Shown: positions 1 to 46,699 of the stretch, piece by piece
Numbering within the stretch: the stretch's first letter is position 1
Layout of the letters: each line of letters begins with the position of its first letter
Origin: an uncultured Pseudomonadota bacterium
GTDB lineage: Bacteria; Pseudomonadota; Alphaproteobacteria; UBA9219
Direction of reading: 5' to 3'
DNA: 46,699 nt
Assembly: GCA_903920205.1 (NCBI GenBank)
Contig: CAIXLI010000081.1
Coordinates: forward strand, 1 to 46,699
Notes under the pieces: model-generated
What the model was told of the DNA's origin: nothing
Databases searched by the model: none
The model's input: only the letters and a program-made list of their open reading frames with translations
Translations under genes and position numbers: made by a program

Positions 1-1
1 C

Positions 2-1099
2 CGGCGACGCAGCGCTGGCACTAGCGATCGCAGCGAAGCTGAAAAAGCGCTCGGCCAGTTCATCGTAGATCATGCCAATAAAGAAACTGCTGGGCCGATA
101 GAACCTCCGGAGAGACATCTCATTGCCACAGCCTTGCGCTGGTATTTACAAGAGCGGGCAGAAGAATTGGCAAGCGCTGCTTTTGCCGCACGCGCGTCCG
201 AAAGGTTGATCGTATTTTTTGGTGACCGTGCAACCGTTTCCAGCATTACGCCCCAGGTGCTAAAACGCTACGAACGTGAACGCGTTCGAACAGTCAGAAT
301 TTACAACACCAAAAAAGGCCAAAAAATTGTGGCCGATAAACGGCCCGTTACCACAGCCATGATCAGGCGCGAGTTTGTCGTTTTATCGGCGGCACTCAAT
401 CACGCCATTAAAAACGGGCGCCTGACGACAGCCCCCAAGATTATCATGCCTCCGGCACCCGCTCACCGCACACGCTATCTGGAGCGCGATGAAATCGAGC
501 TGTTGCTTGAAAGCTGCATAGAACCTCATATCAGATTGTTTGTAACACTGGCCATCAACACCGGCGCACGCAAAGGTGCGCTGCTAGGGCTGACGTGGCA
601 ACAGGTCGATTTTGCGAACCGGATCATTTATCTGAACCCCGAAGGCCGCGCCCAGACCAACAAACGCCGCGCCATCGTGCCGATGAATGATTTGCTTTAT
701 GACGTTCTCCTGAAAACCAAAGCTCAGCGCAAAGCCGAGGCTGACAAAATTGCAGAAGAAACAGGTCAGCCGGTCGCGCCATGCGATCATATTGTCGCAT
801 TTCGCAACGCGCCTGTGGCGAATATCAGGACGGGGTTCCGGTTGGCTTGCGAACGCGCCGGAATAAAGGGCGTCACGCCGCACACGTTGCGCCACACGGC
901 GGGAACTCTCATGGCTTTGGCAGGTATCGACCTTTTCCTGATAGCCAAGGTTCTAGGGCATTCTGTGCAGAAGACGACAGAGATGTACGCACACTTCCAG
1001 CCGAGCTATCTGCGCGGGGCGGTGGACGTTTTGGCAAAGGCAACTGTTGTGGGGCGCGTGCCGAAAATCGAAGCCAGCCAGCCTGCCTTCCTTCACTAA
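2..1099 (+). CDS. Tyrosine recombinase / phage-type integrase (5' end outside window)
   Basis: This is a site-specific tyrosine recombinase that would integrate or excise a mobile element through a covalent Tyr-DNA intermediate. The frame is open from base 2 with no stop upstream, so the N-terminus lies outside the window; a TTG at 134 is only an internal codon. Numbering from that TTG, the catalytic set is complete: Arg146 (in GARKG), Lys177, His250 and Arg253 (HTLRH), His276 (LGHS) and nucleophile Tyr285 (MYAHF). An N-terminal core-binding SAM-like domain precedes the catalytic domain. The gene reads toward tRNA-Gly(GCC), whose 3' end is about 200 bases downstream, the usual geometry of an integrase beside its tRNA attachment site. 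The enzyme appears intact as far as it is visible. Family assignment is sure; the element type (prophage or island) cannot be told. Confidence 0.93.
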   Translation, partial: RRRSAGTSDRSEAEKALGQFIVDHANKETAGPIEPPERHLIATALRWYLQERAEELASAAFAARASERLIVFFGDRATVSSITPQVLKRYERERVRTVRIYNTKKGQKIVADKRPVTTAMIRREFVVLSAALNHAIKNGRLTTAPKIIMPPAPAHRTRYLERDEIELLLESCIEPHIRLFVTLAINTGARKGALLGLTWQQVDFANRIIYLNPEGRAQTNKRRAIVPMNDLLYDVLLKTKAQRKAEADKIAEETGQPVAPCDHIVAFRNAPVANIRTGFRLACERAGIKGVTPHTLRHTAGTLMALAGIDLFLIAKVLGHSVQKTTEMYAHFQPSYLRGAVDVLAKATVVGRVPKIEASQPAFLH

Positions 1100-1118
1100 A
1101 CAAGCTCAACGAAAAAGC

Positions 1119-1160
1119 AAAAGCCGCGCGCACTTTGAAGGTGCGCGCGGCTTTTATTTT
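1119..1160 (+). terminator. Strong rho-independent terminator after the integrase
   Basis: A 15-bp perfect inverted repeat (arms 1119-1133 and 1141-1155, GC-rich core GCCGCGCGCAC) with a 7-base loop is followed by a T-rich tract to 1160. It lies 20 bases after the integrase stop. The A-run on the left arm would let it work on the other strand too, insulating tRNA-Gly from the element. Confidence 0.9.
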
Positions 1161-1263
1161 AAACTCTCACGTCAATTGACGGAGAAAAACTGCACGAAAA
1201 GGCACGAACTAAAAAATCTGCTCTCATACTTGCTCTCATAGTAGCGAACGTGCTCTACCGTGA

Positions 1264-1292
1264 GAAAACCCAACCCTTTGAAATTCAAAGGG
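1264..1292 (-). terminator. Possible terminator of tRNA-Gly
   Basis: A 9-bp inverted repeat (1274-1282 with 1284-1292, single-base loop) lies just 3' of the tRNA on the minus strand, followed by a short T-run (A-run 1264-1267 on the plus strand). The one-base loop means the real hairpin would open a few pairs. It is plausible as a weak terminator. Confidence 0.4.
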
Positions 1293-1297
1293 GATAT

Positions 1298-1372
<75 letters not shown>

Positions 1373-1414
1373 ATCCACAACGAAGATTGAAACAATCCCC
1401 GTAAACAGGCGGGG

Positions 1415-1442
1415 ATAATACAAAGATGCCGCGTGAATGCAA
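1415..1442 (-). promoter_or_regulatory. Promoter of tRNA-Gly
   Basis: On the minus strand there is a TTGCAT (-35, 1437-1442) and a TATTAT (-10, 1415-1420) separated by 16 bases, about 43 bases before the 5' end of the tRNA. The same -35 and spacing occur before rimP in this window. Confidence 0.6.
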
Positions 1443-1563
1443 GGGCTAAATCGGTCTTTATTCAAACGGTTGACGGAAGATTGCGTGAAATGGGGCGTAA
1501 AATGGTCGGGGGGCTTGCAAAGGTTGGGGTTCTTTACGTTTCAAAGGCTTGCGTTTATGCTTG

Positions 1564-2472
1564 ATGCAGCGTCCTTTCAAGCTGCGGAGACTGCCTGTGA
1601 AGCTTGCCCCTATCAGCCTTGCCCTCTCTTTGTTGGCTCTTGGCTCTGTTTGGTTCTTTCACGCACAAGATCATCGGGTATCTCCTTTACAAAAGGAGAC
1701 CGCGTTTGAGCGTGTCATGCGCACACAAACGATCCGGTGCGCTTATGCAAGCTGGCCTCCGTATTTTAAGATTGATCCCAACACAAAGCAAAAGAGCGGC
1801 ATTTTCTATGACCTGACGGAAGCCATAGGTAAATCGGCTAATCTTAAAATCGAGTGGGGGGAAGAGGTCAGCTATTCTTTGGTAAGCCAGAATCTGAGCA
1901 GCGGTAAACAGGACGTTTTTTGCGGGTTGATGTGGACGAGTCCTCATCGGGGAAAACGCATCGAATTCACGGCACCCATCGCCTATATGCCGCTTTACGC
2001 CTATGTCCGCGAGGGGGACGCGCGGTTCGATCATAATTTGGCGGCTATCAACGACAATCGCATTACTATTGCCTCGCAGGACGGAAGCTCCATGCAGGGC
2101 ATAGCCAGCGCTACGTTTCCCCTCGCCAAGCAGTTTACGATTCCCGAGTTATCCGATGCCGTGCAGGTCATCGCCAATGTTGCTGCGGGGAAGGCCGATG
2201 TCGTCTTTGTCAATCCCGACACGATGAGGGATTACAATCGGAACAATCCGGGCAAGAGCTTGCGTCTAGTGCCGAGCGCGACCCCACTCAGGCTTTTTGG
2301 CGAGTCTTTGGGGGTGGCTAAGGGCGAGTGGGAGTTGCGCGATTTTTTGAACGTTGTTCTGGCCGAATTGCAGGGCGATGGGACGATTGATCGCATTCTG
2401 ACGCAATACGAAACAGAGCCTGGTTCGTTCAAGCGCGTGGCGCACCCTTATGTCGATACGGACAAACAATGA
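1564..2472 (+). CDS. Family 3 extracellular solute-binding protein (amino-acid-type), membrane-anchored or secreted
   Basis: This resembles the periplasmic binding component of polar amino-acid ABC transporters (SBP_bac_3 fold). From ATG 1564 (302 aa) a basic N-terminus (RPFKLRRLPVK) is followed by a hydrophobic segment at about residues 14-30, an uncleaved anchor or signal peptide. The typical two-lobe domain then begins with TIRCAYASWPPYF and includes GIFYDLTEAIG, the SPHRGKRIEFTAP region and a C-terminal LAELQGDGTIDRIL. A TTG at 1549 in the same frame is an alternative start, and neither has a clear ribosome site. No permease or ATPase gene is adjacent, so transport cannot be inferred; such stand-alone proteins may also serve in sensing. 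It precedes fliQ by 82 bases on the same strand. Confidence 0.8.
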   Translation: MQRPFKLRRLPVKLAPISLALSLLALGSVWFFHAQDHRVSPLQKETAFERVMRTQTIRCAYASWPPYFKIDPNTKQKSGIFYDLTEAIGKSANLKIEWGEEVSYSLVSQNLSSGKQDVFCGLMWTSPHRGKRIEFTAPIAYMPLYAYVREGDARFDHNLAAINDNRITIASQDGSSMQGIASATFPLAKQFTIPELSDAVQVIANVAAGKADVVFVNPDTMRDYNRNNPGKSLRLVPSATPLRLFGESLGVAKGEWELRDFLNVVLAELQGDGTIDRILTQYETEPGSFKRVAHPYVDTDKQ

Positions 2473-2554
2473 GGGGCGTGCCTACTTCCGGCTTGACCCT
2501 TGGGCGCGAATAAGGAATGTTGAGTCTGTTAACCCTCTTTCCCTTCTTGTTGTC

Positions 2555-2830
2555 ATGAACGAAGCCGAAGCCATTGAAGTCTGCCGCGAGGCTATTCTCG
2601 TCATGCTGAAGCTTGTGAGCCCTATCATGCTGGCGGGGCTGGTGGTCGGCGTGATTGTGTCGATGATCCAGACCGTGACGCAGATTCAAGAGCAGGCTTT
2701 GACTTTTATTCCTAAAATGGTCGTCGTTTTCGGCATTACGATTTGGCTTTTGCCTTTCATGCTGGGGACTTTGAGCGGCTTTACCCATACGCTGACCGAT
2801 CGCATTGTGCAGATCGGTCAGAGCGACTGA
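2555..2830 (+). CDS. fliQ: Flagellar export apparatus protein FliQ
   Basis: FliQ is a small inner-membrane subunit of the flagellar type III export gate, which it forms with FliP and FliR. The product has 91 aa, the normal family length, with two membrane segments (about residues 15-37 and 50-75) and the characteristic QTVTQIQEQALTFIPK loop between them. The start at ATG 2555 fits the family N-terminus (MNEAEAIEV); a longer frame from ATG 2450 would overlap the previous gene and adds unrelated residues. fliR begins 2 bases after the stop, followed by flhB, so these three export genes form an operon. fliP is not in the window. The neighbours point to flagellar rather than virulence type III secretion. 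Confidence 0.93.
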   Translation: MNEAEAIEVCREAILVMLKLVSPIMLAGLVVGVIVSMIQTVTQIQEQALTFIPKMVVVFGITIWLLPFMLGTLSGFTHTLTDRIVQIGQSD

Positions 2831-2832
2831 CG

Positions 2833-3606
2833 ATGCACAGCTATCACCTTGACGCTTTTCTGTCCGGGCATGTTTTCGCCTTTATGATGTTGCTCTCGCG
2901 CGTTGGCGCGGTGATGATGTTGTTTCCGGGCATCGGCGAGCACTATGTGCCGCCCCGCACGCGCATGATCTTTGCGTGTCTGATTTGTTTTCTTTTGCTT
3001 GAGGCGATGCTGCCCCGTTTGCCGTCTTTGCCTGCGGCTCCGGCGGAATTGGCGCGGCTGATCGGGTATGAAATACTTGTAGGCGTTTTTTTTGGCACTT
3101 TGGTACGGCTGGCCATGGGGACGCTGGAAGCGACGGGCATGATTATTGGTATTCAAACCGGTTTATCGAACGCGACTATGATGAATCCGGCCTTGGCGAC
3201 GCAAAGCCCTTTATCTAGTGCGTTTCTCAGCACGGCGGGATTGGTGATGATTTTCATCACTGGCATGGACCATTTTCTGATCCGCGCAACGATTGCTCTT
3301 TACGACGCTTTTCCACCCGGGGGCGCGTTTATGCCGGGCGACATGGCGCAGACCGTCATCCATATCACCAATCAAAGCTTTGCTGTCGGCATTGAGCTTG
3401 CCGCGCCGTTTTTGATTATGGGATTGTTGCTTTATACAGCGTTAGGCATTTTGCAGCGGTTACTGCCTTCGGTGCAATTGTTCCTGATTATGATGCCCGT
3501 AGAAATCTGGGGCGGGCTGACGATGCTTTCCCTTACCGTCGCCAGCATTTTGACTCTCTGGTTGCGCTATTTCGATCAATCCGTCGGTTCTTTCTTCCAA
3601 AGGTAG
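2833..3606 (+). CDS. fliR: Flagellar export apparatus protein FliR
   Basis: FliR is a polytopic inner-membrane protein of the flagellar export gate. The product has 257 aa, the usual length, with about six hydrophobic segments. Recognisable features are RVGAVMMLFPGIGEHYVPPRTR near residue 20, the amphipathic GLSNATMMNPALATQSP region near 110, and QLFLIMMPVEIWGGL near 220. ATG 2833 was chosen because it lies 2 bases after the fliQ stop and gives the family N-terminus; an in-frame upstream extension into fliQ is not expected to be used. It is followed 4 bases later by flhB, matching the common fliQ-fliR-flhB order. Confidence 0.95.
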   Translation: MHSYHLDAFLSGHVFAFMMLLSRVGAVMMLFPGIGEHYVPPRTRMIFACLICFLLLEAMLPRLPSLPAAPAELARLIGYEILVGVFFGTLVRLAMGTLEATGMIIGIQTGLSNATMMNPALATQSPLSSAFLSTAGLVMIFITGMDHFLIRATIALYDAFPPGGAFMPGDMAQTVIHITNQSFAVGIELAAPFLIMGLLLYTALGILQRLLPSVQLFLIMMPVEIWGGLTMLSLTVASILTLWLRYFDQSVGSFFQR

Positions 3607-3610
3607 AAAA

Positions 3611-4678
3611 ATGGCCGATCAGGAACAGGAAGAGAAAACCGAGGCCCCCTCCGGCAAACGTTTAGAAGAAGCGCGTGAGCACGGACAAGTGCCTGTCAGC
3701 CGCGAAACCTCAATGTGGGTGGCATTATTAGGCATTCTGACGGTGATAAGTTTTGCGGTGCCGTCGATGTTGCGGCAGATGGCGGATTTCTTGCGTGGTT
3801 TTCTTGAATCGCCTCACGCCATTTCTCTTGATGAAGAAGGCCTGCAAGCCCTGTTTTTCCAGATATTCGGACGGACCGCGTTGATCGCAGGAGTCGCGTT
3901 TCTCATGTTGATGGCGGCGGTGATTGGGGGAGTCATGCTGCAAACGGGGTTCTTTTTCTCGCTTGATCTGATGGTTCCCGACTTCATGCGGTTGATGCCG
4001 TCTCGTGGTCTAAAAAAGCTTTTTTCGCTTAATTCTCTGGTCGAATTGGGAAAAAGCATGGGTAAGCTCGTCTTTTTAGGAGGTATGGCCTTTCTCGTTC
4101 TCGTGCCAGTGGCGAGGGAAGCGCCAGAATTCACGGGTTTTCCGATCGAGGCTATTTTGGCTTTCGTGCAGAAGAAGGCTTTGCATCTGATCGAGATGCT
4201 GCTTTTGGTCTTTACGGCGATTGCGGCGTTGGATCTTTTTTACACGCGCTTTCAGTACATTAAAAACCTGCGCATGACTAAAGTCGAGGTCAAGGACGAG
4301 ATGAAGCAGCAGGAAGGCGATCCGATGATTAAATCGCGCCTGCGCCAGATGCGTCTTGAAAAAGCCCGCAAGCGCATGATGTCCCAAGTGCCCAAGGCCG
4401 ATGTCGTGATCACGAACCCGACCCATTATGCGGTGGCGCTTCAGTATGATACTTCTAAAATGGCGGCGCCGATTGTCGTCGCCAAGGGCATCAATCTAAT
4501 CGCCGAGCGCATTCGCCAGATTGCCGAGGAAAACAGGATCCCGTTGGTCAGCAATCCCCCCCTCGCACGCGCGATTCATGATACGGTTGAGGTTGACCAA
4601 CAGATTCCAACCCAGCATTATCGGGCGGTGGCTGAAGTCATCTCGTATGTTTACAAGCTGCGGAAAAGAAAGTTTTGA
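3611..4678 (+). CDS. flhB: Flagellar export switch protein FlhB
   Basis: FlhB is the substrate-specificity switch of the flagellar type III export machine. The product has 355 aa. It has a polar N-terminus (EEKTEAPSGKRLEEAREHGQVPVSRE) typical of the family, four membrane segments between about residues 33 and 210, a charged linker (VKDEMKQQEGDP), and the autocleavage motif Asn269-Pro270-Thr271-His272 inside VVITNPTHYAVAL. The invariant KGINLIAERIRQIAEENRIP region follows. The start ATG 3611 has an AAGGTAG-like ribosome site overlapping the fliR stop. All catalytic-loop residues are present, so self-cleavage and switching should be normal. Confidence 0.97.
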   Translation: MADQEQEEKTEAPSGKRLEEAREHGQVPVSRETSMWVALLGILTVISFAVPSMLRQMADFLRGFLESPHAISLDEEGLQALFFQIFGRTALIAGVAFLMLMAAVIGGVMLQTGFFFSLDLMVPDFMRLMPSRGLKKLFSLNSLVELGKSMGKLVFLGGMAFLVLVPVAREAPEFTGFPIEAILAFVQKKALHLIEMLLLVFTAIAALDLFYTRFQYIKNLRMTKVEVKDEMKQQEGDPMIKSRLRQMRLEKARKRMMSQVPKADVVITNPTHYAVALQYDTSKMAAPIVVAKGINLIAERIRQIAEENRIPLVSNPPLARAIHDTVEVDQQIPTQHYRAVAEVISYVYKLRKRKF

Positions 4679-4683
4679 CGCGC

Positions 4684-5094
4684 ATGAAATATCTCAGATA
4701 CGGACTGCTTCTCATGCTTGTCGCCTGCGGCAACGCTCCGACGTATCAAAATACGAACTATGTCTTGCCTGCGACACCGGGCGGACGACTTTGTGCCGAT
4801 CAATGCGTTAAATCGCGCGATTTTTGCCGCCAGTCTTGCGATCTTGACAACCGCGCCTGTTATAACGACGTTCAGGCGGCGGCACAGCGCGATTATGACC
4901 GCTATACCCGCGAACGTTTCGCCAATCGGATGACGGTCGACATGTTACCGAGAGATTTCGAACATCCCCAGGACTGTCTTGCCGCGAAAAAAAGCTGTCT
5001 TGCCGATTGCGTCCGGCCCTATAACTCTTGCTACCGTTCTTGCGGCGGCACCGTGACTGTCACGACATCCTGTCAATTCCTTTGTTTCGAGTGA
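4684..5094 (+). CDS. Cysteine-rich lipoprotein with twin CX3C modules, function unknown
   Basis: I do not recognise this family. From ATG 4684 (136 aa) there is a lipoprotein signal peptide with lipobox LVAC, so Cys15 would be acylated. The mature part has 12 further cysteines in a regular pattern. Cys37, 41, 48, 52 and 59 give C-x3-C-x6-C-x3-C-x6-C, and Cys98, 105, 109, 116 and 120 give C-x6-C-x3-C-x6-C-x3-C. Cys130 and 134 form a third CX3C. The 4/7 spacing puts cysteines on one helix face, suggesting a periplasmic helical hairpin stapled by disulfides. It starts 5 bases after flhB and ends 5 bases before pyk, so it is probably co-transcribed with both, but a flagellar role is only a guess. 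Confidence 0.8.
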   Translation: MKYLRYGLLLMLVACGNAPTYQNTNYVLPATPGGRLCADQCVKSRDFCRQSCDLDNRACYNDVQAAAQRDYDRYTRERFANRMTVDMLPRDFEHPQDCLAAKKSCLADCVRPYNSCYRSCGGTVTVTTSCQFLCFE

Positions 5095-5099
5095 AAATA

Positions 5100-6539
5100 A
5101 TGACTCCTGTTTCTCAAGCTTTGCGCCGTTATCGCCAGACCAAGATTGTTGCCACGCTGGGCCCTGCTTCGTCGGAAAAAAAGACGATACGCGCGTTGTT
5201 CGATGCTGGGGCGGATGTTTTCCGGCTTAATTTCAGTCACGGCACGCATGAAGATCATCGTGCGCGCCTTGCTTTGATCCGTGAGATCGAACGCGAGACG
5301 GGGCGTCCGATTCCCGTTCTGGGCGATCTTCAGGGGCCAAAATTGCGCGTCGGCACTTTTGCCAAAGGCGCGATAGATATTCACAAAGGGCAGGCTTTCC
5401 GTTTTGACCTTGATCCGGCGGCGGGCGATGAAGGGCGCGTCAGTTTGCCTCATCCTGAAATTTTTGCGGCATTGCAGGAGGGCAGCGAGCTTCTTTGCGA
5501 CGATGGCAAGGTTCGTCTGCGCGTGGTCAAGTGCGGCAAAGATTTTGCCGAGACGACCGTTCTGGCGGGGCAGAAATTATCCGACCGCAAGGGAGTCAAC
5601 GTGCCCGATGTCGTATTGCCTTTGTCGCCCTTGACGGCAAAAGACCTCGCCGATCTTGCTGTGGCATTGGATGCGGGCGTCGATTGGGTTGCGCTGTCTT
5701 TTGTGCAACGCGCCGAAGATATTGCGGAAGCCCGCGCGTTGATCGGGAATCGTGCCGCCGTCCTAGCAAAGCTTGAAAAACCGGCGGCGGTCAAAAATTT
5801 GCTGTCGATTCTGGAGTTGGCGGACGGCATTATGGTGGCGCGGGGCGATTTAGGCGTTGAGATGCCGCCTGAGGATGTTCCGCGCATTCAGAAATACATC
5901 GTGCGCGAAGCGCGGAGTGCGGGAAAACCCGTGATCGTTGCAACGCAGATGTTGGAATCGATGATCTCCGCTCCCACGCCGACTCGCGCCGAGGCTTCGG
6001 ATGTGGCGACCGCCGTGTATGACGGCGCGGATGCGATTATGCTTTCGGCGGAAAGCGCCAGTGGGCAGTATCCTGTTGAAGCGGTGGAGATGATGAGCCG
6101 CATCGCAAGCCACACGCAAAATGACCTTGGTTATCATACAGGTCTTGTGGCCCAGCATCAGCCTTTGTTGAATACAGCTGCCGATGCCATTACGGCAGCA
6201 GCCAAGCAGGTGGCAGAAACAATTGGGGCCGTCGCCATTGCGACTTATACGACGACGGGTTCCACGACTTTACGCGCGGCGCGGGAACGTCCCGAGATAC
6301 CCATTCTGTGCCTGACGTCAAAAATCGAAACGGCGCGGCGGTTGACTTTGTCGTTCGGTGTTCATGCCGTCCATACGTCCGATATCCATGACTTTAGCGA
6401 AATGGTCGATAAGGCGACTTTGATCGCCTCGCGTGACGGCGTTGCGAGGCAGGGCGAATCCATCGTTGTGACTGCTGGCGTGCCTTTTGGCAGGGCGGGA
6501 AGCACGAATGCGCTGCGCATCGCCGTGGTCGCGGAATAA
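5100..6539 (+). CDS. pyk: Pyruvate kinase
   Basis: Pyruvate kinase converts phosphoenolpyruvate and ADP to pyruvate and ATP in the last step of glycolysis. The product has 479 aa from ATG 5100, the normal bacterial length. Visible landmarks are RQTKIVATLGPAS at the N-terminus, RLNFSHG, GDLQGPKLRVG, the active-site LAKLEKP, the MVARGDLGVE loop, PVIVATQMLESM, and SDVATAVYDGADAIMLSAESA. A regulatory C-terminal domain with TTTGSTTLRAARERP follows. The start was chosen because upstream in-frame codons run into the preceding lipoprotein gene. It follows that gene by 5 bases and precedes the TPR gene by 17 bases. Confidence 0.97.
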   Translation: MTPVSQALRRYRQTKIVATLGPASSEKKTIRALFDAGADVFRLNFSHGTHEDHRARLALIREIERETGRPIPVLGDLQGPKLRVGTFAKGAIDIHKGQAFRFDLDPAAGDEGRVSLPHPEIFAALQEGSELLCDDGKVRLRVVKCGKDFAETTVLAGQKLSDRKGVNVPDVVLPLSPLTAKDLADLAVALDAGVDWVALSFVQRAEDIAEARALIGNRAAVLAKLEKPAAVKNLLSILELADGIMVARGDLGVEMPPEDVPRIQKYIVREARSAGKPVIVATQMLESMISAPTPTRAEASDVATAVYDGADAIMLSAESASGQYPVEAVEMMSRIASHTQNDLGYHTGLVAQHQPLLNTAADAITAAAKQVAETIGAVAIATYTTTGSTTLRAARERPEIPILCLTSKIETARRLTLSFGVHAVHTSDIHDFSEMVDKATLIASRDGVARQGESIVVTAGVPFGRAGSTNALRIAVVAE

Positions 6540-6556
6540 CGGGAAAGGCGGCGGCG

Positions 6557-8335
6557 ATGACGACGCTTTCCGAAGCCATCGCTGCGCATCAGGCCGGAAA
6601 CATGCCGGAGGCTGAGCGTCTTTATCGCTCTTTTCTGGAGGCGGAGCCGCAAAACGCCGATGCCTGTGCGCTGTTGGGCGTTGTGGTTGGGGCGCGTGGA
6701 GAATTTTCGCAGGCGATCGCGTGGGTTGATAAGGCCGTCGCGCTCGATCCCGCCTCGGGGCTTTTACATTTTCATCAGGGCACCGTTCTTATGGCGGCGC
6801 AAAAACTGCCCGAAGCGATTGCGGCCTTTACCCGCGCCGCTGACTTGCAACCCACCGCGCCGCAGATCCGGTTCAATTTCGCTAATGCGCTGCGCGCGTC
6901 AGGAGACTGGGGCGGTGCGATTGCGCAGTATCGTGAAGCCTTGCGGCTTGACACAAAATTTCTGGATGCGTTCAACAATCTTGCTTTGTCGCTGACTCAT
7001 GAGAAGCAGTATGAAGAAGCCTTCCAACTGGCGGCGCATGCGGTGGCTATTCAGGACAATTTCGGCGACGGCTGGCTGACTTTGTGTAACGTCGCCGAGA
7101 AGATGAAGAATTATGATACGGCGTTTTTTGCGGGAAAACGCGCCATCGCCTTAATACCCGAAAGCCATTATGCTTGGTTTGGTTATGGCGTGGCGTTGAA
7201 TCGCCTGAACCGCGATGTTGAGGCGGTTGAAGCCTATACGCATGCGCTGGCGCTGAATCCCTCTCGTGCGGATATATGGGATAATCTGGCGCAGACTTAT
7301 CAGTCGCTTAATGATCTTGAAAAAGCCGAAGAGGCGTTTTGCAAAACGGTCGAAGTTGCGGGGCAAACCCTTATTGACGAAGAGAAGCGCGAAGTCGATG
7401 AAAGCGAATACGGCAATCGTCATTGGCACCTGGCCTTAATTAATTTGCTTCGGGGAAACTACAAACAAGGCTTCGCCCGCTACCGCGCACGCATCCATGC
7501 GATCCCGGAGTTAAAACGCCGTTCGATGTCCTTTCCTCTGTGGAAAGGCGAGGATCTGCGGGGAAAAAGCATTCTTGTTTGCGATGAGCAGGGATATGGC
7601 GATACGCTGATGTTGGCGCGGTTTTTTCCTCTTTTACGTGCGCAGGGTGCGCGGGTCGTCGTCTCGGCGCATAAAGTTCTTGCGCCTTTGCTGCGCGAAG
7701 GAAACTGCGCAGACCTAGTGATCGCGCATGATGACGATATTCCTTTGTGCGATTATTTCTGTTCGTCGTTCGATCTGCCGCACCGTTGCGGCGCGACGCT
7801 GGAAACCTTACCGCGCGAGGTTCCTTATCTGCCGGTTTTGCCTCCCGACGAAGAGACGTTGTTACCGGAAAAAGGCATTAAAATCGGCGTCGTTTGGGGG
7901 GGGAGCCCCTTGCATCTAAGCGACAAGAAACGCTCGGTACCTTTGGCCCTTTTTGCCGATCTTTTTTCCGTGCCGGAGGTGACGTTTTATTGCTTCAACC
8001 GCGATTTGAAAGCAGGCGATGCCGAGATATTGCCTCGGTATCCGATTGAAAATCTAATCCCGCGCCTGACTGATTTCGCGGCTTCGGCGCGGTTGATCGG
8101 GCAAATGGATTTGGTCATTACTTGCGACACCGCCACGGCGCATCTAGCGGGGGCTTTAGGCAAAAAAACATGGATTCTTCTGCCCTTCGCGCCTGATTGG
8201 CGTTGGATGATCGGGCGCGACGACAGCCCGTGGTACCCCACCGTCCGCCTCTTCCGCCAGCCACGCCCCGACGATTGGCAAAGCGTGATCGAGGAAGTTA
8301 AAACGGCGCTGGTTAAGAATTTTTTCCCAACCTGA
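6557..8335 (+). CDS. TPR protein with C-terminal glycosyltransferase-like domain
   Basis: This 592-aa protein has tetratricopeptide repeats over roughly residues 1-280 (for example HQAGNMPEAERLYRSFLEAEPQNADA and ALALNPSRADIWDNLAQTYQSLNDLEKAEEAF). A C-terminal domain of the type related to family 9 glycosyltransferases follows. The latter shows IGVVWGGSPLHLSDKKRSVPL near residue 445, DLVITCDTATAHLAGALGKKTWILLP, and the closing DWRWMIGRDDSPWYPTVRLFRQ typical of TPR-GT proteins. Such proteins often modify surface glycans or flagellin, but substrate and activity cannot be read here. A ribosome site GGAAAGG precedes ATG 6557. The last 23 bases overlap the 3' end of surA on the other strand. Confidence 0.82.
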   Translation: MTTLSEAIAAHQAGNMPEAERLYRSFLEAEPQNADACALLGVVVGARGEFSQAIAWVDKAVALDPASGLLHFHQGTVLMAAQKLPEAIAAFTRAADLQPTAPQIRFNFANALRASGDWGGAIAQYREALRLDTKFLDAFNNLALSLTHEKQYEEAFQLAAHAVAIQDNFGDGWLTLCNVAEKMKNYDTAFFAGKRAIALIPESHYAWFGYGVALNRLNRDVEAVEAYTHALALNPSRADIWDNLAQTYQSLNDLEKAEEAFCKTVEVAGQTLIDEEKREVDESEYGNRHWHLALINLLRGNYKQGFARYRARIHAIPELKRRSMSFPLWKGEDLRGKSILVCDEQGYGDTLMLARFFPLLRAQGARVVVSAHKVLAPLLREGNCADLVIAHDDDIPLCDYFCSSFDLPHRCGATLETLPREVPYLPVLPPDEETLLPEKGIKIGVVWGGSPLHLSDKKRSVPLALFADLFSVPEVTFYCFNRDLKAGDAEILPRYPIENLIPRLTDFAASARLIGQMDLVITCDTATAHLAGALGKKTWILLPFAPDWRWMIGRDDSPWYPTVRLFRQPRPDDWQSVIEEVKTALVKNFFPT

Positions 8336-9596
8336 TATCCAAATACGCGGCGCGACGCAGGTCACGCAGAAGGCGGCGCGCTTGCAGTTCCAGTTTTTCC
8401 GTGCCGATGGAACGCATGACGGCATCGCGCTCGATTTTGCTGCCGTCGTTGCGGCTGCAGACGAACAAGACTGCTGCGCCCTTTTCTGTCGCCAGAGGCT
8501 CGCTAGAACCGCCGGTGGCGACGTTGCGTACTTTGTCGGCGAGCCATGAGGGGGCTTTGTCCAGATTCATATCGCCCAGCTTTTGCGCTTTCCAGCCCGG
8601 GAAGGCGGTTAATGCGCTTTCAAGGCTTGAACAGCCTTTTACGGTGGTGCGTAAGCGCGAAGCTTCTTGCAAGGCAGCGTCCTTATTCAGGGTCGCCGTA
8701 TAGGGTCGGAAAGCCTGAGTCAGATTAAGGCTTGCTTTGCTGGGATCGCCCAGAGAAACAGTGCGTTTTTCGCGTACGCCCAGAATATGGAAGCCGTTAG
8801 CAGTGCGCACGGGTGCGCTGACCTGACCTGTGCCGGATGCCGACAAGGCGCGGTTGATTTCCGGCGCAAGCTGGCCTTGTTGGATCCAACCGATGTCTCC
8901 GCCTTGCGCGGCGCCTGCGCCTTGAGAAAATTGACGCGCGATGGCGGAGAAATTTGCGCCACCACGGATCTGATCGACGAGATTCTCGGCGACTTGGCGT
9001 ACTTGGTCTTCGTCTTTGGGATTGTCTACGGTCAAAAGAATTTCGCTGACGAGATATTCTTCTTTGCCTGCGTCGGCGCGTACGCGGTCGATTACGGCGT
9101 CGATTTCGTCGTCACCGATTTCGACGCGGGGGCGCAATTCGCGCTGAACAACCTTGTTCCACAGCAAGCCGTTGCGTACCTGCGCGATCATCGCATCGGG
9201 GGATGCTCCACGTGCCGCAATGAATTGCAGCATATCGCCTTGAATGTTGTTGTCGTGGGCGATGTGTTCCAAGGCTTGGTCGATTTCTTCCTTGGATACG
9301 CTGAGGTCAAGCCGTTTGGCTTCCTGCGTCTGCAATTGTTCGTCGATCAGGCTGCGCAGGATCTGCGGAAGTAAGTGCATACGCACATCGGCGTTATCGG
9401 GGAGTCCCGACGACAAGATGGCAAGCTGTACGCGCTGTTCCAGATCGGTCGTGGTGATGATGTTGTCGTTGACCACGGCGGCAATGCCGGTGCCGACCCC
9501 GCCAAAGGATGCTGCCGAGGGAAGTTGTGTCACGCGCTGGGCCAAGGCAGGAACGGGCAAGGATAACAAAGCGGCGAGGATAAGAAACTTTTTCAT
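8313..9596 (-). CDS. surA: Periplasmic chaperone / peptidyl-prolyl isomerase SurA
   Basis: SurA escorts outer-membrane proteins through the periplasm and carries parvulin-type prolyl isomerase domains. From ATG 9596 (427 aa) there is a signal peptide (MKKFLILAALLSLPVPALAQ). A chaperone domain opens with GIAAVVNDNIITTTDLEQRV. A well-preserved parvulin domain follows (YLVSEILLTVDNP, ANFSAIARQFSQGAGAAQGGDIGWI, GFHILGVREKR at about residues 180-290), and a weaker C-terminal region completes the protein. A TTG 18 bases upstream is an alternative start, but the ATG begins the signal peptide. The usual neighbours lptD, pdxA and rsmA are absent; the gene stands alone, divergent from hprK and convergent with the TPR gene. 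Confidence 0.92.
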   Translation of the reverse strand: MKKFLILAALLSLPVPALAQRVTQLPSAASFGGVGTGIAAVVNDNIITTTDLEQRVQLAILSSGLPDNADVRMHLLPQILRSLIDEQLQTQEAKRLDLSVSKEEIDQALEHIAHDNNIQGDMLQFIAARGASPDAMIAQVRNGLLWNKVVQRELRPRVEIGDDEIDAVIDRVRADAGKEEYLVSEILLTVDNPKDEDQVRQVAENLVDQIRGGANFSAIARQFSQGAGAAQGGDIGWIQQGQLAPEINRALSASGTGQVSAPVRTANGFHILGVREKRTVSLGDPSKASLNLTQAFRPYTATLNKDAALQEASRLRTTVKGCSSLESALTAFPGWKAQKLGDMNLDKAPSWLADKVRNVATGGSSEPLATEKGAAVLFVCSRNDGSKIERDAVMRSIGTEKLELQARRLLRDLRRAAYLDIRLGKNS

Positions 9597-9790
9597 GCAA
9601 CCTGTGCGGGGCAAGAGGGCGAAGATGGGGACAGGTTAGAGGGATTTTCAGTCTATGAAAATAATAATCTTGGCGTACATTTCTCTGCGCTTCATATTTT
9701 TGGGATAAATCGGGTTGAAAACGCTTACAATTTCTAGCCCTGCGGGGAGTGGTGGGGTATTAAGTATATGAAATTATAGAGGGCGTTCCT

Positions 9791-10222
9791 ATGCTTCTTC
9801 ATGCCTCATGCGTCGTCATCGGCGAAAAGGCCGTCTTGTTGGCGGGGCCGCCAGGCGCGGGAAAGTCCGATTTGGCGTTGCGCCTGATCGACGGCGGGGC
9901 GCGATTACTGGCCGATGACCAGACGATATTGCGATGCGAAAACGATGCCATTATAGTTTCGTCGCCACCCGCGATCCAAGGCATGATTGAAATTCGCCAT
10001 GTGGGGCTGGTGCGCATGCCCTTTGTTGCGTCGGCGCAGGTGGCTCTTTACGTTGATTTGCTGGGGTTTGATGCGGCAATAGAACGTTTGCCGGAGCCGG
10101 ATTTTGTTTTCTTTCTTGACCATCCTGTGCAACGGCTTAGGCTTCCCTCATTCGCCGCCTCAACTCCGGCCAAGATCCGAGCGGCATTGGCCTATACATA
10201 TACCGATGACCCAAACGCCTGA
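9791..10222 (+). CDS. hprK: Short HPr kinase/phosphorylase (HprK, catalytic domain only)
   Basis: HprK phosphorylates and dephosphorylates a serine on HPr. The 143-aa product corresponds to the C-terminal catalytic domain only, as is usual in Alphaproteobacteria, against about 310 aa in Firmicutes. The Walker A motif is GPPGAGKS at residues 19-26, followed by the HprK-type LLADDQTIL segment and an IQGMIEIRHVGL motif. ATG 9791 has an AGAGGG ribosome site at good distance. The gene opens a five-gene operon (hprK-rapZ-EIIA-HPr-EI), and the HPr encoded downstream keeps the target serine (Ser51 in GRSIMG). rapZ overlaps the 3' end by 17 bases if it starts at 10206. Confidence 0.92.
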   Translation: MLLHASCVVIGEKAVLLAGPPGAGKSDLALRLIDGGARLLADDQTILRCENDAIIVSSPPAIQGMIEIRHVGLVRMPFVASAQVALYVDLLGFDAAIERLPEPDFVFFLDHPVQRLRLPSFAASTPAKIRAALAYTYTDDPNA

Positions 10223-11102
10223 TATGCCTTTGACGAAACGACGCGTTGTTCTCCTGTCCGGCATGTCCGGCGCGGGGCTTTCGACGGCGCTTAAGGTGTT
10301 CGAGGATTTGGGCTATGAATCGGTTGATAATCTGCGACTCAGCCTTGTGCCGTCGTTGGTGGCGGATTCCGAGGTGTCTGGGCGGCATCTGGCGGTGGCG
10401 ATTGATACGCGTAATGCCAATTTCACGGTAAGCGATTTGCTGCGAGTCGATCGCTTGCTGTCGGAAAAACCCGATTTGCAGGTCAGTTTGCTGTTTCTCG
10501 ATTGTTCGGACGAAACGCTGCAGCAAAGATTTACCGAAACGCGCCGTCGCCATCCCTTGGCGGTTGATCGCCCCGTTACTGACGGAATTCGGTGCGAACG
10601 GGAAATGCTGTGGGGGCTCAAAAACGAAGCGGATCAGGTTATTGATACCTCAAAAATATCGATTCACGATTTGCGCCGCCTGATTGCCGGATATTATCGG
10701 TTCGATCATGCGCTGGGGCTGACTTTGTTCGTGACATCGTTTTCCTATCGCCACGGCGTCCCGCGCGAGGCCGATCTGGTGTTTGATGCGCGGTTTCTTG
10801 CCAATCCCCATTGGGAAGCGTCTTTGCGGTCTTTGACTGGACGCGACCCCGAGGTTGCCTCCTATATTCGCCGTGACCCCGATTATGCCGGATTTATTGA
10901 CCATGTGACGCAATTGATCCTGCCTTTGTTGCCACGTTATCAGCAAGAAGGGAAAAGCTACCTGACAATCGCGATTGGGTGTACAGGTGGGAGACACCGC
11001 TCGGTTATGGTTGCCGAAGAGATGGCAAATATTTTTGCCATCAACGGCTATGTCGTCGGCATAGGCCACCGCGATCTCGATCGCGGCGCGAATAAAGCAT
11101 AA
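10206..11102 (+). CDS. rapZ: RapZ/YvcJ-family nucleotide-binding protein
   Basis: The family in enterobacteria is an RNase E adaptor that controls glucosamine-6-phosphate synthase through small RNAs; in other bacteria its role is less clear. From ATG 10206 the product has 298 aa, or 292 from ATG 10224. The N-terminal P-loop domain reads LLSGMSGAGLSTALKVFEDLGYESVDNL. The C-terminal RNA-binding domain has the hallmark IGCTGGRHRSVMVAEEMA. The Walker A lysine is replaced by leucine (GMSGAGLS instead of GxSGxGKS/RS), which should weaken phosphate binding. The position between hprK and the EIIA gene is the standard alphaproteobacterial order. Family certain; biochemical function here uncertain. Confidence 0.92.
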   Translation: MTQTPDMPLTKRRVVLLSGMSGAGLSTALKVFEDLGYESVDNLRLSLVPSLVADSEVSGRHLAVAIDTRNANFTVSDLLRVDRLLSEKPDLQVSLLFLDCSDETLQQRFTETRRRHPLAVDRPVTDGIRCEREMLWGLKNEADQVIDTSKISIHDLRRLIAGYYRFDHALGLTLFVTSFSYRHGVPREADLVFDARFLANPHWEASLRSLTGRDPEVASYIRRDPDYAGFIDHVTQLILPLLPRYQQEGKSYLTIAIGCTGGRHRSVMVAEEMANIFAINGYVVGIGHRDLDRGANKA

Positions 11103-11118
11103 GGAAGGGTTTATAATT

Positions 11119-11529
11119 ATGATTGGTATGATTCTGGTGACTCACGACACCATTGGCGCCGCGCTTCTTAAGGCGGTCGATTCGATTGTCGGGCCGCAAG
11201 CAAACGTTAAGGCGATCACCATCGGCTTGCACGACGATATGGGCGCGTGCCGCGATCAGATTTTGTCGGCGATCAAGACCGTCAACACTGGCAAAGGCGT
11301 GATTCTGCTGGTCGATATGTTCGGCGGTACGCCCAGCAATCTGGCGCTTGCCTCGATGCCTTCGGGCAACGCCGTCGTTCTGGCGGGGGTTAATCTGCCG
11401 ATGTTGATAAAGTTGGCCTCGGTGCGCGGAACGATGCCTTTGCTGGACGCCGCACGCGAAGCCGAAGCAGCGGGGCGTAAATATATCCAACTGATTTCCG
11501 AAAATCTCGTGCCGGGGCAGGGAGTATGA
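11119..11529 (+). CDS. PTS mannose/fructose-type EIIA component
   Basis: This is a phosphocarrier EIIA domain of the mannose family (ManX type), accepting phosphate from HPr on a histidine. The 136-aa product begins MIGMILVTHDTIG, and His9 is the expected phosphorylation site. ILLVDMFGGTPSNLAL is the family signature. A GGAAGG ribosome site stands 10 bases before ATG 11119. Its stop overlaps the HPr start by 4 bases (ATGA), implying translational coupling. No EIIB or EIIC gene is in the window, so this probably belongs to a regulatory PTS without sugar import, as described in many Alphaproteobacteria. Confidence 0.93.
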   Translation: MIGMILVTHDTIGAALLKAVDSIVGPQANVKAITIGLHDDMGACRDQILSAIKTVNTGKGVILLVDMFGGTPSNLALASMPSGNAVVLAGVNLPMLIKLASVRGTMPLLDAAREAEAAGRKYIQLISENLVPGQGV

Positions 11530-11807
11530 CTGAGGAAGGCGAATTGTGCATGATGGCGACAATCGCTAACCAACGCGGGCTGCATGCTCGTGCGGCGGCG
11601 AAGTTTGTCAAGCTTGCCGAAACTTTTTCTGCCGAAATCGAGGTAGCCAAGGACGACATGCGCGTCTCTGGTCGTTCGATTATGGGGCTGATGATGTTGG
11701 CGGCGACGCGCAATTCTACCATCCGCCTCTGTGGTAACGGCGATGACGCCGTGGCGGCTTTGGAAGCCTTAACCGATCTTGTGAAACGGAAATTCGATGA
11801 AGAATGA
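11526..11807 (+). CDS. ptsH: Phosphocarrier protein HPr
   Basis: HPr relays phosphate from enzyme I to EIIA. The 93-aa product carries the active-site histidine His20 in RGLHARAAAKF and the regulatory serine Ser51 in SGRSIMGLMML, matching the HprK encoded at the head of the operon. ATG 11526 overlaps the stop of the EIIA gene (ATGA), and the 3' end overlaps the start of ptsI by 11 bases. An N-terminal stretch of about 10 residues (MTEEGELCMM) is longer than in the E. coli protein; an in-frame ATG nearer the beta strand could also serve as a start. Confidence 0.95.
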   Translation: MTEEGELCMMATIANQRGLHARAAAKFVKLAETFSAEIEVAKDDMRVSGRSIMGLMMLAATRNSTIRLCGNGDDAVAALEALTDLVKRKFDEE

Positions 11808-13554
11808 CGCGCAGCACAAGGTAACGGGCATCGGCATCGCCCCAGGCGTGGCGATAGGCCCCGCTTTTATCATTGAGCAAAGTGGCGTGCCCGTGCCGGA
11901 ATACGATATTCCCTCGGTGCAGGTCGAACGGGAATTGAAGCGCTTGCACGGCGCTATTGCCAAAGTGCAGAAGCATCTGGAGCAATTGCGGCAAAAAGCT
12001 GAAACCCTGCCTGCAGGGGCGCAGGATATGATGCTGTTGCTCGATGCCTATAAGGGGATGCTGTCGGGCTCGCGTCTTGTCCGCGGGGTTGAAGAAATCA
12101 TTATCAAGCAGCGTATCAACGCCGAAGCGGCAATTCAAAAACAAATTGCCGCGCTTAAGGCTGGGTTCGCCGCGATGAACGACCCCTATCTCGCCGCCCG
12201 CGCCGATGATGTGGGCGAAGTCGGCACGCGTTTGATCCGCAGCCTGTTGCAGCAAAACTATAACCCCTTCGCCGAAGCGCCCGAGGGCTGCGTGATTTTG
12301 GCGGAAGAAATCACGCCTGCCGATGCCGCGCTTATGAATCCCGGGCGCGTTGCAGGTTTCGCCACCGTTTTGGGTGGGGCTGAAGGCCATGCGGCGATTA
12401 TGGCGCGGGCGCTCGGTCTTCCCGCTGTGTCGGGCGTCGGGGCTCTGACGCATGGCATCCGCACGGGCGAAACGGTTATTATCGACGGGCGTCAAGGCGA
12501 TGTCATCGCGCGTCCGGACGCCGCAACTCTGCACCATTATCGGCAGGAAGCAGCGCGGAAAAAGCAGGAAGACAAACGTCTGAAAACCCTGCGCAACGTT
12601 CCCGCCGTCACCATCGACGGCAAGCAGATTTCGTTGCAAGCCAATATCGAGCTGCCCCGAGATCTAGACGCGGTATTTGAATCGGGGGCGGTCGGCATCG
12701 GCTTGCTGCGCACCGAATTCATGTTCATGAACCGCCCCACCTTGCCTGACGAAGACGAACAATACGCCGTTCTTCGCAAGATGGTCGAAAAGCTGGACGG
12801 CATACCATTGACGATACGCACGCTGGATGTCGGCGGCGAAAAATTGGCTTCGGCCTTGGGTTCTGCTGTGGGGGAAAGTGTCAACCCCGCGCTGGGGCTT
12901 CGCGCCATTCGCTTAGGGCTGAAGCAGCCCAAATTGCTGGATGCCCAGCTCTCGGCAATTTTACGCGCCAGCATGCTCGGTCCCGTGCGGATTTTGATTC
13001 CGATGGTGTCCTCGGTCGCACAAATGAATCAAGTGCGTGCGCGTGTTCTGAATGTCGAACGGCGCTTGCATCGCCGAGGCATTAAACTGAAAGGCCTGCC
13101 GCCCTTGGGGGCGATGATCGAAATTCCGGCGGCGGCTTTGGTGGCGGATGCGTTGGCGAAAGTCTGCGACTTTTTCTCCATTGGCAGCAACGACCTGACC
13201 CAATACACTCTGGCGATTGACCGTGGCGATGACCGCGTGGCGGATCTCTACGATCCTTTCCATCCGGCGGTCCTGCGTTTGATTCAATTCACGGCGGCGG
13301 CGGGGTGGCGCGCCAATATTCCCGTTAGCCTGTGCGGCGAAGTCGCGGGCGATGCCCGCGCGACGGCGTTACTTTTGGGGTTGGGCTTGCGTGAATTCTC
13401 CATGTCTCCCTTGCGCCTTCCGGCGGTCAAGAACGAGATCACGCAGCTCTCTTTGCCTCAAGCGACGGATTTTGCCGAAAAGATTATGAGCAAAACAGAC
13501 CAAACGGAAATTCTTGACCTTCTCATGCAGAAGTTTTCAGGGGTGCGGAGGTAG
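11797..13554 (+). CDS. ptsI: PTS enzyme I (PEP-protein phosphotransferase)
   Basis: Enzyme I takes phosphate from PEP and passes it to HPr. At 585 aa it has the standard carbohydrate-type length and lacks the N-terminal GAF domain of the nitrogen-type PtsP. The phospho-histidine is His198 in GGAEGHAAIMARALGLPAV. The PEP-binding barrel shows GIGLLRTEFMFMNRP, IRTLDVGGEK, DFFSIGSNDLTQYTLAIDRGD and the catalytic cysteine in SLCGEVAGD. The gene closes the hprK-rapZ-EIIA-HPr-EI operon; its stop is 4 bases from the stop of convergent accD. The serine usually found before the active histidine is glycine here (EGH for the common SH). Confidence 0.95.
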   Translation: MKNDAQHKVTGIGIAPGVAIGPAFIIEQSGVPVPEYDIPSVQVERELKRLHGAIAKVQKHLEQLRQKAETLPAGAQDMMLLLDAYKGMLSGSRLVRGVEEIIIKQRINAEAAIQKQIAALKAGFAAMNDPYLAARADDVGEVGTRLIRSLLQQNYNPFAEAPEGCVILAEEITPADAALMNPGRVAGFATVLGGAEGHAAIMARALGLPAVSGVGALTHGIRTGETVIIDGRQGDVIARPDAATLHHYRQEAARKKQEDKRLKTLRNVPAVTIDGKQISLQANIELPRDLDAVFESGAVGIGLLRTEFMFMNRPTLPDEDEQYAVLRKMVEKLDGIPLTIRTLDVGGEKLASALGSAVGESVNPALGLRAIRLGLKQPKLLDAQLSAILRASMLGPVRILIPMVSSVAQMNQVRARVLNVERRLHRRGIKLKGLPPLGAMIEIPAAALVADALAKVCDFFSIGSNDLTQYTLAIDRGDDRVADLYDPFHPAVLRLIQFTAAAGWRANIPVSLCGEVAGDARATALLLGLGLREFSMSPLRLPAVKNEITQLSLPQATDFAEKIMSKTDQTEILDLLMQKFSGVRR

Positions 13555-13558
13555 TCTC

Positions 13559-14476
13559 TTATATCCGCTTATTCCCGCGCGCCCCGTGGGGGACGGGGCC
13601 TGTAATTACGCCTGCCTTGACCGTCTTTTCCTTGCGGAGCAGGCGTAAAACGCGGCCCAGTGTGTCGCGCAAATCCTTGCGTTCGACGACGATATCGACC
13701 ATGCCGTGATCCATCAGATATTCGGCGCGTTGGAACCCTGGCGGCAAAGTCTCGCGGATTGTGCTCTCAATTACCCGCGCTCCGGCAAAGCCGATCTGCG
13801 CGCCGCGCTCGGCAATATGAATATCGCCGACCATTGCGAAGCTCGCCGTCACGCCGCCCGTTGTGGGGTCGGTCAGAACGACGATAAAAGGTAACCCCGC
13901 ATCCTTAACCTGCCCCGCCGCGATAATGCTGCGCGGCATTTGCATCAAGGATAAAGCGCCTTCCTGCATCCGCGCTCCGCCAGAGGCGGGAAGAACGACC
14001 AAAGCCGATTGCGTCGCTACGGCGCGGCGTGCGGCGGTCACGATAGCCTCGCCCACGCCCATGCCCATCGACCCGCCCATAAAGCCGAAATCGAACACGG
14101 CTATAACGGTCTTGACGCCGCTCACTGTGCCTTCGCCGACAACAATCGCGTCTTGACGCTTGGTCTTATTCTGCGCGTCTTTCAGCCGATCGGCGTATTT
14201 CTTTTGATCGCGAAATTTCAAAGGGTCGATCAGTACCTTCGGCACTTCGACGTTTTTATAGGCGCCGTCATCGAACAGGCTTTCCAAACGCTTGATCGGG
14301 GCAAGCTTAAGGTGGAAACCGCAAGCGCGGCAGACGTTCATGTTGTCTTCCATCTCGCGCTTGAACAGCATGGCGCTGCAACCCGGGCACTTCTCCCACA
14401 GGTTGTCAGGAATGTCCTTCTTCTCGCCAACAAGGGCGCGGATTTTAGGACGGACGAAACTTGTAAGCCAATTCAT
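13559..14476 (-). CDS. accD: Acetyl-CoA carboxylase carboxyltransferase subunit beta
   Basis: AccD, together with AccA, transfers carboxyl from biotin to acetyl-CoA, giving malonyl-CoA for fatty acid synthesis. The 305-aa product has the N-terminal zinc ribbon with Cys30, Cys33, Cys49 and Cys52. The crotonase-like carboxyltransferase domain includes FMGGSMGMGVGE, LPASGGARMQEG and DPTTGGVTASFA. ATG 14476 has an AAGGTGA ribosome site that overlaps the end of trpA, so it is translated from the trpB-trpA-accD message, an order common in Alphaproteobacteria. folC, the usual next gene, is missing; ptsI follows convergently. Confidence 0.96.
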   Translation of the reverse strand: MNWLTSFVRPKIRALVGEKKDIPDNLWEKCPGCSAMLFKREMEDNMNVCRACGFHLKLAPIKRLESLFDDGAYKNVEVPKVLIDPLKFRDQKKYADRLKDAQNKTKRQDAIVVGEGTVSGVKTVIAVFDFGFMGGSMGMGVGEAIVTAARRAVATQSALVVLPASGGARMQEGALSLMQMPRSIIAAGQVKDAGLPFIVVLTDPTTGGVTASFAMVGDIHIAERGAQIGFAGARVIESTIRETLPPGFQRAEYLMDHGMVDIVVERKDLRDTLGRVLRLLRKEKTVKAGVITGPVPHGARGNKRI

Positions 14477-14485
14477 AAGATCACC

Positions 14486-15304
14486 TTAGCTATTATGGGT
14501 CGCCTGCGCCAGCGTTTCGATAAAAGCCAGAACGTCGTTAACTAAACACGCTTTGGCTCGACCTTGCGCGTCGAGGTTAGTTTCTATGCGTTTTACGATG
14601 GCGCTACCCACGATCACGGCGTCGGCGGTTTGAGCGATATCCCGCGCCTGTTCCGGGGTCGAGATGCCAAAACCGACACCGACGGGCAGGGAAGAATGCG
14701 GTCTGATCGCTTCAATGGCTCGGCGCACGGGTGCAACGCTGGCCTGTTTACTGCCCGTGATGCCGGCGACCGAGACATAATACAGAAATCCGCTTGCGCC
14801 GTTCAAGATGGTCGGTAGACGCTCTGCGTCCGTTGTCGGTGTGACGAGGCGGATGATGTCGATGTCTTGCTCCTGCGCCAATTTGCGTAATTCGGAATCT
14901 TCTTCGGGAGGAAGGTCGGCGATAATCAAGCCGTCAACGCCCGCCTTTTTTGCGTCGCGCGTGAATTTTTCAAGGCCATAGGCGTAAATCGGATTGGCAT
15001 AACCCATCAGGATAATCGGCGTTTCTTCGTCCTGTTCGCGGAAGGAGGCGACAAGGGCGAGGATTTTGACCATTGTGATTCCTGCCGCGAAAGCGCGCAG
15101 ATTGGCGCATTCGATGGCGGGGCCGTCGGCGACGGGATCGCTGAAAGGCATGCCGATTTCAATCAAATCAACCCCGGCTTTGGGCTGACCCGCCAGAATT
15201 TCGGCAAAGGTTTTCAAATCGGGATCGCCAGCCGAGGTGAATGTGATGAAGGCTTTTTTCTTCACTGCTTTCAGCGCGGCAAAACGGGCGGTGATGCGGC
15301 TCAT
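14486..15304 (-). CDS. trpA: Tryptophan synthase alpha subunit
   Basis: TrpA cleaves indole-3-glycerol phosphate to indole and glyceraldehyde 3-phosphate and channels indole to TrpB. The 272-aa product starts at ATG 15304, overlapping the trpB stop by 4 bases (ATGA). Catalytic residues are in place: Glu49 in [12 protein letters not shown] and Asp60 in PVADGP. The family signatures [24 protein letters not shown] and [11 protein letters not shown] follow. A much longer open frame continues upstream into trpB and was rejected. accD follows 9 bases later. Confidence 0.96.
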
Positions 15305-16512
15305 AGCGTCACTCCCAGCCTGTTGGCGATGGTGAAGATATCCTTGTCGCCGCGTCCGCTTAGATTTACGACCATCAAATGATCGCGGGGCAAGGTTGGG
15401 GCAAGTTTGGCGGCATAGGCCAAAGCATGCGAAGGCTCCAGCGCGGGCAGGATACCTTCCAAACGACTGCACTGCTGAAACGCCGCCACCGCTTCGTCAT
15501 CCGTCGCGGGGACATAAGACACACGCTTGGCGTCGAACAGCCACGCATGTTCGGGGCCGATGCCCGGATAATCAAGGCCTGCGGAAATCGAATGAGCCTC
15601 TTGGATTTGTCCGTCATCGTTTTGAAGGAAATAGCTGCGCATGCCGTGGAGAATGCCTTGCTTGCCCTTTGCCAAAGACGCGGCGTGTTTGTCGGTATCC
15701 AAGCCCAGTCCGGCAGCCTCGACCGCATACATGGCTACCGAAGGCTCGTTCAGAAATTCGTAGAATAATCCCATCGCATTCGATCCGCCGCCGATACAAG
15801 CCACAAGCGAATCCGGCAAACGCTTTTCAGCCTGCATCATTTGTTCGCGCGTTTCGCGCCCGATGATCGCTTGAAAATCGCGCACCATTGCGGGATAGGG
15901 GTGTGGGCCGCCTACCGTGCCGATGATGTAAAAAGTATCCTCAACATTGGCGACCCAATCGCGCAATGCTCCGTTCATCGCGTCTTTGAGGGAGCGCGAG
16001 CCGGATGTGACGGGCTTGACCTCTGCCCCCAGTAAACGCATGCGGAAAACATTGGGCTTCTGCCGTTCGATATCCAGCTCGCCCATATAAACGGTGCAAG
16101 GCAGGTTGAACAAAGCCGCGACGGTGGCGGTCGCCACGCCGTGCTGCCCTGCGCCCGTCTCCGCGATGATGCGGGTTTTGCCCATGCGCTTGGCGAGCAG
16201 AATTTGCCCCATGCAGTGATTGATCTTATGGGCGCCCGTGTGATTCAGTTCTTCGCGCTTCAAATAAATTTTCGCGCCGCCCAGATGTTCGGTCAGTCTT
16301 TGCGCGAAGAAAAGCGGCGAGGGGCGTCCGACATAGTGCTTGAGGTAATAATCCAGCTCCGCCTGAAATGAGGGATCGGCCTTGGCTTGTTCATGGGCTT
16401 TTTCTACCGCCAGAACGAGCGGCATAAGCGTCTCGGGGACATAGCGCCCCCCATAAACCCCGAAATGCCCGTCTTTGTCAGGCAGAGAAGTATAAGAATT
16501 AAGATTTTTCAT
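15301..16512 (-). CDS. trpB: Tryptophan synthase beta subunit
   Basis: TrpB condenses indole and serine to tryptophan using pyridoxal phosphate. From ATG 16512 the product has 403 aa. The PLP lysine is Lys96 in HTGAHKINH. Other landmarks are [15 protein letters not shown] at the N-terminus, [13 protein letters not shown], the phosphate-binding [10 protein letters not shown], and [10 protein letters not shown] at the C-terminus. A TTG 51 bases upstream in frame would add a tail without family similarity. It heads trpB-trpA-accD; trpF, which often precedes it in this group, is not adjacent. The upstream region is shared with a divergent unknown gene. Confidence 0.97.
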
Positions 16513-16581
16513 GGGCGGCAAGATAGAAGAATTTGTCGGAAAGGAACAGTGTTTTTGCCCCAATTCCCTGAATCAACGTCA

Positions 16582-16612
16582 TTTTTTGTATTTTTTTGAG
16601 GACTACAAAAAA
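16582..16612. repeat. AT-rich inverted repeat between trpB and the first paralog
   Basis: A 9-bp inverted repeat (TTTTTTGTA 16582-16590, TACAAAAAA 16604-16612, 13-base loop) sits in the divergent intergenic region. It could form a weak hairpin in either direction or be an operator; nothing more can be said. Confidence 0.35.
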
Positions 16613-16617
16613 ACAAG

Positions 16618-16658
16618 CGGCGAATTAACTGCTTATGCACCATTCTTCATTACAGTTG
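16618..16658 (+). promoter_or_regulatory. Conserved 41-base upstream element, copy 1
   Basis: This 41-base block beginning CGGCGAATTAAC matches 17408-17448 in 38 of 41 positions, while the surrounding sequence has diverged. An 8-base palindrome ATTGCAAT follows in both copies (16679-16686 here), 22-23 bases before the start codon. Preservation upstream of two paralogs suggests a shared regulatory site or transcript leader. Confidence 0.6.
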
Positions 16659-16708
16659 TGGCGTAGTCGAGGTGACGTATTGCAATCAACTATTTGGAGG
16701 AGGCGAGT

Positions 16709-17251
16709 ATGATTTATCGTAATCATAGGGAAGCGATGCCAGCGGCGACACCGGGAAACAATCTCACGGGGGGCAGGATAAGGCAGGATCTCGCGGATAA
16801 ATTACTCGATCCCGAAAGCTATCAGGATGCCAAATTTGGTCGTAATAATAATGGAAACTTGGAAGCGCGTGTCAACATAGGACCCTATAACGTAATTGCT
16901 ACCAATACAGGGGATGGCATTATGTTCGACATCTCGCATCCCGCACAATATGCTCACACCAAACATGTTGTGGCTTCTCCCATTGAAGATTTTAAGGGCG
17001 TCGATGTGCCTACGAATGGCGCTATCCTTGAGGTTTCTCCGTCTGCCAAAGAAACGAAAACCTTACTTAAGGCTTACCCAACAACGGGTGCCATGAAACA
17101 GGGGATGGACCAAAGAAGAATTCCTCTTCTTCAAGAGCCCAAGGTCGATTTTAAGCAAGCGCAGGGGGTCATGGATCTTATTAAAGAGAAGGCGACACCC
17201 CCTGCGAATAAAAAGAGCATAGCGCCCAAAAAATTGGGTATGGAGATTTAA
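16709..17251 (+). CDS. Unrecognised protein, paralog 1 of a tandem pair
   Basis: I do not recognise this family. ATG 16709 follows a strong ribosome site (GGAGGAGG at 16696-16703), so it is very probably translated; the product has 180 aa. It has no signal peptide or membrane segment. Residues about 20-60 (TGGRIR-DLADKLLDPESY) are nearly the same as in the next gene, and a second conserved block is FKGV-P-GAILEVSP near residue 100. The C-terminus is proline- and lysine-rich (DLIKEKATPPANKKS). A perfect rho-independent terminator follows. The predicted protein is soluble, mixed alpha/beta, and hydrophilic. Nearness to the icmD-icmJ pair makes a secreted substrate a possible role, but nothing in the sequence proves it. 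Confidence 0.75.
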   Translation: MIYRNHREAMPAATPGNNLTGGRIRQDLADKLLDPESYQDAKFGRNNNGNLEARVNIGPYNVIATNTGDGIMFDISHPAQYAHTKHVVASPIEDFKGVDVPTNGAILEVSPSAKETKTLLKAYPTTGAMKQGMDQRRIPLLQEPKVDFKQAQGVMDLIKEKATPPANKKSIAPKKLGMEI

Positions 17252-17303
17252 ACCGGTTTCTGACTTGGTTGAATCTGCGCTTGTCGCGTGCCTCCTCCCT
17301 ACA

Positions 17304-17335
17304 AAATCCCCCCGCATTCAATGCGGGGGGATTTT
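17304..17335 (+). terminator. Rho-independent terminator after paralog 1
   Basis: A 14-bp inverted repeat with the core TCCCCCCGCAT/ATGCGGGGGGA and a 3-base loop is followed by TTTTT. It ends the first paralog transcript, so the second paralog must have its own promoter. Confidence 0.92.
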
Positions 17336-17407
17336 TCATGAGACTCTTCCGCAATTCTTTGAATTTAAACAATTTTCTTGGTCTTCAAGAGGGAGGCCAA
17401 AAAATAT

Positions 17408-17448
17408 CGGCGAATTAACCGCTTATGCACCATTATTGATTACAGTTG
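17408..17448 (+). promoter_or_regulatory. Conserved 41-base upstream element, copy 2
   Basis: Second copy of the element at 16618-16658 (38/41 identical), followed by the same ATTGCAAT palindrome at 17469-17476. It lies downstream of a terminator and upstream of paralog 2, so it probably holds the promoter or an operator of that gene. Confidence 0.6.
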
Positions 17449-17497
17449 ACGTGTAATTGGTGCGATGCATTGCAATTAATTATTGATGGAGGCGATT

Positions 17498-18070
17498 ATG
17501 ATTAATGGCTGGGTGGGTAAGAATTATAGAGGTGAAATGCAGACGGGGACACTGGGGAACAGGCCGACGGGCGGCAGGATTAGGCCGGATCTCGCGGATA
17601 AACTGCTTGATCCTGAAAGTTATAAGGGCGCTAAGTTCGCCAAGAACACCGATGGAGAGCCCCAGGCGCGCGTCACCATAGATGGTTATCATGTAACCGC
17701 CACGAATCTAAAATCAGGCATAGTGTTCGACATCGAACATCCAAGGCAAGACACTCATACCGACAAAATCATAGCCTCGCCCGTTGCCGATTTTAAAGGC
17801 GTTCAGCAGCCGACCGATGGCGCTATTCTTGAGGTTTCTCCGGAATCCGGACAAATAAATACCTTTCTTAAGACGTACCCCAACAAGACCTCGCCGATAC
17901 AAAGAAGGATTCCCCTTCAAGATACAAGCGTCGACACCAGCAAAGCCAAGGCGATTATGGACCTTATTAAAGAAAAGACGACGGCTCCTGCTCATAAAAA
18001 AAGCATCTCGGTCAAAGGACCGGGGATGACGGCCAAGGTTGGCCGGCCAAATTTCGAAGTGCCTGTCTGA
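17498..18070 (+). CDS. Unrecognised protein, paralog 2 of a tandem pair
   Basis: Tandem duplicate of the gene at 16709. ATG 17498 follows a GATGGAGG ribosome site; the product has 190 aa. The conserved blocks are the same: TGGRIRPDLADKLLDPESY near residue 25, a middle block with VFDIEHP, FKGV-QPTDGAILEVSP, and a C-terminal MDLIKEKTTAPAHKKS. The C-terminus is about 10 residues longer than in paralog 1 (ending NFEVPV). No signal peptide or membrane segment is seen. Both coding and upstream sequences were duplicated and the core kept under constraint, which argues for two working genes. Function unknown. Confidence 0.75.
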   Translation: MINGWVGKNYRGEMQTGTLGNRPTGGRIRPDLADKLLDPESYKGAKFAKNTDGEPQARVTIDGYHVTATNLKSGIVFDIEHPRQDTHTDKIIASPVADFKGVQQPTDGAILEVSPESGQINTFLKTYPNKTSPIQRRIPLQDTSVDTSKAKAIMDLIKEKTTAPAHKKSISVKGPGMTAKVGRPNFEVPV

Positions 18071-18126
18071 ACTGACTTCGGATCGGGCGATAACAGGGAA
18101 TTCCAAGTGCGATACCCTTAACCCTT

Positions 18127-18152
18127 CCCCCGCATTTTTTGCGGGGGCTTTG
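18127..18152 (+). terminator. Likely terminator after paralog 2
   Basis: A GC-rich hairpin (CCCCCGCA 18127-18134 with TGCGGGGG ending at 18147, T-rich loop) is followed only by CTTTG, so it is weaker than the terminator after paralog 1. The stem core resembles that of the first terminator, suggesting it was copied with the gene. Confidence 0.55.
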
Positions 18153-18269
18153 GGCTGTCCGCCGTTCTTCAGTGCATAAAAATTTGAGGGAAACGCCGTG
18201 TAATGGGGGGCTTGTCTGAAAGGCCTCCGCGAAACAACGTTACGGTTCTGCCATCGGTGAGGGAGAGGC

Positions 18270-18923
18270 TTACGTTGGGACTTTGGCGAACATGTCTTGC
18301 CATGCGCTTGTCGGCAGTTCGGCAAAGGGGCCGCGGGGAGAACGCCAGAATTTGACGATCTGGGGGAAGCCGTTGATGTCGTTGCCGTGGCTGCGCACCA
18401 TGTGTTTGTCCAAAGGCATCAGGCGAATGCCGTCAAGCTTTCCTGTGGCGGCGGCGCGTTCGGATGCGGTCATGTGTTCGTGCAGGACGGTCGCCAGCAG
18501 CAAAGGGTCGTCGCTGCCCAGACGCTTCTTGGCCTCGGTGCGGCGCGTCATGAGCGCGTCCAGGGCACGAGTTGCGGCCTCGGTCATCGCGCCGTCTTCT
18601 TCGGCGCGGGCGACATAGATGGCGCGGGCGATGTGATTAAGCTCGGCTTGGGTAATTTCGGGCAGCCAGATTAGAACACCGCCGCCCATCAGGCCTGCGC
18701 GATCCAGCGACTGCACTTGCTCGCAGAAACTGCAGGCGGTGACGAGGTCGCCTTCAAAAGGCACAATGCGTTGATATTGGCTGGCGCGGAAACCGCAAAA
18801 ACGGCAAGAGAAACCGTCGCGCTTCAGAATTTTTTCTGCGCTCGATTTCGAGGGAGGGCCGGAGCCCCCGCCCTCGGCGCCGGACGACTGCCCGACGCCG
18901 AGAGTGAGAGGGAGGAAAGACAA
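18270..18923 (-). CDS. icmJ: IcmJ/DotN-like type IVB secretion protein
   Basis: In Legionella, IcmJ (DotN) is a zinc-binding part of the Dot/Icm coupling complex that delivers effectors to the secretion channel. The 217-aa product has the family N-terminus (FLPLTLGV), a zinc site from Cys40/Cys43 (SCRFCGF) and Cys64/Cys67 (TACSFC), and the diagnostic GGGVLIWLPEITQAELNHIARAIYVA. It ends with a basic RSPRGPFAEL region. An insertion-poor loop between the two CxxC pairs is shorter than in Legionella. The start is a TTG at 18923, 12 bases after the icmD-like stop; no better start gives the conserved N-terminus. Legionella has the same icmD-icmJ order, but icmB, the next gene there, is missing here. 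Confidence 0.83.
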   Translation of the reverse strand: MSFLPLTLGVGQSSGAEGGGSGPPSKSSAEKILKRDGFSCRFCGFRASQYQRIVPFEGDLVTACSFCEQVQSLDRAGLMGGGVLIWLPEITQAELNHIARAIYVARAEEDGAMTEAATRALDALMTRRTEAKKRLGSDDPLLLATVLHEHMTASERAAATGKLDGIRLMPLDKHMVRSHGNDINGFPQIVKFWRSPRGPFAELPTSAWQDMFAKVPT

Positions 18924-18935
18924 AATTCTACCGTA

Positions 18936-19325
18936 TTAGAACTGGATGCCGCTACCGAAGCTGGCCTGAGAGCCGCCCATCGTATTGCCGCCCGTTTTCT
19001 GGATCATACCGATAACGGTAGGGGCCGCGAGGAACGCAGCGCCAGCGCCTAACTTACCGATTGCTGGTGCAAGCGGGTTCTGGCCAGCATTGTCGGCATG
19101 TTTCTTGGCACCCGAAATGCCGGCGACGGTCATGACCGCGCCAAGGCCGTAGCTGATAAGGCCGACAACATGCAGCGCTGGCTTGACAACGGAATCGTCC
19201 GCGTTGCCAGCTGCACTTTGCAAATCTTGCGCCAAAGCATCCATGGGAAACACGGCCGCAAAAGCAGCGGCGACCACAAGGCCGGTCAGGATGTCGTTGA
19301 TGAGTTCTTGCTTTATATTCTTCAT
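18936..19325 (-). CDS. icmD: IcmD/DotP-like type IVB secretion protein
   Basis: Small membrane protein of the IcmC/IcmD family of Dot/Icm systems. The 129-aa product has an N-terminal signal peptide (hydrophobic VVAAAFAAVFPMDALA, cleavage likely after ALA). Two membrane segments follow at about residues 51-70 and 88-110, joined by a KKHADN-PLAPAIG loop that matches the K-x-H-x-D-N loop of IcmD. The tail is Gly/Ser-rich. ATG 19325 has an excellent GGAGGAGAG ribosome site. It is followed by icmJ, the same order as in Legionella. The family is short and variable, so IcmC or a TraQ-like relative is the main alternative; adjacency to icmJ favours IcmD. Confidence 0.72.
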   Translation of the reverse strand: MKNIKQELINDILTGLVVAAAFAAVFPMDALAQDLQSAAGNADDSVVKPALHVVGLISYGLGAVMTVAGISGAKKHADNAGQNPLAPAIGKLGAGAAFLAAPTVIGMIQKTGGNTMGGSQASFGSGIQF

Positions 19326-19354
19326 AGTCTCTCCTCCGTGGGTTGGTTTAAATT

Positions 19355-19420
19355 GCTAAAGTTTTAGCTGTAATTTATACTCAATTTAAGCTTCATTTCT
19401 TAATATTGGCTTAATTTGAG
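19355..19420. repeat. Two inverted repeats in the icmD / export-lipoprotein intergenic region
   Basis: Small palindrome GCTAAA-GT-TTTAGC (19355-19368) lies in the icmD leader. A larger inverted repeat pairs CTCAATTTAAGC (19380-19391) with GCTTAATTTGAG (19409-19420), 11 of 12 positions, with a 17-base spacer. They could be operators for the divergent genes. The rest of the 19326-19606 gap is AT-rich, with a TTGACA at 19459. Confidence 0.45.
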
Positions 19421-19458
19421 CACGTCTTATCCCGCGTTATACTTCTTTTTTTCCCTTT

Positions 19459-19487
19459 TTGACAAGACTCCCTTTTACTTTCAATAT
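19459..19487 (+). promoter_or_regulatory. Possible promoter of the export lipoprotein gene
   Basis: A perfect -35 box TTGACA (19459-19464) is followed after 17-20 bases by an AT-rich CAATATATC stretch that could be the -10 region. The -10 match is poor, so the assignment rests mostly on the -35 box and position. Confidence 0.4.
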
Positions 19488-19606
19488 ATCTTTAACCATA
19501 GCTATTTGGGGGGTATCTTTATGTGCCCAATAAGTTGCTGAAAGCCGTTGTTGTCGATAGGATGGGGGTGCAGGTGCGCCGCCTTTTTCGACAGGGGAGG
19601 ATATCC

Positions 19607-20347
19607 GTGAGGCAAAGTTCCACTCGATTTGTCAAAGCGTCTTGGCTCGGTGTTTTCCTTGTCGCCATCCTTGGTGGCTGCGTGGCTGCGCCGCATAACT
19701 TCACGCCGCTGGCTTCGATCAAAACAGACCCATCGCTGCCGCAAACCTTCAAGTCGGCCTATCGTCTCGGTGCGGGCGATGAGGTGGAGGTCAAGTTTTT
19801 CTTTACGCCTGAACTGAATGATCGTTTGACCGTTCGTCCGGACGGCAAAGTTTCGATCATGTTCGCGCAGGATATTCAGGCTGCGGGATTGACTGCTGAA
19901 GAATTAGCCAGCGACATCCGCGCCGTTCTTGCGCCGCATGTCAAACAGCTTGATCTCGTCGTGATCGTTCGCGGCTTCGCCAGTCAGAAAGCCTATGTCG
20001 GCGGTGAAGTGACCAAGCCAGGCTCTGTGCCTTTGACCGGCAATGAACGTTTGCTCCAGGTTTTGGCGGATGCTGGCTGGGTGACTCCTGCGGGGGCCGA
20101 CACGGTCGTCGTCGTGCGCCGCGATGCCGAAGGCACCGAGAAAATTTATCCCGTCAATATCGCTCAACTGGCGAGCGGGCAGAATATGGATCAGAATATT
20201 TCGATGCAACCGGGCGACATGGTTTTGGTTCCTCCGTCGGATGCCGTGGTGTCGGATCGTTGGGTCGATCAAAATATTCGCCAATTGCTCCCCTTCACGC
20301 CTAGCGCCGGTGTTTCCTACAACATCAACAGTAATCCGAAACAGTAA
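19607..20347 (+). CDS. Polysaccharide export outer-membrane lipoprotein (Wza-type)
   Basis: Proteins of this family form or gate outer-membrane channels for capsule or exopolysaccharide export. The start is GTG 19607, with a superb AGGGGAGG ribosome site 6 bases upstream; earlier in-frame starts at 19523 and 19562 would push the signal peptide inward. The 246-aa product has a lipoprotein signal ending LGGC (Cys25). A Poly_export domain follows (YRLGAGDEVEVKFFFTPELND, VRPDGKVSIMFAQDIQAAGLT), then an SLBB domain (KAYVGGEVTKPGSVPLTGN) and a C-terminal GDMVLVPPSD. It is shorter than Wza (about 380 aa), having one SLBB domain. No glycosyltransferase or Wzc gene is adjacent. It is divergent from icmD. 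Confidence 0.88.
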   Translation: MRQSSTRFVKASWLGVFLVAILGGCVAAPHNFTPLASIKTDPSLPQTFKSAYRLGAGDEVEVKFFFTPELNDRLTVRPDGKVSIMFAQDIQAAGLTAEELASDIRAVLAPHVKQLDLVVIVRGFASQKAYVGGEVTKPGSVPLTGNERLLQVLADAGWVTPAGADTVVVVRRDAEGTEKIYPVNIAQLASGQNMDQNISMQPGDMVLVPPSDAVVSDRWVDQNIRQLLPFTPSAGVSYNINSNPKQ

Positions 20348-20513
20348 TGTTCCGCAGGGGGATTTGGCAAAGTGTAGTTCGTTTGCTTGAAAATACGGAA
20401 AAGGCCCTCGCCGCGTAACTGCAATGGCCAAAGCCTATTAAGCGACTGCGACCAAGAGCTTCCTCGGGGTCTCTTGTTGACGTTGAGTGTTGGGGCCTTC
20501 AAAGGATTCTGCG

Positions 20514-21479
20514 ATGTTCTCTTTTTCTGATGCACGTTTTGGGCTAGGACGCGTTATTCGTAGGGTGCGCGGCGCCTTGTTCTATCCGCATTGGATGGTC
20601 GGGGTTGTCGATCAGCCTATAGAAAACGCGCTAGGGTGGACTGAAATGCCGCCGGTGCGGTGGGTTGAGGCTTTTGACAGAACACGCACTCTCGCCGCGC
20701 CATTTCCTTGGCCCGGTAGCCCCGATACGTTTGTGTGCGAGAATTTCGATCTTAAGGTTCATCAGGCACGTCTTGCCGCCGTCAAGCTGGACGCCAACGG
20801 CATTGCGGCTGAAGTCAATCTTGATGTTCCCCTTTCCGCGCCTCTTTCCTTTCCCTTCCTCTTTATGCGTGATGGGATTGTTTATGCAATGCCGGAATCC
20901 AGCGCGTCGCGGCGGTTGGAAATTTTCCGGTGGCAGGAACATGATGGCACATGGGCTCCTCATGCGGTCGTGTTCGAAGACAAGCCGGTGTTTAATGCCG
21001 TTCTCTTCGAAAAAGACGGATGGTTTTGGATCGCCTATACTGATTTGACTCAAACACCGCAGGATAATCTGAACCTGATGTATTCGTCGCGGCTGGCGGG
21101 GCCGTGGCGGCATCATGCGGCCAATCCTGTGCAGACAGGGCGCGAGGCTAGCCTCAACGGAGGGCCTTTCTTTGAGGTTGATGGCAGACTTTACCGTCCG
21201 GCGCAGGACTGTTCGGAGGTTCAGGGCGGTGCGCTCAGGATCAGGGAGGTCGTGGTTTGCACGCCTCTGGCTTACAAGGAAAGAAATGTCACGCGGATTG
21301 TTCCTTCTTCTTCCGCCTATCCCGATGGCTTTCATACGCTGACGGCATGGGGCGATAAATGCCTTGTGGACGGTATGCGCCTTACTTTCTCGCTACGGCA
21401 CTTGTGGCACAGGATGGGGCGCAGGTTGCGACACGAGGAAGCGTTTCTCCGCAGAAGTGCGGGAAGGGCAAGGCCGTGA
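20514..21479 (+). CDS. GINT1-like beta-propeller protein of glycan loci
   Basis: This resembles the N-terminal domain of glucosamine inositolphosphorylceramide transferase 1, a five-bladed propeller related to GH43/68 folds that occurs in bacterial surface-polysaccharide clusters, often beside formyl- or glycosyltransferases. From ATG 20514 (AAAGGA ribosome site) the product has 321 aa with repeated blades: SFPFLFMRDGIVYAMPES, NAVLFEKDGWFWIAYTD, LMYSSRLAGPWRHHAANPV, and the family mark FFEVDGRLYRPAQDCS. The usual DPF-type early motif is modified. There is no signal peptide, so it acts in the cytoplasm. Its stop overlaps the GTG start of the serpin gene (GTGA), so the two are translationally coupled. 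Enzymatic activity is not established. Confidence 0.72.
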   Translation: MFSFSDARFGLGRVIRRVRGALFYPHWMVGVVDQPIENALGWTEMPPVRWVEAFDRTRTLAAPFPWPGSPDTFVCENFDLKVHQARLAAVKLDANGIAAEVNLDVPLSAPLSFPFLFMRDGIVYAMPESSASRRLEIFRWQEHDGTWAPHAVVFEDKPVFNAVLFEKDGWFWIAYTDLTQTPQDNLNLMYSSRLAGPWRHHAANPVQTGREASLNGGPFFEVDGRLYRPAQDCSEVQGGALRIREVVVCTPLAYKERNVTRIVPSSSAYPDGFHTLTAWGDKCLVDGMRLTFSLRHLWHRMGRRLRHEEAFLRRSAGRARP

Positions 21480-22729
21480 ATAAAATCTTTGCCGCGGCCG
21501 CGCTTTTGTGGATGGGGACGCTTGCTTCAATACCGGCAAGGGCCGGAGAGGCGATGTTGTCTGTTCAGCCTCTGGCACAGGCGCAAAATGTTTTTGCCAC
21601 CGACCTCTATGCCAAGCTTCGGGGGCGACCAGGCAATTTGTTTTTCTCTCCTTACAGCGTCGCCATGGCTATCGACATGGTTTTTGTCGGCGCGAACGGG
21701 GGCACGGAAGCCGAGATAGCCAAAGCGCTTCATTTGGATCGGCTTCAGACGAACGTTGCGGATACTTCTTTGCGCACGGCGCTTCTTCGGCAGGCCAAGC
21801 AACGCGGATTGTTCGATGGTGCGTCCAAGGACGGGTTAGAAATTCATGTCGCCAACGCACTGTGGGGTAAGGCCGGATATCCTTTTAATGCCGAGTATAA
21901 GGAAAGCATCAGAGACAGCTTTGCCGGCAATTTTGAACCTCTGGATTTTGGCAATGAACCCTCTGCGCGCGATAAGATCAACGGATGGGTTTCCAATCAG
22001 ACGGCGGATAAGATCCAAAATATTATCGGGTCAGGCGTTCTTAATGCCGAAACCCGCTTGGTTTTGACCAACGCTATTTATTTTAAGGCTGCTTGGGGCA
22101 AAAAATTTCAGAAAATTGCTACGCAAAAAGAAACTTTCCGTGTGTCCGCAAACAAGAACGTATCCGCCGATATGATGAGGCAGACGGGTTTTTTTAAATT
22201 GGCTTCGTTGGCGGGATTTAGGCTTTTGAGTGTTCCCTACAAATACGACGAAGCATCGATGCTGATTCTTTTGCCGGATAGAGTGGACGGGTTGCCGGAT
22301 ATCGAGGCGTCGCTAACAGCCGAGAATTTAGAGTCGTGGATTGAAAAAGGCAAAACTGTCTCCGTGGCTTTGTCTTTGCCTAAATTCAAGAACACCAGCG
22401 CGTTTAGCTTGAGAGAGCCACTGGAGACGCTGGGAATGAGAAAGTCTTTTGCTGCGGGTCAGGCCGATTTTTTATCTATCGCCAATGTTCGTGGGGATCC
22501 CTTGTTCGTCGGTGCAGTTCTTCACAAGGCTTTTGTCGATGTCGATGAAGAAGGGACCGAGGCCGCTGCTGCTACGGCTGTCGTAATGGTGGGGACGGCA
22601 ATGGTGGAGCGCGGCGAGCCGGAGCCTTTTGTTGCCGATCATCCCTTTCTCTATATTATCAGGGCTAACCGCACCGGCGATATCCTTTTTATGGGGAGGT
22701 TGACCGATCCGACACAGCAGGGGGGATGA
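21476..22729 (+). CDS. Secreted serpin (serine protease inhibitor family)
   Basis: Serpins trap target proteases by a conformational change. From GTG 21476 (overlapping the previous stop) the 417-aa product has a signal peptide ending ARA before GEAMLSV. It then has the complete serpin fold: NLFFSPYSVAMAIDMVFVGANGGTEAEI near residue 60, a NAIYFKAAWGKKF breach motif near 200, PYKYDEASMLILLP, and an inhibitory-type hinge DEEGTEAAAATAVVMVG. HPFLYIIRANRTGDILFMGRL closes the fold. The small-residue P12-P9 hinge implies real inhibition rather than loss of function. The reactive loop is longer than in antitrypsin, so the P1 residue is not certain. It is probably periplasmic or outer-surface. Bacterial serpins are uncommon. 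Confidence 0.94.
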   Translation: MNKIFAAAALLWMGTLASIPARAGEAMLSVQPLAQAQNVFATDLYAKLRGRPGNLFFSPYSVAMAIDMVFVGANGGTEAEIAKALHLDRLQTNVADTSLRTALLRQAKQRGLFDGASKDGLEIHVANALWGKAGYPFNAEYKESIRDSFAGNFEPLDFGNEPSARDKINGWVSNQTADKIQNIIGSGVLNAETRLVLTNAIYFKAAWGKKFQKIATQKETFRVSANKNVSADMMRQTGFFKLASLAGFRLLSVPYKYDEASMLILLPDRVDGLPDIEASLTAENLESWIEKGKTVSVALSLPKFKNTSAFSLREPLETLGMRKSFAAGQADFLSIANVRGDPLFVGAVLHKAFVDVDEEGTEAAAATAVVMVGTAMVERGEPEPFVADHPFLYIIRANRTGDILFMGRLTDPTQQGG

Positions 22730-22831
22730 TTTCTGAAGGAAAATACAATCAGAGGCGCGTTGCTCCCCGCTTTATGCTTTAATAGCTGTCCGCGCATAAT
22801 CCTTGCCTGACAACCCTTGTCCAGAATTCTT

Positions 22832-24094
22832 ATGATCTCAACCCTTTACCGCCTCCTCACCGATCTTGGCGCGCCCTTCATCAACCTTTACCTGCGCCGC
22901 CGTCGCGCGGCGGGGCGCGAGGACGCCGAGCGTTTTGCCGAGCGTTTGGGGTATCCTTCGCGTCCGCGTCCCGAGGGACGGTTGATCTGGTGTCATGCCG
23001 CCAGCGTTGGCGAGGCTTCATCTTTGCTCCTGCTGATCGAAAAACTGCACGATATTTATCCTGACATCGCCGTGCTGCTGACAACGGGGACGGTGACAGC
23101 GGCGCATATGATTGCTCCGCGTTTGCCACCCTATGCTCTGCACCAATATGTGCCTATCGACCGCGTGCCTTGCCTTAAGCGTTTTCTTGCCTATTGGCAG
23201 CCGACGCTGGCGGTATGGATCGAATCCGAATTATGGCCGAACACGCTGGCGGCGTTGCGCGAACGCGAAATTCCCGCGATCCTTCTCAACGCCCGCATGT
23301 CGGATAAATCTTTCCGTAACTGGTATCGCGTCAAGGGCTTTGCGCGGAAACTGATGTCGAGTTTTGCCCTGTGCCTTGCGCAGACCGAAAGCGACCGAGG
23401 GCGCTTCGTGGCGCTGGGTGCGGCACCGGTCAAATGTCTTGGCAATCTGAAATACGCCTCGGCGCCGCTCCCCTACGACCCTCAGGAATTGGCGTCTTTG
23501 CGCGAGGCCATAGCATTGCGGCCCATCTGGCTGATGGCCTCGACGCATCGCGGCGAGGAAGAAATGGCGATTGCCGCACACAAAACCATGACCGCCCACC
23601 ATCCCAAGCTATTAACGGTGATCGCACCGCGCCATGCTGTGCGGGGCGACGAAATCGCCCATCTGCTCGAAACCTCCGGTCTTCGTTTTGCGCGACGTTC
23701 TAGGGGCGAGTACATAGCCGCCGAAACACAAGTCTATCTTGCCGACACGATTGGCGAGCTGGGGTTGCTTTACGCTTTATCCCCTGTCGCGGTTTTGGGA
23801 GGATCCTTCGTACGCACAGGGGGGCATAACCCGATCGAACCTGCGCAAGCGGGCGCTGTGATCATTTTTGGGCCCCATATGTATAATTTTTCGGAAGTCG
23901 CGCGGGAGTTTATCGTGGAGCAAGCGGCGGTGCAGCTTCAGAATGCCAATGAGATCGCGTTTGCCGTCGACCGTCTGTTGACCCCAAGTGGCGAGCGCGA
24001 CCGGCGCATTCAGGCAGCGCGGTTGCTTGCCGATCAGAAACGTTATATCCTTGATCAGATAATCGTCGAGATGGAGCCTTGGCTCAAAAGGTGA
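22832..24094 (+). CDS. waaA: 3-deoxy-D-manno-octulosonic acid (Kdo) transferase
   Basis: WaaA (KdtA) adds Kdo from CMP-Kdo to lipid A precursors at the inner membrane. From ATG 22832 the product has 420 aa; a TTG at 22817 is an alternative start. An N-terminal membrane anchor leads to the first Rossmann domain with IWCHAASVGEASS (catalytic Glu) and WIESELWPN. The second domain has WLMASTHRGEEE, VIAPRHAVRGDEI, and the donor-binding GGSFVRTGGHNPIEPAQAG. lpxK follows 4 bases later, a common pairing for LPS core and lipid A assembly. Confidence 0.96.
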   Translation: MISTLYRLLTDLGAPFINLYLRRRRAAGREDAERFAERLGYPSRPRPEGRLIWCHAASVGEASSLLLLIEKLHDIYPDIAVLLTTGTVTAAHMIAPRLPPYALHQYVPIDRVPCLKRFLAYWQPTLAVWIESELWPNTLAALREREIPAILLNARMSDKSFRNWYRVKGFARKLMSSFALCLAQTESDRGRFVALGAAPVKCLGNLKYASAPLPYDPQELASLREAIALRPIWLMASTHRGEEEMAIAAHKTMTAHHPKLLTVIAPRHAVRGDEIAHLLETSGLRFARRSRGEYIAAETQVYLADTIGELGLLYALSPVAVLGGSFVRTGGHNPIEPAQAGAVIIFGPHMYNFSEVAREFIVEQAAVQLQNANEIAFAVDRLLTPSGERDRRIQAARLLADQKRYILDQIIVEMEPWLKR

Positions 24095-24098
24095 TTCC

Positions 24099-25079
24099 AT
24101 GAGAGCGCCGCGCTTTTGGTATCCGCAGCGGGGAGATTCTTCTTCAACGCTGTGGTCTGATTTGCTTGTGCCCATCTCCGGTCTCTTTAAGGCGGGGACA
24201 AGGTTGCGCCGCGCCTTTGTCAAAAGTCCCTACCGCGCTCGTGTCCCCCTCGTCTGTATCGGCAATGTGGTGGCAGGCGGCGCCGGAAAGACTCCGATGG
24301 CGTTGGCCTTGGCGCAAATTCTTAAAGAGCGGGGGCACAAGCCTGTTTTCATCACCCGTGGCTATGGCGGGCATGGCGAGCTTGCCTATGTCGATCTTAC
24401 TCAACATGAAGTCGAGGATGTCGGCGATGAAGCCTTGTTGCTGGCGGCTGCCGCACCGACATGGGCGGCGCATGATCGCGTTGAAGCTTTGCGACAGGCG
24501 GAAACCTACGGCTCCCTCGTCATCATGGATGACGGTCTGCAAAATCCCCATATCGTGCCGACGGCATCTCTTCTGGTTGTGGACGGCGAAGTCGGCATTG
24601 GCAACGGACGCCTAATCCCCGCAGGGCCCTTGCGGGAATCACTTGTCGGTGCACTCCAGCGCGTGACCGCCATGATTATCATTGGCGACAACGACCGTCA
24701 GAATCTGGCAACGCAGGCTACGGTGCCCGTTTTTCGCGCCCGTTTAAAGCCCGATCTGCCCTTCGGCTTTCCCCGCGAAGGAAAATTCATGGCCTTTGCA
24801 GGCATCGCCCGCCCTGAAAAATTCTATGCCACGGCGCGATCCTTGGGGCTGGACATCGCAGATACCCGTGATTTTCCTGATCACTACGCCTATACGGATG
24901 CGGATATCGACGCTTTGCGCTTGCAGGCGGAAACATGCGGTGCGCGGCTGTTGACTACGGAAAAAGACGCGGTTCGCCTTTCCCCCAATTTCCGCAGCGA
25001 AGTCGTGATTCTGCCCGTTCGCCTCGTCTTCGACGACCCAGGCGCGGAAAATGCGCTTGCCAATCTCGTTACGAGATAA
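24099..25079 (+). CDS. lpxK: Tetraacyldisaccharide 4'-kinase
   Basis: LpxK phosphorylates the 4' position of the lipid A disaccharide at the inner membrane. The 326-aa product has the N-terminal RAPRFWYPQRG and membrane-interacting helix, Walker A in GNVVAGGAGKTPM (about residue 55), RGYGG, the DDGLQNP metal-binding motif, and TTEKDAVRL near the C-terminus. ATG 24099 lies 4 bases after the waaA stop. Its stop is 7 bases from the end of the convergent unknown gene at 25087. Confidence 0.96.
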   Translation: MRAPRFWYPQRGDSSSTLWSDLLVPISGLFKAGTRLRRAFVKSPYRARVPLVCIGNVVAGGAGKTPMALALAQILKERGHKPVFITRGYGGHGELAYVDLTQHEVEDVGDEALLLAAAAPTWAAHDRVEALRQAETYGSLVIMDDGLQNPHIVPTASLLVVDGEVGIGNGRLIPAGPLRESLVGALQRVTAMIIIGDNDRQNLATQATVPVFRARLKPDLPFGFPREGKFMAFAGIARPEKFYATARSLGLDIADTRDFPDHYAYTDADIDALRLQAETCGARLLTTEKDAVRLSPNFRSEVVILPVRLVFDDPGAENALANLVTR

Positions 25080-25086
25080 TCACGCT

Positions 25087-25575
25087 TTAAGTGGGTTCCG
25101 GTTTCTTGCCGCCCAAACTACCGCCCGTTGGTCGCGGTGCGCAATCATAATCGCCATACCCCTCATCTTCGTCGTCAGAGACGAGGATAAGTTTGGCAAC
25201 CCGAAAAGCCGCGTTGACGGCTTTTGCGATCTTGCCTGTTGCGGCTTTCACATTGCCTGCTTTGGCTTCTTTGGGTGCGGCGGCACTAGGTTTGGCGGTG
25301 GCGGCAATTTTGGGAGCACTAGGATGATCCTCCCAAACGCCCCAAAACTCGCGGGACGGACGAAGGTCGTTGATTTTCAGAAAAGGGTCTGGAACAGGAT
25401 GCCCAGATGATTCCTGCCGAAAGCTTCCGATGGCATCATGCTCCTCATGCGGCGGATACCCAACCGCAACAGCCCCTCCTAAGAAAGCGACCATCAAGGC
25501 CTGTTTTCTAAGACTATTGTAAAAACCAGCCTCGAAAAAGCCGCGAGAGAAAAAATGAGGAAGCGAGCGGCTCAT
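25087..25575 (-). CDS. Unrecognised protein with one hydrophobic segment
   Basis: I do not recognise this family. ATG 25575 follows a G-rich ribosome site (GGGGGGATC); a GTG at 25605 is an alternative. The 162-aa product has a hydrophobic stretch (ALMVAFLGGAVAVG) at about residues 26-39 that could be a membrane anchor. A disordered Ala/Lys/Pro-rich region follows (around residues 85-115), then an acidic DDEDEG and a C-terminus ending SLGGKKPEPT. The gene upstream on the same strand ends with a similar SLGGK-P tail. Together with pdxJ the three could be one transcript. No function can be given. Confidence 0.5.
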   Translation of the reverse strand: MSRSLPHFFSRGFFEAGFYNSLRKQALMVAFLGGAVAVGYPPHEEHDAIGSFRQESSGHPVPDPFLKINDLRPSREFWGVWEDHPSAPKIAATAKPSAAAPKEAKAGNVKAATGKIAKAVNAAFRVAKLILVSDDEDEGYGDYDCAPRPTGGSLGGKKPEPT

Positions 25576-25664
25576 AGCAAGATCCCCCCAATCTTCGAAA
25601 AGCACAGCCTTCTATCCGTCTATTTCTCAATTCCTGTCGAGGCACAGTAAACGCCAAGCAAAGC

Positions 25665-26048
25665 CTATCCAAAATTGAACTCTTCTTTCTTGGGGGGCTT
25701 GCCGCCTAAAGACACAAGCGGAAGGGGTGCGTTTCTATACCCTCTCACCGTCGGCGCGGCTGCGCCCTTCACAGCACCTTTGGGTCCGGCGACATTCGCC
25801 TTCGTAGAAGTCGGTCTAGCTTGTTGTTTGCTGCTTTCGCGTTTAAGCCAAAAGCGATTGAGGCGAAGACTGTTAACCCTGTAATCAGGATCAAGGCTGG
25901 AAAAGCCAGAAGCCAGCCTTTCCTCTACCGACTTTCTCCTCAGCGTATTCAGGACACGTTGGGTGTCAACTTTCAGCCCGTTAAAATTACCACGAAAGCG
26001 GCGATCCGAGTATAATAAATAGCCTAATGTTTTTTGTTCAAGCGTCAC
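25665..26048 (-). CDS. Unrecognised small basic protein
   Basis: I do not recognise this family. The start is a GTG at 26048 with a GGAGGG ribosome site at good distance; the product has 127 aa. The N-terminal half (EQKTLGYLLYSDRRFRGNF, LDPDYRVNSLRLNRFWLKRE) looks folded and rich in Arg and aromatic residues. The C-terminal half is low-complexity Ala/Lys/Pro and ends with SLGGKPPKKEEFNFG. There is no signal peptide or membrane segment. It lies between pdxJ and the next unknown gene on the same strand and may be co-transcribed with both. Confidence 0.55.
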   Translation of the reverse strand: MTLEQKTLGYLLYSDRRFRGNFNGLKVDTQRVLNTLRRKSVEERLASGFSSLDPDYRVNSLRLNRFWLKRESSKQQARPTSTKANVAGPKGAVKGAAAPTVRGYRNAPLPLVSLGGKPPKKEEFNFG

Positions 26049-26106
26049 TATCGCCCTCCCTAATTTTCACAAAATACCATAAACCCCCGTCAAAATCCCG
26101 CACTTT

Positions 26107-26847
26107 TTATACTTTTCTTGCCTTATTCATCCTCTGTCTCATGCCGCGAACGGCAGCGGTTAGGCCTGTGAACAAAGCCTCGCCGATCAAAAAATGCCCG
26201 ATATTCAACTCCACGATTTCAGAAATTGCGGCGATGGGGGTAACATTGTCGTAAGTCAGCCCATGTCCCGCATGAACTTCCATCCCCAATTTATGTGCTT
26301 GTCGCGCCGCCCATTGCAGGCGTTTGAGTTCCCGTTTCTGCGAGGCTCCCCTGGCAAGGGCATAAGCGCCGGTATGCAGCTCGATAGCGGCGGCCCCCGA
26401 AGTCCAAGCGGCAAGAACCTGCGCGGCGTCGGGATTGATGAACAACGACACGCGAATGCCTGAAGCTGCCAATTGGTTAACAATTCCAGCCAGCTTTTTT
26501 CCGCCCTTCACAACATTCACGCCGCCCTCGGTCGTAACCTCTTTCCGCCTTTCGGGCACAAGGCAAACCGCATGGGGGCGCACGAACAAGGCGATATTTT
26601 TCATTTCCTCGGTCGCCGCAATTTCAAGGTTAATCGGTGCTTTAATATGCGCTCGCAACCGTTTAACATCGGCATCCAACACATGGCGGCGGTCTTCGCG
26701 CAGATGAAATGTGATGCCATCCGCGCCCCCTTTAAGGGCCGCTTGTGCCCCCCGCAGTAAATCCGGCGCGGCGGCAGAATCGCGGTTTCTGGCGTTGCGA
26801 ACCGTGGCGATATGGTCGATGTTGATGCCGAGGCGTAGTTTTGGCAT
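26107..26847 (-). CDS. pdxJ: Pyridoxine 5'-phosphate synthase
   Basis: PdxJ condenses 3-amino-2-oxopropyl phosphate and deoxyxylulose phosphate to pyridoxine 5'-phosphate. The 246-aa product has the family N-terminus LRLGINIDHIATVRNAR, HLREDRRHV, a catalytic glutamate in NLEIAATEEM, the ELHTGAYA motif, and VHAGHGLTYDNV near residue 195, followed by ELNIGHFLIGEALF. The start is ATG 26847. It is divergent from mutS, 45 bases away; the usual partners acpS and recO are not adjacent, although acpS is nearby at 29579. Confidence 0.96.
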   Translation of the reverse strand: MPKLRLGINIDHIATVRNARNRDSAAAPDLLRGAQAALKGGADGITFHLREDRRHVLDADVKRLRAHIKAPINLEIAATEEMKNIALFVRPHAVCLVPERRKEVTTEGGVNVVKGGKKLAGIVNQLAASGIRVSLFINPDAAQVLAAWTSGAAAIELHTGAYALARGASQKRELKRLQWAARQAHKLGMEVHAGHGLTYDNVTPIAAISEIVELNIGHFLIGEALFTGLTAAVRGMRQRMNKARKV

Positions 26848-26892
26848 GGTGGTTCCTGTCTCTGGTTAACTTTTGTTTCGGATGCACTATTT

Positions 26893-29565
26893 ATGCCCGT
26901 TGTTCAAGCCTCTTTTCTTTCCGATCTTCCGGTCACGGAAACGACGACGCCCCTTATGGCGCAATATTTCTCTGTAAAAAACAGGCACCAAGATTGCTTG
27001 CTGTTTTTCCGCCTCGGCGATTTCTACGAAATGTTTTTTGATGACGCATTGACGGCTTCCAAAGCCCTTGACATCGCCCTCACCCGCCGAGGCCAGCATC
27101 AAGGGAAAGACATTCCCATGTGCGGCGTCCCCGCGCATTCCTATGAAAGCTATGTAGCCAAACTGATCCGCGCCGGACATCGCGTCGCCATCTGCGATCA
27201 GCAAGAATCCCCCGAAGAAGCCAAAAGGCAAGCCAAGAGCCGAGGCGGCAAGACCATCGTCACACGCGATGTCGTCCGCATCATCACCCCGGGCACGCTC
27301 ACGGAAGACAGCCTGCTGGATTCTCGCGCTGCGAATTATCTGGCTTGTTTGACAAGCGTAGGCGACTCCATCGCCATTGCTTGGTGCGACATCGTGGCAG
27401 GGCATATCTACGCGCAAAGCGTTACGGCGACGGATATGGCAGGAGTCTTGGCGCGACTGGATGCCAGCGAGATTCTCATCGCCGAACGGCTGGTCGAAAA
27501 ACACGAACTTTTCGAAATCCTCGCCCCATGGCGTACGCAATTGGTTGTGCAGCCCAACGGACGCTTCGACAGCGACAACGCCAAGCGGCGCGTCATGGAT
27601 ATCTATCATGTCGGCGATATCGCCGCCTTCGGCGATTTTTCACGCGTGGAAATAGCCGCGCTTGGTGCACTTTTGGATTATGTCGAACTCACGCAAAAAA
27701 CAGACCTCAAACATTTCGCCCGCCCTCAAAAATCCGGCGCGTTGCAAGTCGCTATCGATGCCTCAACGCGCCGCAACCTTGAACTCACGCGCACGTTGGC
27801 TGGCGAAAGGCGCGGCAGTCTGCTCGACGCCATCGACCGCACCGAAACGGGGGCAGGGGCGCGGCTTCTGGCGACGCGCCTAACATCACCCTTAACCGAT
27901 GTCGCGGCAATCGCCGCACGCCTCGATGCCGTCGTGTTTTTCGTTCAAGAATCCTCCTTGCGCGACCGTATCCGCGCCGCCCTGCGCCACGCTCCCGATT
28001 TGGAACGCGCCTTGGCGCGTCTGGCCTTGGGGCGGGGAGGGCCCCGCGATCTTGCCAGCGTACGCGATGCCCTGCGCCAAGCCGAAGCGATCCGCAGCGC
28101 CCTTCTGGCGGCCTCCGCGATGCCGAATGATCTGCGCGCAGAAACCCAAAATCTTGGCGAACATAACGCGCTTATCGACAAGCTAGAACGTGCTCTTGCT
28201 GCCGATCTCCCGATGCTGGCGCGTGACGGCAATTTTATCGCCCGAGGTTACGCTGCACCATTAGACGAACTCATAACCCTGCGCGACGATGGGCGACGCC
28301 TCATCGCAGGGCTGCAACAAAAATACGCGCTGGCTTCGGGTGTTTCTACGCTCAAAATCAAACACAACCAAGTCATCGGCTACCATATCGACGTTACCCC
28401 CACCCAAGCCGATAAACTTCTCGCCGATAAAGACACCTTCATCCACCGCCAAACCCTCGCCAGCTCCTCGCGCTTTACGACCGTCGAACTGTCCGAGATG
28501 GAACGGAAAATTACCGAAGCGGCGGATAAAGCGCTGGCGGTCGAAATGCAACTCTTCGCCGATCTTGTACAAGAAGTCGCCTCGCGCCTCCCCGATCTGC
28601 GGCAAACGGCGCAAGCTTTGGCCTCTCTCGATGTCACCGCAGCTCTTGCGGCCTTGGCAGTCGAACACCACTACACGCGCCCCTTGGTCGATGATTCTTT
28701 GGCCTTTCGCATCGAAGGCGGTCGCCACCCCGTTGTCGAACAAGCATTGCGTCGCACCGCAAGCGGTGCGGCCTTCATCGCCAACGCCTGCGATCTCGCC
28801 CCCACGCAAAGGCTCTGGCTTTTGACAGGTCCGAACATGGCGGGCAAATCAACCTTCCTCCGCCAAAACGCGCTTATAGCCCTCTTGGCGCAAATGGGTT
28901 CTTTCGTCCCAGCATCTTCCGCCCATATCGGCGTGATTGACCGTTTGTTCAGCCGCGTCGGCGCGGCGGACGATCTTGCGGCAGGCCGTTCAACCTTTAT
29001 GGTCGAAATGGTCGAAACGGCGGCTATTTTGAATCAATCCGGCGAACGCTCGCTTGTTATTCTGGATGAAATCGGTCGCGGCACAGCGACCTATGACGGT
29101 CTCTCCATCGCTTGGGCGACGCTGGAACATCTGCACGAAGTCAACCGCTGTCGCGCTCTGTTTGCCACGCATTACCACGAACTCACAGGCCTTTCCGACA
29201 GCCTCCCCGCCCTGCATTGCGCCACAATGCGCATCAAGGAATGGGAAAACACGATCATCTTTTTGCATGAAGTCATCAACGGCGTTGCGGATCGTTCCTA
29301 CGGCATCCATGTCGCGCAAATGGCAGGCCTCCCGCCATCGGCCATCGCCCGCGCCACACAAGTGTTGGCGGGCTTAGAGAGCGATCAGGCTAAGCAGGGC
29401 AAGATCGCCGACAATCTTCCCTCTTATGACACACAAGCTACACCCACGCCAAAACCCAAAATCATGAGCCCCGAATTAACTTCCGCCCTCGCTTCCCTCG
29501 ACCCCGATGCCCTAAGCCCAAAAGAGGCGTTAGAGATTTTGTATAGGATTAAGGGTTTAACCTAG
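26893..29565 (+). CDS. mutS: DNA mismatch repair ATPase MutS
   Basis: MutS recognises mismatches and starts repair. The 890-aa product begins with the mismatch-binding domain, where the Phe-x-Glu motif lies in FFRLGDFYEMFFDDA (about residue 40). It continues through connector, lever and clamp domains and ends with an ABC-type ATPase: Walker A GPNMAGKST (near residue 646), signature SRVGAADDLAAGRSTFMVEM, Walker B LVILDEIGRGTATYDG, and FATHYHEL. A Pro/Lys-rich linker and a C-terminal helix-turn-helix dimerisation part (LDPDALSPKEALEILYRIK) close the protein. Full length, no defects seen. Confidence 0.98.
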   Translation: MPVVQASFLSDLPVTETTTPLMAQYFSVKNRHQDCLLFFRLGDFYEMFFDDALTASKALDIALTRRGQHQGKDIPMCGVPAHSYESYVAKLIRAGHRVAICDQQESPEEAKRQAKSRGGKTIVTRDVVRIITPGTLTEDSLLDSRAANYLACLTSVGDSIAIAWCDIVAGHIYAQSVTATDMAGVLARLDASEILIAERLVEKHELFEILAPWRTQLVVQPNGRFDSDNAKRRVMDIYHVGDIAAFGDFSRVEIAALGALLDYVELTQKTDLKHFARPQKSGALQVAIDASTRRNLELTRTLAGERRGSLLDAIDRTETGAGARLLATRLTSPLTDVAAIAARLDAVVFFVQESSLRDRIRAALRHAPDLERALARLALGRGGPRDLASVRDALRQAEAIRSALLAASAMPNDLRAETQNLGEHNALIDKLERALAADLPMLARDGNFIARGYAAPLDELITLRDDGRRLIAGLQQKYALASGVSTLKIKHNQVIGYHIDVTPTQADKLLADKDTFIHRQTLASSSRFTTVELSEMERKITEAADKALAVEMQLFADLVQEVASRLPDLRQTAQALASLDVTAALAALAVEHHYTRPLVDDSLAFRIEGGRHPVVEQALRRTASGAAFIANACDLAPTQRLWLLTGPNMAGKSTFLRQNALIALLAQMGSFVPASSAHIGVIDRLFSRVGAADDLAAGRSTFMVEMVETAAILNQSGERSLVILDEIGRGTATYDGLSIAWATLEHLHEVNRCRALFATHYHELTGLSDSLPALHCATMRIKEWENTIIFLHEVINGVADRSYGIHVAQMAGLPPSAIARATQVLAGLESDQAKQGKIADNLPSYDTQATPTPKPKIMSPELTSALASLDPDALSPKEALEILYRIKGLT

Positions 29566-29578
29566 TCTATAAAACAGC

Positions 29579-29974
29579 ATGATTATCGGCATCGGCAGCG
29601 ATCTCACCAATATCGACCGCATCGGCGCAACGCTGGAGAAATACGGCGAGCGTTTCGTGCGCCGCGTCTTTACGCCTGCCGAACAAGCTAAAGCCGCAGG
29701 GCGCAGTACCCAAGCCGCCACCTACGCCAAACGCTTCGCTGCCAAAGAAGCCTGCGCTAAAGCCCTAGGCACTGGCATCTATCGTGGCTTTTCTTTTTGC
29801 GATATCGGCGTGGTTACTTTGCCATCAGGTCAGCCGACTCTGGAACTTACAGGTGGCGCTTTAGAGCGCCTCAGCGCTTTAACGCCCGCGGGCAAAACTG
29901 CCCACATCCACCTTAGTCTCACCGATGACGCTCCATGGGCACAGGCTTTTGTGGTTATCGAAGCCTTAGATTAA
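29579..29974 (+). CDS. acpS: Holo-[acyl-carrier-protein] synthase
   Basis: AcpS transfers 4'-phosphopantetheine from CoA to acyl carrier protein. The 131-aa product has the family signatures [14 protein letters not shown] (Mg-binding Asp at residue 8) and [14 protein letters not shown] (Glu and Lys of the active site). It begins 13 bases after mutS and probably shares its transcript. Its last 4 bases overlap the end of convergent rppH. Confidence 0.95.
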
Positions 29975-30531
29975 GGCCTCCACTCTGGAACATCATCGCC
30001 ACGTCTTATGGCCTCGCTGATCGGCGCAAACACTTCGGCGACGCGGTCATAGGCTGGTTTTTTGAACGGCACGATCAGCGCAGGCGTTTCTTCCAAGGCA
30101 ACCCATTTCCAATCTACGAATTCCGGCAATTCCGGCTCGTTCTCGCCGGATAAATCGATTTCGCTATCCTGCCCCAAAAAGCGCAGCGCAAACCATTCCT
30201 GTTCCTGTCCGCGATATTTGCCGCGAAAAATAATGCCGTTCGCGCCATCGCTGCTGATGCGGCGATTTTGAAGCCAGTCGGGGAATTCGTAACGCAAGAT
30301 TTCCGGCACTTTGGCGATAATGCGGGCATTGTCGGTTCCTATTTCTTCCTTCATCTCCCGCAGAGCCGCCTTAACCGGATCTTCCTCTTTTTGTACGCCG
30401 CCTTGCGGCATCTGCCATGCGCCGCGCTTGTCGCGGCGTTCCGCCACTAACACAAGCCCCTGCGTGTTGAAAAGGCACAAGCCTACGCCGCGGCGATAGG
30501 GAAGTTTTTGCAAGTCAAGAAGAGTCGTCAT
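29971..30531 (-). CDS. rppH: RNA pyrophosphohydrolase (Nudix hydrolase)
   Basis: RppH removes pyrophosphate from 5'-triphosphorylated RNAs and so starts mRNA decay. The 186-aa product contains the complete Nudix box, [22 protein letters not shown], at about residues 43-65, preceded by AWQMPQGG. Family features [11 protein letters not shown] at the N-terminus and [12 protein letters not shown] near the end are present. ATG 30531 overlaps the stop of the yibQ-like gene by one base (TGATG), so the pair is translationally coupled, an arrangement found in other Alphaproteobacteria. Confidence 0.93.
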
Positions 30532-31604
30532 CAATAAACCGTTGCGCTGAGGGGGGCGAGAGCAATACCGTGCTCCGGCAAAGTTTTAAGCCATGTTTGC
30601 AATTGGGCGATGATCACCGGCGTCGCTTCGGTGATGCCGACGGCGCGACCTTTTTGCCGTGCTGTTTTTTCCAAATCTTCAAGCGTTGCCGCGATGGCTT
30701 CCGGCGACAAGTCTGTATCCAGACGTTGTGTGACCGTTGCCACGGGAACACCCGCGCGGCGCGACATATCCGTTACAACGCTATGCGCGGTCGCACGAGA
30801 GTCCAGAAGCATCAGCCCACGATCCTGTGCCACCTGAAGCACCGGCGCGAAGGTTGTTTGATCGGCGGCAAAGTTTGAGCCGAAGATCGTTGTAATCCCG
30901 ACATAGCCCGTCGCCCGCCGCAATAACCTTGAAAGCCGTGCCAGATTTTCGCTGTTGGGTAGGTTGGTTAAGAGCGTGTTGGGGCCGGAGTCGCTGCGTG
31001 GATAATCGTACGGTTCCATCGGGATTTGCAGCAGAATTTCATGACCGTCTTGCCGCGCGCGTCCCCCCCATGCTCCAACTACCGCTCCTTGAGCATTGAA
31101 CGACAGTGTTACCGTTGGAGGCAATTGCGTGATAGCCTGATCGGTAATGGCGCGAGACATCCCCAAGCCCGTGACGACAATCGCAATGCGGGGCCTTTTG
31201 TCGGCGGCATTAAAGGGGCGGGCATAGACTTGCCATGGGCGCGCACCGTCCTCGGCTATGCGTGGCAGGCTCCCCTCGGCCGTATCTTCCGTTACGCGGC
31301 TGTCGGGGGCGGGAATGAGTTTGACACTGCGGTCATCTTGATCGTTAAGCGCAGGAGCATTGATGTCCGTTCCGACTTTGTTGCCCGAGATAGACAGCCT
31401 TTCTTCCTCTTTTGCCTTTGAAAAAGAGGGGGCATAGATGCTTTTGGCGTGGCGATGAAGTTGTCCGTGAATCCACGCCGGAGGCAGCACGATCAAAGCA
31501 AAAATAACCGCCGCAAGGGACAGTTTGAGGTTGCGCGGATAGCGCGCGAGAAAGGTCTCGCGGCGCGGCGGTAGCGCAAAAATATCGTGAACGCTTTCGG
31601 ACAT
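30531..31604 (-). CDS. Divergent polysaccharide deacetylase family protein (YibQ/DUF610)
   Basis: The family has a deacetylase-like barrel but lacks proof of activity on a known substrate. From ATG 31604 (a TTG 18 bases earlier is less likely) the product has 357 aa. A cytoplasmic N-terminus is followed by one membrane segment (LSLAAVIFALIVLPPAWIHG), a low-complexity periplasmic linker, and the catalytic-like domain beginning RPRIAIVVTGLGMSRAITDQAITQLP. That domain includes HEILLQIPMEPYDYP and LMLLDSRATAHSV. Bound for the periplasm through the anchor. It is coupled to rppH downstream. The peptidase gene ctpA, often found before it, is absent. Confidence 0.88.
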   Translation of the reverse strand: MSESVHDIFALPPRRETFLARYPRNLKLSLAAVIFALIVLPPAWIHGQLHRHAKSIYAPSFSKAKEEERLSISGNKVGTDINAPALNDQDDRSVKLIPAPDSRVTEDTAEGSLPRIAEDGARPWQVYARPFNAADKRPRIAIVVTGLGMSRAITDQAITQLPPTVTLSFNAQGAVVGAWGGRARQDGHEILLQIPMEPYDYPRSDSGPNTLLTNLPNSENLARLSRLLRRATGYVGITTIFGSNFAADQTTFAPVLQVAQDRGLMLLDSRATAHSVVTDMSRRAGVPVATVTQRLDTDLSPEAIAATLEDLEKTARQKGRAVGITEATPVIIAQLQTWLKTLPEHGIALAPLSATVY

Positions 31605-31689
31605 GGGCGGCGGGGAACTCAAAAGACCAGAGAGTGGGACTCTAAAGCATTTCTTGTTCCGGCGGAATCTTTTTCCTTAGGGATTCTTT

Positions 31690-32277
31690 TCAGGCCGACT
31701 TGTCGATATGGGGCGTTGCGGGTAAGGCTCCCTTGGCGACGGCGACCAAAGCCTCGCGCAAAAGGCGGTCAAAAATGACATAACCGGCCTGTAACACCTG
31801 AACCACCGTTCCGGCGGGTTGATCCGCCGCATCGACTTCCATCATCACGCGATGAAAATTGGGGTCGAAGGGTTGACCGACGGGGTCTATTTTCTTGATG
31901 CCAAAGCGGTCCAGTGTCGCCAAAAGCTGTCGTTCGGTGGCGTCAATACCGACAATCAGGTTTTTGACGGCAGGATCGGTGTTTTCGTTGGGCGCAGCGT
32001 CCAAAGCGCGGCGGAAATTGTCGGAAACCGCCAACATTTCCTTGGCGAACGAGGCGACGGCGTATTTCGAGGTCTCTTCGCGTTCTTTTTGGGCGCGGCG
32101 ACGGGTGTTTTCGGCGTCGGCCATCTCGCGCAAAGCGCGGTCTTTCATCTCGGCAAGCTGTTTTTCGAGCTCAGTAATGCGTTTCTCCGCAATGGCCTCC
32201 CCGGTTTCGGCGATAGCATCGGCAGAATCTTGCGAATCTTGGGTTTCTTCGTCGTTTTGGATGATTGGATCGGTCAT
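31690..32277 (-). CDS. grpE: Nucleotide exchange factor GrpE
   Basis: GrpE releases ADP from DnaK. From ATG 32277 the product has 195 aa: an acidic, disordered N-terminus, a long coiled coil (ITELEKQLAEMKDRALREMADAENTRRRAQKERE), and the C-terminal beta domain with KIDPVGQPFDPNFHRVMMEV and VLQAGYVIFDRLLREALVAVAKG. An open frame continues 36 codons upstream but has no family similarity. The usual partner hrcA is not adjacent. A heat-shock-type promoter is visible upstream at 32326-32353. Confidence 0.95.
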   Translation of the reverse strand: MTDPIIQNDEETQDSQDSADAIAETGEAIAEKRITELEKQLAEMKDRALREMADAENTRRRAQKEREETSKYAVASFAKEMLAVSDNFRRALDAAPNENTDPAVKNLIVGIDATERQLLATLDRFGIKKIDPVGQPFDPNFHRVMMEVDAADQPAGTVVQVLQAGYVIFDRLLREALVAVAKGALPATPHIDKSA

Positions 32278-32325
32278 GATGGTTCCCTTCGGCCCCTCTT
32301 TTATCTTTGAATGGGGTAAGGCGCA

Positions 32326-32353
32326 AGATTGGGATTTGTTGCGAAAATTCAAG
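32326..32353 (-). promoter_or_regulatory. Heat-shock (sigma-32-like) promoter of grpE
   Basis: On the minus strand, CTTGAA (32348-32353) and CCAATCT (32326-32332) are separated so as to match the alphaproteobacterial RpoH pattern CTTG-N17-CyTATnT, with one -10 mismatch. It lies about 50 bases before the grpE start, which fits a chaperone gene. Confidence 0.5.
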
Positions 32354-32357
32354 GGGT

Positions 32358-32412
32358 AAAATAATGGCAATGGCAAAGCCCCCATTATTTTGCGTGGAAA
32401 CCTCTAAGGTTT
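32358..32412. repeat. Inverted repeats between grpE and aroA
   Basis: A perfect 10-bp inverted repeat (AAAATAATGG 32358-32367, CCATTATTTT 32382-32391) has a 14-base loop containing a further GGC/GCC pairing. A smaller AAACCT-CTA-AGGTTT repeat (about 32398-32412) follows. It abuts the grpE promoter and may be an operator or a terminator-like hairpin acting both ways. Confidence 0.5.
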
Positions 32413-32452
32413 TCATTTAAAACCCTACGACATTCTTTGGATATGAAATCTT

Positions 32453-33784
32453 ATGTCATCTCTTCCCCCGCAAAAACTTTCTTCCTCCCGTTGTTCGGCT
32501 TTGGTGGGGGATATTGCTCCGCCTGGGGATAAGAGCATTTCTCACCGCAGCATCATGCTAGGGGGCATAGCCGAAGGGACAACGACCGTGCGCGGCCTTT
32601 TGGAAGGGGAAGACGTTCTGAGCACCATCGCGGCGCTCCGCGCCATGGGTGCCAAAATTCACAAAAACGAGCAAAACATCTGGCATGTCACTGGCGTTGG
32701 TGCGGTGGGGTTGCAAGCGCCTCAACAGGTGATGGATGTTGGCAATAGTGGCACTTCGGCACGTTTACTGATAGGGCTTGTTGCAGGCAAGAACTTTACG
32801 GCGCGGTTCACGGGCGATGAAAGCCTGTGCAAACGCCCGATGCGGCGTGTGATCGAACCCTTGTCCCAAATGGGGGCGCGTTTCGAAAGCGCGAACGAGA
32901 AATTGCCCTTGTCGGTTATGGGCGCGGCGCACCCCACGGCGATCAGCTATACATTGCCTGTTGCCTCGGCTCAGGTGAAATCAGCAATTTTGTTGGCGGG
33001 GTTAGGTGCGGAAGGTGTTACGACTGTTGTCGAACCAGCTCCGACGCGCGATCATTCTGAGAATATGCTGCGCGGGTTTGGTGCTGTGGTTACAGTTGAG
33101 AAACGCGGCGATGGAGCGGATGTTATCTCCCTTGTAGGCAAGCCTTGCTTGAAAGCGCAAAACATCAGTGTTCCCGCCGATCCCAGTTCAGCGGCGTTTC
33201 CTTTGGTCGCCGCTTTGTTGTGTCCGGGCTCGCGCATTATATTGCGCGGCGTTGGCCTTAACCCTCGCCGTGCCGGATTGATTGAAGTCCTGCGTATGAT
33301 GGGCGGAAGCATCGTTTTTGAAAACCCCCGCCAAGAGGGAGGCGAACCCGTCGCAGATTTAATTGTTTCCTCAAGCGAGTTATCCGGCGTCGAGGTTCCT
33401 GCCGCGCATGCGCCCAGCATGATTGATGAATATCCCATCCTTTCCGTTGCGGCTTCTTGCGCCCAAGGCATCACGCGTATGCGCGGTCTCGGCGAATTGC
33501 GCGTCAAGGAAAGCGACCGCCTCAGCCTCATGGCACAGGGCTTGGCGCAATGCGGCGTCAAAGTCGAAATTGAAGGCGATGATCTAATCGTTCACGGCAC
33601 AGGCAAACCGCCGCAAGGTGGTGTGACAGTAGAAACCGCCATGGATCACCGTATTGCCATGAGTTTTCTTGTGCTTGGAACAAGAACAGACTTTCCCGTC
33701 AGCATTGACGACGGTAGTTTTATTGCCACAAGCTTCCCCTCTTTTGTCTCCATGATGAACGGGCTTGGGGCAAAAATACGCTAG
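32453..33784 (+). CDS. aroA: 3-phosphoshikimate 1-carboxyvinyltransferase (EPSP synthase)
   Basis: AroA joins shikimate 3-phosphate and PEP to form EPSP in aromatic amino acid synthesis. The 443-aa product from ATG 32453 has GDKSISHRSIM, GLLEGEDVLSTIAALRAMGA, NSGTSARLLIGLVAG, VASAQVKSAILLAGL, APTRDHSENML, APSMIDEYPIL, LRVKESDRLS and DHRIAMSFLVLG. These motifs resemble class II enzymes (Agrobacterium CP4 type). At the PEP-site position where that enzyme has alanine (NAATGCR), a glycine is present here (NSGTSAR), as in glyphosate-sensitive forms. The next gene begins 63 bases later; no terminator is visible. Confidence 0.96.
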   Translation: MSSLPPQKLSSSRCSALVGDIAPPGDKSISHRSIMLGGIAEGTTTVRGLLEGEDVLSTIAALRAMGAKIHKNEQNIWHVTGVGAVGLQAPQQVMDVGNSGTSARLLIGLVAGKNFTARFTGDESLCKRPMRRVIEPLSQMGARFESANEKLPLSVMGAAHPTAISYTLPVASAQVKSAILLAGLGAEGVTTVVEPAPTRDHSENMLRGFGAVVTVEKRGDGADVISLVGKPCLKAQNISVPADPSSAAFPLVAALLCPGSRIILRGVGLNPRRAGLIEVLRMMGGSIVFENPRQEGGEPVADLIVSSSELSGVEVPAAHAPSMIDEYPILSVAASCAQGITRMRGLGELRVKESDRLSLMAQGLAQCGVKVEIEGDDLIVHGTGKPPQGGVTVETAMDHRIAMSFLVLGTRTDFPVSIDDGSFIATSFPSFVSMMNGLGAKIR

Positions 33785-33847
33785 ACGCTGCCCCTTCCCA
33801 CCAGTTTCTGATTCGACAACGCCTCATCCTCTTCTATAATAAAACAC

Positions 33848-34894
33848 ATGACGTTAACTCCCCCAGAAACGCCCCCCGCGCCTGTTCGGAAATCCCCTTC
33901 TTTCTTGGGGGCTTCTCCCCTTCGCTCTTTGGTGTGGACGGCTTCTGCCTTGATGATGGCTGCCGTTCTGACGCCCTTACTGAGTCTCGGTGCGCTGTGC
34001 CTGCCGGGGCCTTTGGCGCAAGAAAAAACGATTATTGTCGCGCATGGTGCGACTGCCGCCGAAATCGGGGCGCAGCTGGCGCAGGAAAAGGCCGTCTATC
34101 TATCGCCGCTTTTCCGCTTGGCGGCGCGGCTGGTTGCCAAAGGATTTTTGAAGGCGGGAGAATATGCTCTTCCAGCGCACATCAGTGCGATAGAGATCGC
34201 CAGAATGGTCCATGAAGGGCGCTCTGTCGTCCGGCTTTTTACCGCCGCAGAAGGCCTAACCTCGGCGGAAATCGCGCATTTGCTGAACGACGATCCCGTC
34301 CTGACCGGCACTATTGACGCGACGCCCGCCGAAGGCTCTTTGTTGCCGGAAACCTATCGTTATAGCTATGGCGACACCCGTGCCGGAATCATCGTGCGTA
34401 TGCAAAAAGCGATGCAGGAAAAAATTAATGAAATTTGGGGAAACCGCCAAGCCGATCTGTCGATCCAATCAGCGGAAGAAGTTCTTATCCTCGCTTCCAT
34501 CGTAGAGAAAGAGACCGGCAGGCCGGAAGAACGCCCCCGCATCGCGGGAGTTTTCTACAATCGTCTCAGCAAAAAAATGCGCCTACAATCTGACCCCACA
34601 GTCATCTACGCGCTCACCAAAGGCCAAAAAACGCTTGATCGACCGCTGACGCATGACGATCTTTCCTTTGCCTCGCCCTACAACACCTACGCCCATGATG
34701 CGTTGCCGCCTCATCCTATCTGTAACCCGGGGCGTGCGGCTTTAGAAGCGGTGGCGCATCCTGAGCATAACGAGTTTCTTTATTTCGTTGCCGATGGAAG
34801 CGGAGGCCACGCCTTCGCGCCCGATCTTGCAACACATAACGACAACATTAACCGCTGGCACCGTGCGATGGGAAAAGCTGCGGCGCGTCCATGA
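33848..34894 (+). CDS. mltG: Endolytic murein transglycosylase MltG
   Basis: MltG cuts nascent glycan strands at the inner membrane and helps set peptidoglycan strand length. The 348-aa product has a cytoplasmic proline-rich N-terminus and one membrane segment (SALMMAAVLTPLLSLGALCLPG). A LysM-like region (ATAAEIGAQLAQEKAV) and the YceG domain follow, with EGSLLPETYRYSYGDT, catalytic Glu in LILASIVEKETGRPEERP, VFYNRLSKKMRLQSDPTV, and SPYNTYAHDALPPHPICNPG. Its stop overlaps the start of yggS (ATGA). fabF, pabC or tmk, common neighbours elsewhere, are absent. Confidence 0.96.
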   Translation: MTLTPPETPPAPVRKSPSFLGASPLRSLVWTASALMMAAVLTPLLSLGALCLPGPLAQEKTIIVAHGATAAEIGAQLAQEKAVYLSPLFRLAARLVAKGFLKAGEYALPAHISAIEIARMVHEGRSVVRLFTAAEGLTSAEIAHLLNDDPVLTGTIDATPAEGSLLPETYRYSYGDTRAGIIVRMQKAMQEKINEIWGNRQADLSIQSAEEVLILASIVEKETGRPEERPRIAGVFYNRLSKKMRLQSDPTVIYALTKGQKTLDRPLTHDDLSFASPYNTYAHDALPPHPICNPGRAALEAVAHPEHNEFLYFVADGSGGHAFAPDLATHNDNINRWHRAMGKAAARP

Positions 34895-35520
34895 CCAGCA
34901 TCGCCTCCCGCCTCGCCGTTCTTCGTCAAAGTCTAAAAGACGCGACCCTGATCGCGGTCAGCAAAACCCAAAGCGCCGAAGCGATACGCGAAGCCCTGAA
35001 TGCCGACCAACGCGTCTTCGGAGAAAATCGCGTGCAGGAAGCGAAAAACAAATTTCCTCTTTTGCGCCAAGAATATCCTGATATCGAACTTCACCTGATC
35101 GGCGCATTGCAGACCAACAAGGCGCAAGACGCCGTTGAATTGTTTGATGTGATCCAGACTCTCGACCGCCCGCGTCTTGCTGAAGCTTTGGCAAAAGCGA
35201 TGCGGCAAACAGGGCGTTCCCCGCGTTTGTCTATCGAAGTCAATATTGGCAACGAACCTCAAAAATCAGGCATCTCCCCGAATGAGATCGATGCCTTCCT
35301 GGCCTATTGCCGCGACGAATGTGGGCTTACTGTCTCGGGATTGATGTGCATTCCTCCCCACGACCAGGACCCGCGCCCCCACTTCCTCCATATGAAAGAA
35401 TTGGCAAATCATTTAGCCATGTCCAACCTCAGTATGGGGATGAGCGCGGATTACAAAATTGCCATCGACTGTGGCGCAACAGAAGTACGCGTCGGCACGG
35501 CAATCTTTGGGACGCGGTGA
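34891..35520 (+). CDS. yggS: YggS/PLPBP family pyridoxal-phosphate homeostasis protein
   Basis: These proteins carry PLP on a single alanine-racemase-like barrel without known catalysis and balance intracellular B6 and amino acid pools. The 209-aa product has the PLP lysine in LIAVSKTQSAEAI (about residue 29), FGENRVQEAKNKF, ELHLIGALQTNKAQDAV, IEVNIGNEPQKSG, and the closing LSMGMSADYKIAIDCGATEVRVGTAIFG. The start overlaps the mltG stop by 4 bases. The C-terminus abuts the convergent sensor kinase, 14 bases away. Confidence 0.95.
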   Translation: MTSIASRLAVLRQSLKDATLIAVSKTQSAEAIREALNADQRVFGENRVQEAKNKFPLLRQEYPDIELHLIGALQTNKAQDAVELFDVIQTLDRPRLAEALAKAMRQTGRSPRLSIEVNIGNEPQKSGISPNEIDAFLAYCRDECGLTVSGLMCIPPHDQDPRPHFLHMKELANHLAMSNLSMGMSADYKIAIDCGATEVRVGTAIFGTR

Positions 35521-35534
35521 GATGGCGTGCTGGG

Positions 35535-36884
35535 CTAAACTGGCACCCAAACCCTTGCCCTCAGTCCCCCCAAAGGGCTGTCCTCCAAAATCACGTCTCC
35601 GCCGTGAAAGCGTGCGATGTCTCTGGCGATGGTCAGGCCTAGGCCGATGCCGCCCGTGGCAGGATTGCGGGATTCTTCAAGACGGGTGAAGGGGCGGAAC
35701 ATGTCTTCGCGGCGGTCGGCGGCGATGCCAGGGCCGTCATCGTCAATGGTGATCGTCGCAATTTGGTCGTCGATTGAGGCCGCAATCGTGGCGCGGCTGC
35801 CATAGCGCAGCGCATTCCCGATCAGGTTGGTCAAACAGCGCTTCATGGCATTGCGACGCAGAACAACCTCGATGCCCTGCGGCGCGTTGAGTTCGATGTT
35901 TGGATTCTGCCGCCGCGCCGAAGCGGCGATTTCGTTCAGCAATTCTCCTAAATCCGTAAGAGCCGCTGGTTCTGCGTCTTCGCCTCGCACAAAAGCCAAA
36001 TAGGCGTTCAGCATTTCCTCCATCTCGGCAATATCGCTGGAAAGCTCTTCCGTTTCCTGCGTTGTTCCCATCAGTTCCAGTTGCAAGCGCATGCGAGTCA
36101 AAGGTGTCCGAAGATCGTGTGAAACCCCTGCCAACATCGCGGTGCGCTGCGTGATCTGACGTTTCAGGCGGTCGCGCATAACCATCAGCGCGGCGCCTGC
36201 TTGGCGCACTTCCGACGACCCCTCCAATTTGAACCACGGCACTTCGCGGCCTTTGCCGATGGCTTCGGCGGCGGCGGCGAGACGACGGATGGGCCGTATC
36301 TGGTTGCGCATGAACAAAAGCGCGACAGCGGTCATCAAAATCGAACTGCCCGTCATCCATAAGATGAAAACTTGCGTCGTCGGCGTATAAACGCGTCTTT
36401 CGGGGGAAAGAATCGTGTAAACGCCCTCGGGTACCCCCACCTGAACGCGTATGGTTTCCGGCGCATAGGTCATGTCAAGAACGTAAGCGTTCGATAGGCT
36501 GTCGTTCAGCGCATGTTTCAGCATGACCGCGATCGGGCCATGGATGGGGATTTGGTCGGGCAGGCTCTTGCCGGGCGCGAAAGTGACGCGCAAATCCATC
36601 TTGCTAAAAGCCAATTGCTCGATCCCGCCAGTGGTTTCATAGTTATTACTTTTTTGCAGAAGATCGACGACAAAGGCGATATCTCCCGACAAAGCATGCG
36701 TCATGCGCTGCGTGACCGTGTACCAGTGCCTGTCAAAGAACACATAAGTCGCTGCGGCCAACATGATAAAAGTTGGCACAACAAAGATCAGCAGCGTTCG
36801 CCCGAACAAACTACGGGGCAACATACGCTTGAGCCGGAAAGCCAGAGGCAGGCGGCGGGGAGGGAGCTGTGTTTCTTGTTTCAC
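35535..36884 (-). CDS. Sensor histidine kinase (EnvZ-like)
   Basis: Inner-membrane sensor kinase of a two-component system. The 449-aa product starts at GTG 36884 with a GGAGG ribosome site. Membrane segment 1 (LLIFVVPTFIMLAAATYVFF) and membrane segment 2 (near residue 180) flank a periplasmic domain of about 130 residues. A HAMP domain, the dimerisation helix with phospho-acceptor His256 in GVSHDLRTPLTRMR, N box NLIGNALRYG, G1 DDDGPGI and G2 GGIGLGLTIARDIARFHGG follow. Architecture and motifs match the EnvZ group. No response regulator gene lies next to it, so its partner and signal are unknown. Confidence 0.93.
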   Translation of the reverse strand: MKQETQLPPRRLPLAFRLKRMLPRSLFGRTLLIFVVPTFIMLAAATYVFFDRHWYTVTQRMTHALSGDIAFVVDLLQKSNNYETTGGIEQLAFSKMDLRVTFAPGKSLPDQIPIHGPIAVMLKHALNDSLSNAYVLDMTYAPETIRVQVGVPEGVYTILSPERRVYTPTTQVFILWMTGSSILMTAVALLFMRNQIRPIRRLAAAAEAIGKGREVPWFKLEGSSEVRQAGAALMVMRDRLKRQITQRTAMLAGVSHDLRTPLTRMRLQLELMGTTQETEELSSDIAEMEEMLNAYLAFVRGEDAEPAALTDLGELLNEIAASARRQNPNIELNAPQGIEVVLRRNAMKRCLTNLIGNALRYGSRATIAASIDDQIATITIDDDGPGIAADRREDMFRPFTRLEESRNPATGGIGLGLTIARDIARFHGGDVILEDSPLGGLRARVWVPV

Positions 36885-36957
36885 GCCTCAGTTTACCTCC
36901 GTCTATCCCGTGTTCAAAGGTTGTTTTTGCCCCTGAATCGCGTAAATTGCTCCCATC

Positions 36958-37827
36958 ATGACCCTCATCCACGAATTCGCGCCAGCCAAACTCAATCTTT
37001 ACCTGCATATTACAGGCAGAAGGGCGGATGGTTACCACGACCTCGACAGCCTCGTGGCCTTCGCTACGATAGGCGACGAAATCGCCTTGCGCGCCGGAAA
37101 CGGTTTCCGTTTCGACATGACGGGCACCCAAGCTCCTGCGCTGGCGCATGAATTGACGGAAGACAATCTTGTTGTTAAAGCCGCACGTTCTTTGGCGGAG
37201 CTGACAGGACGCGCCCTCGAAGGGCATCTTGTCCTCGTCAAAAAGCTTCCTGTGGCATCGGGCATCGGCGGCGGGTCGAGCGATGCTGCCGCTGCTTTGC
37301 GTGCCTTGGCGCGGCATTGGGGCTTGGCCAAAGACGACCCGCGCATAGTACAAGCTGCGGCGCGTCACGGGCAGGATGTTCCCGTTTGTGTCCGCGTCGA
37401 AAACAATTACATGACCGCGACAGGCGTTCTCCCCGCGCCCAAACTTCCCCGTGCCGATATCGTGTTGGTCAATCCCGGCAAAGGCTTGTCGACTCCTGCC
37501 GTGTATAAGGAATATCGGGAAGGGGGAGACGCCTTTTCGCCCTTGTCGCGTCTTGAAAATACCCCCGAAACCGTCGAAGACTTGGTGTCGGCTCTGAAAG
37601 CGCGAGGCAACGACCTCTACGCTCCCGCCTGTCGCCTGATGCCCGAAATTGCCGAGATTATCTCGGCGCTTGAATCCTCTGATACGTGCCTATTGGCGCG
37701 CATGTCTGGCAGCGGTGCAACCTGCTTCGGCCTCTATCCCGACGCGGCTTCTGCCAAATCTGCCGCCGCCCAACTCCGCGCCGCGCGGCCTCGCTGGTGG
37801 ATCGAGACGGGTGTAATAAACGACTAG
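36958..37827 (+). CDS. ispE: 4-diphosphocytidyl-2-C-methyl-D-erythritol kinase
   Basis: IspE phosphorylates CDP-methylerythritol in the MEP isoprenoid pathway. The 289-aa product is a GHMP kinase: [24 protein letters not shown] at the N-terminus, the ATP loop [21 protein letters not shown] near residue 100, GQDVPVCVR, and the C-terminal [15 protein letters not shown]. The start is ATG 36958, divergent from the sensor kinase 73 bases away. Its last 4 bases overlap the end of convergent pgk. Confidence 0.96.
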
Positions 37828-39014
37828 CTTAGCGCTGCGACGCCCGGCAAGGTCTTGCCTTCCATCCACTCTAGAAACGCGCCGCCTGCGGTCGAGACAT
37901 AGCTGAAGCTCTCCGTGACCTTGGCGAGAGTCAGTGCAGCAACAGTGTCTCCCCCTCCAGCCACAGAAAGAATTTTTCTCGAGCGTGTCAAAGAGGCGAC
38001 CACCTGCGCGATAGAAACTGTAGCTTGATCAAAGGGCGGAAACTCGAATGCGCCCAAAGGCCCGTTCCACACCACCGTCTTGCACATCCTCAAAACATCC
38101 CCGATGTCCCGTGCCGATTGTGGGCCTATGTCCAGAATCATGCTGTCAGCGGGGACAGCGGTGATCGCCACAGTCTTGGTGGCGATATTGGCCTGTAACG
38201 CCGTAGCGACGACGGCGTCGGTGGGGAGAACAATACGGCACCCTTTCGCGGCGGCGCGAGCGGTGATGGCGCGGGCAGTATCTAGCATATCGGCTTCATG
38301 CAACGATTTACCGACCGCGACTCCTTGCGCAGCCAGAAAAGTATTCGCCATGCCACCGCCCAGCACCAGAACATCAACTTTGGCGACAAGATTTTCCAGC
38401 AAATCGAGCTTGGTTGAGATTTTTGAGCCGCCGACCAAAGCCGCGACCGGACGTTCCGGCTTGCTCAGGGCTTTTTCTAGCGCCTCAAGTTCCGCCTGCA
38501 TCAAACGTCCCGCCGCATGCGGTAAAAGTTTAGCCAAAGCCTCGGTCGAAGCATGGGCGCGATGCGCCGCCGAGAAAGCGTCGTTCACGTAAACATCGCC
38601 CAAAGCCGCTAATTGTGCCGCAAAAGCGGGATCGTTGGCTTCCTCGCCCGCATAAAACCGCGTGTTTTCTAAAACCAAAATCTGCCCGTTCGGCAAAGCG
38701 TCAACAGCGGCTTTGGCTGTCGCACCAATGCAATCATCGGCAAAGGCCACAGGCTGTCCCCAAATTTTTTCCAATTCCGTCGCGACGGGACGCAAACTAT
38801 ATTTCGCGTTGCGCTGGCCCTCAGGGCGTCCGAAATGCGACAGAATGACGATCTTAGCCTTGGCCTGCGCCAGTTCTTTCAATGTTGGAATAAGGCGCGT
38901 CAAACGCGCATCGTCGGTGACGACCCCGTCTTTCATCGGGACGTTCAGATCGGCGCGTAGAAGGACAGTCTTGTTGTGAAGCTCAATGCGATCGAGAGTA
39001 AGAAATTCGGACAT
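37824..39014 (-). CDS. pgk: Phosphoglycerate kinase
   Basis: Pgk transfers phosphate between 1,3-bisphosphoglycerate and ADP in glycolysis and the reverse. The 396-aa product has the typical N-terminal [71 protein letters not shown], the hinge and [14 protein letters not shown], and the nucleotide loop [12 protein letters not shown]. The start is ATG 39014. The usual neighbours gap and fba are not in the window. It may have its own promoter at 39066-39094. Confidence 0.97.
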
Positions 39015-39065
39015 AAAAAACCTGCGAAGTGAATGTGGCTAGAATCGCGGCGACCGCGCTAAAGC

Positions 39066-39094
39066 ACCATAACAGGAGGAAGCTTGTGGCACAA
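39066..39094 (-). promoter_or_regulatory. Possible promoter of pgk
   Basis: On the minus strand, TTGTGC (39089-39094) and TATGGT (39066-39071) are 17 bases apart, about 55 bases before the pgk start. Matches to the -35/-10 consensus are partial. Read-through from infB is the alternative, since no clear terminator lies between infB and pgk. Confidence 0.4.
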
Positions 39095-39197
39095 TATAGG
39101 GACTCGGCGCGTAGCGTGTCCCCGTTATGGAGCCGCTACACGCCAATTCTCGAAAACAGCGTTTTGAGCCTTAATGCCCGAAGTCGCCGACCAAACC

Positions 39198-41852
39198 TTA
39201 AAGCTGCCGTGCGATTTCTTCCACTTCAAAGCATTCGATAACATCGCCTTCTTGGATGTTGTCGTATTTTTCGAACGCCATGCCGCATTCAAAGCCTTCG
39301 CGCACTTCCTTGACTTCGTCCTTGAGGCGCTTGAGCGTCTTGAGCGAGCCTTCGTGAATGACGACGTTGTCACGCAACAAACGAACCTTCGCGCCGCGCT
39401 TAACAATGCCCTCGGTGACTTTACAGCCCGCAACTTTGCCGACTTTGGTGATGTTGAATACCTGCAAGATCGCCGCATTGCCCAAGAACTTTTCGCGCAA
39501 GGTGGGAGCCAGCATGCCCGACAAAGCCTGCTTCACGTCGTCGATCACATTATAGATGATCGAGTAGTAGCGCAGCTCGACAGCATCCCGCTTCGCCATT
39601 TCCCGTGCCTGCGCGTTAGCGCGGACGTTAAAGCCGATAACCATCGCGCCGGAAGCCTTCGCCAAAGTCACGTCGGATTCGGTGACGGGGCCAACGGCGG
39701 CATCAAGTACGCGAACCTTCACTTCGGTGTTTTCGTCGGTCAGCTTAATCAGCGAGGTCTTGATCGCTTCGACCGAGCCATGCACATCGCCCTTAATCAA
39801 AACCGCCAGTTCCTTGACCGCGCCAGTTTTGATGTTTTGCATCATCTGTTCGAAATTGCCGCGAGGCGTCGACGCCGCCGCTGCAATCGCACGCTTGCGG
39901 CGCGCGCGGAATTCGGCGATTTCACGCGCCTTGGCTTCGTCGGTCACGACCATCAATTCGTCGCCTGCCATCGGCGTGCTGTTCAAGCCGAGCACTTCGA
40001 CCGGCATCGCAGGCGTCGCTTCCATAACGTTCTTGCCGTGATCGTCGATCAAAGCGCGAACCTTGCCCCATTCGCTGCCCGCGACAAAGATGTCGCCCAC
40101 GCGTAGCGTACCGCGACGGATCAAAACCGTGGCGACAGAGCCGCGACCCTTTTCCATCTTGGCTTCGACAACGGAACCTTCCGCCGTGCGATTGGGATTG
40201 GCTTTCAGGTCGAGAATTTCCGCCTGCAGCAAAATCGTATCCAAAAGCTTGTCCAGCCCCATTTTAGTCTTGGCAGAGATTTCCACCGACAAAACATCGC
40301 CGCCCATTTCTTCGACTTGGATGTCGTGTTGCAGCAATTCCTGGCGCACGCGGTCAGGTTTGGCTGCGGGAAGGTCGCATTTATTGATGGCGACAATCAG
40401 GGGAACGCCTGCCGCTTTGGCGTGGCGGATGGCTTCAATCGTTTGCGGCATAATGCCGTCGTCGGCGGCAACTACCAGAATAACGATATCGGTAATCTGC
40501 GCCCCGCGTGAACGCATCTCGGTAAAGGCGGCGTGACCAGGCGTGTCGATGAAAGTCACGCGGTCAAAACCGTGCGTGACTTCGGGCAACACGACTTGAT
40601 ACGCGCCGATATGCTGGGTAATGCCGCCGGCTTCGCCCGCCACAACATTGGCTTTGCGCAAAGCGTCCAAGAGCGAAGTTTTGCCGTGATCGACATGGCC
40701 CATGACTGTGACAATAGGTGCGCGGGCTTGCAGGTTTTCTTCCGTATCCTGAATGCCGCCAATGTCTGATTCGATGTCGGCTTCGGTCACGCGCTTGATG
40801 CGATGTCCGAATTCGGTCGCGACCAGTTCGGCGGTGTCGGCGTCAATCGTTTGCGTAATCGTTGCCATAACGCCCAATTTCATCAGAATCTTAATAACGT
40901 CGACGCCGCGTTCGGCCATACGGTTGGCGAGTTCTTGCACCGTTATAGCTTCGGGGATCGTCACGTCGCGCGTGACTTTCATCGGCTCTTGATTCTGCTC
41001 CATCGCTTCGCGGCGATGGCGTTCGGCGCGGCGGCGCATGGAAGCAACCGAGCGGCGGCGACCGCCGCCTTCTTCGTCAGACAAGGCCTGCGTTACGTTG
41101 ACCTTGTGGCCTCCGCGACGATCATCGCCCATGCCACGGCGCGGCGCGAGCGGCGCATGCCCGGGTTTGCGGCGGCGGTTATCGTCTTCTTCTTCGCGTG
41201 CGGAGGGCGCACGGCCCGGCATGGCGGGACGACCCGACAAGCTTTCGCCCGGACGCGCCAAAGCGCTGCGTCCGCGATCCTCAGTGGCGGTGGTCGTTCC
41301 CGTCGCGCGTCGCGCCGCTTGAATATCGCGGTGGCGGACTTCGTCTTCTTGTTTCTTGCGCGTGCTTTCCGTTTTTTCGTGTTCTTGAATGTTGCGCATT
41401 TCCTCCATTTCGCGCTGACGCAAAGCGTCTCGCGTCAGGGGCGCGGCAGGCGCTTCCGGCTCGACAGGAGGACGAACGATCTCGGCCTGAAAATATTCGG
41501 GTTCGGGGCGGTCGGTTTCCGCTGCCGCGCCACGCAGGGCGCGTGCGCGCGCTTCGCGTTCGCCTGCCGTCAGGCTGTGTAAAACCGCGCTGGTCGTGCG
41601 TCCACTCTTTGTAACGCCTGCAGAAGCTTTTCCATGCTCTGCGCCGCGCGTCGAAACGGACTTAACCGCCTCGGCTTCGCCGCGCTTGGCTGGCTTTTTA
41701 GCCTCGACGACGACTGCCTTCGACCGCCCGTGGGAAAAGCTTTGCCGCACCGTTTCCGACGCGCCACCAGCCGCCACCGGCTTTTTTAATTCCAGTTTCG
41801 GGCGCGGGGCGCCGCCAAGGCTCAGAACTGATTTCTTCTTGTCGTCCGTCAT
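39198..41852 (-). CDS. infB: Translation initiation factor IF-2
   Basis: IF-2 is the GTPase that places initiator tRNA on the small ribosomal subunit. The 884-aa product has a long charged N-terminal region rich in Ala, Arg, Lys and Glu (to about residue 290) and the IF2 N-terminal domain ([29 protein letters not shown]). The G domain follows, with GHVDHGKTS near residue 385, DTPGHAAF, and NKCDLP, then domains II-IV ending GYECGM-like [19 protein letters not shown]. It is the last gene of rimP-nusA-ylxR-infB here; rbfA, truB and rpsO, which usually follow, are missing and pgk comes next. Confidence 0.98.
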
Positions 41853-41901
41853 CTTAGTCCTTCGTTCTTTCCTATATCCGCGATCGTTTCAGAGGAAAAC
41901 T

Positions 41902-42555
41902 CTAACCTTTAGGGTTTTCGTCTAAAGCGGGGGTCGTCGGATTTACACCCAGAGTCAGCATCGATTGAAGCCGTTTAATTTCCAGCTTCAATTTTTCGGT
42001 CAGCCTATGCGGCGCAAGCCCCGCATAAACGATTTGGTCGTACCCAAACGCCGCGCCCATAGCGTCGCGGGAAAAGGTTTCGCATTCAGCGATAGAATTT
42101 CGATTGTCCAACACGCGTGTCGCGTCGGGCGCATGTAGATAAAGTGCGAGCTTATGGGCGCGTAACGCCGCCTCGGTCTGCGCTTCGCCCAGAACCGCAA
42201 TCCCTGCGCCCTTCGCCAAGCCCAAAAATTCCAAACACCGCTTGTGCAACAGCCGCGCCACGTCCTCCGCCAAACTTGCGGCAGGATGCGCGGTCGCCTT
42301 AGCGGCCTTGGCAAACATGTTTTTCTTGGAGGCTAGGCGAATGGCATCCGGCGTTGCTGTGACCCATAGCCCGTGCCCCGGAAGATTTTCGGAAAGATCG
42401 GGAACGACGGCGTTATCCGGCCCAATGACAAAGCGGATCATCTCCGCCCGCGGTTTCATTTTGCCCGAGGCAAGGCAGCGCCGCTCCGCGTCGGAAACAC
42501 CCGTTTCCCCTGCGGCGTCCGCCTTCTTTCGAGCTAGTTTGAAAACTGCTGTCAT
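41902..42555 (-). CDS. YlxR (DUF448) protein with C-terminal L7Ae-like domain
   Basis: YlxR-family proteins are small RNA-binding proteins encoded between nusA and infB. The 217-aa product has the YlxR domain at about residues 20-75 (ERRCLASGKMKPRAEMIRFVIGPDN, LPGHGLWVTAT). A second domain (about residues 95-190) looks like the L7Ae/YlxQ fold, with FLGLAKGAGIAVLGEAQTEAALRAHK. Bacteria such as Bacillus encode the two separately; the fused form is common in Alphaproteobacteria. It lies 20 bases after nusA and 49 bases before infB. Confidence 0.88.
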   Translation of the reverse strand: MTAVFKLARKKADAAGETGVSDAERRCLASGKMKPRAEMIRFVIGPDNAVVPDLSENLPGHGLWVTATPDAIRLASKKNMFAKAAKATAHPAASLAEDVARLLHKRCLEFLGLAKGAGIAVLGEAQTEAALRAHKLALYLHAPDATRVLDNRNSIAECETFSRDAMGAAFGYDQIVYAGLAPHRLTEKLKLEIKRLQSMLTLGVNPTTPALDENPKG

Positions 42556-42575
42556 TGTTCCTTTCGTACCTCATC

Positions 42576-44066
42576 TCACGCCGAAGGCGCGTCAGTGAAC
42601 CAATGGGCACGCGCAGCCATAATAATCTCGTTGGCCTTGCCTTCCGTCAGTTCGTCGTTACCTACGATATCGCGCAGCTCGTCGCTGGCGAGATCGGCGA
42701 CGTCGTCAAGCGTCTTGACGCCCTTTTCACCAAGCTTAACTACCATTTCGATGCTCAAACCCTGCAAAGCGACCACATCGTCGCTTACGCCGAATTCCTT
42801 GCGTTGTGCTTCCAGCTTAGCAGCCGTTTCGGCAAGCCAAGTGTTTGCGCGTTCTTGCAATTCTCCGGCGACTTCGACGTCGAAGCCTTCGATTTCCGCC
42901 AACTCGTCAACTGGCGTATCGGCGATCTGCTCGACGCGGGTAAAGCCTTCGGTCACCAGCAAATGCGCGATCACATCGTCGACCGCCAAAGCTTCGGTGA
43001 ACAAAGCGGTGCGTGTAGCAAGCTCTTGCTGACGACGTTCGGACTCTTCCTTCTCCGTCAGAATATCAATATCCCAACCGGTCAGCATCGAAGCCAAACG
43101 CACATTCTGTCCGCGACGACCGATCGCCAGCGACAATTGTTCGTCAGGAACGACAACATCCATACGGTTGTTTTCTTCGTCCAACACAACCTTGGCAACC
43201 TCAGCGGGAGCCAGCGCGTTCACGACAAAGGTTGCGGGGTCTTGCGACCAAGGAATAATGTCGATCTTCTCTCCCTGCAATTCGCCCACGACCGCCTGAA
43301 CGCGGCTACCGCGCATACCGACGCAAGCGCCGACAGGATCGATGCCGCTATCATTCGACACAACCGCGATTTTGGCGCGGCTACCGGGATCGCGTGCAAC
43401 CGATTTAATCTCAATTACACCGTCATAAATTTCAGGAACTTCCTGCGTAAACAACTTTGCCATGAAAAGCGGGTGCGTGCGCGACAAGAAAATCTGGGGG
43501 CCGCGCTGCTCTTCGCGCACGTCATAGATATAGGCGCGTACACGGTCGCCATTCTTAAAATGCTCGCGCGGCAAGCTCTCGTCTCGGCGCAGCATGGCTT
43601 CGGTGCGTCCCAGATCGATCGTGATATTGCCGTATTCAACACGCTTTACGATGCCGCTGATAACATCGCCCGCGCGATCCTTGTATTCTTCAAACTGACG
43701 ATGCCGTTCGGCCTCGCGCACTTTTTGCACGATCACCTGCTTGGCGGTCTGCGCCGCGATGCGACCCATTTCGATAGGCGGCAAATCGTCCACGATAAAA
43801 TCGCCGACTTCCGCGTCGCTCTTTGTCTTCCGCGCCGCCTTGATGGTCAGTTGCGTGAATTCGTTTTCGACGGGATCTGCTACTTGCAGCCAGCGTTGCA
43901 AACGCACTTCGCCGGTCTTGCGGTCGATTTCGGCACGAATGTCGTGTTCGTGCCCGTATTTGGCGCGACCGGCCTTTTGAATAGCCTGTTCCATAGCGAC
44001 CAAAACTTCGTCGCGTTCAATCCCTTTTTCGCGGGAAACAACTTCGGCAACTTGCAGCAATTCCAT
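42576..44066 (-). CDS. nusA: Transcription termination/antitermination factor NusA
   Basis: NusA binds RNA polymerase and nascent RNA and modulates pausing, termination and antitermination. The 496-aa product has the N-terminal polymerase-binding domain ([25 protein letters not shown]), an S1 domain ([31 protein letters not shown]), two KH domains ([50 protein letters not shown]), and two C-terminal acidic repeats of helix-hairpin-helix type. The start ATG 44066 has a GGAGAAGAG ribosome site. It is co-transcribed with rimP 25 bases upstream. Confidence 0.98.
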
Positions 44067-44091
44067 TTTCTCTTCTCCCTTAGCCTAACTT

Positions 44092-44595
44092 TTAGTGACT
44101 AACCTTCCCGCTTGCGGCGGCCTTCAACAACGCATCCGTCAGCACCAGCTTGGCGCGTTCAATGGCACCGAACGGAACGCGGATCGCGCCCTTCTCGGTG
44201 CCGAATTCTATTTCCTCGTCGGAAACCCCGACAATCGCGCCTTGGAAGCGTTTCTGCCCTTCCCTCGGCGCGCTCAACTCGATCTTCGCCACATGCCCCT
44301 GAAACCGCGCATAATCCGCGATCTTAACCAAAGGCCGGTCTATCCCGGGGGAACTCACTTCCAAATCAAAGCGATCCGCCAATTCCGCATCGGCTTCCAG
44401 CTTTTCCGACACGCCGCTGCTAATCGTCGCGCAATCCTCCACCGTCATGCCCACGCCGTCCTTACGTTCCGCCATAATCTGCAAAGCCGCATATTTGCCG
44501 CCGCCCATAATCTGCACTCGGACAAGCTCATAGCCCGCAGCGCCGATATCGTCTGCGATCAAAGCGGCAATCTTATTTTCAACAGCCTTTGACAT
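44092..44595 (-). CDS. rimP: Ribosome maturation factor RimP
   Basis: RimP assists assembly of the 30S ribosomal subunit. The 167-aa product has the typical N-terminal domain (ENKIAALIADDIGAAGYELVRVQIMGGGKYAALQIMAER, VEDCATISSGVSEKLEADAELADRFDLEVSSPGIDRPL) and the SH3-like C-terminal domain (FQGHVAKIELSAPREGQKRFQGAIVGVSDEEI). It heads the rimP-nusA-ylxR-infB operon. A promoter at 44705-44732 and a hairpin-rich leader with a terminator-like element precede it. Confidence 0.96.
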   Translation of the reverse strand: MSKAVENKIAALIADDIGAAGYELVRVQIMGGGKYAALQIMAERKDGVGMTVEDCATISSGVSEKLEADAELADRFDLEVSSPGIDRPLVKIADYARFQGHVAKIELSAPREGQKRFQGAIVGVSDEEIEFGTEKGAIRVPFGAIERAKLVLTDALLKAAASGKVSH

Positions 44596-44622
44596 TTATT
44601 CCGGCAACAAAACGTAGAAACC

Positions 44623-44651
44623 TCCGCACCTGCGGTCTCAGTCCCAGAGAC
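44623..44651 (-). promoter_or_regulatory. Paired hairpins in the rimP leader
   Basis: Downstream of the terminator-like element the leader holds two adjacent stems: GTCTC/GAGAC (44634-44638 with 44647-44651) and CCGCA/TGCGG (44623-44627 with 44630-44634), sharing one base. They sit 28 bases before the rimP start and may influence read-through or translation. Confidence 0.45.
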
Positions 44652-44654
44652 AAC

Positions 44655-44679
44655 AAAAAAGGCGGGCTTTCGGCCCACC
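44655..44679 (-). terminator. Terminator-like hairpin in the rimP leader (possible attenuator)
   Basis: On the minus strand GGTGGGC/GCCCGCC (44661-44667 with 44673-44679, 5-base loop) is followed by six T residues (A-run 44655-44660). It lies between the rimP promoter and the rimP start, so it must be read through or controlled for the operon to be expressed. It could otherwise terminate transcripts from further upstream. Confidence 0.75.
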
Positions 44680-44704
44680 CCCACTTTGTCCCTATGACGT
44701 GGGG

Positions 44705-44732
44705 ACAATAGATGTTTAGCGTGAAAATGCAA
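44705..44732 (-). promoter_or_regulatory. Promoter of the rimP-nusA-ylxR-infB operon
   Basis: On the minus strand, -35 TTGCAT (44727-44732) and -10 TATTGT (44705-44710) are 16 bases apart. The expected transcript starts near 44698, giving a leader of about 100 bases. The -35 and spacing match the tRNA-Gly promoter at 1415-1442. Confidence 0.6.
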
Positions 44733-44803
44733 GAGGAATTGCGGGGGATGGCGGGCATCTATGGCTCCCTGCGAAAAGGGAATGCCCTCACCCTTAAATT
44801 TCA

Positions 44804-44820
44804 TGCAAGAAAAGTGCCAG
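44804..44820 (-). promoter_or_regulatory. Sigma-54 (-24/-12) promoter element facing away from rpoN
   Basis: Minus strand reads CTGGCAC-TTTTC-TTGCA, with GG and GC exactly 10 bases apart and 11 of 12 positions matching TGGCACG-N4-TTGCW. A transcript would start near 44793 and run toward rimP. The site lies 50 bases before the rpoN start codon and just upstream of its putative -35 region. Confidence 0.65.
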
Positions 44821-44834
44821 AATACCCCACATCA

Positions 44835-44863
44835 ATGATTCGTTAATTTTTCAGGCGCATAAT
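44835..44863 (+). promoter_or_regulatory. Possible rpoN promoter with the start point at the ATG
   Basis: A good -10 box CATAAT (44858-44863) and a weak -35 ATGATT (44835-44840) have a 17-base spacer. The -10 ends 6 bases before ATG 44870, which would place the first transcribed base at or near the start codon. Confidence 0.45.
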
Positions 44864-44869
44864 CCCCCT

Positions 44870-46345
44870 ATGAGCATCACTCAGCGTATAGACCAGCGGC
44901 AAACGCAAGCCCTTGTAATGACACCACAATTGCAGCAAGCCATCAAGCTGCTGCAGATGTCAAACATGGAATTGGGCGATTTTGTCGAGCAAGAAATCGA
45001 AAAAAACCCTCTTCTCGAACGCGCCGAAGCAGGGGATGATGTCCTTTCAAACGACCAATCCCCCCAAGAACTGGAGGTTTTTACTCCTCCCTCCGCCGAA
45101 CCCGCCCCTCTTTCCGGCGCGGATAACGAAAACACAACGCAAAACGCAGGTTCTGATGAAGACCCATGGGCAAGCGATGGCTATACCGCCGAAGATCGCT
45201 TCGCCAACACAGGTTCTGGCGGCTCGTTCGACGACGACGAATTCTCAGCCGCGCAAAACATCGCCGAAAAGCCCAGCCTTCGTGCGCATCTCTTGGAACA
45301 AATCAATGTCGATTTTAACGACCCCGCCGACCGCATGATCGCCTCCGCCTTGGTCGAAATGCTCGACGAAGCCGGTTATCTCCCCGTCGATCTCGATCTG
45401 GTGCGCGCCCAATTGGGCGCGACGCCCGAACATTTCGAATCCATCATCGCTCGGCTCCAACGTTTCGACCCCTGCGGCATTTTTGCGCGTTCGCTGCACG
45501 AATGTCTGGCGCTCCAGCTCTGCGAAAAAGACCGGCTCGATCCCGCGATGGGGATTTTGCTGCAAAACCTCGATTTCTTGGCGCGGCGCGACAACGCTGC
45601 CCTGATGCGGCTCTGCAACGTTGATGCCGAAGACCTCTCCGGCATGATCGCCGAAATCCGCCAGTTGAATCCCAAACCCGCGATGTCTTTCGTCTCCGAT
45701 GTCGCGCCGCCCATCGTGCCCGATGTCATGCTGCGGCCGCAGCAGGGCGGCGGCTGGCATGTTGAACTGAACACCGAAACGCTGCCCCGCGTGTTGGCAA
45801 ACGAGCGCTACTACGCGCAAATCCAATCCTCAACGTCGAAAAAAGCCGACAAAGATTATATCGCCGATCATTGGCAGCATGCGAATTGGCTCGTCAAAGC
45901 CTTGCACCAACGTGCCACGACAATCCTCAAAGTCGCAGGCGAAATCGTCCGCCAACAAGACGCTTTCTTCATCAACGGCGTCCATCACCTTAAACCTCTG
46001 ATCCTCAAAGACATCGCCCAGCTCGTCGACATGCACGAATCAACCGTCAGTCGCGTCACGCAGCACAAATACATCGCCACGCCACGCGGCATGTTCGAAC
46101 TGAAGTATTTTTTTACAACCGCGTTGGGTCGCAGCGATGGCGGCGCGGATATGTCGTCCGAAGCCGTCCGTGCTCGCATCCGCACCATGATCGAAAACGA
46201 AAAACCGACCGCGATATTGTCCGACGATCACCTGTCGATGATGCTACGCGGCGAAGGCATCGATGTCGCCCGCCGCACCGTCGCCAAATACCGCGAAGCC
46301 ATGCGCATCCCGACCTCGGCGCACCGTCGTCGGGATAAGCGGTAG
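44870..46345 (+). CDS. rpoN: RNA polymerase sigma-54 factor
   Basis: Sigma-54 directs polymerase to -24/-12 promoters, many for nitrogen, flagellar or stress genes, and needs an AAA+ activator. The 491-aa product has the activator-interacting region I (LVMTPQLQQAIKLLQMSNMELGDFVEQEIEKNPLLE), an acidic low-complexity linker, and the core-binding domain. The C-terminal DNA-binding part has the helix-turn-helix (DIAQLVDMHESTVSRVTQHKYI) and the RpoN box in ARRTVAKYREAMRIP. The start matches the family N-terminus, but no ribosome site precedes it (only a CCCCCT stretch). Downstream partners hpf and ptsN are not seen before the window ends; an IS element lies there. Confidence 0.97.
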   Translation: MSITQRIDQRQTQALVMTPQLQQAIKLLQMSNMELGDFVEQEIEKNPLLERAEAGDDVLSNDQSPQELEVFTPPSAEPAPLSGADNENTTQNAGSDEDPWASDGYTAEDRFANTGSGGSFDDDEFSAAQNIAEKPSLRAHLLEQINVDFNDPADRMIASALVEMLDEAGYLPVDLDLVRAQLGATPEHFESIIARLQRFDPCGIFARSLHECLALQLCEKDRLDPAMGILLQNLDFLARRDNAALMRLCNVDAEDLSGMIAEIRQLNPKPAMSFVSDVAPPIVPDVMLRPQQGGGWHVELNTETLPRVLANERYYAQIQSSTSKKADKDYIADHWQHANWLVKALHQRATTILKVAGEIVRQQDAFFINGVHHLKPLILKDIAQLVDMHESTVSRVTQHKYIATPRGMFELKYFFTTALGRSDGGADMSSEAVRARIRTMIENEKPTAILSDDHLSMMLRGEGIDVARRTVAKYREAMRIPTSAHRRRDKR

Positions 46346-46530
46346 GCCCGTCCCAGTATCCTGTTGATAAGGGGGGCTTCGTCGGCGAAAATCCGCGCCG
46401 GAATAACGCCAACCCATTGCTATTCCATATTGTTTTGCAAAGTCTGTTTTTGGTTTTCGCAAGCAATAAAAACGACCTTATCAAAACTCCGCCTTTACTC
46501 CCTTGTCCACGGAAACGCAGGGGAAACGTC

Positions 46531-46559
46531 TTGACAATTTATCTTTTCAAACCTATGCC
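46531..46559 (+). promoter_or_regulatory. Possible promoter truncated by the insertion sequence
   Basis: A perfect -35 TTGACA (46531-46536), 17-base spacer and a weak -10 TATGCC (46554-46559) end exactly where the IS left end begins. It may have been the promoter of the gene after rpoN, or may now serve the transposase. Otherwise 46346-46559 holds no gene or terminator that I can see. Confidence 0.4.
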
Positions 46560-46699
46560 TGAGCTGGCCCCCGAAAACTGGACAGATTTGGGCATCGAGC
46601 TAAGGTGTGATATCGCCCCTAGAATGGTGAAGAACCAAGGGGATAGAGATGGCAAACACACGGAAGAAACATACAGCAGCATTTAAAGCGAAAGTGGGA
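46560..46699 (+). mobile_element. Left end of an IS3-family insertion sequence (cut by window edge)
   Basis: The sequence from 46560 begins TGAGCTGGCCCCCGAAAACT, a typical IS3-family terminal inverted repeat with its CCCCGAAAACTGGAC core, and is followed by the start of an OrfA-type transposase gene. Target-site duplication and right end are outside the window, so completeness is unknown. Confidence 0.8.
46649..46699 (+). CDS. IS3-family transposase OrfA, N-terminus only
   Basis: ATG 46649 follows an AGGGGA ribosome site; the 17 visible codons give MANTRKKHTAAFKAKVG, matching the N-terminal helix of IS3/IS911-type OrfA proteins, which bind the IS ends through a helix-turn-helix. The rest, and the usual OrfB made by frameshifting, lie beyond the window. 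Confidence 0.8.
   Translation, partial: MANTRKKHTAAFKAKVG

What the first reader, a model, noticed from the sequence alone, without database searches (positions are those of the whole stretch)
16618..18070. Tandem duplicate of an unrecognised gene together with its upstream control region
Two genes of 180 and 190 codons share strongly conserved blocks. Each is preceded by the same 41-base element (38/41 identical), an ATTGCAAT palindrome 22-23 bases before the start, and a strong ribosome site, and each is followed by its own similar terminator. The intervening sequence has diverged, so the upstream element is under selection. Two separately regulated copies of a soluble orphan protein next to secretion-system genes deserve attention.
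Basis: partly seen in the sequence, partly recalled or inferred. Interest (0 to 1): 0.65.

Follow-up and report, generated by a model that had tools for sequence, protein, structure and literature searches.

The report
Tandem orphan gene pair, shared promoter
An uncultured alphaproteobacterium carries two tandem copies of a gene for a small soluble protein with no known relatives, each with the same conserved control stretch; the duplication is real, but there is no evidence yet for what the proteins do.

Summary
Window 16618-18070 carries two tandem paralogous genes (180 and 190 aa, 57% identical), each a full transcription unit of about 790 bp: a 41-nt element (38/41 identical, 50/49 nt before ATG), ribosome site, gene, homologous terminator. 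Both copies evolve as protein genes (dN 0.34, dS about 1.1). The element is the most conserved 41-nt stretch of the unit, while four-fold sites are 56% identical. The genome has only these two element copies and no further paralogue, so it is neither a general repeat nor a detectable wider regulon. The leader shows no RNA structure and no conserved upstream ORF; a DNA-level promoter or operator is likeliest.

The proteins are orphans: no relative in Pfam, NCBIfam, PHROGs, PADLOC, phages, plasmids, IMG/VR, 33 order genomes or about 780 sampled class/phylum genomes. AlphaFold2 gives both the same helix/beta-sheet/helix core; no fold match is convincing.

The pair fills a variable slot between trpB and icmJ: 40-52 nt in two congeners, a TPR membrane protein in a third. 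Best reading: an accessory, lineage-restricted gene that duplicated long ago and is kept under shared control. A link to the IcmJ-type secretion system rests on adjacency alone.

The parts
16618..16658 (+). 41-nt upstream element, copy 1 (putative promoter/operator)
   Evidence: 38/41 identical to copy 2; only two in the genome
16659..16708 (+). rest of leader, copy 1, with ATTGCAAT (16679-16686) and ribosome site
   Evidence: 65% (element to ribosome site) and 80% (ribosome site) identical to copy 2
16709..17251 (+). orphan gene copy 1, 180 aa (P0001)
   Evidence: ORF; dN/dS about 0.3 against copy 2
17303..17335 (+). intrinsic terminator, copy 1
   Evidence: 16-bp perfect inverted repeat, fold z -6.2
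17408..17448 (+). 41-nt upstream element, copy 2
17449..17497 (+). rest of leader, copy 2, with ATTGCAAT (17469-17476) and ribosome site
17498..18070 (+). orphan gene copy 2, 190 aa (P0002)
   Evidence: ORF; 57% identical to copy 1
18127..18147 (+). intrinsic terminator, copy 2
   Evidence: stem homologous to that of copy 1, fold z -3.5
18270..18923 (-). icmJ/dotN homologue, right edge of the slot
   Evidence: NCBIfam NF038221 E 6.4e-24, below its curated cut-off (84.6 against 100 bits); in 29 of 33 order genomes
15301..16512 (-). trpB, left edge of the slot
   Evidence: tblastn 87-90% to congeners, where it lies beside icmJ

Best explanation
A lineage-restricted accessory gene, probably acquired into the variable trpB-icmJ slot, duplicated in tandem as a complete monocistronic unit (element, ribosome site, gene, terminator). 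Both copies have since diverged to 57% identity under purifying selection. Each copy is transcribed on its own from a promoter that includes or abuts the 41-nt element; because the element is the same, one regulator or promoter type probably controls both. The product is a small basic soluble protein with a helix/beta-sheet/helix core and disordered tails; its most likely role is as a binding protein rather than an enzyme. Shown: duplication, purifying selection, conservation and uniqueness of the element, variable slot, orphan status in the collections searched. Inferred: DNA-level promoter/operator, co-regulation, acquisition, binding role.
For: Tandem unit of about 790 nt including terminators. 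dN 0.34, dS 1.06-1.22; codon positions 70/76/53% identical. Element 93% identical against 47-66% in most of the rest of the unit, P about 2e-7. Only two element copies in the genome by pattern and by profile. Leader folds no better than shuffles. The upstream ORF of copy 1 (25 codons) ends after 4 codons in copy 2. GC3 0.47 and 0.55 against 0.56-0.72 for 13 neighbours. trpB and icmJ adjacent (52 and 40 nt between them) in two congeners, with another gene between them in a third. Same predicted core in both copies.
Against: No transcript or promoter mapping. No recognisable -35/-10 pair in the leaders. Gene conversion over a short tract could mimic selection. Low GC can also reflect fast evolution rather than transfer. 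Mean pLDDT is only 66-70, from a two-sequence alignment. The binding role is a guess from the weak fold rows.
Confidence: 0.7

Rival explanations
1. The two proteins are cargo (effectors) of the IcmJ-type IVB secretion system, co-expressed under a shared regulator.
For: Adjacent to icmJ; two DotI/IcmL genes elsewhere in the genome; orphan, low GC, no cysteine, hydrophilic, disordered tails.
Against: icmJ is on the other strand and convergent, behind a terminator. The slot holds unrelated or no genes in congeners. C-termini are basic, not glutamate-rich. No cysteine in 370 residues has P about 0.05 by chance.
Confidence: 0.2
2. Gene conversion between the copies, not selection on regulation, keeps the 41-nt element alike.
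For: Only two copies are available, so conservation cannot be followed across species.
Against: A conversion tract would have to end sharply at both sides of 41 nt; identity falls to 55% and 65% directly outside.
Confidence: 0.12
3. The pair is debris of a phage or mobile element, and the products serve that element (for example immunity or anti-defence).
For: Variable slot, low GC; a site-specific-recombinase-like ORF at the contig edge (1-1099, judged by eye).
Against: No relatives in IMG/VR, phages, plasmids, PHROGs or PADLOC. No flanking repeats at the slot edges beyond the duplication itself. The recombinase lies 15 kb away.
Confidence: 0.12

Closest known systems
Tandemly duplicated orphan (ORFan) genes in bacterial accessory slots
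   Same: Lineage-restricted, low GC, in a variable slot between conserved genes, kept as two diverged copies
   Different: Here the control element is more conserved than the genes as a whole, and each copy keeps its own terminator
BLIP-like/DUF2874 proteins and p32/C1QBP (best structural rows)
   Same: Helix followed by an antiparallel sheet in the predicted core; VIA Z about 5
   Different: 5-15% identity, Foldseek E above 0.07; Z of 5 is within the range of unrelated matches

Membership tests
Type IVB secretion effector | Translocation by the secretion system | not testable with these tools
   Needs a translocation assay
Type IVB secretion effector | Genome encodes components of the system | tested here: met
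   icmJ in the window (sub-threshold) and two DotI/IcmL genes over the cut-off; completeness of the system not tested
Type IVB secretion effector | Glutamate-rich C-terminal signal seen in many Legionella effectors (own knowledge; not universal) | tested here: not met
   Last 30 residues carry net +3 and +4 and are not Glu-rich
BLIP-like/DUF2874 or p32 fold | Significant fold match | tested here: inconclusive
   Z about 5, Foldseek E 0.08-0.6
CtrA-regulated promoter | TTAA-N7-TTAA box | tested here: not met
   The element has TTAA followed after 7 nt by TGCA (sequence)
Sigma-70-type promoter | -35/-10 hexamers at 16-18 nt in the leader | tested here: inconclusive
   No hit in either leader at the scan's threshold; TTGACG occurs in copy 2 and TTGTGG in copy 1
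Structured cis-regulatory RNA | Stable or known leader structure | tested here: not met
   z 0.0 and -1.0; no Rfam match reached its gathering score in 16400-18300

The most novel reading that the evidence does not exclude
A new protein family with a fold of its own, secreted by an uncharacterised alphaproteobacterial IVB system and controlled by a dedicated regulator that recognises only these two sites.
Probability: 0.08. Interest if true: 0.6.

Novelty: new member of a known kind. Interest (0 to 1): 0.3.

Why it matters
Retention of two diverged orphan copies with a strictly kept control element says that the proteins matter to this organism. A slot beside a secretion gene that is empty or filled differently in each species is a place to look for new accessory functions. 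Without a function or relatives, however, the case is one of very many orphan duplicates.

Tried and rejected
Pfam, NCBIfam, PHROGs and PADLOC: no credible match. PDB sequence search: best E 0.2. tblastn/blastn against plasmids and phages: none. IMG/VR with three pattern sets and GTDB contigs with one: none. Class sample: one match at E 0.009 (G345, L038) lies in what reads as a CCA-adding-enzyme-like ORF, judged chance. Upstream ORF: not conserved. RNA leader: no structure; Rfam matches below threshold. The element in the order: one 3-mismatch site (G002) inside a long ORF, judged chance. RpoN-type promoter by eye: GG/GC spacing differs between the copies. Antisense ORF 17714-18325 crosses the copy-2 terminator and was discarded. 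Viral and PDB fold searches: nothing with Foldseek E under 0.03. Literature searches gave nothing specific.

Full report
What is there. The window is contig C81 of a 2.3-Mb alphaproteobacterial genome in 228 contigs; the class follows from named relatives of its icmJ. Between trpB and icmJ, both on the minus strand, lie two plus-strand genes, 16709-17251 and 17498-18070. The proteins (180 and 190 aa) are 57% identical, with runs such as TGGRIRxDLADKLLDPESY and GAILEVSP. The repeat unit is a whole transcription unit: 41-nt element, leader with ATTGCAAT, ribosome site, gene, terminator; spacing about 790 nt.

Is it more than chance? The two frames diverge as protein genes do: codon positions are 70, 76 and 53% identical, dN about 0.34 and dS about 1.1, so both have been kept as translated genes since the duplication. 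Against four-fold sites that are 56% identical, the element at 38/41 has P about 2e-7. It is the best 41-nt window in the whole unit; the best coding windows reach 36/41. Identity drops to 55% directly above it and 65% directly below. The ATTGCAAT octamer alone carries no weight. The element occurs only twice in the genome with 3 mismatches allowed, whole or as its core, and a 106-position profile of the leader finds no third site at E up to 10. In the 32 other genomes of the order only one 3-mismatch core match appears, inside a long ORF.

How it may work. The leaders do not fold better than shuffled sequence, and the short ORF that starts in the element of copy 1 is cut after four codons in copy 2, so an RNA switch or leader peptide is unlikely. 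This leaves a DNA site: a promoter with an unusual sequence or an operator (inference). No sigma-70 pair passes the scan in either leader. Each unit has its own terminator, so the copies are probably separate transcripts under one control.

The proteins. No family library matches, nor do phages, plasmids, IMG/VR or GTDB contigs. A profile finds nothing further in the own genome even at E 10, in the 33 genomes of the order, in 385 of the class (one match judged chance) or in 398 of the phylum. AlphaFold2, with only two sequences, gives a confident core (blocks at pLDDT about 90) of a short helix, antiparallel strands and a C-terminal helix in both copies, with tails under 50. Structural searches give only Z about 5 (BLIP-like/DUF2874, p32) and no Foldseek E under 0.03. 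Nothing suggests an enzyme; a binding role is a guess.

The slot. In congeners G009 and G011 trpB and icmJ lie 52 and 40 nt apart (read; synteny), against 1757 nt here. In G010 a 533-aa membrane protein with TPRs lies between them. The pair is therefore accessory; its GC3 of 0.47 and 0.55 lies below that of 13 neighbours (0.56-0.72). The congener synteny on both sides argues against a chimeric contig. The genome has two DotI/IcmL genes elsewhere, so a secretion system probably exists, but adjacency to icmJ is the only link.

Verdict. It is an orphan tandem pair with a conserved control element, of unknown molecular function and modest interest.

Noticed in passing
window 21359-22729 (+): A serpin (Pfam PF00079, E 9e-108), a protease inhibitor family that is uncommon in bacteria.
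   Followed up: partly
window 18936-19325 (-): Small hydrophobic protein upstream of icmJ; related copies lie beside icmJ in nearly all relatives of the order, often two or three in a row. No family match.
   Followed up: partly
L011 1-1500 (G005, 3' of icmJ): A 488-residue open frame of short repeats such as ALTTxQIAxL lies convergent to icmJ in a congener, another filling downstream of icmJ.
   Followed up: no
window 20487-21479 (+): Match to the GINT1 N-terminal glycosyltransferase domain (PF24793, E 7.5e-26) beside a polysaccharide export gene (19523-20347).
   Followed up: no
window 4675-5094 (+): Cysteine-rich putative lipoprotein with a weak, sub-threshold match to big defensin.
   Followed up: no
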